A stretch of DNA of 35,671 nt. Origin: Thermosipho sp. (in: thermotogales) (GTDB lineage Bacteria > Thermotogota > Thermotogae > Thermotogales > Fervidobacteriaceae). The notes beneath the pieces are model-generated. The model was not told the origin of the DNA. It was given only the letters and a program-made list of their open reading frames with translations, and searched no databases. The stretch spans positions 1-35,671 of the forward strand of contig JASKLO010000015.1 in NCBI GenBank assembly GCA_030153605.1, in the 5' to 3' direction. The position numbers and the translations under genes were made by a program. This document shows positions 1 to 35,671 of the stretch, piece after piece. Position 1 is the stretch's first letter. Every line of letters begins with the position of its first letter.

Positions 1-306
1 ATCTTTGTCAAGCCTTCCAACGATGTGAAGTTTTTTTAAATAAGGATGATTTATAAACTCAAAAACGTTTCTTTCAAATTCAGATTTACTTGAAGTAAAT
101 CCAGCAGGTTTGTTCATAACTATATACACATTATGATAAGGAATCACTTCTTGGCCATCTAAAAACACTTTTTGATTTTCTTTAACTTCAAAAGAAGGAT
201 CAACAACTATTTCATTATCTACCTTCACTCTTTTTTCTTTAATTATGTATTTAACTTCTTTTCTGCTCCCAATTCCTGCATTAGATAAAAACCTATCTAG
301 CCGCAT
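1..306 (-). CDS. RsuA/RluB-family rRNA pseudouridine synthase, N-terminal part (3' end outside window)
   Basis: Reading right to left from an ATG at 306, the 102 visible codons begin MRLDRFLSNAGIGSRKEV, the opening of an S4 RNA-binding domain. They then run through VYIVMNKPAGFTSS to GRLDKD, the catalytic-loop motif whose aspartate acts in uridine isomerisation. This order (S4 domain, then GRLD catalytic core) is that of RsuA, RluB and RluE-type enzymes, which modify 16S or 23S rRNA. The C-terminal part lies beyond base 1, so the exact target base cannot be decided. The start overlaps the last 14 bases of folP, so the two genes are probably translated together. The family is clear; the subfamily is not. 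Confidence 0.9.
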   Translation of the reverse strand, partial: MRLDRFLSNAGIGSRKEVKYIIKEKRVKVDNEIVVDPSFEVKENQKVFLDGQEVIPYHNVYIVMNKPAGFTSSKSEFERNVFEFINHPYLKKLHIVGRLDKD

Positions 307-1123
307 TTTTTATCGCCTCTGCAACTTTAACAGCTCTATAATTCTCTTTTATGTCATGTACACGAATTATATCTGCTCCGTTCATAACACCAATGGTAGT
401 AATTGCCAATGTTCCTTCAAGTCTTTCCTCGACTGGTAAATCAAGAATCATACCAATCATGGACTTTCTGCTTGCACCTAATAATACAGGATAACCCAAT
501 TCCTTAAATTTATTCAAGTGCTTTATTATTAGTAAATTATCTATAAGTCGTTTGCCAAAGCCTATTCCAGGATCAACTATTATTTTTTCAACACCATTTT
601 TTCTTGCAAATTCAGCTCTTTCTTTTAAAAATTCGTATATTTCTGAGATTGGATCTTCATAAAAAGGATTTTTTTGCATATCCTTTGGAGTTCCTTTCAT
701 ATGCATTAAAATAACTGGACAATCAAATTCCTTAACAACATTTATCATATTTTTATCAAATCTAAGTGCACTAATGTCGTTTATAATATCTGCTCCCATT
801 TTTAAACTTTCTTCTGCAACTTTTGATTTATAAGTATCAACAGATACGATAACATCAAAGTTTTTCTTTATTGTTTCTACTACAGGTACAACCCTATTCA
901 ATTCCTCTTCCAAAGGAACTTCTTCGGCGCCCGGACGAGTGCTCTCTCCACCAACATCGATAATTTCTGCACCTTCATTAATCATTTTTGACACTGTGTC
1001 TATTAATTTGTCCTTTTTAACTCTACTGTCTGGATAAAAAGAATCAGGTGTAATATTTACAATTCCCATTATATAAACATGATCAAATTTAATTTTTTTA
1101 CCATTTTTTAATTCGTATACCAT
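293..1123 (-). CDS. folP: Dihydropteroate synthase
   Basis: This enzyme condenses p-aminobenzoate with hydroxymethyl-dihydropterin diphosphate to give dihydropteroate in cytoplasmic folate synthesis. The TIM-barrel signatures are present: MGIVNITPDSF near the N terminus, EIIDVGGESTRPGA about 40 residues later, the internal VSVDTYKSKVAEE strand, GLLxxSRKS-like LLGASRKSMIG, and a C-terminal IRVHDI. Length (276 residues) is normal. A GTG at 1132 is also in frame, but it overlaps the ribosome binding site AAAGGAG. The ATG at 1123 sits 8 bases downstream of that site and is preferred. The gene leads into the pseudouridine synthase gene and is divergent from the GntP gene. No other folate genes are visible nearby. 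Confidence 0.95.
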   Translation of the reverse strand: MVYELKNGKKIKFDHVYIMGIVNITPDSFYPDSRVKKDKLIDTVSKMINEGAEIIDVGGESTRPGAEEVPLEEELNRVVPVVETIKKNFDVIVSVDTYKSKVAEESLKMGADIINDISALRFDKNMINVVKEFDCPVILMHMKGTPKDMQKNPFYEDPISEIYEFLKERAEFARKNGVEKIIVDPGIGFGKRLIDNLLIIKHLNKFKELGYPVLLGASRKSMIGMILDLPVEERLEGTLAITTIGVMNGADIIRVHDIKENYRAVKVAEAIKNAAR

Positions 1124-1184
1124 GTTTTTCACTCCTTTCCTTTCAATTTGATTTTATCATACTTTTTAATTTTAAACCTGAAAA

Positions 1185-1193
1185 TGTTATAAT
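1185..1193 (+). promoter_or_regulatory. Extended -10 promoter element for the GntP gene
   Basis: The sequence TGTTATAAT is an extended -10 box (TG, one base, TATAAT) 38 bases upstream of the GntP start codon, in the 107-base gap between divergent genes. No good -35 hexamer stands at 16-18 bases upstream, which is normal for extended -10 promoters. The assignment rests on the motif only. Confidence 0.5.
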
Positions 1194-1230
1194 CTTAATG
1201 TGTCTATTTTAATTTATAGGGGGTGGAGAG

Positions 1231-2573
1231 ATGACTGTTTGGTTGATCATCTTGTTGCTACTAACCATTTTGTTCATTGTTTATTCAACGGTAAGATGGA
1301 GACTTCATCCGTTCCTGGCTTTGATTTTTGCTGCTTTTATTTATGGTTTACTTTCCGGAATGAAATTCGGCGATATTCTATCCTCTATTACTGCTGGATT
1401 TGGTGGTACCCTCAGCTCTATTGGTATAGTTATTGTTGCAGGAACAATCATTGGAGTTTTCTTAGAAAAATCCGGCGGTGCCTATACCATGGCAGAATCA
1501 ATTTTGAAAATTACTGGGAAAAAGAATGTACCCCTTGCTATGGGTATTATAGGGTATATTGTTTCTATACCTGTATTCTGTGATTCGGGATTTGTAATTC
1601 TTTCTCCATTAAACAAAGCTCTCTCTAAAAAATCCAAAATTAGTTTAGCTGTTAGTGCTATAGCGTTAAGTCTTGGATTATATGCAACTCATACAATGGT
1701 TCCACCAACCCCAGGACCCGTAGCTGCCGCTGGTATTTTAAATGCCGATCTTGGCGTTGTAATTATTTGGGGACTTATTGTATCTATTCCTTCTCTCATT
1801 GTAGGCTGGCTTTTTGCACTTAAATTTGGTTCAAAAATTCAAATTGATCCAGATCCAGAAATGTCAGAAGAAGAAATTTCCAAAAAAATGAAAGAAGCAC
1901 CAAGTGCCAAAAAAGCTTTTTTACCAATTGTAATCCCAATTATTTTGATAGTACTCAAATCAATTTCAGATTTTCCAACAAGACCGTTTGGTGACGGTGG
2001 TCTTAGGGCCTTCTTAGGATTCATTGGACACCCTGTAACAGCATTAATTATAGGTATTTTAATTGCCATGTTTTTACCAAAAAACTTGGAAAAGAAATGG
2101 TGTCTGTTGATGGATGGGTAGGAAAAGCCGTTCTTAATGCCGGTGTTATTATCTTAATAACTGGTGCTGGTGGTGCATTCGGAAAAGTTTTACAAAATTC
2201 AGGAATTGCGGGGGCACTTGGAGAAACTCTCACAAAAGCAAATCTTGGTATTTGGCTTCCTTTCTTAATTGCTGCAGCAATTAAAACAGCTCAAGGCTCC
2301 TCAACGGTTGCAATTATTACTACTGCTTCATTAATGGCTCCATTAATGGCTCCACTTGGATTTACATCAACAATTGCTAAAGCTTTAGTTGTTGTAGCAA
2401 TAGGCGCCGGTTCTATGGTCGTTTCTCACGCAAATGATAGCTATTTCTGGGTTGTAACACAATTCTCCAACATGGATGTTAAAACAGGATATAAACTACA
2501 AACTTTAGGAACATTCCTTGAAGGTTTAACCGCTGCAATAATTGTTTGGTTAATTAGTATACCATTAGTTTGA
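1231..2573 (+). pseudogene. GntP-family gluconate/organic-acid permease, frameshifted
   Basis: The gene encodes a polytopic inner-membrane proton symporter of the GntP family, which takes up gluconate or related hydroxy acids. It starts at an ATG after GGGGGTGGAGAG and is read in one frame to a stop at 2119-2121. The rest continues one frame off from about 2094 to 2573. The first part holds the typical N-terminal helices and VPPTPGPVAAAG. The second holds TAQGSSTVAIITTASLMAPL and GAGSMVVSHANDSYFW, both hallmark GntP segments. Adding one A to the A4 run at 2090-2093 would join them into 447 residues, the usual family length. The two halves overlap without any sign of a fresh start for the second. 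It is therefore either a recent inactivation or a one-base sequence error. A strong terminator follows. Confidence 0.85.
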
Positions 2574-2875
2574 TTTAAGTAGTAGTTAAATTGTGTTCTA
2601 TCCAGAAAAAAATTCATAAAATAATAGTTATTTACTTAATAAACATGGCTCTTGAGAAATTCAAGAGCCATGTTTTTAATTTTTTAAACTTTAATATTAT
2701 TTATAAACCTTGTAAATTTTTCATATTCTTAACTAAGAAAAAAAGTAACTTGCTCAACTTTTTATAAAAATGAAATCTAAATGTCTAATCGATATTTATC
2801 TATAACAAAAAAACAATTAAAGCATATATTTGTTGATTTAAAAAGTTGGAAAAAATCATAAAAGAAAAAATTTAG
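2574..2875. other. Intergenic region between convergent GntP and FGGY kinase genes
   Basis: This 302-base gap has no coding potential that I can see on either strand. It holds the GntP terminator hairpin. A weaker inverted repeat lies near 2745-2765, where AAAAGT pairs with ACTTTT around a ten-base loop, and could help end the kinase transcript on the other strand. The remainder is AT-rich without recognisable motifs. Confidence 0.6.
2641..2680 (+). terminator. Rho-independent terminator of the GntP gene
   Basis: A perfect 15-bp stem (AAACATGGCTCTTGA at 2641-2655 pairing with 2661-2675) closes a five-base loop and runs into a T-rich tail (TTTTTAATTTTTT). It lies 68 bases after the GntP stop codon, in the right orientation for that gene. 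Confidence 0.9.
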
Positions 2876-4432
2876 CTACTCTGGATAATTTACTATTTTC
2901 TTTATTTCTAAATTAATTCTTTTTAATGAACCATAGATTTTTTTGTATACTCTTTTATAAAGTTTTTCATAAATCTCCACTTCATTTTTTTGAGGTTCAT
3001 AAACTTTTGAATATTTAACCATATTCTTTCCGGCCTCAAAAATATCTTTATAAACACCTAATCCCGCAAACACACACATTGCTGCACCAAGTCCAGAAGT
3101 TTCATGAGTTTGAGTTCTATAAACGGGAAGATTAAACATATTAGAAGTTATTTGACAAATTTTTTCGCTTTGAGATCCTCCTCCCGAAACCATTAATCTT
3201 TTTATTTTTATATTTCCCCTTTTTTCAATTCTTTCCATACCATCTCTAAGGGCATAATTAATTCCTTCTATAATTGCTCGATATATATGGGCTCTTGTAT
3301 GAACATCTCCAAATCCAATAATCGCACCTTTGGCATTTGGCATATCAAGTCCAGGTGTCCACATTGGATGCAAAACTAACCCTTGTGAACCAGGAGGAAT
3401 CTCATCTAAAAGTGGCTCCAATAACGCTTCGGGGGAAATACCATTTTTGTTTGCAATTTCAATTTCCTTGTTTCCAAATTCTTTTAAAAACCAACTTACA
3501 AGCCAATATCCTCTAAAAATCTCAATTTCCGGGTTGTAATAACCAGGAACAACTGAAGGATATGGTGGTATAAAAGGAATAGTTTCAAAATATTTTTTTG
3601 AAGTTGTTTGAACTGTAGCAGTAGTTCCAAAACTTAAACTTGCTGACTCAGTATCGAAACATCCCACACCAATTGTCTCACAACCTTTATCAGAACCAGA
3701 AGCAACTATTGGAAGGCCTTCGGGAAGACCTGTTTCTTCTGAAACTTTTTTAGAAATTTTTCCAACTATTGAACACGGAGGAACTAATTCGGGCAATTTT
3801 TCTCTTTCTACACCAAAAACTCTCCATCTCCAATGGCTTTTACTCTTAGTCCAATCTTGAGATTTATAATCAAATGGGATATGACCTATTTGAGAAGCTT
3901 TCGAATCAATGAATTTTCCGGTAAGTTTAAACATAAAATACCCGGAAAGCAATAGAAACTTATATGTATTGCTCCATATTTCTGGCTCATATTCTTTAAC
4001 CCAGTTAGGCCTACTTCTTCTAAAAGTTCTAATTGCAGTTTCTTTCTTATTTATAATGGAAAATGCTATATTTTCCCAAAAATTAAGTGGATTTTTTTTA
4101 GAAGCATTTCTTTGGTCCAACCATAAAATAGCAGGTCTTAAAGGTTTCCCATTTTTATCTACAAAAACAGCCGTATCTCTTTGTGTAGTGACTGTAACAC
4201 CAATTAAATTTTTAAAATATTCGTCGTTTTTATCCTTTAATTTATTAATTGCTTTAATCATTGTTTCCCAATAAACTTCTGGATGTTGTTCCGCCCAACC
4301 ATGAAATTTTGAAAAATAAGGGGGTTCAAATTTAATTTTTTCCATATCAATTAAATTTCCTTCTCTATCAAACAAAATTGCCCTTAAACTTTGAGTACCA
4401 CAATCTATGCTAAGTGCTAACTCTTTCAACAT
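2876..4432 (-). CDS. FGGY-family carbohydrate kinase (COG1070 type)
   Basis: This is an ATP-dependent sugar or polyol kinase of the FGGY family (518 residues), acting in the cytoplasm. The N terminus LALSIDCGTQSLRAILFD carries the first phosphate-binding loop. HGWAEQHPEVYWE, VTVTTQRDT and AILWLDQR follow, then SGSDKGCETIG, and LMVSGGGSQSEKICQITSN is the adenosine-binding loop of the C-terminal lobe. The substrate cannot be named from sequence; the family includes xylulose, gluconate and glycerol kinases. The ATG at 4432 is preferred over an upstream ATG at 4462, because GGGGTGAT precedes it at proper distance and the upstream gene ends at 4446. It probably forms an operon with that gene. It lies opposite the broken GntP gene, a possible source of its substrate, but this link is inference. 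Confidence 0.88.
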   Translation of the reverse strand: MLKELALSIDCGTQSLRAILFDREGNLIDMEKIKFEPPYFSKFHGWAEQHPEVYWETMIKAINKLKDKNDEYFKNLIGVTVTTQRDTAVFVDKNGKPLRPAILWLDQRNASKKNPLNFWENIAFSIINKKETAIRTFRRSRPNWVKEYEPEIWSNTYKFLLLSGYFMFKLTGKFIDSKASQIGHIPFDYKSQDWTKSKSHWRWRVFGVEREKLPELVPPCSIVGKISKKVSEETGLPEGLPIVASGSDKGCETIGVGCFDTESASLSFGTTATVQTTSKKYFETIPFIPPYPSVVPGYYNPEIEIFRGYWLVSWFLKEFGNKEIEIANKNGISPEALLEPLLDEIPPGSQGLVLHPMWTPGLDMPNAKGAIIGFGDVHTRAHIYRAIIEGINYALRDGMERIEKRGNIKIKRLMVSGGGSQSEKICQITSNMFNLPVYRTQTHETSGLGAAMCVFAGLGVYKDIFEAGKNMVKYSKVYEPQKNEVEIYEKLYKRVYKKIYGSLKRINLEIKKIVNYPE

Positions 4433-4445
4433 ATCACCCCAAATA

Positions 4446-4946
4446 TTATTTTGGAATTTCAAAAATATCTAAAATAGGCTTCCCAAATGAAAATCTAACA
4501 AAGAAAAAAACGGAAATCAAAAACAACACTATCACAGTCACTTTAAAAGCATAAGAAAGTTTGTTTATACCTCTTTCAATGATAATTGCTAGTAATGATG
4601 TTACAAAAGTAACAAAAAAGCTCCAAAACAACTCAAACCATAGAGGTTCTAAATGACCAATAATACCTGGAAGAATATACCAAATAATTACTACAAGCCA
4701 CGGTAATAATATTGTTGAAAACAATCTTGGGCACCAGAAATTTCTTTCTAATCTCTTCCTACTAACTATTAGATATTCTATTACATTTGCTATGAAATAC
4801 GCCCAGAAAGCAAGCTTTAAATGCTCGAAGACCGATTCATTCGTTCCAAAAAAAGGAATTAAGAATGGCCATTTTGTTAATTCATAACCGAAATGCAAAC
4901 CAGAATAAACACCTAAATAAATGAAAGCTTTTAAAAACATATTCAT
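4446..4946 (-). CDS. Small five-helix membrane protein (DUF6512-like)
   Basis: This 166-residue protein has about five hydrophobic helices: LKAFIYLGVYSGLHFGYE, LAFWAYFIANVIEYLIV, TILLPWLVVIIWYILPG, LFWSFFVTFVTSLLAIII and VTVIVLFLISVFFFVRF. The segment GTNESVFEHLKLAFW between helices 1 and 2 matches my memory of the NESxxEHLKL signature of DUF6512 membrane proteins of unknown function. An ATG at 4961 is possible, but the run of seven G before the ATG at 4946 is the better ribosome binding site. It lies 13 bases before the FGGY kinase start and is probably co-transcribed with it. No function can be stated. Confidence 0.7.
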   Translation of the reverse strand: MNMFLKAFIYLGVYSGLHFGYELTKWPFLIPFFGTNESVFEHLKLAFWAYFIANVIEYLIVSRKRLERNFWCPRLFSTILLPWLVVIIWYILPGIIGHLEPLWFELFWSFFVTFVTSLLAIIIERGINKLSYAFKVTVIVLFLISVFFFVRFSFGKPILDIFEIPK

Positions 4947-5086
4947 ATATATCCCCCCCATTTCTTCCTTATAAGTTTATCACAAATATTAATTAGTATT
5001 AAAATAATCATTAATTTTCTAAATACTATATTATTTTACAAAACTTTTTGATATCATAAAAATGAAAAATATAAAGGAGGGGTTTC

Positions 5087-5866
5087 ATGAATCTTTTCGA
5101 TATACCAAAAAATATTAAAACTATTGGGGCCTCGCAACCTGTTTTTATGAAAGGAAACAACAATGTTGGGGTTTTACTAATCCATGGTTTTACAGGCTCA
5201 CCGCACGATATGCTTTACTTAGGAAAAAGATTAAATGAAGAAGGATATACTGTACTTATTCCAAGATTACCTGGCCATGGAACTTCTTCTGAAGATTTTT
5301 TAAGAAGTAACTGGAAAGATTGGTTAAGAAGAGTTCTTGATTCCTATTTTGATCTTGCAGGTATGTGTGAGAAAGTTTATGTTGCGGGTCTTTCAATGGG
5401 AGGTGTTTTGACATTAATTTTATCAAGCATTGTTAATCCTCCAAAAATTGTTTCAATAGCAGGTGCAATATTTGTTAATGATTGGAAAATTAACTTGACT
5501 CCATTTATTTCAATTTTCTCTAAAAAACTCCCAAGGGAAAATTATAACGAAAAATTTGAAGATAAAGACTTAAATTATTTATCTAAAGAATACTGGCAAT
5601 ATAACTGGCCATTGCAGGCAAGTCATTTGTTAAAGCTCATGAAAATTGCCAGAAAAAGATTGAAACTTATTAACTCTGACATCTTAATTCTTGCTTCTGA
5701 AAAGGACCAAACCGTACCAATAAAAGCTGCAAAATTCATATATCATAATGTTTCATCACAAAAAAGAGAACTCAAAATATTTAAAGAATCTGGACATGTA
5801 ATGACAAATGATATTGAAAAAGAAAAAGTAGCTGATAAAATTATTAAATGGTTTAATGAACAATAA
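5087..5866 (+). CDS. Carboxylesterase/monoacylglycerol-lipase-like alpha/beta hydrolase
   Basis: This cytoplasmic serine esterase has 259 residues, the size of Est30-type carboxylesterases. The oxyanion motif LLIHGFTGSP is at residues 30-39, and LPRLPGHGTSSEDF resembles the HG-rich loop of that family. The nucleophile is Ser103 in GLSMGG. The acid is Asp207 in ASEKDQTVP and the base is His237 in ESGHVMTND, so the triad is complete. AAAGGAGGGG lies just before the ATG. The gene starts a two-gene unit with a second hydrolase 15 bases downstream. The natural substrate is likely a short- or medium-chain ester; this is family knowledge, not something shown here. Confidence 0.88.
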   Translation: MNLFDIPKNIKTIGASQPVFMKGNNNVGVLLIHGFTGSPHDMLYLGKRLNEEGYTVLIPRLPGHGTSSEDFLRSNWKDWLRRVLDSYFDLAGMCEKVYVAGLSMGGVLTLILSSIVNPPKIVSIAGAIFVNDWKINLTPFISIFSKKLPRENYNEKFEDKDLNYLSKEYWQYNWPLQASHLLKLMKIARKRLKLINSDILILASEKDQTVPIKAAKFIYHNVSSQKRELKIFKESGHVMTNDIEKEKVADKIIKWFNEQ

Positions 5867-5881
5867 ATAAGGAGATGACCT

Positions 5882-6793
5882 ATGTTCCCCTTTGAATATG
5901 AAAGTAAAAAAATAACCCCAAAAATAGAAAAAAAGGAAAGATATAATGTTGTTTCATTTGATGCACCTTATAACTCAGAAGTAGAAGAAGCCAATAAAAT
6001 TATAATTTATGAATACTTGGCTCAAAAACCTGTTTCAAATTTAATTTTTCTTCATGGTATTGGTAATGGACATATTCCATATTTAATGTGGTTTGCAGAA
6101 AAATTCCAAAAGTATAGAATTAATACATATTTCCTAATTCTACCCTATCATTTAAACAGAGCACCTTCAAATTGGAAGGGCGGAGAACCTTTTTACTCAG
6201 CTTCTCCTAAAAAATGCGTTATTAGATTTCATCAAGCAGTAATAGATGTTAGAAGAACCATCGATTATATTCAAATGAATTCTAATTTGCCTATTTCAAT
6301 TATGGGGTTTTCTTTTGGAGGAATGATTTCAACTCTATCTATGGCTGTTGACAAAAGAATTAAAAAAGGAATTCTCGCTTTCACTGGGGGAAATTGGAGA
6401 TGGATAAATTGGTATTCTCCTTATACTGAGTCAGTCAGGCTAGAGTACAAAACTCAAAAAAACGAAATGGGTTGCTATAGTGAAGAATATTGTATTAAAC
6501 TTCGAGGAACACCAGAAAAAGAAATTTTAAAATTTAAAAACATTGGAGACATTTTCAAACATCCAGTTGGATGCTACCATTATGACCCCATGGCTTTTGC
6601 AAAATTTGTCGATCAAAAAGTCTTAATGTTTTCAGGGTTGTTTGATAAAGTAATTAATAAAAAAAGCTCTGATAGTCTTTTTAAAATGCTTAAAAACTCA
6701 AAAAGAATATATATACCTTCTGGTCACAAATCTTCTTACTTTTTTAGAAAGTTTATCGCTTTTAAATCGAAGGAATTTATTTTAAAAGAATAA
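5882..6793 (+). CDS. Alpha/beta hydrolase of unknown substrate
   Basis: This 303-residue protein has an alpha/beta hydrolase core: LIFLHGIGNGH (residues 54-64), the nucleophile elbow GFSFGG with Ser144, an acid Asp255 in SGLFDKVINKK, and His282 in PSGHKSS. It is unlike its neighbour in sequence. It has a tyrosine- and tryptophan-rich cap (NWRWINWYSPYTESVRLEY) that may bind an aromatic or sugar-linked ester. There is no signal peptide. AAGGAGATG precedes the start. The gene ends 14 bases from the convergent MFS gene. Tandem, unrelated hydrolases suggest stepwise attack on one substrate, but this is speculation. Confidence 0.8.
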   Translation: MFPFEYESKKITPKIEKKERYNVVSFDAPYNSEVEEANKIIIYEYLAQKPVSNLIFLHGIGNGHIPYLMWFAEKFQKYRINTYFLILPYHLNRAPSNWKGGEPFYSASPKKCVIRFHQAVIDVRRTIDYIQMNSNLPISIMGFSFGGMISTLSMAVDKRIKKGILAFTGGNWRWINWYSPYTESVRLEYKTQKNEMGCYSEEYCIKLRGTPEKEILKFKNIGDIFKHPVGCYHYDPMAFAKFVDQKVLMFSGLFDKVINKKSSDSLFKMLKNSKRIYIPSGHKSSYFFRKFIAFKSKEFILKE

Positions 6794-6806
6794 CTATTTA
6801 AAATTC

Positions 6807-7958
6807 TCATACTCTTCTTTCTTTCAAAGTAAAAATTATAAATAGCTCCAATATGTTAAATATTAGAATAAATATAAAACCAAAAAATATCCCAAAATTT
6901 TGTCCTAGAAAACCAATTACATATGAAGTTGCGCCTGAAAAAAGAGAAGTTACTGAAGAAGCTAAGCTAAGTGCTATACCTTTGTTTGATCTATACTTTT
7001 CAACAATAATAGCTTGTATGGTGGGGTATGTTGTGGCATAAGATAAACCGGTTAACAAAACTAACAAAGCAGTAAGAAAAAAGTTTGTAGATAAAAATAC
7101 TGCAAGACTTGAAAACAGAAGAGAAGAACTTACAACTGTTATCAACCATTTTTTATACCCAAGTTTTTCTGGCATTTTTGCTAAAAATAATCTTCCGATA
7201 AAAAGGCCCAACCATAAAAAGGATGGGAAAATAGCAGATTTAGAAATTTGAAAATTTCTTACTTCGTGTAAAAAAACAGAAATCCATGAAGAAAAATTCA
7301 TTTCATAACTTACATAAAATGAAAGTGCTAAAACCAAAATTACTAGAGAAAAATTTAAAATATTTTTAAAAGGAACTTTTTCTTTAAGATATTCATTATG
7401 AACATCTTTTACTCTATTTTTAATAAAAAAGAGAAAAATAAAAGGGATCAAACTTGTAATTAAAGCAATTCCAAAAGTAGATTTCCAATAATTAGTATAT
7501 TTCAAAATAAAGGATGAAATTACAGGACTTATAACAGCACCTATTGCAAAAGCCGAATGAAGAAAATTGAGTCTTTTTGCTTTTTTACCTGTTCCTAAAA
7601 CTCCTATTAAAAATGGGATACACACTTCAATAGCTGCTCCACCAAAATTCATCATGAAATTTCCAAATATAAAAAAGAGAAAAGAGTTCATAATAAACAA
7701 TAAAAATATACCTAATGAAAAAATACTTCCAGCAAAAACCACAAGATTAAAAGCGTTGAATTTTTCTAACAAATATCCAAACAAAAGAGAACCAACCAAA
7801 AAACCAACTGAACCTAAACTAAGAGATAGACCAACTAGCGAATGGTTTACTGCAAAAATTTTTTCAATAACGGGTATTAGTGGACCAATAAGGACTAAAA
7901 CAAAACCAAATGCAAAAAAATTTAAAAAACCATAAAGGTTGATCATCTTTTCTTCCAT
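6807..7958 (-). CDS. Major facilitator superfamily transporter
   Basis: This 383-residue inner-membrane protein has about 12 hydrophobic helices. SVGFLVGSLLFGYLLEKFN near helix 2-3 resembles the MFS loop motif (G-x-L-x-D/E-x-x-x-R type), and GLFIGRLFLAKMPEKLGYKKW is its repeat in the second half. The length is typical of sugar or drug transporters such as FucP- or YfmO-like families; the substrate cannot be told. GGGGGTGAATT stands before the ATG. The gene diverges from the phosphate transporter and converges on the hydrolase pair, so it is probably expressed alone. Confidence 0.85.
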   Translation of the reverse strand: MEEKMINLYGFLNFFAFGFVLVLIGPLIPVIEKIFAVNHSLVGLSLSLGSVGFLVGSLLFGYLLEKFNAFNLVVFAGSIFSLGIFLLFIMNSFLFFIFGNFMMNFGGAAIEVCIPFLIGVLGTGKKAKRLNFLHSAFAIGAVISPVISSFILKYTNYWKSTFGIALITSLIPFIFLFFIKNRVKDVHNEYLKEKVPFKNILNFSLVILVLALSFYVSYEMNFSSWISVFLHEVRNFQISKSAIFPSFLWLGLFIGRLFLAKMPEKLGYKKWLITVVSSSLLFSSLAVFLSTNFFLTALLVLLTGLSYATTYPTIQAIIVEKYRSNKGIALSLASSVTSLFSGATSYVIGFLGQNFGIFFGFIFILIFNILELFIIFTLKERRV

Positions 7959-8164
7959 AATTCACCCCCGATTTTTTACTATTATACATCATTTTTAAGA
8001 CTTATTAATGAGAAATCCATTTTTAACGATTATCTTGAATTTAATCGAAATGAACTGATTTATTTTGATTTTTCTTTCGTTTTCATTGTTTTTGATTACA
8101 AAAAAATGTGATAGTATTTTAAATCACGCTAGATTAAACAATTTATTCTCGGAGGTATAATAAA

Positions 8165-9103
8165 GTGTTCTTTTTTCTTCTCCCGGCAGTCTTTTTTGGA
8201 TGGTCACTTGGTGCAAATGATGCTGCCAACATTTTTGGAACAGCAGTATCAAATCGCATAATTAAATATAGAACAGCAACTATCATTTCTGCTGTTTTTA
8301 TTGTAATTGGTGCTTTATTAGGCGGAGCAAAAGGGCTTGAAACTATTAACAGCGTTTCAACTTCAAATCTAATTTTGGCTTCGATTTCAGTCCTCTCAGC
8401 CGCAATAACTATGACATTAATGACATACCTCGGTGTACCTGTTTCTTCATCTCAAGCAATTGTAGGATCTATCGTTGCAGTGGGATTATTAGAAGGAAAT
8501 GTAAATTGGGGAATAATTTCAAAATTGATTTTAGCTTGGATAGGTACTCCTCTTGGAGGAATGTTTTTTGGTTTCCTTTCCTATAAACTGCTTTCAATTC
8601 CTTTTAACAAAATTAAATCAATTTACCTAAGAGAAAAAATAATATTAATATCAACTCTTATAATTGGGGCATACGGTTCGTACTCTTTAGGCGCTAATAA
8701 CGTGGCTAATATAACTGGTGTTTTTGTAAAATACATAGGAATACAACCGGCAGCTCTGTTGGGCGGCATTAGTATAGCTCTAGGAGTACTTACTTATAGC
8801 TATAAAGTTATGATGACAGTTGGAACTCAAATAATTGAACTTGATTATTTTTCTGCCGCTATTGCTGTTCTAGGAGAATCAATAACTGTTTGGATTTATG
8901 CATTACTTGGCATCCCCGTTTCAACCTCTCAAGCAATAGTAGGAGCAGTTATTGGTGCAGGATTTGCCAAAGGATCAAAGCTCGTAAATAAAAAAGTTAT
9001 TTTAAAGATTGTAAGCGCTTGGGTTAATACTCCTATATCAGCAGGAATTATAACTTTTTTGATATACTTATTGTTGAAAGGAATTTTTAAAATAGACATT
9101 TAA
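8165..9103 (+). CDS. pit: PiT-family inorganic phosphate transporter
   Basis: This inner-membrane low-affinity phosphate permease (312 residues) shows the internal duplication of the family. FFGWSLGANDAANIFGTAVSN near the N terminus is matched by YSLGANNVANITGVFV near residue 175. VPVSSSQAIVGSIVAVG and IPVSTSQAIVGAVIGAG are the second pair of repeated loops. The start is GTG, nine bases after GGAGG. The next gene, a DUF47 protein, follows after 12 bases, the standard partner arrangement in bacteria and archaea. I see no Pho box upstream. The second repeat has Asn in place of the Asp of GAND, which occurs in natural family members. Confidence 0.93.
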   Translation: MFFFLLPAVFFGWSLGANDAANIFGTAVSNRIIKYRTATIISAVFIVIGALLGGAKGLETINSVSTSNLILASISVLSAAITMTLMTYLGVPVSSSQAIVGSIVAVGLLEGNVNWGIISKLILAWIGTPLGGMFFGFLSYKLLSIPFNKIKSIYLREKIILISTLIIGAYGSYSLGANNVANITGVFVKYIGIQPAALLGGISIALGVLTYSYKVMMTVGTQIIELDYFSAAIAVLGESITVWIYALLGIPVSTSQAIVGAVIGAGFAKGSKLVNKKVILKIVSAWVNTPISAGIITFLIYLLLKGIFKIDI

Positions 9104-9115
9104 TTTGGAGGTGCA

Positions 9116-9766
9116 ATGATGAGCTTATTTTTTGGAAAAAAGGAACAAACAGTTATTGAACTTTTTTTCGAACATTTAAATTCAATTGAAAACACTATTA
9201 TTAAAATGATAGAGCTCATTCAAAGTATGGAAAACAATGAGTATGAAAAAGTTAAAGAACTTGCTGAAATTGTTAGAAAGGCAGAAACCAAAGCAGATGA
9301 AGTTAGAAGAAAAGCCGAAATGGAAATGTATACAGGTGCTTTTTTGCCTAATTTTAGAGGAGACCTACTTGGAATTATTGAATCACTTGATAAAATAGCA
9401 AATAAAGCCGAAGCCGTTGCAGATGAAATAGAATTACAAAATCTAAGAATACCTGCAGAATTGTTTGAAAATTTTGAGTCTTTGGCAAAAAAATCTCTAG
9501 AAACTTTTCAGGCTTTAAAGGATGCTGCAAAAGAAATGTTTGAAGATTTTGAAAGCGCAAGTCAGAAAATCACAGATACTGAAAAATTTGAATATGAAGC
9601 AGACGAAATAGAAAGAGAAACAATTAGAAAAATATTTTCTCTAGATATTTCCTTGGCAGAAAAAATTCAATTGAAAAAGCTAGTACATAGAATTGCAGAT
9701 ATATCAGATACATCCGAAGATGTGTCTGATAGAATTCAAATTATTCTTTATAAAAGAAAAGTATAA
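9116..9766 (+). CDS. DUF47/PhoU-like phosphate transport accessory protein (TIGR00153)
   Basis: This is a 216-residue, mostly helical and charged cytoplasmic protein. Features such as AETKADEVRRKAEMEMYTG, FRGDLLGIIESLDKIANKAEAVADEI, and a C-terminal KLVHRIADISDTSEDVSDRI are those of the DUF47 family. This family folds like PhoU and is thought to regulate the PiT transporter encoded next to it. Acidic and His residues in the repeats probably bind metal, as in PhoU. Two adjacent ATG codons (9116 and 9119) both fit the GGAGG site. The pairing with pit strongly supports the call. Confidence 0.92.
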   Translation: MMSLFFGKKEQTVIELFFEHLNSIENTIIKMIELIQSMENNEYEKVKELAEIVRKAETKADEVRRKAEMEMYTGAFLPNFRGDLLGIIESLDKIANKAEAVADEIELQNLRIPAELFENFESLAKKSLETFQALKDAAKEMFEDFESASQKITDTEKFEYEADEIERETIRKIFSLDISLAEKIQLKKLVHRIADISDTSEDVSDRIQIILYKRKV

Positions 9767-9776
9767 AAACAAATAT

Positions 9777-10298
9777 TTATCTGTACATACCAAAGGCAAT
9801 AATCAAAGGATATGGCCAAGTCCATCCATAATATCTTGGTTCCTCAGGTTTGTCGGGCTTGGTAATAAATACAATATTTGGTTGAATAGAAAAATCTAAG
9901 TTAGAAGCTCCATAATAATAGGATGTAATCCAATAGTCAATATTTGCATTGACCGCAAAAGCAGGTTGAATTAATGTATCAAATAAATTAAAACTCCAAC
10001 TCTCAATTGGTAAGAGAAATTGGCCACTAACTCCCGCTAGTGCTCCAAATTCACCTCCATATCCTGGAAACATAAAAACATATGCTTCAGGTCCAGCATA
10101 TAATTGTGGTGTTCCAAAAGTAATTGGTCCAATGTCGGGCACATCGAAATCTAAATCTGTCCCCCACCAGAAAGAACCTCCTATTCCATAATATATATAG
10201 GCGGTAATGTTTCGAAAGAAATAAAAAAGGCTGTATGGTTTGCTGAAAAGGATATGACACAAATCAATTAAGATTAAAATAAATAATAATTTTTTCAT
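9777..10298 (-). CDS. Secreted protein of unknown function, aromatic-rich
   Basis: I do not recognise this 173-residue protein. It opens with a clear signal peptide (MKKLLFILILIDLCHILFS). The rest is rich in Gly, Tyr, Phe and Trp with alternating polar and non-polar residues (GIGGSFWWGTDLDF, GGEFGALAGVSGQFLL, WSFNLF). It finishes FGMYR, near but not at the terminal aromatic residue usual for outer-membrane barrels. A small beta-rich envelope protein is likely, possibly part of the outer sheath, but no family can be named. AGGTGAT precedes two adjacent ATG codons, of which the second is better spaced. It is convergent with the DUF47 gene. Confidence 0.6.
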   Translation of the reverse strand: MKKLLFILILIDLCHILFSKPYSLFYFFRNITAYIYYGIGGSFWWGTDLDFDVPDIGPITFGTPQLYAGPEAYVFMFPGYGGEFGALAGVSGQFLLPIESWSFNLFDTLIQPAFAVNANIDYWITSYYYGASNLDFSIQPNIVFITKPDKPEEPRYYGWTWPYPLIIAFGMYR

Positions 10299-10404
10299 CA
10301 TATCACCTACTAAAAATTATTATATCATATAAATATTGTATAAAACAAATAAAAAAATAAGAAATTTAATTATCAATTTTAGGCTATTTAATCTGGTGAT
10401 AAAA

Positions 10405-10986
10405 TTATATAATAATAGAAACAGCAGAAAAAATTAAAAGTATTGCCATTGTTATTCCGAATATCTTTTCATGCTTTTTAAGAAAATTATTCAAAATTGT
10501 CCCCATTAAAGCCCAAGTCGAAGTTGCAAGAAAAGCTATAAAAGATAAGAAAACTGATATAAATACAAGACTAAAAACTGAATCAAAGTAAGGAATAATA
10601 AAATTACCAGTTATTGTTATTGCTGCAAGAACTGCTTTGGGATTAATGAATTGAAACAAAATTCCTGTTTTAAATGACACGATTCTTTCTTCTTTATTAT
10701 TTTCCTCCTCCGAATTTCCTTTTAAAATCATTAATGCAAGGTATACCATATAAGAAAAACCAATAATACTTAAAAATAATTTAACTTTTGGAATAGTTTC
10801 ATATAACCAATAATTAAATAATCCTGTTATTAAAAGATCAACAAAAAATCCTGCACTTACCCCAAACAAAAAACTTAGGGTTTTTCTATAACCATATTTC
10901 CCTGCGTGCGACATTGATATTATGTTATTCGGACCAGGAGTCCAAGCAGCAACTATAACGAAACTAACAAAAGCTATCCAATCCAT
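10405..10986 (-). CDS. LysE/RhtB-family amino-acid exporter
   Basis: This 193-residue inner-membrane protein has about six helices. The signature TPGPNNIISMSHAGKYGYRK follows the first helix, and ILFQFINPKAVLAAITI the fourth. This pattern is closest to EamB-type cysteine/O-acetylserine exporters within the RhtB group, though the substrate is not provable. Upstream in-frame ATGs exist, but the ATG at 10986 directly follows the stop of the alpha-galactosidase gene and has AAGGATG eight bases before it. That start gives the usual N terminus (MDWIAFVSFVIVAAWTPGP). It is translated as the second gene of a two-gene unit. Confidence 0.88.
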   Translation of the reverse strand: MDWIAFVSFVIVAAWTPGPNNIISMSHAGKYGYRKTLSFLFGVSAGFFVDLLITGLFNYWLYETIPKVKLFLSIIGFSYMVYLALMILKGNSEEENNKEERIVSFKTGILFQFINPKAVLAAITITGNFIIPYFDSVFSLVFISVFLSFIAFLATSTWALMGTILNNFLKKHEKIFGITMAILLIFSAVSIII

Positions 10987-10987
10987 T

Positions 10988-12553
10988 TTAATCATCCTTT
11001 TTCTTCTCAACAATAAATTCTGATTTTTCTGTTTCCAAACAAATTCTATATCTTACATCTCCTATTTTTGTCTTTTTTACAACAATTTCATATCCTTTCC
11101 CCATAATATTTTTTACAAAGTAAATTCCTCCTTTTAATTTTAATGATGCATCAAGCAGATAATCTTCTAGCTCAAGCTCTAAGTTGTCGCTTAAAAAAAG
11201 CATGTTGTTTAATAAACCCGATGTTAAAGAAAACATCTTTTTTTGATTAGTAGTCAAATAAGTCTCCTTTTTTCTTAAAAGAAGACAATCGGGATCATTC
11301 CACCACCATCTTTCGTTCATAAAATATCTAGTTATAGTATTTCTAAGAGCATAATAAGCGTTGGGTATCATAATATCTGGAGAATTTTTATCATAATACG
11401 GTGCTGTGTCAGGCCCTATTCTCATTCCATCCACAAACCCTACAGATGGAAGTAAAGGAGCTCCACACCCTAGAATAAAACTGTCCTCTCCAACTGCTTT
11501 TCGAATTATATTCAATCCCTCTCTATATGCCTGAATAGGCGTAATGTTTTCATTAAATCGTTTCCCGGGTATTGCACCAGCAAACAAAAAGTCAATTTTA
11601 AAGTATTCAAAACCTGCGTTTTTTATATTTTTAAATAATTCTTTGAGAAATTGTTTAACCTCCGGGTGAGTTAAATCTAATGCATAAATTTTCTTATTCC
11701 AGTTTTCATAAGCAAAAAGAGGTTCATTATTTTTATCTTTAACAAGCCAATCCTTGTGTTTTTTAAAAATTGAGGATGTTTCTGAAACACTAAATGGTGC
11801 TAACCAAATTCCAGGCTTTAAACCGTGTTTTCTTATTGTTTGAGCCATTTCTGAAAAATGAGGAAATTTTTCTTTTGGTTCCCAATCTCCTATATCTTTT
11901 TGCCAAGAGTCATCTATTTGAAAAACTTCAAAGGGATATTTTCTGGATAATTCTAGATTTTTTAAAATATCTTCCCAGGTTAATTTTTCAAAGTAATAAT
12001 ACCAACTTGACCAACCTACAGGATTCCATTGGCTAAAAACTGGATTTAATTTTTCTTTTACTTTATTTGCATACATTAATAATAGATGGTCAATTTTTCC
12101 AAAAAGTATTAATAGTGGCTCTATTTCAACAAAATCTTCAAACTCCGAATTAAAGTAATCTATAAAACCTTCTATTTTTCCTTCTTTAATGTAAAAGTAA
12201 GGATGACCGATTTTCGAACTTAAGAAGCCTACCAAAATATTCTCTTTTGCAATAAAGTAGTCGCTTACTATACCTTCCTTTAATAAATCTGGATTCGGAT
12301 TTGGGGAAAACCCTGCTTTTTTCAAAAATTCTTCTGGTATGCTTATCTTTTCATTTGGATCAATAACCTTTGCAGGTCCCCAGCTTTGCCAATTGTTAAC
12401 AAATAACTTTCCTTCCACTTCAACTTCGAATAGTTTTACTTTTCCAGGTCTACCTTTGATTTTTCCGTCTATTAATATTCCATTTGGCAGTTCTTTTTTT
12501 TCCAAAATTAATTCATAATTCTCGTTTTTAATTATTCCTTCAAAAATTTTCAT
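10988..12553 (-). CDS. galA: Alpha-galactosidase, glycoside hydrolase family 36
   Basis: The enzyme releases terminal alpha-1,6-linked galactose from oligosaccharides such as raffinose or melibiose, and has no signal peptide. An N-terminal beta-sandwich (about residues 1-165, with NNWQSWGP) precedes the barrel, which opens with WNPVGWSSWYYYFEKLTW. VFQIDDSWQKDIGDW binds substrate. Asp321 in FKIDFLF should be the nucleophile and Asp382 in RIGPDTAP the acid/base, matching Asp327 and Asp387 of the Thermotoga maritima enzyme. Length 521 is the compact Thermotoga form. The ATG at 12553 is chosen because AGGAGG lies seven bases before it; an in-frame GTG at 12559 is too close. No sugar transporter is adjacent. 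Confidence 0.93.
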   Translation of the reverse strand: MKIFEGIIKNENYELILEKKELPNGILIDGKIKGRPGKVKLFEVEVEGKLFVNNWQSWGPAKVIDPNEKISIPEEFLKKAGFSPNPNPDLLKEGIVSDYFIAKENILVGFLSSKIGHPYFYIKEGKIEGFIDYFNSEFEDFVEIEPLLILFGKIDHLLLMYANKVKEKLNPVFSQWNPVGWSSWYYYFEKLTWEDILKNLELSRKYPFEVFQIDDSWQKDIGDWEPKEKFPHFSEMAQTIRKHGLKPGIWLAPFSVSETSSIFKKHKDWLVKDKNNEPLFAYENWNKKIYALDLTHPEVKQFLKELFKNIKNAGFEYFKIDFLFAGAIPGKRFNENITPIQAYREGLNIIRKAVGEDSFILGCGAPLLPSVGFVDGMRIGPDTAPYYDKNSPDIMIPNAYYALRNTITRYFMNERWWWNDPDCLLLRKKETYLTTNQKKMFSLTSGLLNNMLFLSDNLELELEDYLLDASLKLKGGIYFVKNIMGKGYEIVVKKTKIGDVRYRICLETEKSEFIVEKKKDD

Positions 12554-12601
12554 TCTCACACCTCCTGTTATATAAACAATTTTACAATAAAAAAATATTT
12601 T

Positions 12602-12629
12602 TTGAATTTAAAAAGAAATGTGTTATAAT
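12602..12629 (+). promoter_or_regulatory. Promoter for the radical SAM cassette
   Basis: TTGAAT at 12602-12607 and TATAAT at 12624-12629 are separated by 16 bases, with TG one base before the -10 box. The element lies 34 bases upstream of the start codon. It is followed by a small palindrome (GTATAC). Confidence 0.65.
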
Positions 12630-12662
12630 TATATACAAATGTATACATACGGGGGTATTAAT

Positions 12663-13868
12663 ATGGAAATTGAAAGGAAACTCAAAATTCTTGCCTCTTA
12701 TGCAAAATACGACATATCTTGTGAATACAATGAATTTGATAACTACAAAAATTTTGATAAACAACGTTTTATATATTATAGTCGAAGTAGTTCAGGTAAA
12801 ACTATACCTCTTTTAAAGGTTCTGTATTCAAATGCTTGCATATACGATTGTGCTTACTGCATAAATAGAAAATCAAATAATATTCCTAGAACAACTTTCT
12901 CTATAAACGAATTAGTGAATCTTACAAAAGATTTTTATAAAAGAAATTACATTAAAGGGCTTTTTTTAAGCTCAGCAATAGTTAAAAATCCAGATTTTAC
13001 AATGGAACAAATGCTGCGGGTTGTAAAAAAACTTAGACTTGAGGAAAATTTTAATGGATATATACACCTTAAAATTATTCCAGGAGCTAGTGAATTTCTT
13101 GTAAAAGAGGCCGGTTTTTATGCGGATAGAGTAAGTATAAATGTTGAACTACCAACCAAACATTCGCTATTACTTTTAGCCCCAGATAAAAAGCCAGAGA
13201 GTATCCAAACCCCATTGATTTTATCTTCGAAAAAACACATTGAAACTTCACACGAAGCTAAAAAATACAAAAAAATAAAAATCTATTCTCCAGACGGACA
13301 AACAACGCAAATAATTGTAGGAGCTACCCCAGAGTCAGATAAAAGTATTCTTTCTTTTGCAAACAAATTATATAAGCAATATAAACTTAAAAGAGTTTAT
13401 TACTCTGCGTATAATGCAATTAATAAAGACAAAAGATTACCTTCCAATAATGAATCATTAACTAGAGAAGTTAGATTATACCAAGCTGATTTTTTAATGA
13501 GGTATTATAACTTTACCTTAGAAGAATTGTTTGAAAAATCAAAAAATCTTGATCCAAATCTTGACCCAAAAACTAACTGGGCACTTAATCATCCAGATTT
13601 CTTCCCTATCGACATCAATAAAGCTACTTATGATGAACTAATAAGAGTTCCTGGAATAGGAATTAAATCTGCAAAGCTTATTATCACCTCTCGTAAATCT
13701 ACTTCCTTAAGCTTTGAAAGCCTCAAAAAAATGGGAATTAATCTTAAAAAAGCTCAGTATTTTATTACATGTAACGGTAAAAAATTTAACAGTAAAAAAG
13801 AGACCGCACCTTTATTTTCTTTTGATTTTACAAAGGAGGTTAATAATTTTGAATCTTTTGGCATATGA
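12663..13868 (+). CDS. Putative DNA modification/repair radical SAM protein (TIGR03916-type)
   Basis: This 401-residue protein binds a 4Fe-4S cluster through Cys59, Cys63 and Cys66 in ACIYDCAYCINR, the radical SAM signature. Downstream, LHLKIIPGASEFLVKEAG-like and DRVSINVELPT segments are barrel strands. Residues 317-345 (DINKATYDELIRVPGIGIKSAK) are a helix-hairpin-helix DNA-binding motif. Family knowledge: members of TIGR03916 occur in a minority of prokaryotes, always beside a TIGR03915 protein that is often fused to a uracil-DNA-glycosylase-like domain. The next gene here is that partner. The ATG at 12663 is preferred over an upstream in-frame one because GGGGG precedes it. The reaction is unknown; a role in DNA repair or modification is inferred by the family. 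Confidence 0.88.
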   Translation: MEIERKLKILASYAKYDISCEYNEFDNYKNFDKQRFIYYSRSSSGKTIPLLKVLYSNACIYDCAYCINRKSNNIPRTTFSINELVNLTKDFYKRNYIKGLFLSSAIVKNPDFTMEQMLRVVKKLRLEENFNGYIHLKIIPGASEFLVKEAGFYADRVSINVELPTKHSLLLLAPDKKPESIQTPLILSSKKHIETSHEAKKYKKIKIYSPDGQTTQIIVGATPESDKSILSFANKLYKQYKLKRVYYSAYNAINKDKRLPSNNESLTREVRLYQADFLMRYYNFTLEELFEKSKNLDPNLDPKTNWALNHPDFFPIDINKATYDELIRVPGIGIKSAKLIITSRKSTSLSFESLKKMGINLKKAQYFITCNGKKFNSKKETAPLFSFDFTKEVNNFESFGI

Positions 13869-14469
13869 TGGATCTTTTAATGGCCTTCTTTCTGTGACAT
13901 ATTACTGTCTTAAAAATTCAATAAAACCCGATTATGTATTTAAATTTGACAATTTACCTAAAGCATCTATTACTAAAATAAACACTGCAAACTATTTTAA
14001 CGCATTAAAATTTTTAATTTCAAAAATAGGAAAAAGGGATCTTCAAAATATTTATTATGCTTACCTTTCTGAAATAGAAAATGTTGAATCCCTTATAATT
14101 TCTTATGTTTTTTATAAAATTACTAACACCACAAAAAAAGAAATAATTCTCACATTTCATCAAATTGTTCAAATTGTACTTCATGAAGTTTTCTATTTAT
14201 CAAAGGAAATTACTTTTTCAAAGATAAATGATATACTTTTTGCAAAAATTAATCCCCACAACAACATATTAATTCTTCTAAGTAATTACTTTTCCGAGAA
14301 GCTTCCGAAAGATACTTGGCTAATTTATGATTCAAAAAGATATTCCATGTTTTTTTACAATAACGGGAAAAAGTTAATTTTCAGAAACGTTAAATTTAAT
14401 TTAGATTCAAATAACGACTTAATAGAAAATCTTTGGAAAACCATAATTCAGTGCAAAAAAATTTCTTAA
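13849..14469 (+). CDS. TIGR03915-type DNA metabolism partner of the radical SAM protein, without the uracil-DNA glycosylase domain
   Basis: The protein begins LAYDGSFNGLLSVTYYCL after the start, the hallmark opening of TIGR03915 proteins. It has 206 residues, lysine-rich and helical in the second half. The TTG at 13849 is taken as the start because AAAGGAGG lies eight bases upstream; the open frame extends further left, but only as an out-of-frame shadow of the preceding gene. The gene overlaps that gene by 20 bases, so translation is coupled. Where the glycosylase-like region is fused, it follows this domain; here the protein ends without it and no glycosylase gene is in the window. It is likely a nucleic-acid-binding partner of the radical SAM enzyme, but no activity is known. 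Confidence 0.82.
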   Translation: MNLLAYDGSFNGLLSVTYYCLKNSIKPDYVFKFDNLPKASITKINTANYFNALKFLISKIGKRDLQNIYYAYLSEIENVESLIISYVFYKITNTTKKEIILTFHQIVQIVLHEVFYLSKEITFSKINDILFAKINPHNNILILLSNYFSEKLPKDTWLIYDSKRYSMFFYNNGKKLIFRNVKFNLDSNNDLIENLWKTIIQCKKIS

Positions 14470-14472
14470 TTG

Positions 14473-14523
14473 CAATTTAGATATAATTTTCTTCAATTTT
14501 CAACTTTAGAATTATATCAATTG
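14473..14523. repeat. AT-rich inverted repeat ahead of the acid phosphatase gene
   Basis: GATATAATT at 14480-14488 pairs exactly with AATTATATC at 14510-14518, and CAATT (14473-14477) can pair with AATTG (14518-14522) outside it, across a loop of about 21 bases. It lies between the end of the radical SAM cassette and the phosphatase gene. No T-tract follows, so it is not a convincing terminator. It might be an operator or mark the phosphatase promoter (TGATAAAAT at 14528-14536). Confidence 0.4.
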
Positions 14524-14570
14524 ATTATGATAAAATAATATTGTACAACTACATGAAAGGGGGTATTGGT

Positions 14571-15506
14571 GTGAAAAAATTTGTATTGATTTTTGTTATC
14601 CTTTTGTCATTCTCTGTTCTTTTTGCAAGTGAATACTATATAGTGCAAAAAGGGGATACTTTATCAAAAATAGCAAAAGAAACAGGTTTAACAGTGGAGG
14701 AATTAGTAAAATACAACGATCTTGAGAATCCTGATCTTATAATAGTAGGTCAAAAATTAAGACTTACACCACCCTATACACAAAAAGATTTAAACGAACA
14801 ATTGGTAATGGCTGCACTCTGGTATCAAAATGCAGGAGAATTTAGAGCACTTGCTTATCAAGCTTATAACTTTGCAAAGATTCTTTACGACATGGATTTA
14901 AAAGAAGAATCGACTATGACGCGGGCTGTTATTGTTGATGTTGATGAAACTGTCCTTGACAATTCGCCATATGATGCTGGACACGTTGATACAAACAATG
15001 CTTACCCAATTGGCTGGACCGAATGGTGTGAAGCCAAACTTGCAACACCTATTCCTGGAGCACTTGAATTTTTAAACTATGTAGCAAAAACAGGAGGAGA
15101 AGTATTTTATATTACTAATAGAAGCGATAGTGTAAAACAAGCAACTATCGAAAATCTTAAAATGCTTGGATTTCCATTTGCAGATGAAAAGCACGTTTTG
15201 ACTAAATCAACAACTTCTGACAAAGAACCAAGAAGGCAAATGGTTGCCGAAAACTATAGGATTGTTCTTCTTATTGGCGACAATTTAAATGACTTTTCAT
15301 CTGTGTTTAGGTACAAATCAACACTGGAAAGAAATGCTCTTGTAGATGAAATGAAAGATAAATGGGGAACTAAATTTATAGTACTTCCAAATCCGATTTA
15401 TGGAGATTGGGAAGGAGCTGTTTACAACTATAATTGGGGATTAACACCTGAAGAAAAGAGTAAAGTTAGAAAAGAAAATCTCATAAGATGGGTTCCACAA
15501 GAATAA
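14571..15506 (+). CDS. Secreted LysM-domain acid phosphatase (HAD, class C/e(P4)-like)
   Basis: This 311-residue exported protein starts at GTG after AAAGGGGG. It has a signal peptide (VKKFVLIFVILLSFSVLFAS) and no lipobox cysteine. Residues 21-66 are a LysM module (YYIVQKGDTLSKIAKETGL, ending GQKLRL), which binds peptidoglycan. Residues 72-311 match the HAD acid phosphatases of the lipoprotein e(P4)/5'-nucleotidase group: ALWYQNAGEFRALAYQAY, AVIVDVDETVLDNSPYD with the nucleophile Asp123 and acid Asp125, YITNRSD, and IGDNLNDF. The phosphatase is thus probably anchored at the cell wall, releasing phosphate from nucleotides or similar esters. The LysM fusion replaces the lipid anchor usual in this family. 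A perfect terminator follows. Confidence 0.9.
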   Translation: MKKFVLIFVILLSFSVLFASEYYIVQKGDTLSKIAKETGLTVEELVKYNDLENPDLIIVGQKLRLTPPYTQKDLNEQLVMAALWYQNAGEFRALAYQAYNFAKILYDMDLKEESTMTRAVIVDVDETVLDNSPYDAGHVDTNNAYPIGWTEWCEAKLATPIPGALEFLNYVAKTGGEVFYITNRSDSVKQATIENLKMLGFPFADEKHVLTKSTTSDKEPRRQMVAENYRIVLLIGDNLNDFSSVFRYKSTLERNALVDEMKDKWGTKFIVLPNPIYGDWEGAVYNYNWGLTPEEKSKVRKENLIRWVPQE

Positions 15507-15520
15507 TAGGAAACATTAAA

Positions 15521-15556
15521 AAAGACCTGGCTTAATTAAGCCAGGTCTTTTATTTT
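15521..15556. terminator. Perfect palindromic bidirectional terminator
   Basis: The 30 bases at 15521-15550 are a perfect palindrome centred on AATT. The arm is AAAGACCTGGCTTAA, forming at least a 13-bp stem. A-rich sequence precedes it and TTATTTTT follows, so it can end transcription in both directions between the convergent phosphatase and GGDEF genes. Its last base is the first base of the GGDEF stop codon on the other strand. Confidence 0.92.
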
Positions 15557-17090
15557 TGGTTCTCCATATGAGTTTTCTTTTTCATTTTATACATTTTCTC
15601 ATCAACTTTCTCAAGTGTTTCTTCAAGTGACCCAGAAAATTTAGATATACCCCAGGAAAAAGTCGGTTGTAAAGCGCTTGATTTTTTGAAATCTTCCGAT
15701 ATTCTTTTCATTATTTCTTCTGCTTTTTCAATGGGACAGTTTCTCAGTACAATTAAAAACTCATCTCCGCCCATCCTTACAATCAAATCGTTTGATCTAA
15801 AATTTTTTCTTGCGCTTTCAGTAAACTTTACTAAAATTTTATCTCCTTCTTTATGACCAAAAGTGTCATTAATTTCCTTTAACCTATTCAAATCAACAAA
15901 AACAAATGTATCGTTTTCAGAAAAATTTGTTATGTCAAGAATTCCTCTATTAAAAACCCCTGTCAATTTATCTTTCAAACTTTTTTCATGGACTTTCTTA
16001 ATTTCTTTAACCATGAATTTGTATTCTTGAATTATATTATAAGAAAAGCCAAAAAACAAAGCAATAATACCGTAAGGAGAAAGAAATTTGTTGCTATAAT
16101 TCAAAAACAAAGAAGATGAATCACTTGCAACTGTAAGAAAAAACAACGTAGAAGCAAATATATTCAATCGAGCTTTTGTTTTAAAAGATAAAATTAATAA
16201 GAAAAGAGAATTTATAATTATAATAAAAGAAAAATAATTTGTAAAAATCTTTAACAAATAAATATTAGGAGCAAAAAGCATTAAAAAACCTACTAAATAA
16301 TCTAAATATAATATAACTCTTCCAAAAAATTGTTTTTCTTTGTTATAATATAGCATAAAACCCCAAATTAAAGAAGCCAAACCAAAATAAATGCTCGCTA
16401 CAAATAATTTTCTTAATATAAAAATAGAAAAAATACTTCCCATGCTTTGGAAAGGACCAAATCAAATAACCATATAGCACCAAAAGTAGTCGCAAGAAAG
16501 AACATGGTATACGCTTCTTTTCTCTTAATATTTACATTTTTAGAAAGCATAAACAAAATAATTGATAAAGCGAAAATAACTCCAATAGAAATTAAAAGTG
16601 ATTTATTTGTCAAAAATTCTAAAATTAAATATCTTGTCTTTTGAGACTCATCAATTAAATATGGTATAAATTCTATTCCAAGTTCATATATTCCATAAAT
16701 TTTTAATTTGATTTCATTTGTTCCTTCAGGAATCATATATAAAAGAGGTTGATACCAAATGTGTGCCGTTTTATTTGAAAAACCATACAAACCAACCAAA
16801 GTCTCATTTGCATAAACTTCTAAATAGGATGTATTAACCTGTGTTAAATATAAGAAAGTCTTTTTATTTGTTTCTGGAATTTTAGCAAGTAAAGTTACAA
16901 AGGTTGGTTTTTTAATTATGAAATCAAACGGTGCTTCTAAAACGCTTCCAAATTCTTCTTCGTTCTCAATAACTTGAAAGGTTTTTACTTGTAACCCCTT
17001 TGGCTTTATAGTCCAACTAAATAATAAAACTATAAACATGAAAATTAATATCGAAATTACTGTTAAAAAAATATAATCAAATTTTTTGAT
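15550..17090 (-). pseudogene. 7TMR-DISM-like membrane diguanylate cyclase, frameshifted, with an unusual start
   Basis: The full product would be a membrane sensor making c-di-GMP. The upstream frame (17090 or 17039 to 16413) holds an extracytoplasmic beta-rich domain of about 150 residues and two helices. The downstream frame (to 15550) holds five more helices and a GGDEF domain with DKLTGVFNRG, RMGGDEFLIV and a product-inhibition site RSND five residues before it. Seven helices in all match the 7TMR-DISM architecture. One extra base in the A6 run at 16428-16433 (T6 on the sense strand) would join the frames, giving 513 residues. The first ATG (17039) cuts the signal helix. GGAG precedes an in-frame ATC at 17090, which restores IKKFDYIFLTVISILIF. 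Decay, sequence error or odd initiation are all possible. Confidence 0.8.
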
Positions 17091-17120
17091 AGTATCTCCG
17101 CCTTTTAAATTCTATTAATG

Positions 17121-17149
17121 TTGACATTTAAATTATAATATAATATAAT
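17121..17149 (+). promoter_or_regulatory. Consensus sigma-70 promoter of tRNA-Pro
   Basis: TTGACA at 17121-17126 is followed after exactly 17 bases by TATAAT at 17144-17149. Transcription would start within a few bases of the tRNA 5' end. Two more overlapping TATAAT copies stand at 17134 and 17139, five bases apart. Confidence 0.9.
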
Positions 17150-17161
17150 TAAATTTGCAGT

Positions 17162-17238
17162 CGGGGTGTAGCGCAGTTGGCTAGCGCGCTTGCATGGGGC
17201 GCAAGAGGCCGCTGGTTCAAGTCCAGTCACCCCGACCA
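17162..17238 (+). tRNA. tRNA-Pro (anticodon GGG), CCA encoded
   Basis: The 77 bases fold as a cloverleaf. The acceptor arm is CGGGGTG with CACCCCG, the D arm is GCGC/GCGC, and the anticodon stem is CTTGC/GCAAG around the loop ATGGGGC, giving anticodon GGG. The T arm carries TTCAAGT. Discriminator A is followed by an encoded CCA. The first pair is C1-G72, a known peculiarity of bacterial tRNA-Pro that supports the identity. A T7 run begins two bases after the A of the CCA end and may end the transcript. Confidence 0.97.
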
Positions 17239-17251
17239 TTTTTTTATAAAT

Positions 17252-17741
17252 CTAATATAATTTTATCACCGTAAACTTATCCTTCCAAACTTCCACATTA
17301 ATTCCTAGTGGCCTATGACCTTTACTAAATATAAGAACTTCGTTAATTTTTATTTTTAAATTATCTTCAATCATTATTCCAAATGTCTCCTGTTTTCTAA
17401 CTGAATTTTCGACTAATTTGTATAAATCAAGATGCTCCTAGCTTTTTCTTACAAATACCATGTATTTATTTATATTCAAAAATTTTATATTCAAAAATAA
17501 AATGCAAATTTCCACTTAAAACTACGAATTTATTCTTCCAACAAAAAGAACATTTACTACTATACCATAGGCATGCCAACTTCAATAAAAGATGGAGTTA
17601 TGAATCAAACAATAACTTCCTTACAAAAGTAACACTGTTATAGCCTTTATTTTTAAAAAGTACTTCAATTGGAAATTTTTGAATTTTTTTCAGCTAAAAA
17701 ACCCTTCTTAGTCCTGATATAACCCCTCTATTTAAAAGCAT
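17252..17741 (-). pseudogene. Eroded protein-coding gene, family not recognised
   Basis: No open frame spans this stretch, yet segments translate into protein-like sequence in a consistent order. An ATG at 17741 gives MLLNRGVISGLRRVF and then a TAG. The same frame continues KKIQKFPIEVLFKNKGYNSV up to a TAA. A second frame gives ITPSFIEVGMPMV and a third CSFCWKNKFVVLSGNLHFIF. After further stops, a last 61-codon piece ends KDKFTVIKLY at 17252. The CxxC piece could be half of a zinc site. At least four stops and two frame changes make it non-functional. It may have been a gene of about 160 residues or slightly more. I cannot name the family. Confidence 0.6.
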
Positions 17742-18158
17742 ACTTGTTTTTGTAAACATGAAAACAATACAAAAAATTAAATAATACAGCTATGATAAAA
17801 AATCATGCTTTTTCAAATATATCTCGGCCTCTCACTAAAATTTCCATATTTATACATATATTTATCTCAAATTTTTTGATAAAACTAATTCTATTACAAT
17901 GATTAAAATAAAATTAAAAGAAATCGTTTTTGCAATCATTTTTATATCTTATTAAGGAAAATGTCTTTATCATTACAAATGTTCATATGTCTGAACAAAA
18001 ATCACTTATATAGTAAAGATTGAATTTTCTACGTTCCATAATTTCGTTAGTAAAGATTATAAATCGACTTCTTAAAACGTTTGTAAAAAATGATAAAATC
18101 TAATTTTATCTTTATGTTATAATCGTATCGGAAAATATTTAATTAAAGGAGGGGTTCA
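17742..18158. other. Intergenic remnant upstream of the rmlA-like operon
   Basis: I see no convincing gene in this AT-rich stretch. A 14-codon open piece on the minus strand (17803-17847, MEILVRGRDIFEKA) may belong to the N terminus of the eroded gene to its left. An extended -10 element TGTTATAAT at 18115-18123, 36 bases before the next start codon, is the probable promoter of the plus-strand operon; it has no clear -35 box. Confidence 0.5.
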
Positions 18159-19238
18159 ATGAAAGCTCTTATTCTTTGTGCAGGAAAAGGTACAAGGCTT
18201 AGACCTTTAACATTTACTATAGCTAAACATTTAATACCCATTGCTAATAAACCTGTTATTTTTTATAGCCTTGAAAAAATCAAAAATGCTGGAATCGAAA
18301 ATGTCGGAATTGTAGTTAATCCCGAAAATATAAATGATTTTAAAAATGTTATAGGAGATGGAAGTAATTTTGGATTAAAAATTGAATACATAATACAAGA
18401 AGAACCTAAAGGGTTAGCACATGCTGTTTGGATTGCAAGAGATTTTCTTCAAGAGGATGATTTTCTAATGTATTTAGGAGATAACTTAATATTAGATGAC
18501 ATAAATCAATTTGTTGAAGAATTTAAAAACAGCAAGGAATTACATGCTTCTATCCTTCTTTCACCTGTGAAAGATCCTTCAAGATTTGGAATAGCAGTTG
18601 TAAAAAACGGTGAAATAATTCAGGTAATTGAAAAACCAAAAGAACCTCCTTCAAACCTTGCAATTATTGGCCTTTATTTATTTAGAAAAACTATTTTCGA
18701 AGGAATTAAAAACATTAAACCTTCCTGGAGAGGTGAATTAGAAATAACTGATGCCATAGGTTATTTGATTGATAAAAAATTTAAAGTTAAAGGACATATA
18801 ATTTATGGATGGTGGAAAGACACCGGAAAACCTGAAGACTTAATAGAAGCTAACAGAAAAATATTAGATGATAACAGTTTTAAAAATGAAATTAAAGGTG
18901 TAATTGATCCTTCTTCTGACATTCAAGGAAGAATTTATATTGGTGAAAATTCAGAAATTATAAATAGTACAATTAGAGGACCGGTTGTAATTGCTGATAA
19001 CTGTGTAATTAAAGATTCGTACATTGGCCCTTATTCCTCTTTAGGAAACAATGTGTTAGTTGAAAATTGTGAAATTCAAAATAGCATTGTAATGGACAAT
19101 GTCAAGCTTCTTAATTTACCATATCCAATTGATTCTTCTTTAATTGGAAAACACGTTCAAATTGTTGAAAGCCAGAAAAAACCAAAAGCATTGAGACTAG
19201 TTATAGGAGATATGGGTAAAGTTGAAATAGTGAGGTGA
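18159..19238 (+). CDS. rmlA: Glucose-1-phosphate thymidylyltransferase, long form
   Basis: This cytoplasmic nucleotidyltransferase (359 residues) would join a sugar-1-phosphate to dTTP, giving dTDP-glucose for glycan synthesis. The N-terminal Rossmann-like domain has the signature ALILCAGKGTRLRPLTFT, then GLAHAVWIARDF, YLGDNL, a VIEKPKEPPSNLA loop and WRGELEITDAI. GWWKDTGKPEDLIEANR is typical of the long RmlA form. Residues after about 240 form left-handed beta-helix repeats (IQGRIYIGENSEIINS and following), which separate it from the short, E. coli-type RmlA. AAAGGAGGGG precedes the ATG. It leads a six-kilobase operon, but no rmlB, C or D gene is near, so the final sugar is unknown. Confidence 0.88.
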   Translation: MKALILCAGKGTRLRPLTFTIAKHLIPIANKPVIFYSLEKIKNAGIENVGIVVNPENINDFKNVIGDGSNFGLKIEYIIQEEPKGLAHAVWIARDFLQEDDFLMYLGDNLILDDINQFVEEFKNSKELHASILLSPVKDPSRFGIAVVKNGEIIQVIEKPKEPPSNLAIIGLYLFRKTIFEGIKNIKPSWRGELEITDAIGYLIDKKFKVKGHIIYGWWKDTGKPEDLIEANRKILDDNSFKNEIKGVIDPSSDIQGRIYIGENSEIINSTIRGPVVIADNCVIKDSYIGPYSSLGNNVLVENCEIQNSIVMDNVKLLNLPYPIDSSLIGKHVQIVESQKKPKALRLVIGDMGKVEIVR

Positions 19239-19242
19239 GAAT

Positions 19243-20064
19243 TTGATCAAATTAATAGTTAGTGATTTAGATGGAACTCTTTTAAATGATGAAAAACATA
19301 TTCCGCATAGAAATATAGAGGCATTACAAAAAGCGTTATCAAAAGGTATTCATGTCAGCATCGCAACTGGTAGAAATTATTTTTCAGCAAAAAGATACAT
19401 AGAGGAACTAGGCTTAGATGTTCCTGTTATTCTCCAAAATGGCGCTTTTATCTATATGCCTTTTGAAAACAAGATTTTATATGAGTCTCCGCTACCTTCT
19501 AAAATTGCAAAAGAGCTTATTTTTTATGCAAGAAAAAATAATCTTGATTATATTCTATATACAGGTTTTTTAGATGAAAAAGATATGTACATGGATATAA
19601 AACATAATGGCCAATATTCAAGATATTTAGAACAAAATAACTGGCGTCTTACATACGTAGATGATGTTTTAAAATACATTACCAAAGATCACGTTGCTGA
19701 AGTAGTATTAATTGGAAATGAAGAAAAAATAAAAAACATTGTTGACTTATTAAATAAAAAGTACTTAAATGAGTTTAGCCCTGTAAAAAATAGTGTATAT
19801 GAAGGAGAAGCTTTTTTTGAGTTTTTTGGAAAAGGGGCTTCAAAAGAATCTGCACTAAGTTTTTTATTAGATTTTTTTAAAGTAAATCCAGAAGAAACCA
19901 TGTTTTTGGGAGACAATTACAACGATATAGGTATTATGAAAATTGTAGGTTTTCCTGTTGCCATGGAAAATGCTCCTGATGAAGTTAAATCACTCGCAAA
20001 ATTCATTTCTCTTTCAAATAACGATGGAGGAGTTGGCTTTGCCATTGAGAAATTTGTTCTTTAG
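19243..20064 (+). CDS. Cof-type HAD-IIB phosphatase
   Basis: This 273-residue cytoplasmic phosphatase has the HAD nucleophile motif LIVSDLDGTLLND (Asp8 and Asp10), ATGRNYFSAKRYI (motif II region), and a C-terminal GDNYNDIGIMKIVG with metal-binding acids. FPVAMENAPDEVK follows. The cap of type C2 lies between residues 80 and 190. Such enzymes act on sugar phosphates, nucleotides or flavin precursors; the exact substrate is open. The start is TTG at 19243, five bases after a GAGGTGA that spans the rmlA stop codon, so the two are translationally linked. Confidence 0.9.
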   Translation: MIKLIVSDLDGTLLNDEKHIPHRNIEALQKALSKGIHVSIATGRNYFSAKRYIEELGLDVPVILQNGAFIYMPFENKILYESPLPSKIAKELIFYARKNNLDYILYTGFLDEKDMYMDIKHNGQYSRYLEQNNWRLTYVDDVLKYITKDHVAEVVLIGNEEKIKNIVDLLNKKYLNEFSPVKNSVYEGEAFFEFFGKGASKESALSFLLDFFKVNPEETMFLGDNYNDIGIMKIVGFPVAMENAPDEVKSLAKFISLSNNDGGVGFAIEKFVL

Positions 20065-20743
20065 TTTTTTATTGTTAGTTTCCTTATTTACTTTTTCATT
20101 CAATAAACTTGATTTACAAATAGCTGTTGGAGAAAGAGATCAAACTGAAGTTCTTAACATTTTAAGTTCGCTAGATTTTAACCAACTTCCAATTGATTTT
20201 AAATGTGAAGTTGCTATAGCCTATTCAGAAATTTTCAAGTGGGGCGAAGGCAAAGTTGACAGTTATCAAGAAATTGCAAAAAGTTTAATTGAAGAACTTT
20301 TAGATTCTTCTCCTACCTATTGGAAGGTCCATTATGCTACTGCATTAACATACGCTCATTATGTAGAAAAAAATTTACTTTATGCATTTCTTTACTACAA
20401 AAAAATATTCTATCATGCCAATTTAGCAGTAAAATATGGACCAAATGAATATTTAGCTCATTTGTTCGTAGGGGTTCTTAATCTTGAAACACCTTTTGGA
20501 AAGTTGTCATTAGCAAGGGAACATTTATTAAAAGCTCTTGAGTTAAATCCTAATCACGTGTATACTTATGTTGAGTTAGGAAAATATTTTGAAAAAGTTA
20601 ATGACTGTAAAAAAGCTATAGAAATGTACAAATCAGCTTTGAAAGTTGAAGGAGAAATAATCTGGAAATTTATAAATGAAGAAGCAAAACAGATTGCCAG
20701 GGAAAAACTTTCGGAGGTGGAAAAAAAGTGTACAAAAAAATAA
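20039..20743 (+). CDS. Exported TPR-repeat protein of unknown function
   Basis: The protein (234 residues) begins with a signal peptide (PLRNLFFSFLLLVSLFTFSF), so it works outside the cytoplasmic membrane. The rest is helical with TPR-like units, clearest at KLSLAREHLLKALELNPNHV and the pair VYTYVELGKYFEKVNDCKKA with EMYKSALKVEG. The start is TTG at 20039, six bases after GGAGGAG. This puts the first 26 bases inside the end of the preceding HAD gene, in another frame. An upstream ATG at 20024 has no ribosome site. The gene overlaps hisS by 16 bases. TPR proteins make protein contacts; the partner is unknown. Confidence 0.78.
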   Translation: MPLRNLFFSFLLLVSLFTFSFNKLDLQIAVGERDQTEVLNILSSLDFNQLPIDFKCEVAIAYSEIFKWGEGKVDSYQEIAKSLIEELLDSSPTYWKVHYATALTYAHYVEKNLLYAFLYYKKIFYHANLAVKYGPNEYLAHLFVGVLNLETPFGKLSLAREHLLKALELNPNHVYTYVELGKYFEKVNDCKKAIEMYKSALKVEGEIIWKFINEEAKQIAREKLSEVEKKCTKK

Positions 20744-21987
20744 AGGGCACTGAAGATATTTATGGTGAAGATATTAAATACTGGTATTATATTGAACAAA
20801 CTGCTAGAGAAACTGCTAGATTATATGGTTATTCAGAAATAAGAACGCCCATTTTCGAACAAACTGAATTGTTCGTTAGAAGTGTAGGAGAAGATACTGA
20901 TATAGTTCAAAAAGAAATGTATACATTTTTAGATAAAGGTGGTAGAAGTATAACTTTACGTCCAGAAGGAACTGCCCCTACTATTAGGGCTTTTATTGAA
21001 AACTCAATGGTTGCCACAGGACTCCCAAAACGTCTTTTTTATATGGGCCCTATGTTCAGATATGAAAGGCCCCAGCTTGGTAGGCAAAGGCAATTTCATC
21101 AATTTGGAGTAGAATTAATTGGTTCATCTTCTCCTTTAGCAGACGTTGAAGCAATAACTCTTGCAGACAAATTTATTAAAAATCTTGGATTGGTTGATTA
21201 CAAAATTATTATAAATTCCCTTGGTTGTGAAGAAGACAGAAAAAAATATAGGGAAGCTCTGAGAGAATATTATGGAAAAATTTTAGATAATGTTTGTGAT
21301 GACTGTAAAAAAAGATACAATACAAATGTTTTGAGATTGCTTGATTGTAAAGTTGATATTGAATACGTCAAAAATGCCCCAAAAATTACTGATTATTTGT
21401 GTGGGAACTGCAAAAATCATTACGAAAAAACCAAAGAAATGCTCAGAAAACTCGATATAGGATTTGAAGAAAATCCTAGATTGGTTAGAGGTCTAGATTA
21501 TTACAACGGTATAATTTTTGAAATCCATCATGGAAAACTTGGCGCACAGAGCGCTATTGGTGGCGGAGGAAGATACGACAAGCTTATAAAAGAACTAGGT
21601 GGTACCAATACACCTTCACTTGGCTTTGCTTTCGGAATTGAAAGATTAATAATCGCCTTAAAAAATGAAAATGTGCCCGTTGAAGATTTTAAAAATAACG
21701 AGATTTTTGTTGCTCACCTCGGGGAAGTAGCAAAAATAGTTGCCCTTCAAATTTCAGAAGAACTTAGAGAAAATAATATCTCAGTTGTTTTTAATACAAT
21801 GGAACGAGGGCTAAGTGCTCAAATTAAACATGCTTCCCGATTGAAATGTAAGTTATGTATAATTGTTGGCGAAAATGAGCTTGAAAGAGATGCTGTTATT
21901 TTAAGAAACCTTGAAACCGGTGACCAGGTGGAAATTGAAAGAGATTTCATTGTTGGAACCGCTAAAGAGTGGCTTGAACAAAGTTAA
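20728..21987 (+). CDS. hisS: Histidyl-tRNA synthetase
   Basis: This class II synthetase (419 residues) charges tRNA-His. The N terminus YKKIKGTEDIYGED is typical. Motif 2 is GPMFRYERPQLGRQRQFHQFG. The histidine-A loops are LVRGLDYYNGIIFEI and the GGGGRYDKLIKELGG stretch, and motif 3 ends in SLGFAFGIERLI. The C-terminal anticodon domain starts near residue 325. The start is GTG after CGGAGGTGG, inside the end of the TPR gene. Two Cys pairs (CDDCKKR and CGNCKNHYEK) lie in the insertion domain, as in many bacterial HisRS. Its place in an operon of surface and transport genes is probably just economy. Confidence 0.97.
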   Translation: MYKKIKGTEDIYGEDIKYWYYIEQTARETARLYGYSEIRTPIFEQTELFVRSVGEDTDIVQKEMYTFLDKGGRSITLRPEGTAPTIRAFIENSMVATGLPKRLFYMGPMFRYERPQLGRQRQFHQFGVELIGSSSPLADVEAITLADKFIKNLGLVDYKIIINSLGCEEDRKKYREALREYYGKILDNVCDDCKKRYNTNVLRLLDCKVDIEYVKNAPKITDYLCGNCKNHYEKTKEMLRKLDIGFEENPRLVRGLDYYNGIIFEIHHGKLGAQSAIGGGGRYDKLIKELGGTNTPSLGFAFGIERLIIALKNENVPVEDFKNNEIFVAHLGEVAKIVALQISEELRENNISVVFNTMERGLSAQIKHASRLKCKLCIIVGENELERDAVILRNLETGDQVEIERDFIVGTAKEWLEQS

Positions 21988-22001
21988 AAGGAGGCAATCT
22001 T

Positions 22002-22337
22002 ATTAATTATATAGAAGTTTTAGTTGCTATTTTGATTCTTGGAATTGCAATTTCAGTTGTTTTTCCTACTATATCTGCTCAAAAAATCTTCTATGAAAAA
22101 ATAAAGCAAAGAGAACTTGCACAGCTATATGCAGAAAATATTTTTTGGGAAAATCTATACAACTTGGGATATAGTGCTTCTAATCTTACTTTGCTCTCTT
22201 ACGATATTCTAGAAGAAAATTTTGTTGTTTATTCAAATGGAAAAAAGGACCAAATTCCCAGAAAAATAATGAATTTAAGATTCCTTTTCAATAATAAAGA
22301 ATATGATGTTGACATTATCTATGATACTAGGAAATGA
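22002..22337 (+). CDS. Type IV pilin-like (pseudopilin) protein with a presumed ATT start
   Basis: The 111-residue product begins (I)NYIEVLVAILILGIAISVVF, the classic N-terminal helix of type IV pilins with Glu at position 5. A soluble part follows. AAAGGAGG lies seven bases before an in-frame ATT at 22002. No ATG, GTG or TTG stands at a usable distance from it. The first standard start, TTG at 22032, would remove half the pilin helix and lies 38 bases from the ribosome site. No leader peptide with Gly at -1 is encoded, so processing by prepilin peptidase is unlikely unless the start is misread. It is 14 bases after hisS and 24 before an ABC gene. No other pilus genes are in the window. Confidence 0.65.
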   Translation: MNYIEVLVAILILGIAISVVFPTISAQKIFYEKIKQRELAQLYAENIFWENLYNLGYSASNLTLLSYDILEENFVVYSNGKKDQIPRKIMNLRFLFNNKEYDVDIIYDTRK

Positions 22338-22361
22338 TCTCCCTTTTATGGAGGTGCTCAA

Positions 22362-23120
22362 ATGATTAAAGCGATAAATCTTACAAAAAAATTTAAAGAT
22401 TTTATGGCTGTAGATCACATAAACATTGAGGTTCCAAAAGGACAAATCTTTGGATTTCTTGGCCCAAATGGCGCGGGAAAAACAACTACCATTCGAATGC
22501 TAACGGGTACGCTTAAACCAACCGAAGGTAAAATTGAAATATTGGGACTTGACTTAAAAAAGCATGAAATTGAAATTAAAAGAAGAATAGGAGTGGTACC
22601 AGACGAACCACGGATTTATAGTCACTTAAAGGGATACGAATATCTAGAGTTTGTTATGGATATTTACAAAATTAACAACAAAGAAACTCATCAAAGAATC
22701 GAAGAACTTTCCAAAGCTTTTGGAGTTAATTATCTTGAAAAGCTTATTTCTGATTTGTCACACGGTATGAAACAAAAATTAATACTTATTAGTGTTCTGA
22801 TGAGGAAACCTGAAGTTATTTTCTTAGATGAACCTACTGTTGGCCTTGATGCAAAAAGCGCAAAAATATTAAAAGAACTTTTGAAAAATTATTCAAAACA
22901 AAGTACAACAATCTTTTTAACAACACATATTTTAGAAATAGCTGAAAACATGTGTGAAGTAATTGCAATAATTAATAATGGAAAAATCATAGCACAAGGA
23001 ACTATGGAAGAATTAAGAAAATTATCTGGTGAAAAAAACAAAACTTTGGAAGATCTATTTTTGGAATTAACCGCTCAAGAAGAAGACATAAAAAGCATTG
23101 TAGAATCTCTTTCGAGGTGA
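22362..23120 (+). CDS. ABC transporter ATP-binding protein (ABC-2 type exporter)
   Basis: This 252-residue ATPase powers the membrane protein encoded next. The Walker A loop GPNGAGKTT is at residues 34-42. The signature LSHGMKQ is near 132-138. Walker B IFLDEPTVGLD is near 153-163, followed by the switch histidine in LTTHILEIAENM. The Q-loop position reads VVPDEPRIY, where Asp replaces the usual Gln, as in many exporters of this class. GGAGGTG precedes the ATG. The substrate is unknown; exporters of this class move antibiotics, lipids or polysaccharides. Confidence 0.92.
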   Translation: MIKAINLTKKFKDFMAVDHINIEVPKGQIFGFLGPNGAGKTTTIRMLTGTLKPTEGKIEILGLDLKKHEIEIKRRIGVVPDEPRIYSHLKGYEYLEFVMDIYKINNKETHQRIEELSKAFGVNYLEKLISDLSHGMKQKLILISVLMRKPEVIFLDEPTVGLDAKSAKILKELLKNYSKQSTTIFLTTHILEIAENMCEVIAIINNGKIIAQGTMEELRKLSGEKNKTLEDLFLELTAQEEDIKSIVESLSR

Positions 23121-23124
23121 GCAA

Positions 23125-24630
23125 ATGCGAGAGTTTTTTATATTACTTAAATACGGTGGTTCTACAGTTTATTCCCAACCTCTTATATCTAAAAAGAAAA
23201 AATACAATTTATTAAAAAACCAATTAATATTATCTTTAATTGGTTCCGTCCCGCTTGGAATTATAATATTCTTCTTTACTAAAGATCTATTTACAAATTT
23301 ATACTCTGTTGATCCTCGAATTTCTAAACTTATGTTTCTTTTCTGGATGACTATACTTTCTTTGTTTTTTATTATTGGATATTTGGGTATGGCGATGTAT
23401 TCTCTTTCAAGAAATGAAGAAATAGAACTTCTTCTAACAATGCCAATAAAAAGAAGAACACTTACTATTTATCAAATCTTTGTATCAACAATTTCACAAA
23501 TGTTTGTTTTATCTTTCTATTTCTTTATATATCTTTCTTATATGATTGTTACAAAAGATAACATAATACTTGGAATAACCAGGTTGTTAGTGCATTTTAT
23601 GTTTTTATTAAGTTTTTCTTCTGTAATAGCTGTTTTGCTAGGGGGAAGAACCAGTAAAGGGTTTGTAAGAAAATTAAATGTTTTTATTTCTTTATTTGCA
23701 ATTTTTTTCTACTTATTTATAATTAGCTTTCAGAACGTAAAAATAGATCAGTTTCAAGCAATTGCAAAATTATTTAATTTTATAACAAAACCATATAACA
23801 TCTTTGCATGGAGTTTTATTTCTAATAATCTTTTCTTTTTAGCTTCTGTTATAACTATTTTATTAGTATTAATTTTTTCTAAACTAGCAGATAACCTGGC
23901 TTTTGAACCAATAGAGAGAAAAACTAGTAAAAATTACAGAATTAAAGGTCGTGGAAATATCATTAAAGCTGTTTATAGTAAAGATTTAAAAGCAACCTTA
24001 CGATACGAACAATTTTTGTACTTTATTTTATATCCTATTGGCTTTGGAATTTTCTTTTCCTTTATCAATAAAGATTATTTTATAACTCTTTTTACAATCA
24101 TCCCAATAACAACCTTTTATGTTGCTTTTGAAACTGCCATTTTAACAAATTCAGAACTTTTAAATATTAAAACCATTTTGTCTTATCCCATCAAATTTTC
24201 TACTTTAATGTTTCCAAAAGTTATAATCCCAACATCAATTAATTTTGTAATTGTTTTTGGAATCTTTATCATTTCAGCTTTTAAAGAAAATCTAACTTTA
24301 CTTTCTTATATGATCATTCCAATTACTTTTCTTTTGTTTTCAATGAGCTCAATAATTGGAATATATTTTGTTATAAAAAATCCACCAAAAACAGAAAATA
24401 TGAATAGAATTTTTGGAATAGGACAGACATTTATTATAGAAGGAATAACTATGGGACTTGCATTTGGCTCGATTCTTCCTATTGTATTTTTAAATAATCC
24501 TCAAACCTCTTTTAAATCAAAGATAATTTTTCTTTTAATAATGTTTGCTTCAATTTGTACTTCAATTATTATTTCATTAACTATATTTAGAAAATTAAAA
24601 AAACACTTGGACATATGGATTGAAAATTAA
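23125..24630 (+). CDS. ABC transporter membrane protein (exporter permease)
   Basis: This 501-residue inner-membrane protein is hydrophobic along most of its length, with around twelve helices and a charged stretch near residues 265-285. The order (ATPase, then large permease four bases later) is typical of an ABC-2-like exporter. The N-terminal cytoplasmic region includes MREFFILLKYGGSTVYSQPL, and LTMPIKRRTLTIYQIF resembles the coupling helix of this class. A GAGGTGAG site overlaps the end of the ATPase gene. The stop codon overlaps the stop of the convergent helicase gene. No substrate can be named. Confidence 0.85.
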   Translation: MREFFILLKYGGSTVYSQPLISKKKKYNLLKNQLILSLIGSVPLGIIIFFFTKDLFTNLYSVDPRISKLMFLFWMTILSLFFIIGYLGMAMYSLSRNEEIELLLTMPIKRRTLTIYQIFVSTISQMFVLSFYFFIYLSYMIVTKDNIILGITRLLVHFMFLLSFSSVIAVLLGGRTSKGFVRKLNVFISLFAIFFYLFIISFQNVKIDQFQAIAKLFNFITKPYNIFAWSFISNNLFFLASVITILLVLIFSKLADNLAFEPIERKTSKNYRIKGRGNIIKAVYSKDLKATLRYEQFLYFILYPIGFGIFFSFINKDYFITLFTIIPITTFYVAFETAILTNSELLNIKTILSYPIKFSTLMFPKVIIPTSINFVIVFGIFIISAFKENLTLLSYMIIPITFLLFSMSSIIGIYFVIKNPPKTENMNRIFGIGQTFIIEGITMGLAFGSILPIVFLNNPQTSFKSKIIFLLIMFASICTSIIISLTIFRKLKKHLDIWIEN

Positions 24631-27600
24631 TTAAATATAACCTTAGCTTTTTTAAAAGAAGGAATTTTTAATTTACTTTCTTCTAAATTAATACCCAATT
24701 CCTTTGAAAAATCTATAAGTTTTTTTAATGCTTTTTTTCCAAAGTATTTAGGAGTATACATATAAAACTTTCTGAAATTATTTATAGCTACCTTTATTTT
24801 TTTCTTCCTTATTTCTAAAAACGCTTTAACTAAATGGATATATGGATTTCCAGGATAATTTTCAAAAAGCCTTTCCAGATTCCAACTTAATATTTCAAGT
24901 TCCTTTTCTTCTGTTTCAGATGTTATTTCATCAATTAAATTTAACATTTCTATCTCATCAAATCTTTGAATAATCTTTATCAATTTTCTTGTATATACTG
25001 ATTCATTAAAATAATTCAATATATATTTTTTAACTTCTTCATTTGTTTTTGCGTTTCTAGCAAGTTCAACCATGTTTAACAAAGATTTTCTTCTTTGTTT
25101 TTCAATTCTTTTATAAATAAAATCAATTAGTATCGAAATTGATTCTTCTATACCCGTTTTATAATTTATTTCTAGAACCTCCCCATTTTTAAATAAATAA
25201 TTTTTTAAGTTATCCACAATTTCTCTTTTATCTTTATATGATACTTTAATTTCAAATACTTTTTCTTTTCCTTTAAATTCAACAGTATAACCATCAATTA
25301 TTCCCAATAAAGTAAGCCTATAAATAATCTTTTCAATAGAACCTTTTGTGGATTTTACTTCTAAAAATTTGTACCTTCCTTTTTTCAAAGTTGCTAAATG
25401 AGGCCTAAGCATTCTATAAAATTTTATTGTTTCAACTTGCTCAATTTCTTTTCCTCTAAATGAATTAAAATGAAAATTTAATTGTGTAAAAATATCATCT
25501 GATATATATTTATAATTTTCAAAAAGTTTAATTGCTATCCTATTTGGAAGCTCAGGATTTAAAATTACATCAGTTAAATCTGGCCTTTCTTCTGTGAAAA
25601 TTAAAAACGAAAAAGAATCTAATCTATCTCTACCTGCTCTTCCCGCTTCTTGATAGAAAGCTTCAATTGATGAAGGTAAATTATAATGAATTGTATATCT
25701 AATATCTGGCTTGTCTACTCCCATTCCAAAAGCTTTTGTGGCAACCAAAATAGATACTTCATTATCTAAAAATTTCTTCTGTACCTTTTGCTTATATATT
25801 GAAAAATCTTTAAACTTTAAATCTTTCGGTTTTCTACCAGAATAGATTTCAACATTTAAACCTTTCTTTTTCAAAAAGCTGTAAACTGAATATAGTCCAT
25901 TTTTTCCTTCAATAGTACTAGAAAAAATTATACCTGGTATCTCTGCAATATTTTTAACATTAAATATCTTTGGAATTTTATAAAATAAAATTTCTTCCAA
26001 AGCTTTCTCTTTATCTTTTGTTTTAATTACCTCAAAATGTAGTTCTTTTCTATCAAATGTTTCAGGAGTTAAAATAGAATCTTCTTCTTTAATTTCCAAG
26101 TTTCTTTTTATATCCATTAAAACAGAATAAGAAGCTGTTCCAGTTAGGGCTATTAATGGTATTTCGTTATCACCAGTGATTTGTTTTAAATTTTGGGCAA
26201 TATTTAGATAAGCAGGTCTAAAATCTTCTCCCCATTCTGAGATGCAATGAGCTTCATCAATAACTAAAAACGAAATCTTTAAATTCATTTCTCTTAACAA
26301 TTTTCTGAAACTTTTTATTTCAAGTCTTTCTGGCGAAATGAAAAATAACTTATATTTTCCTTCTTCTAAATTTTCCAATATCATTTGCTTTTTTTCTGGT
26401 TCCTGATTGCTATTTATATATACACATGAATTTATTCCTTGAATATGTAGTTTACTAACCTGGTCTTCCATTAAAGATTTTATAGGGTCAACAATTATAA
26501 CTACACCAGGTTGTAATAAAGCACTTAATTGATAAGTGAGTGATTTTCCACTTCCAGTTGGAAGCAATCCAATTGTAGATTTACGCTCTAAAATCCTTTT
26601 TATTATATTCAACTGTCCTTTTCTAAAATGTTCTTTTCTAAAAACATTTTTCAAAATAAAATCCAATGCTTCTTTTTTTGCTTCGTTTAACTCATATTTT
26701 TGAAAATCAAAATCGTAAAAAAGTTGAGCACTTTTTAAGGCAATATGTTCTAAAGGAATAATTACCACTAATTTTTCCCTGTTCTGTAGAGAATATTTCA
26801 ACCTTTTTTTGTTAATTCCTGCATCAATGATTAAATCAAAATCATCTTCATTATTTAATTCAAAAATTTCTTTATATTTTACATTTATATAACTGCTTTC
26901 TTCAGAAATTTCATTTATGTTTTCTCTAAATATTGTCAATTCAATTTTTGGAAAAGAAAAATCAAATAATTTAGATAGATTTTTCATGTAAATATAAAAA
27001 TCTTCTAAAGCAATTTTTGAAAATCTTGCATCATTTTCTATTACAGCTATTTTCCATACCTCTTTTTCTCTTAGCAAACCATGTACTATTGCACTTACAA
27101 GTGTTTTATGAAGCCAGGAAGATAAAATTGAGATTGCAAATAAATTATTTGAGGAAACAGTAAAATTGCTTAATTCATTTAAATAACGAATTTTTAGAGA
27201 ATCATTAATAGGGAGTTTTCTTAATTCCGTTTCAAAAAATATTGATGAATAGGTAGGAATTCCTCTTTGGATTATATTATTGTAAACTTTGGAAATTACT
27301 GTTAAAATAGAATCATTTTTTGAAAAAATTCCAAAATCAGTTGTTGTGAATTTTGAAAATTCTATAAATTTGGATAATTCGGTATCATTTAGAATTTCTT
27401 CAAAAAATTTTGGATAGAAAAGGCAATTGAAAATGTTTCTTTCTTGCTTTTGCGGAAGGTAATTTACGGTTTGTGCAAGAAAAACACCTATAACATCTAA
27501 AGCACCATATGCTTTAAGGGTATTAGCAATTTTTATGAAAGAATTTCCTGTAGTAATAATGTCATCAAAGAGAATCACTGTCTTGCCCTGAAATTTTTTT

Positions 27601-28061
27601 GGATTGAATTTCAGATAATCGAGAATATCTTCGTTCGTTCTTGAGACATGTTTTGCTGGTCTGTCTTTTAAATTTTTAATATAACTAAAACCATTTTTGA
27701 ATTTAAGATTTCTAGAAACTATCTTTGCAAACTTTTTAAATCTTTTTCGAGTCTTTGATTTAGTGGAAGCTGGAATAACACAAAAAACAGAATTATGATC
27801 TATTATCTGTTTGTTTAATAATTTTGAAATAACTTCTGCAAAATTTCTTACAGTATCATTTTCCCCTTCTTTGAACTTATAAATCTTTTCTCTCAAATAC
27901 CTCTCATCTTTATCTAGAATTTCATCGGGAAAATCTTTTTGAGGGTAATATTTTGAAAGTATGAAAACTTTATAATTTCCTATTTTTGTTTTAATCTTAA
28001 AATCTTTAAAAATTGTTTGAAAATCAACTGGAAAATCTAATATTTCTATGTCTTTTCCCAA
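24627..28061 (-). CDS. Phosphoribosyltransferase-RecQ helicase fusion protein
   Basis: The 1144-residue protein (numbering below is from the alternative TTG at 28070) joins several parts. Residues 80-205 are a ComF-like phosphoribosyltransferase with the PRPP loop VILFDDIITTGNS (165-177) and a preceding FCVIPASTKSKTRKRF. Residues 220-470 are a middle domain I do not recognise, containing WKIAVIENDARFSKIALEDF and DLIIDAGI. Residues 478-830 are a RecQ-type motor: FRKGQ, LLPTGSGKSLTYQL, VIDEAHCISEW, LTGTASYSV and QEAGRAGRD. The last 300 residues lack the cysteines of the RecQ zinc domain and carry YKRIEKQRRKSLLNMVELAR. Such fusions exist in other bacteria, to my knowledge without an established function. 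The TTG at 28061 is nine bases from AGGAG. It is last in a long operon. Confidence 0.85.
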   Translation of the reverse strand: MGKDIEILDFPVDFQTIFKDFKIKTKIGNYKVFILSKYYPQKDFPDEILDKDERYLREKIYKFKEGENDTVRNFAEVISKLLNKQIIDHNSVFCVIPASTKSKTRKRFKKFAKIVSRNLKFKNGFSYIKNLKDRPAKHVSRTNEDILDYLKFNPKKFQGKTVILFDDIITTGNSFIKIANTLKAYGALDVIGVFLAQTVNYLPQKQERNIFNCLFYPKFFEEILNDTELSKFIEFSKFTTTDFGIFSKNDSILTVISKVYNNIIQRGIPTYSSIFFETELRKLPINDSLKIRYLNELSNFTVSSNNLFAISILSSWLHKTLVSAIVHGLLREKEVWKIAVIENDARFSKIALEDFYIYMKNLSKLFDFSFPKIELTIFRENINEISEESSYINVKYKEIFELNNEDDFDLIIDAGINKKRLKYSLQNREKLVVIIPLEHIALKSAQLFYDFDFQKYELNEAKKEALDFILKNVFRKEHFRKGQLNIIKRILERKSTIGLLPTGSGKSLTYQLSALLQPGVVIIVDPIKSLMEDQVSKLHIQGINSCVYINSNQEPEKKQMILENLEEGKYKLFFISPERLEIKSFRKLLREMNLKISFLVIDEAHCISEWGEDFRPAYLNIAQNLKQITGDNEIPLIALTGTASYSVLMDIKRNLEIKEEDSILTPETFDRKELHFEVIKTKDKEKALEEILFYKIPKIFNVKNIAEIPGIIFSSTIEGKNGLYSVYSFLKKKGLNVEIYSGRKPKDLKFKDFSIYKQKVQKKFLDNEVSILVATKAFGMGVDKPDIRYTIHYNLPSSIEAFYQEAGRAGRDRLDSFSFLIFTEERPDLTDVILNPELPNRIAIKLFENYKYISDDIFTQLNFHFNSFRGKEIEQVETIKFYRMLRPHLATLKKGRYKFLEVKSTKGSIEKIIYRLTLLGIIDGYTVEFKGKEKVFEIKVSYKDKREIVDNLKNYLFKNGEVLEINYKTGIEESISILIDFIYKRIEKQRRKSLLNMVELARNAKTNEEVKKYILNYFNESVYTRKLIKIIQRFDEIEMLNLIDEITSETEEKELEILSWNLERLFENYPGNPYIHLVKAFLEIRKKKIKVAINNFRKFYMYTPKYFGKKALKKLIDFSKELGINLEESKLKIPSFKKAKVIFN

Positions 28062-28092
28062 AACACTCAACTCCTATCTTCTTTACTTCTGC

Positions 28093-29058
28093 TCATTGTT
28101 CCATCTTATTTTTAAACATTCTCATATCGGCAATATGAATAATTTTTTCAAAATTTTCAGATTCGTCAGGATAAATTGCATATCCACATGAAACTCCAAC
28201 TTCGATCTTTATATCATCCAAATGTATTTCTCTCTCTCCAATAAAATGTTTTATTCTTTCAATTATTTTTCCTATTCCATTTACACTTTTTGTCAAAATA
28301 ACAAATTCATCTCCTCCAAATCGGATAACTTCGTCTGTAGATTTAATAATATTTTTCAACCTCTTTGCAACAATTATTAACACTTCATCTCCAGTACTAT
28401 GTCCATATTTATCATTAACTTGTTTGAATTTATCTAAGTCACAAAAAATCACACCAATTTTTTCTGATAAATTTTGGCTATTTAAATAGTCCATTAAAAA
28501 TTGCCTGTTTTTCAACCCAGTGAGCGGATCAATGTATTGTTGATTAAAAATGTTTTTAATGTCAGAAATTTTGTACGAATAAATTACAAAATTTTCCTGA
28601 AATTTATCTAATAAATTTTTTTCCTTTTTCGAAAGTTTTTTGACCGAAAAATAATCTAAATTTAAAATTAATGGTTCTCTATCTTTAAAAATTAAAGGAA
28701 CGCCAATCCATGAATAAACAAAACTACCTCTTGGAATCCATATGGAATTTTTTTGAAGATTTTTAATATATTCCCACTTTTTACTACTTTTTACTTTCAT
28801 ATAAAGCAACTTTTCTCTATCCGACATTTTTTCTGATAGCTCTTTAAAATTCAACGTTCTATATTTTTTTGAAAAAGCTAAAAATTTTGGTCCATTTTTT
28901 CTCAAATCTAAAACAGTCCAACCATTAAAATTAAGATATTTTTGTAATTTCAGTGAAAGTTTCTCAAAAAAATCTAATGGATTTCCATTTTTAAAACTTT
29001 CAATTGAACTTTCTAAAATAATATTTCCTGTTAAAAACTCAAAATAATCTTTAGACAC
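28093..29058 (-). CDS. Diguanylate cyclase with GAF-like N-terminal domain
   Basis: This 321-residue protein has no membrane helix. The first 155 residues look like a GAF fold (SWIGVPLIFKDREPLILNLDY, then a helix LSKKEKNLLDKFQENFVIYSY). From residue 170 it is a complete GGDEF domain: DPLTGLKNRQFLMDYL, VIFCDLDKFKQVNDKYGHSTGDEVL, and FGGDEFVIL. It should make c-di-GMP from GTP in the cytoplasm on binding some ligand. The usual inhibition site RxxD reads KSTD here, so product feedback may be absent. GTG at 29058 overlaps the preceding gene by eight bases. The gap to the helicase fusion is short. Confidence 0.88.
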   Translation of the reverse strand: MSKDYFEFLTGNIILESSIESFKNGNPLDFFEKLSLKLQKYLNFNGWTVLDLRKNGPKFLAFSKKYRTLNFKELSEKMSDREKLLYMKVKSSKKWEYIKNLQKNSIWIPRGSFVYSWIGVPLIFKDREPLILNLDYFSVKKLSKKEKNLLDKFQENFVIYSYKISDIKNIFNQQYIDPLTGLKNRQFLMDYLNSQNLSEKIGVIFCDLDKFKQVNDKYGHSTGDEVLIIVAKRLKNIIKSTDEVIRFGGDEFVILTKSVNGIGKIIERIKHFIGEREIHLDDIKIEVGVSCGYAIYPDESENFEKIIHIADMRMFKNKMEQ

Positions 29059-30607
29059 TAATATCTAATCCCCCCGTTATTATGTCACGTACAAAAAAGC
29101 TTGAGAACTTTTCTTTTAATTCTCTTGCTTTTTTCTTTCCTATCCCCGGTATTTTAGATAATTCATTTTCAGTCAATTCACCTATTTTTAAATCAACAGC
29201 TACACCTGATACAGACCTCATTCCATGGTCATAAATCATTATATCACTTTTTTTATCAAATCTTCCAATTACACCTATTAAAATGGGGTAAGTTCCAAGT
29301 GGCCTTCCAAATTTTATATTTCCTTCTGAAAATTCATAAACTACGTTTTTTACTATTGACCCCTTTGGAAAAACACGTTTTATCATCTCTGAATCAATTT
29401 CGTTCCTAATCAAATATTTATAGTGTTTAAACAACTTTTGATCAACTTTAACTCTATGATTTTTTGAATAATACCATAAAGGGGTATTAGGAACTATCAT
29501 TATCTGTCTTAAATTAATTCTTCTAAGTAAAAGGCCTTTATTAAGATATTCTTTAAGTTTAGAAAAAAGAATTTCATACGATTTTTTGCTTTCTCCTGGT
29601 AAACCAAAGATAAAATTTAATCCTGGTAGAAGTTTTGGGATTCCATTAACTCTTACTCCGCCAATTTCATTTACTAATTCAATTGCAAAATCTATATCTT
29701 TTACATCTCCCTGTATATTATTTTTCTTTCTTACAGTTTCATCAAAACTTTCAACTCCAAAAGATAAAATGTCTCCTTCAGTATTATTCTCAACTATTAT
29801 TTCAAGAGCTTTTGCGCTTTGCGGGTAATTTTGTGTTATAAAAGCTGGATTAGCATTATCTGTATGTAAAACTTCTAAATTAGGTGCAACTTTCCTAATT
29901 CCTTGATATAATTCTTTTAAAAGTTCAATATTTATTTTATTTTTGTTTTTTTCAAAGCCATATGCAAGAATATTTGCACTTCTTCCAAGTCTAAAAGCTT
30001 TAACACCATTTTTATACAATTCCTCTATTTCATCCACTATATCCTCTACTGGCCTTGATTGAAAACCAGGATGTAAAATTGGTTCACTACAAAAAGTACA
30101 GTATGTCTTTCTTTCACATCCAATAGAAACTTCTATTTCACAAATAACATCAGGAAATCTAGGATGCTTTTTTACTATTTTTGCACCTTCAATTGCTACT
30201 TCTCTGATAATTTCGTAGTTATTTTTTTCAAAAGCATAATTAATAAAGTCATCAGTTATATCATCTGCCCCTGAATCCTTAATTAATTTAGCAGAAGCCC
30301 CTGTTAAAATTCTAAAAGGCCTTTTATTAAGCTCAAAAATACGTTTAATTTCATTTTCATTAACAGGTGTTCCACCGACATACTTTCCAGGAACAGTTAC
30401 CCCCGAAAGAATTACAAGTACATCATATTTATCAAATGATTTCCAAAGTTCTTTTTTTCTTATCTCATCTATTGTTGTATAATCTACATCAAAATCTTTA
30501 ATAAATAAAGTACCCGCTATATAGCGGGCATATGTACTAATATATGGAGGAACTCCTAAAACAGCAGGCTCATCAACATATCCATCAATTATTATTGCCG
30601 ATTTCAT
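29051..30607 (-). CDS. Radical SAM protein with C-terminal helix-hairpin-helix (COG1031 type)
   Basis: This 518-residue protein resembles COG1031, a largely archaeal group. The first 150 residues are a Rossmann-like, B12-domain-like fold (IIDGYVDEPAVLGVPPYIS, DVLVILSGV). The cluster cysteines are Cys164, Cys170 and Cys173 in GCERKTYCTFC, spaced C-x5-C-x2-C rather than C-x3-C-x2-C. The barrel continues with FRLGRSANILAYG and LSFGVESFDETV. The C terminus carries the DNA-binding-type helix-hairpin-helix LSKIPGIGKKKARELKEKF. GAGAGG lies nine bases before the ATG, which overlaps the preceding gene by 23 bases. The reaction is unknown; the helix-hairpin-helix suggests a nucleic acid substrate. Confidence 0.83.
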   Translation of the reverse strand: MKSAIIIDGYVDEPAVLGVPPYISTYARYIAGTLFIKDFDVDYTTIDEIRKKELWKSFDKYDVLVILSGVTVPGKYVGGTPVNENEIKRIFELNKRPFRILTGASAKLIKDSGADDITDDFINYAFEKNNYEIIREVAIEGAKIVKKHPRFPDVICEIEVSIGCERKTYCTFCSEPILHPGFQSRPVEDIVDEIEELYKNGVKAFRLGRSANILAYGFEKNKNKINIELLKELYQGIRKVAPNLEVLHTDNANPAFITQNYPQSAKALEIIVENNTEGDILSFGVESFDETVRKKNNIQGDVKDIDFAIELVNEIGGVRVNGIPKLLPGLNFIFGLPGESKKSYEILFSKLKEYLNKGLLLRRINLRQIMIVPNTPLWYYSKNHRVKVDQKLFKHYKYLIRNEIDSEMIKRVFPKGSIVKNVVYEFSEGNIKFGRPLGTYPILIGVIGRFDKKSDIMIYDHGMRSVSGVAVDLKIGELTENELSKIPGIGKKKARELKEKFSSFFVRDIITGGLDISV

Positions 30608-31304
30608 TTAAGATATCCTCTCTTGTTTTTTCAGAACTCTCTAAAATAGTTAAATAATAATCACCTACTTTATATTCTCCTACTTTATCAGAAATTTCAA
30701 TTAATACATTATCTCCATTTTTATCAACCGCATAAACCTTTAGAGCATCATCAACATACTCTGCATTAAACCACAAAAATAGATTAAAAATGTTGTAAAT
30801 TGCTTCTGGAACATCACTCTCATCTACAAACTTGAATTTTGATAGAATTTCATCGAAAGTATATATAGAAGGAGTGTAAATATACCTCATTTCTGTAACA
30901 ACACTTTCAAACTTTCTTATAATCTCTCTAATCCAACCGTCAATTTTCAATGCTTTTAAAGTAAATGCTTTCTCTGAAATTGTTATCTCCCCATCAAAAT
31001 CAAGTGAGATACCATGAAAATTTGCATACTCAAAAAAGATGTCTTCTAAGTCTTTAATAGGTGGACAAAGTTTTAATTCATTGGAAGTTCCAATATAATA
31101 TTTATCACCAAGCTTAACCCAAATAATTTTTTTAGGACTTTTTACAAAAACTATTTTATCTCCATCTTTGTAATATACCTCTTCGTACCTTACATATTGT
31201 CTGTCTTTAGTATATTCAATTGTAAAGCGATACGCATGATAACTAAAAGAAAATAAAGTAATGGTAAAAATTACAAATAAAGAAAGAAGAAAAAGTTTTT
31301 TCAC
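30585..31304 (-). CDS. Exported LolA/RseB-like protein
   Basis: This 239-residue protein begins with a signal peptide (VKKLFLLSLFVIFTITLFSFS) at a GTG preceded by AGGTG. It continues with beta-rich sequence (YRFTIEYTKDRQYVRYEEVYYKDGDKIVF) like the LolA/RseB fold, which binds lipid or unfolded envelope components. It lies directly after a sigma and a membrane anti-sigma gene. The likely role is therefore to sense envelope stress and guard the anti-sigma factor, as RseB does with RseA. The homology is by pattern and context, since sequence identity in this fold is low. An upstream in-frame ATG (31319) is possible but has no ribosome site. Confidence 0.65.
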   Translation of the reverse strand: MKKLFLLSLFVIFTITLFSFSYHAYRFTIEYTKDRQYVRYEEVYYKDGDKIVFVKSPKKIIWVKLGDKYYIGTSNELKLCPPIKDLEDIFFEYANFHGISLDFDGEITISEKAFTLKALKIDGWIREIIRKFESVVTEMRYIYTPSIYTFDEILSKFKFVDESDVPEAIYNIFNLFLWFNAEYVDDALKVYAVDKNGDNVLIEISDKVGEYKVGDYYLTILESSEKTREDILNEIGNNN

Positions 31305-31315
31305 TATTTCACCTC

Positions 31316-31624
31316 TCAAAATCCATCGCTTACAAGACTAATATTAATTATTGGTTCATATTTTTTAGGAATGTTTTGAATATCAGTATTTTCATAACTT
31401 GTAAATAACGGTCTTTGATTGACAGTGTTTATATTATTAAAAATCAAAATAGATGCTAAAACTGCAGCAATTGCAATAACCGCAGCTATTTTTGTTATAT
31501 TAAATCTCTTTTTTCGTTTAATTAAACCAATGATTTTTTCTTCGAGTAAACTACCTGGATTGTAACTTATTCTTCTTTCAAATACAGAGATAACTTTGGT
31601 ATAAAATTCATCATCAAACTTCAT
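31316..31624 (-). CDS. Membrane-anchored anti-sigma factor (putative)
   Basis: This protein has 102 residues. The first 45 are cytoplasmic and charged (FYTKVISVFERRISYNPGSL, IIGLIKRKKRF). One helix follows (ITKIAAVIAIAAVLASILIF) and a tail of about 35 residues is outside. It shares the ATGA overlap with the preceding ECF sigma gene, the usual sign of a sigma/anti-sigma pair. There is no zinc-binding His-Cys-Cys motif. The call therefore rests on order, size and topology. It would hold the sigma factor at the membrane until a signal, perhaps through the next gene's product, frees it. Confidence 0.7.
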   Translation of the reverse strand: MKFDDEFYTKVISVFERRISYNPGSLLEEKIIGLIKRKKRFNITKIAAVIAIAAVLASILIFNNINTVNQRPLFTSYENTDIQNIPKKYEPIINISLVSDGF

Positions 31625-32253
31625 ATAAGACCTTCCTCCTTTATATATTCCTTAAGTTTTTCACGAGCGCTATGGAGTCTACTTTTTACTGTTCCTTCGG
31701 GAATACCTAAAATATTTGCAATTTCACTATATGGTAAGCCGTCAATATCCCTTAACTTTATCAATATTCTTTCTTTTTCAGGCAATTTTTCCATGATCTC
31801 CATGATCTTTTCATACAATAGCTCCTGCTGAACTTCTTTTTGAACATTTTTTTCTGTATCTACTATTTCAAGATCATCGTTATCTTCTTCATCATTGTGT
31901 ACACTAAAAACCTTTTCATTATTTTTTTTGTTTTTTTCATATAAAGTATTACAAACATTCATTGTAATTTTATATATCCATGTTGACAATGAAGAATTAC
32001 CTTTAAACTTTTTAATACCCTTGTAAACTCTCATCATTACTTCTTGAATAACATCATCAATATCATCAGTTCCAAAGTAAGCCCTAGCAAATGCACCTAT
32101 CTTTGGAGCATATTCTCTATATAATTTTCTATATGCCCATTCTTCTCCACGTTTTAAAGCTTTAATAAATTCTTTTTCGTTTTCCCATTTTATTTGACTA
32201 TCACTCTTTACATTATGTTCTTTTTTATTAAAAAATCCCAATTTTTTCACCAC
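31621..32253 (-). CDS. ECF sigma factor (sigma-70 family)
   Basis: This 210-residue cytoplasmic protein has region 2 near residues 35-100 (EEWAYRKLYREYAPKIGAF, IDDVIQEVMMRVYKGIKKF, LSTWIYKITMNVCNTLYEK). An acidic linker (NDEEDNDDLEIVD) follows. Region 4 is near 150-205 (LPEKERILIKLRDIDGLPYS and IPEGTVKSRLHSAREKLKEY). The latter is the -35-binding helix-turn-helix. Two in-frame GTG codons (32253 and 32250) are possible starts; neither has a strong ribosome site, and translation is likely coupled to the upstream DUF72 gene, which it overlaps by 26 bases. It directs its own regulon; which genes cannot be read here. Confidence 0.93.
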   Translation of the reverse strand: MVKKLGFFNKKEHNVKSDSQIKWENEKEFIKALKRGEEWAYRKLYREYAPKIGAFARAYFGTDDIDDVIQEVMMRVYKGIKKFKGNSSLSTWIYKITMNVCNTLYEKNKKNNEKVFSVHNDEEDNDDLEIVDTEKNVQKEVQQELLYEKIMEIMEKLPEKERILIKLRDIDGLPYSEIANILGIPEGTVKSRLHSAREKLKEYIKEEGLI

Positions 32254-32974
32254 CAGAAATTTCTCTAAAATAAAGAGCGTTTTTTAATGCATTTCCTTTA
32301 AAACAGTTATTAAAATAAATTACTTTATTTCCTGAAAATGTCTTAATTTTATTCCATATTTCCATCATCTCATCTTTCGAATAATCATAATTATATCTTG
32401 TTTTTACATCACCTTTAAACCATTCAATATTCCTTCCATGAAGACGTACATATAAAGTTTTATTTGCTTTAATTAAAAAAGGATAAAAATTTGGTAATTT
32501 TGGTTGATCAATTGTAACTATTTCAAAGCTTTTAGATTCATATAAGGTCCAGGAGGAATGTCTAAATTCTACAAATAAATTTGGAATTTTTTCACTTAGT
32601 ATATTCAAAAATTCTACATTCTCTTTATTAAATTTAAATGAAAATGGAAATTGAGCTAGATAACCTATCAGTTTTCCTTCATCTAAAACAATTTTTGTGT
32701 TTTCAAGAAACTTATCTAAATAACTTAAATCCTTTTCATGAGTTATCTTACCATATAATTTTATAGAAAGAAAAAAATTATTGGGTGTTTTTCTTAATAT
32801 ATTGACTATTGATCTATACGATGGAAGAGTATAATATGTAAAATTAAGCTCGACTGTATTAAAACCGTAATGCATCCAATAATAATTTAATAGCTCATTT
32901 GGCTTAATATATTCTGGATAAACTTCTCCAATCCAATCATCAAATTGATAACCACTTGTTCCAACCAGTGTCAT
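32228..32974 (-). CDS. DUF72 (YecE-like) family protein
   Basis: This 248-residue protein is a DUF72 TIM barrel. The opening VGTSGYQFDDWIGEVYPEYI, FNTVELNFTYYTLPSYRS, FFLSIKLYGKITHEKD and LFVEFRHSSW are its hallmark strands; LYVRLHGRN and VIYFNNCFKGNALKNA complete the pattern. The biochemical role of the family is unknown. It begins in the ATGA overlap at the end of the UvrD gene. DUF72 genes often stand beside DNA repair or nuclease genes, but no activity can be inferred. Confidence 0.9.
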   Translation of the reverse strand: MTLVGTSGYQFDDWIGEVYPEYIKPNELLNYYWMHYGFNTVELNFTYYTLPSYRSIVNILRKTPNNFFLSIKLYGKITHEKDLSYLDKFLENTKIVLDEGKLIGYLAQFPFSFKFNKENVEFLNILSEKIPNLFVEFRHSSWTLYESKSFEIVTIDQPKLPNFYPFLIKANKTLYVRLHGRNIEWFKGDVKTRYNYDYSKDEMMEIWNKIKTFSGNKVIYFNNCFKGNALKNALYFREISGGEKIGIF

Positions 32975-34887
32975 TTTTCCACTCCATATTCCAAATGTTC
33001 AACCAAATGATATGGTATATCATCAATAAAATTTCTACCTCTTCTCATTATATAATCATTACCGTAAAAGATTCTTGAAGAACCTCCCACACTGTAAATA
33101 ATGTAAAGATAGTCTTTTGCTCTTGTTATTGCAACGTAAAAAAGTCTTTCTTCTTCATCTAAATTATTATCCCTGAGAGACATGATATGTGGAAAATCGC
33201 CAGGATTTACACTAAGTATAAAAACAACTTTCCATTCCAGTCCCTTTGCTTGGTGCACAGTAGTTAGGGTAACCTTTTCCTTTTCTTTGTCTTCTTCAAA
33301 CTCATTTACTTGAGTTATTTCATAGCTTTCGCTTACTAATATATCTGTTAAAAAGTTTTCTGTATTTTTGTAAAAACCGGCCATTTCTATTAGACGTTCT
33401 AAATCTTCCTGTCGTTCTCTATAATCATCATAAGTGTATTCAAGATATTTTCTGTAAAAATTAATATAAAATTTTTCAAGTCTTTCTCCAGGGTTTTCAA
33501 TAGATAGGGTTTCTAAAATTATGTTTCTTACATTGATAAAATCTTCAGATTTTTCTTTTACATTTTTAAGTTCATTAAAAGGCTCTTGAGAAGAAGAAAT
33601 TGAAGTGGCTATTCTATCGGCTTTTATATTTCCTATACCCGATAAAAGTTTTAACAATCTTATCCAAGAGATTTTTTCAGAAGGATTAACCGTAACTTTT
33701 AAAAATGCAAGTGAATCTTTTACATGTGCAGTTTCTGTAAATCTTAATCCCGAAAAAATCTTAAATGGAATACCGTGTTTTGAAAGTTCAAGTTGTAATT
33801 CAAGAGAATGTGCATGAGCTCTGTATAAAACAGCAATCTCATTTAAGGAAATACCTTGGTTGTGAAAGTTTAAGATTTCGTTTGCAACAAAGTCTGCTTC
33901 ATCATAATGATCAAATACTTGTACAAGGAATGGTTTAATTCCGGTTTTTCTAGTAGATCTCAAAATTTTTGGAATAGCTTTTTTAGGAAGCATTTCGTTT
34001 ATTAAATTTACTATTTCTTGTGAGCTTCTATAATTCGTCTGAATTTTGAAGATTTTAGCTTCTTTTTGAAAGTCTAAAACATTTTCAAATCTAGCTCCTC
34101 TAAATGAATAAATACTTTGTGCATCATCACCTACAACGAGAAGATTTCCATGAACTTCTGAAAGTAAATCTGCAATTTGAAATTGTACTATGTTTGTGTC
34201 TTGAAATTCATCAACTAAAATCCATTTAAATCTTGAAGATTCTTTTCTTCTTATAGACTTATGGGTTGATAAGATATGTAGAGTATGAATTAAAAGATCG
34301 TCATAATCTAGTGAGTTTTGTTGCATTTTTTCTTGTTGATATTTGATTAAAATTTGTTCAATTATATGTTCATGTTCTAAATATGTTGGGTTATATTTTG
34401 CTATAGCTTCTCTTAAAGAACATAGTGTATTGTTCATAAATGAATTGATAGCTAGAAGTTGCTTTGATGTTGGCATTCTTTTTCTTTCTGATTTTGGAAT
34501 AATTTGGCTTCGTGCACTTTCCATTACATCTTTTGAGTCTTCAGAATCTAATATTGTAAAATTTGGTTTTATTCCAATAACTGACCCATATTTTCTTAAA
34601 AATAGATTACATATATGATGGAAAGTTCCTCCTACAAGACCTTCTAGATTTGATTTTGATACTTGTTTTGCTCTTTGAATCATTTCTTTTGCTGCAGCTT
34701 TTGTAAATGTCACTAACATTATTTCAGAAGGTTTAATTCCTTGATTTATTAAATATGCAATTTTATAAGTTATTACTCTTGTTTTTCCGCTTCCAGGACC
34801 TGCTATTACAAGTGTTTTTCCACTTGATTGTGTTACTGCTTGATATTGTTCTTCATCTAATTCTTGTTTAAGAATTTCTTCTATCAT
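32971..34887 (-). CDS. UvrD/PcrA-like superfamily 1 DNA helicase
   Basis: This 638-residue ATP-dependent 3'-5' helicase carries QYQAVTQSSGKTLVIAGPGS then GKTRVITYKIA (Q motif and Walker A), LVDEFQDTN (Walker B), VGDDAQSIYSFRGA (motif III) and QTNYRSS (motif IV). It ends with TVHQAKGLEWKVVFI (motif V) and EERLFYVAITRAKDYLYI (motif VI). Its length is a little shorter than PcrA, with a truncated C-terminal tail, so the RNA-polymerase-binding tail of PcrA is likely missing. AAAGGATGATTAA precedes the ATG. It is first in the minus-strand operon and probably acts in excision repair or replication restart. Confidence 0.93.
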   Translation of the reverse strand: MIEEILKQELDEEQYQAVTQSSGKTLVIAGPGSGKTRVITYKIAYLINQGIKPSEIMLVTFTKAAAKEMIQRAKQVSKSNLEGLVGGTFHHICNLFLRKYGSVIGIKPNFTILDSEDSKDVMESARSQIIPKSERKRMPTSKQLLAINSFMNNTLCSLREAIAKYNPTYLEHEHIIEQILIKYQQEKMQQNSLDYDDLLIHTLHILSTHKSIRRKESSRFKWILVDEFQDTNIVQFQIADLLSEVHGNLLVVGDDAQSIYSFRGARFENVLDFQKEAKIFKIQTNYRSSQEIVNLINEMLPKKAIPKILRSTRKTGIKPFLVQVFDHYDEADFVANEILNFHNQGISLNEIAVLYRAHAHSLELQLELSKHGIPFKIFSGLRFTETAHVKDSLAFLKVTVNPSEKISWIRLLKLLSGIGNIKADRIATSISSSQEPFNELKNVKEKSEDFINVRNIILETLSIENPGERLEKFYINFYRKYLEYTYDDYRERQEDLERLIEMAGFYKNTENFLTDILVSESYEITQVNEFEEDKEKEKVTLTTVHQAKGLEWKVVFILSVNPGDFPHIMSLRDNNLDEEERLFYVAITRAKDYLYIIYSVGGSSRIFYGNDYIMRRGRNFIDDIPYHLVEHLEYGVEK

Positions 34888-35262
34888 TTAATCATCCTTT
34901 CTATTATTTATATCTTTTTAAGTAGTAATAATAGGTACAGGTTAATATGGATAGAAATATTGCAAGTTGTTTTTTTATGTAGAAAAATTAAGCTTTTTTA
35001 GTTTCCAGATTACTGGAAAGTTTTGGAAATAAATTATTTGAAAATTCAAGAAACGTTTATTTTACAAGTGTTTTAGGTGGAAAGTTTCTGTTTCGATTTA
35101 AAAGAAAGAAACCATTTTAAAATCTTAAAATCATAGTGGTAAGAAATTAATGTATTTGGAAATGAAAATTTCTAACCGCTGGTAAGAAAAACAATATATT
35201 GTATGTAAAAATTTCCAAACACCTATATATAGTAAAATAAATTTCCAAATTTAAAACCAGTT
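34888..35262. other. AT-rich intergenic region with repeated ATTTCCAA boxes
   Basis: I find no gene here. The octamer ATTTCCAA or its complement occurs four times (35023, 35156, 35211, 35241), two in each orientation. TGGTAAGAAA occurs twice (35137 and 35180). A small palindrome stands at 35002-35019. The region should hold the promoter of the minus-strand operon, but no clear -35/-10 pair is evident. The repeats might be operator sites or plain AT-rich chance. Confidence 0.45.
35002..35019. repeat. Inverted repeat TTTCCAG-ATTA-CTGGAAA
   Basis: A perfect 7-bp stem around a four-base loop, 115 bases upstream of the UvrD start. The half-site TTCCAG resembles the other TTTCCAA boxes around it. 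No long T-tract follows on either side, so an operator is more likely than a terminator. Confidence 0.4.
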
Positions 35263-35592
35263 TTAGATTAAAATAATACCTTTTTCAATATATGCTTTTG
35301 CATATGCTATCATTTGCCCCCACCCATATGCACAGCCGTATCTTATTTCAAGTTCGTTTAAATCTTTTATTAATGTATGATCTATGATTGTAAGCCAGGT
35401 TCCCTTGTTTTCATCTTTTTGAAATTTAAATAAAACTCTTGATCTAAATCCATCTTCATATTCATACCACCAAAATTCCCATGCATTATATGGAACAATA
35501 TATACCGTATATCCATTATCTGTTACAACTTCTCCTTCGGTTAAACGTTCCCACCTAAAAAATATTTTTCCTCCCTCTTCAAAGAAATATTT
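35263..35592 (-). pseudogene. SRPBCC (AHSA1-like) protein, 5'-truncated
   Basis: The frame open from 35592 to the stop at 35263 encodes the C-terminal two-thirds of an AHSA1-type START-domain protein. GGKIFFRWERL is a central strand. IVPYNAWEFWWYEYEDG, LFKFQKDENKGTWLTIID and GCAYGWGQMIAYAKAYIEKG are typical closing motifs of the fold. About 40 N-terminal residues are missing. A TAA precedes codon 35592, and no ATG, GTG or TTG start with a ribosome site lies in frame. The adjacent 80 bases show no coding sequence for the missing part. Such proteins bind hydrophobic ligands, but this copy is probably dead, unless a frameshift or odd start hides the rest. Confidence 0.65.
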
Positions 35593-35671
35593 TTAATTAG
35601 CCTCCTGAAATTTGTTTTTTCTTAATTTTTTGAAAATATTATTCTTTCCCTTTTATCTTTAAAAAGAGTTA

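What the first reader, a model, noticed from the sequence alone, without database searches (positions are those of the whole stretch)
24627..28061. Phosphoribosyltransferase-RecQ fusion with an unknown middle domain and no zinc site
A single 1144-residue protein combines an apparently intact PRPP-binding loop (VILFDDIITTGNS), 250 residues of unrecognised sequence and a complete RecQ motor. The cysteines of the RecQ zinc-binding domain are absent, replaced by a helical C terminus. PRTase-helicase fusions are known to occur, but I know of no assigned function. The pairing could couple DNA unwinding to nucleotide salvage, to base or nucleotide modification, or to phage defence.
Basis: partly seen in the sequence, partly recalled or inferred. 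Interest (0 to 1): 0.62.

Follow-up and report, generated by a model that had tools for sequence, protein, structure and literature searches.

The report
Nucleotide-enzyme-and-helicase fusion in Thermosipho
A heat-loving Thermosipho bacterium carries one large protein joining an intact phosphoribosyltransferase (the enzyme type used as the toxin in the ShosTA anti-phage system) to a DNA-unwinding motor, and its closest relatives sit beside the matching antitoxin gene or in phage-defence islands, so it is probably a settled, partnerless version of an undescribed defence-type machine.

Summary
On the minus strand (24627-28070, or from the TTG at 28061) lies a 1144-1147 aa gene with an intact PRPP loop (VILFDDIITTGNSF), a middle region without known relatives in Pfam or PDB, a complete RecQ-type motor and no zinc cysteines. 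Orthologues occur in 8 of 103 Thermotogota genomes (all 4 of its genus, syntenic, and all 4 of a sister genus); PRTase and motor are equally constrained.

It is not a RecQ with odd additions. The middle and C-terminal regions define a family of long RecQ-like helicases found on plasmids, on viral contigs and in E. coli defence islands. In most relatives outside Thermotogota a DUF559-like nuclease is inserted in the middle region; enterobacterial ones add HAD and PRTase domains. Ten loci have a small coiled-coil, tail-anchored partner gene next door. Enterobacterial copies and two sister-genus copies adjoin a ShosA-type DprA gene. The PRTase resembles ShosT. The zinc-type scaffold remains without cysteines.

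Best reading: a ShosT-like PRTase effector hard-wired to a DNA-sensing helicase, defence/toxin-like in origin, fixed and partnerless in Thermosipho. The mechanism is inferred, not shown. PRTase-helicase fusions (RqlH/PsyrT) are known, in the reverse order, so this is a new variant of a known kind.

The parts
24627..28070 (-). PRTase-middle-RecQ fusion gene, 1147 aa from TTG at 28070 (1144 aa from TTG at 28061), stop included
28071..28075 (-). AGGAG ribosome-binding-like sequence, 9 nt before the TTG at 28061 and abutting the TTG at 28070
27456..27890 (-). type-I PRTase domain, residues 61-205, closest to ShosT
   Evidence: Pfam, PADLOC ShosT 1.4e-17, weak fold support: HGPRT/PurF matches with Foldseek prob 0.93-0.99 but E 0.02-0.07, alignment with solo ShosT-like PRTases
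27741..27776 (-). presumed pyrophosphate loop IPASTKSKTRKR, residues 99-110; IPAS nearly invariant in the family and in ShosT-like PRTases
27537..27578 (-). PRPP loop VILFDDIITTGNSF, residues 165-178
27171..27455 (-). middle region A, residues 206-300, with the family motif NNI.QRG.PT; in relatives outside Thermotogota a DUF559-like nuclease follows this motif
26673..27170 (-). middle region B, residues 301-466, alpha/beta domain (ILSSWLH..., WKIAVIEND, FDLIIDAG)
   Evidence: hhalign to outside family members prob 97; AlphaFold pLDDT 65-86 over residues about 331-420
25581..26672 (-). RecQ-type two-lobe helicase core, residues 467-830
26541..26558 (-). Walker A TGSGKS, residues 505-510
26247..26258 (-). 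DEAH box, residues 605-608
25626..25652 (-). motif VI QEAGRAGRD, residues 807-815
24993..25580 (-). winged-helix-like element and cysteine-less RecQ-Zn-type scaffold, residues 831-1026
   Evidence: hhalign to Thermus/Thermomicrobium relatives that keep the cysteines, prob 95.8; AlphaFold pLDDT 69-88 over residues about 873-991
24630..24992 (-). helical, possibly TPR-like tail, residues 1027-1147
   Evidence: weak Foldseek matches to TPR proteins; inference from sequence

Best explanation
The protein is an N-terminal ShosT-type phosphoribosyltransferase joined to a RecQ-like motor of a defence-associated helicase family. Anatomy: PRTase, an alpha/beta middle domain that in relatives outside Thermotogota houses a nuclease, a 3'-5' RecQ-type motor (polarity inferred from the family), a winged-helix-like element with a zinc-type scaffold that has lost its cysteines, and a helical tail. 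Proposed mechanism, inferred: the motor engages single-stranded or broken DNA; the conformational change passes through the middle domain and releases or activates the PRTase; the PRTase consumes PRPP or alters the purine nucleotide pool and so blocks replication of phage or stressed host DNA. In relatives a ShosA-type DprA gene (the presumed antitoxin) and a membrane-anchored coiled-coil partner accompany it; in Thermosipho both are missing from the locus and the gene is fixed in the chromosome, so it probably acts alone in a low-toxicity, damage-responsive role. Shown: the architecture, the conserved PRPP loop and motor motifs, purifying selection, family membership, partner and defence-island links of relatives. 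Inferred: enzymatic activity, coupling between domains, and any effect on phage.
For: PRTase best matches ShosT; solo relatives on Bacteroidota plasmids are paired with ShosA/DprA or SLOG genes. Middle and C-terminal regions are homologous to those of plasmid and viral-contig helicases (hhalign prob 97.0 and 99.4). Enterobacterial relatives are HAD-PRTase-DUF559-RecQ proteins, annotated with DprA and a small gene in all 7 E. coli genomes that carry them, with two of two chromosomal copies examined lying in the yecA defence island. Ten loci have an adjacent coiled-coil gene with a C-terminal membrane helix. ShosA-type DprA genes adjoin the orthologues in G078 and G081. PRTase as constrained as motor (dN/dS about 0.11 and 0.10). 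Literature: RqlH toxicity needs its PRTase pocket (PMC4670107); DprA-PRTase protects against T7 and lambda (PMC9122126); ShosT is described as a PRTase and pyrophosphatase that disturbs purine metabolism (review PMC12593503).
Against: In Thermosipho the gene is syntenic in all four genomes, in ordinary chromosome, with no antitoxin or coiled-coil partner at the locus, unlike a mobile defence system. The HAD domain of the enterobacterial relatives is absent, so ShosT chemistry may not carry over. In G079 the PRTase is cut off by a frameshift while the motor frame stays open, so the PRTase may be dispensable there. ComFC shows that a PRPP pocket can be regulatory rather than catalytic (PMC9005727). 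The structure models are too poor to test the domain coupling.
Confidence: 0.5

Rival explanations
1. Housekeeping DNA-repair helicase with a sensory PRTase: in Thermosipho the protein serves as the RecQ-family repair helicase, and the PRTase binds PRPP or nucleotides as an allosteric switch (as in PurR, PyrR or possibly ComFC) that tunes unwinding to nucleotide supply.
For: The only RecQ-type hit in its genome; vertical, syntenic inheritance in 4 of 4 genomes with no partner genes; purifying selection; ComFC precedent for nucleotide binding that the authors could not assign to catalysis; rqlH without rqlI is common in other bacteria.
Against: Relatives are defence- and antitoxin-linked; most other Thermotogota lack the family, so it is not a general repair need; zinc and HRDC features of repair RecQ are absent.
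Confidence: 0.3
2. Natural-transformation factor: a fused counterpart of ComFC (PRTase) and ComFA (helicase) that hauls or handles incoming single-stranded DNA with DprA.
For: PRTase also matches comF (5e-10) with the same DDIITTG loop as ComFC; DprA neighbours in relatives.
Against: ShosT match is stronger; no ComFC-type zinc finger (only 4 scattered cysteines); motor is RecQ-type, not ComFA; the adjacent DprA genes are ShosA-type, second copies beside the canonical dprA.
Confidence: 0.08
3. Relic: a former defence system that has lost its partners and nuclease and is drifting.
For: No partners in Thermosipho; frameshifted PRTase in G079; fast middle and tail regions.
Against: Low dN/dS across PRTase and motor and intact motifs in all four Thermosipho genomes.
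Confidence: 0.07
4. Nucleotide salvage or base modification coupled to unwinding.
For: Intact PRPP loop.
Against: No salvage genes nearby; PRTase groups with ShosT-like sequences; no base-binding hood identifiable.
Confidence: 0.05

Closest known systems
RqlH / PsyrT (RqlHI and PsyrTA toxin-antitoxin systems)
   Same: RecQ-like motor plus PRTase in one chain; often found without its antitoxin; DprA-type partner in some relatives
   Different: PRTase is at the C-terminus in RqlH and at the N-terminus here; RqlH is about 700 aa and has no middle domain or tail; cysteines absent here; no profile similarity between the post-helicase regions
ShosTA (ShosT PRTase, ShosA DprA-like antitoxin)
   Same: PRTase most similar to ShosT; ShosA-type DprA next to two orthologues and to the enterobacterial relatives
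   Different: ShosT has no helicase; here no HAD domain, and no ShosA at the Thermosipho locus
DpdF helicases (PADLOC profile PDLC02868)
   Same: RecQ core scores highest with DpdF profiles; the Klebsiella relative matches PDLC02868 along about 1000 residues, 1.8e-111, so PADLOC already holds such helicases under that name
   Different: No dpd genes nearby; window protein matches DpdF profiles only over the core and is far below the NCBIfam DpdF cut-off (170 vs 550 bits)
Canonical RecQ
   Same: Two-lobe motor, 1e-56 to solved RecQ
   Different: No zinc site, RQC or HRDC Pfam match; 320 bits against a recQ equivalog cut-off of 640
ComFA/ComFC
   Same: Helicase plus PRTase with DDIITTG loop
   Different: Separate genes, ComFC zinc finger, different helicase type

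Membership tests
Type-I PRTase | PRPP loop with acidic pair and T-G-x-S/T | tested here: met
   VILFDDIITTGNSF; DD and G-x-S/T kept in all orthologues with the domain
Type-I PRTase | catalytic activity with PRPP | not testable with these tools
   needs biochemistry
RecQ family (canonical) | SF2 RecQ motor motifs | tested here: met
   TIGR00614 289 bits, above its cut-off of 219.8
RecQ family (canonical) | four-cysteine zinc domain, RQC and HRDC | tested here: not met
   no Pfam hits; cysteines only at 97, 216, 549, 609
RqlH/PsyrT | PRTase C-terminal to the RecQ motor | tested here: not met
   PRTase at residues 61-205, motor at 467-830
RqlH/PsyrT | adjacent DprA-like antitoxin | tested here: not met
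   absent in Thermosipho, present beside orthologues in G078 and G081; not obligatory for rqlH
ShosTA | ShosT-like PRTase | tested here: met
   PADLOC ShosT 1.4e-17 over residues 66-210
ShosTA | ShosA-type DprA gene adjacent | tested here: not met
   one canonical dprA elsewhere in the genome only
ShosTA | phage protection or toxicity | not testable with these tools
   needs an experiment
DpdF | full-length match and dpd gene neighbourhood | tested here: not met
   core-only match, below NCBIfam cut-off; no dpd neighbours
ComFC | N-terminal zinc finger plus PRTase | tested here: not met
   no cysteine cluster
Long RecQ-like helicase family described here | homologous middle region B and C-terminal region around the RecQ core | tested here: met
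   hhalign prob 97.0 and 99.4 to non-Thermotogota members
Long RecQ-like helicase family described here | downstream tail-anchored coiled-coil gene | tested here: not met
   absent at the Thermosipho loci; present at 10 other loci

The most novel reading that the evidence does not exclude
The protein belongs to an uncharacterised anti-phage system spread over several phyla: a RecQ-like sensor helicase with exchangeable effector modules (ShosT-type PRTase with or without HAD, and DUF559-type nuclease), a ShosA-type DprA regulator and a tail-anchored coiled-coil protein that links the complex to the membrane. Thermosipho has domesticated the PRTase version as a one-protein, partnerless module.
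Probability: 0.45. Interest if true: 0.75.

Novelty: new variant of a known kind. Interest (0 to 1): 0.55.

Why it matters
It ties three separately described items (RqlH-type PRTase helicases, the ShosTA toxin-antitoxin system and DpdF-like defence helicases) into one family with exchangeable effector modules and a shared partner set. That gives a directly testable hypothesis for why a phosphoribosyltransferase is fused to a DNA motor: the motor senses DNA state and the PRTase is the effector. The enterobacterial three-gene operon can be tested in laboratory E. coli, and the Thermosipho protein offers a thermostable single-chain version for structure and biochemistry.

Tried and rejected
Middle domain as a degraded helicase lobe: no similarity to either lobe or to the PRTase (hhalign prob 0.1), while the same profile finds the outside family members with prob 97; the test has limits, since the two true lobes do not find each other either (prob 1.1). 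Middle domain by Pfam/PDB profiles: nothing credible. Relation to the 1011-1076 aa RecQ-like proteins of other Thermotogota (C3a193-like): not supported beyond the core. Relation of the C-terminus to RqlH's post-helicase region: not supported. Tail-anchored partner elsewhere in the Thermosipho genome: not found, but without a positive control. Viral-contig scans with single proteins found nothing; the alignment scan found 26 helicases, of which two carry both family regions and one more the C-terminal region. AlphaFold models were poor (mean pLDDT 49.9 and 52.7) and Foldseek gave no significant match for middle or tail. A first alignment with whole viral relatives mis-aligned the PRTase with the RG.PT motif and was replaced. 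The broad genome-contig scan, spent on the single protein, returned only one close relative, so spread outside Thermotogota rests on plasmid, phage, E. coli and viral collections and is undercounted.

Full report
OBSERVATION. The gene lies on the minus strand, 24627-28070 (TTG start; a second TTG at 28061 has a better-spaced AGGAG), 1144-1147 aa. Residues 61-205 are a type-I PRTase: Pfam Pribosyltran 5.6e-7, PADLOC ShosT 1.4e-17, comF 5e-10. Its PRPP loop VILFDDIITTGNSF shares DDIITTG with the PRPP-bound ComFC crystal structure (PMC9005727). Residues 467-830 are a RecQ-type motor. Cysteines are at 97, 216, 549 and 609 only, so there is no zinc site. Residues 206-466 match nothing credible in Pfam or PDB.

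DISTRIBUTION. The nearest named relative is a Thermosipho MAG (76% identity). Of 103 Thermotogota genomes, 8 hold the full architecture: all 4 of the window's genus and all 4 of a sister genus in the same family; a profile of the C-terminal region finds the same 8. Other Thermotogota hold RqlH-like proteins with the PRTase at the C-terminus (L016-L018). In the window's genus the locus is syntenic in 4 of 4 genomes (UvrD, DUF72, sigma factor, radical SAM, GGDEF, this gene, convergent ABC permease). PRTase and motor are equally constrained against L005 (dN 0.112/dS 1.01 and 0.108/1.07), the middle and tail less so; dS near 1 makes these rough. In G079 a frameshift separates the PRTase from an otherwise intact gene 94.5% identical to G080's; an assembly error is possible.

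THE WIDER FAMILY. A weak match of the middle region (E = 1) led to a Haliscomenobacter plasmid helicase that shares middle region, core and C-terminal region (36% identity over the best 422 columns). Further members: Salinibacter, Rhodothermus and Klebsiella/E. coli plasmids, more distant ones on Thermus and Thermomicrobium plasmids, and viral contigs L055 and L057, with L061 sharing the C-terminal region. Profile comparison of Thermosiphonaceae against outside members gives prob 97.0 for middle region B and 99.4 for the C-terminal region. In Klebsiella, Rhodothermus and Salinibacter, Pfam finds DUF559 inside the middle region; in Haliscomenobacter and the viral relatives a similar insert is seen by eye only. 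The Klebsiella/E. coli protein is HAD-PRTase-middle with DUF559-RecQ-C-terminal region, 1558 aa. The window protein has no such insert between the RG.PT motif and region B.

ZINC DOMAIN. The C-terminal region aligns (prob 95.8) with Thermus and Thermomicrobium relatives that still match RecQ_Zn_bind weakly (4e-5 and 8e-4) and keep a CxxCxxC cluster. So the cysteines were most likely lost from an inherited scaffold. AlphaFold gives usable confidence only for residues about 873-991; winged-helix is a sequence-based reading.

PARTNERS. Ten loci in this family have, directly next to the helicase on the same strand (mostly overlapping or within a few bases; about 100 bp away in Salinibacter), a coiled-coil protein with one C-terminal hydrophobic helix: Klebsiella, Rhodothermus, Thermomicrobium, Haliscomenobacter, Salinibacter, L055, L057, G078, G079, G080. 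It is absent in the window's genus, G081, Thermus and L061. DprA: upstream in Klebsiella and annotated next door in all 7 E. coli genomes that carry the gene (of 5426); divergently adjacent in G078 and G081, where it is a second DprA beside the canonical one. All three scored are ShosA-type in PADLOC. Two chromosomal E. coli copies lie in the yecA island, one between type I restriction and the MZA system; others are on plasmids.

PRTase AFFINITY. Solo PRTases closest to the window's domain on Bacteroidota plasmids adjoin DprA or SLOG genes. The PRTase loops IPAS and DD(I/V)xTxG are shared. Literature: RqlH toxicity requires the PRTase pocket and is restrained by RqlI (PMC4670107); a DprA-PRTase pair protects against T7 and lambda (PMC9122126); ShosT is reported to be a PRTase and pyrophosphatase that disturbs purine metabolism, with ShosA as antitoxin (review PMC12593503). 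ShosT structures exist in PDB (8zvb, 9w2q).

MECHANISM. Inferred: the motor senses or opens DNA and gates the PRTase, which drains PRPP or skews purine nucleotides. In relatives ShosA-type DprA and the tail-anchored coiled coil regulate or place the complex. The Thermosipho version has neither at its locus, so it may be a low-toxicity, domesticated form; a repair helicase with a PRPP-sensing domain is the main rival.

NOVELTY. PRTase-RecQ fusion is known (RqlH, PsyrT), and PADLOC holds enterobacterial-type relatives under a DpdF profile (PDLC02868). Not found in the papers searched (open-access library only): the N-terminal PRTase order, the shared middle and C-terminal regions, the module exchange between PRTase and nuclease, and the tail-anchored partner. 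Hence new variant of a known kind. Limits: relatives outside Thermotogota were sampled from plasmid, phage, E. coli and viral collections only; enrichment in defence islands was not tested statistically; functions rest on homology.

Noticed in passing
L040:5788-11875, L052:14075-20162, L053:14075-20162: Three-gene operon DprA / HAD-PRTase-DUF559-RecQ / tail-anchored coiled coil in Klebsiella and 7 of 5426 E. coli genomes; two chromosomal copies lie in the yecA defence island beside type I restriction (and, in one, MZA).
   Followed up: yes
L057:2098-9372: Viral contig with a retron-type reverse transcriptase, a 241-aa unknown protein, a family helicase and its tail-anchored partner in a row; possible retron-helicase link.
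   Followed up: partly
L055:3351-9361: 1737-aa family helicase with a roughly 270-residue N-terminal extension of its own (methyltransferase-like by eye, no Pfam match) plus tail-anchored coiled coil: another N-terminal module.
   Followed up: no
L105:1271-3698: G077 (same family as Thermosipho): solo PsyrT/ShosT-like PRTase, a 184-aa gene and a PsyrA-type DprA gene in a row.
   Followed up: partly
L107:3787-6535: G070: RecQ-like gene (461-aa frame, stop inside the match) followed by a PsyrA-type DprA; an apparently broken RqlHI locus.
   Followed up: partly
L020, L021, L022, L023, L024: Other Thermotogota carry 1011-1076 aa RecQ-like proteins; the one tested, L022, matches PADLOC C3a193 ('poss. 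alt. Cas3') along its whole length at 2e-295.
   Followed up: no
L034:4923-8426: Segatella plasmid with three tandem ShosT-like PRTases followed by ShosA-type DprA and HAD genes.
   Followed up: no
G000:C3:12818 and L092-L098: Canonical DprA open frames are 260-280 aa in Thermosipho and its sister genus but 335-363 aa in most of the rest of the family: a shortened DprA in exactly the two genera that carry the PRTase-RecQ gene.
   Followed up: no
window 23125-24630: 501-aa membrane protein after an ABC ATPase, no Pfam match, convergent with the gene and overlapping its stop by 4 bp in the window.
   Followed up: no
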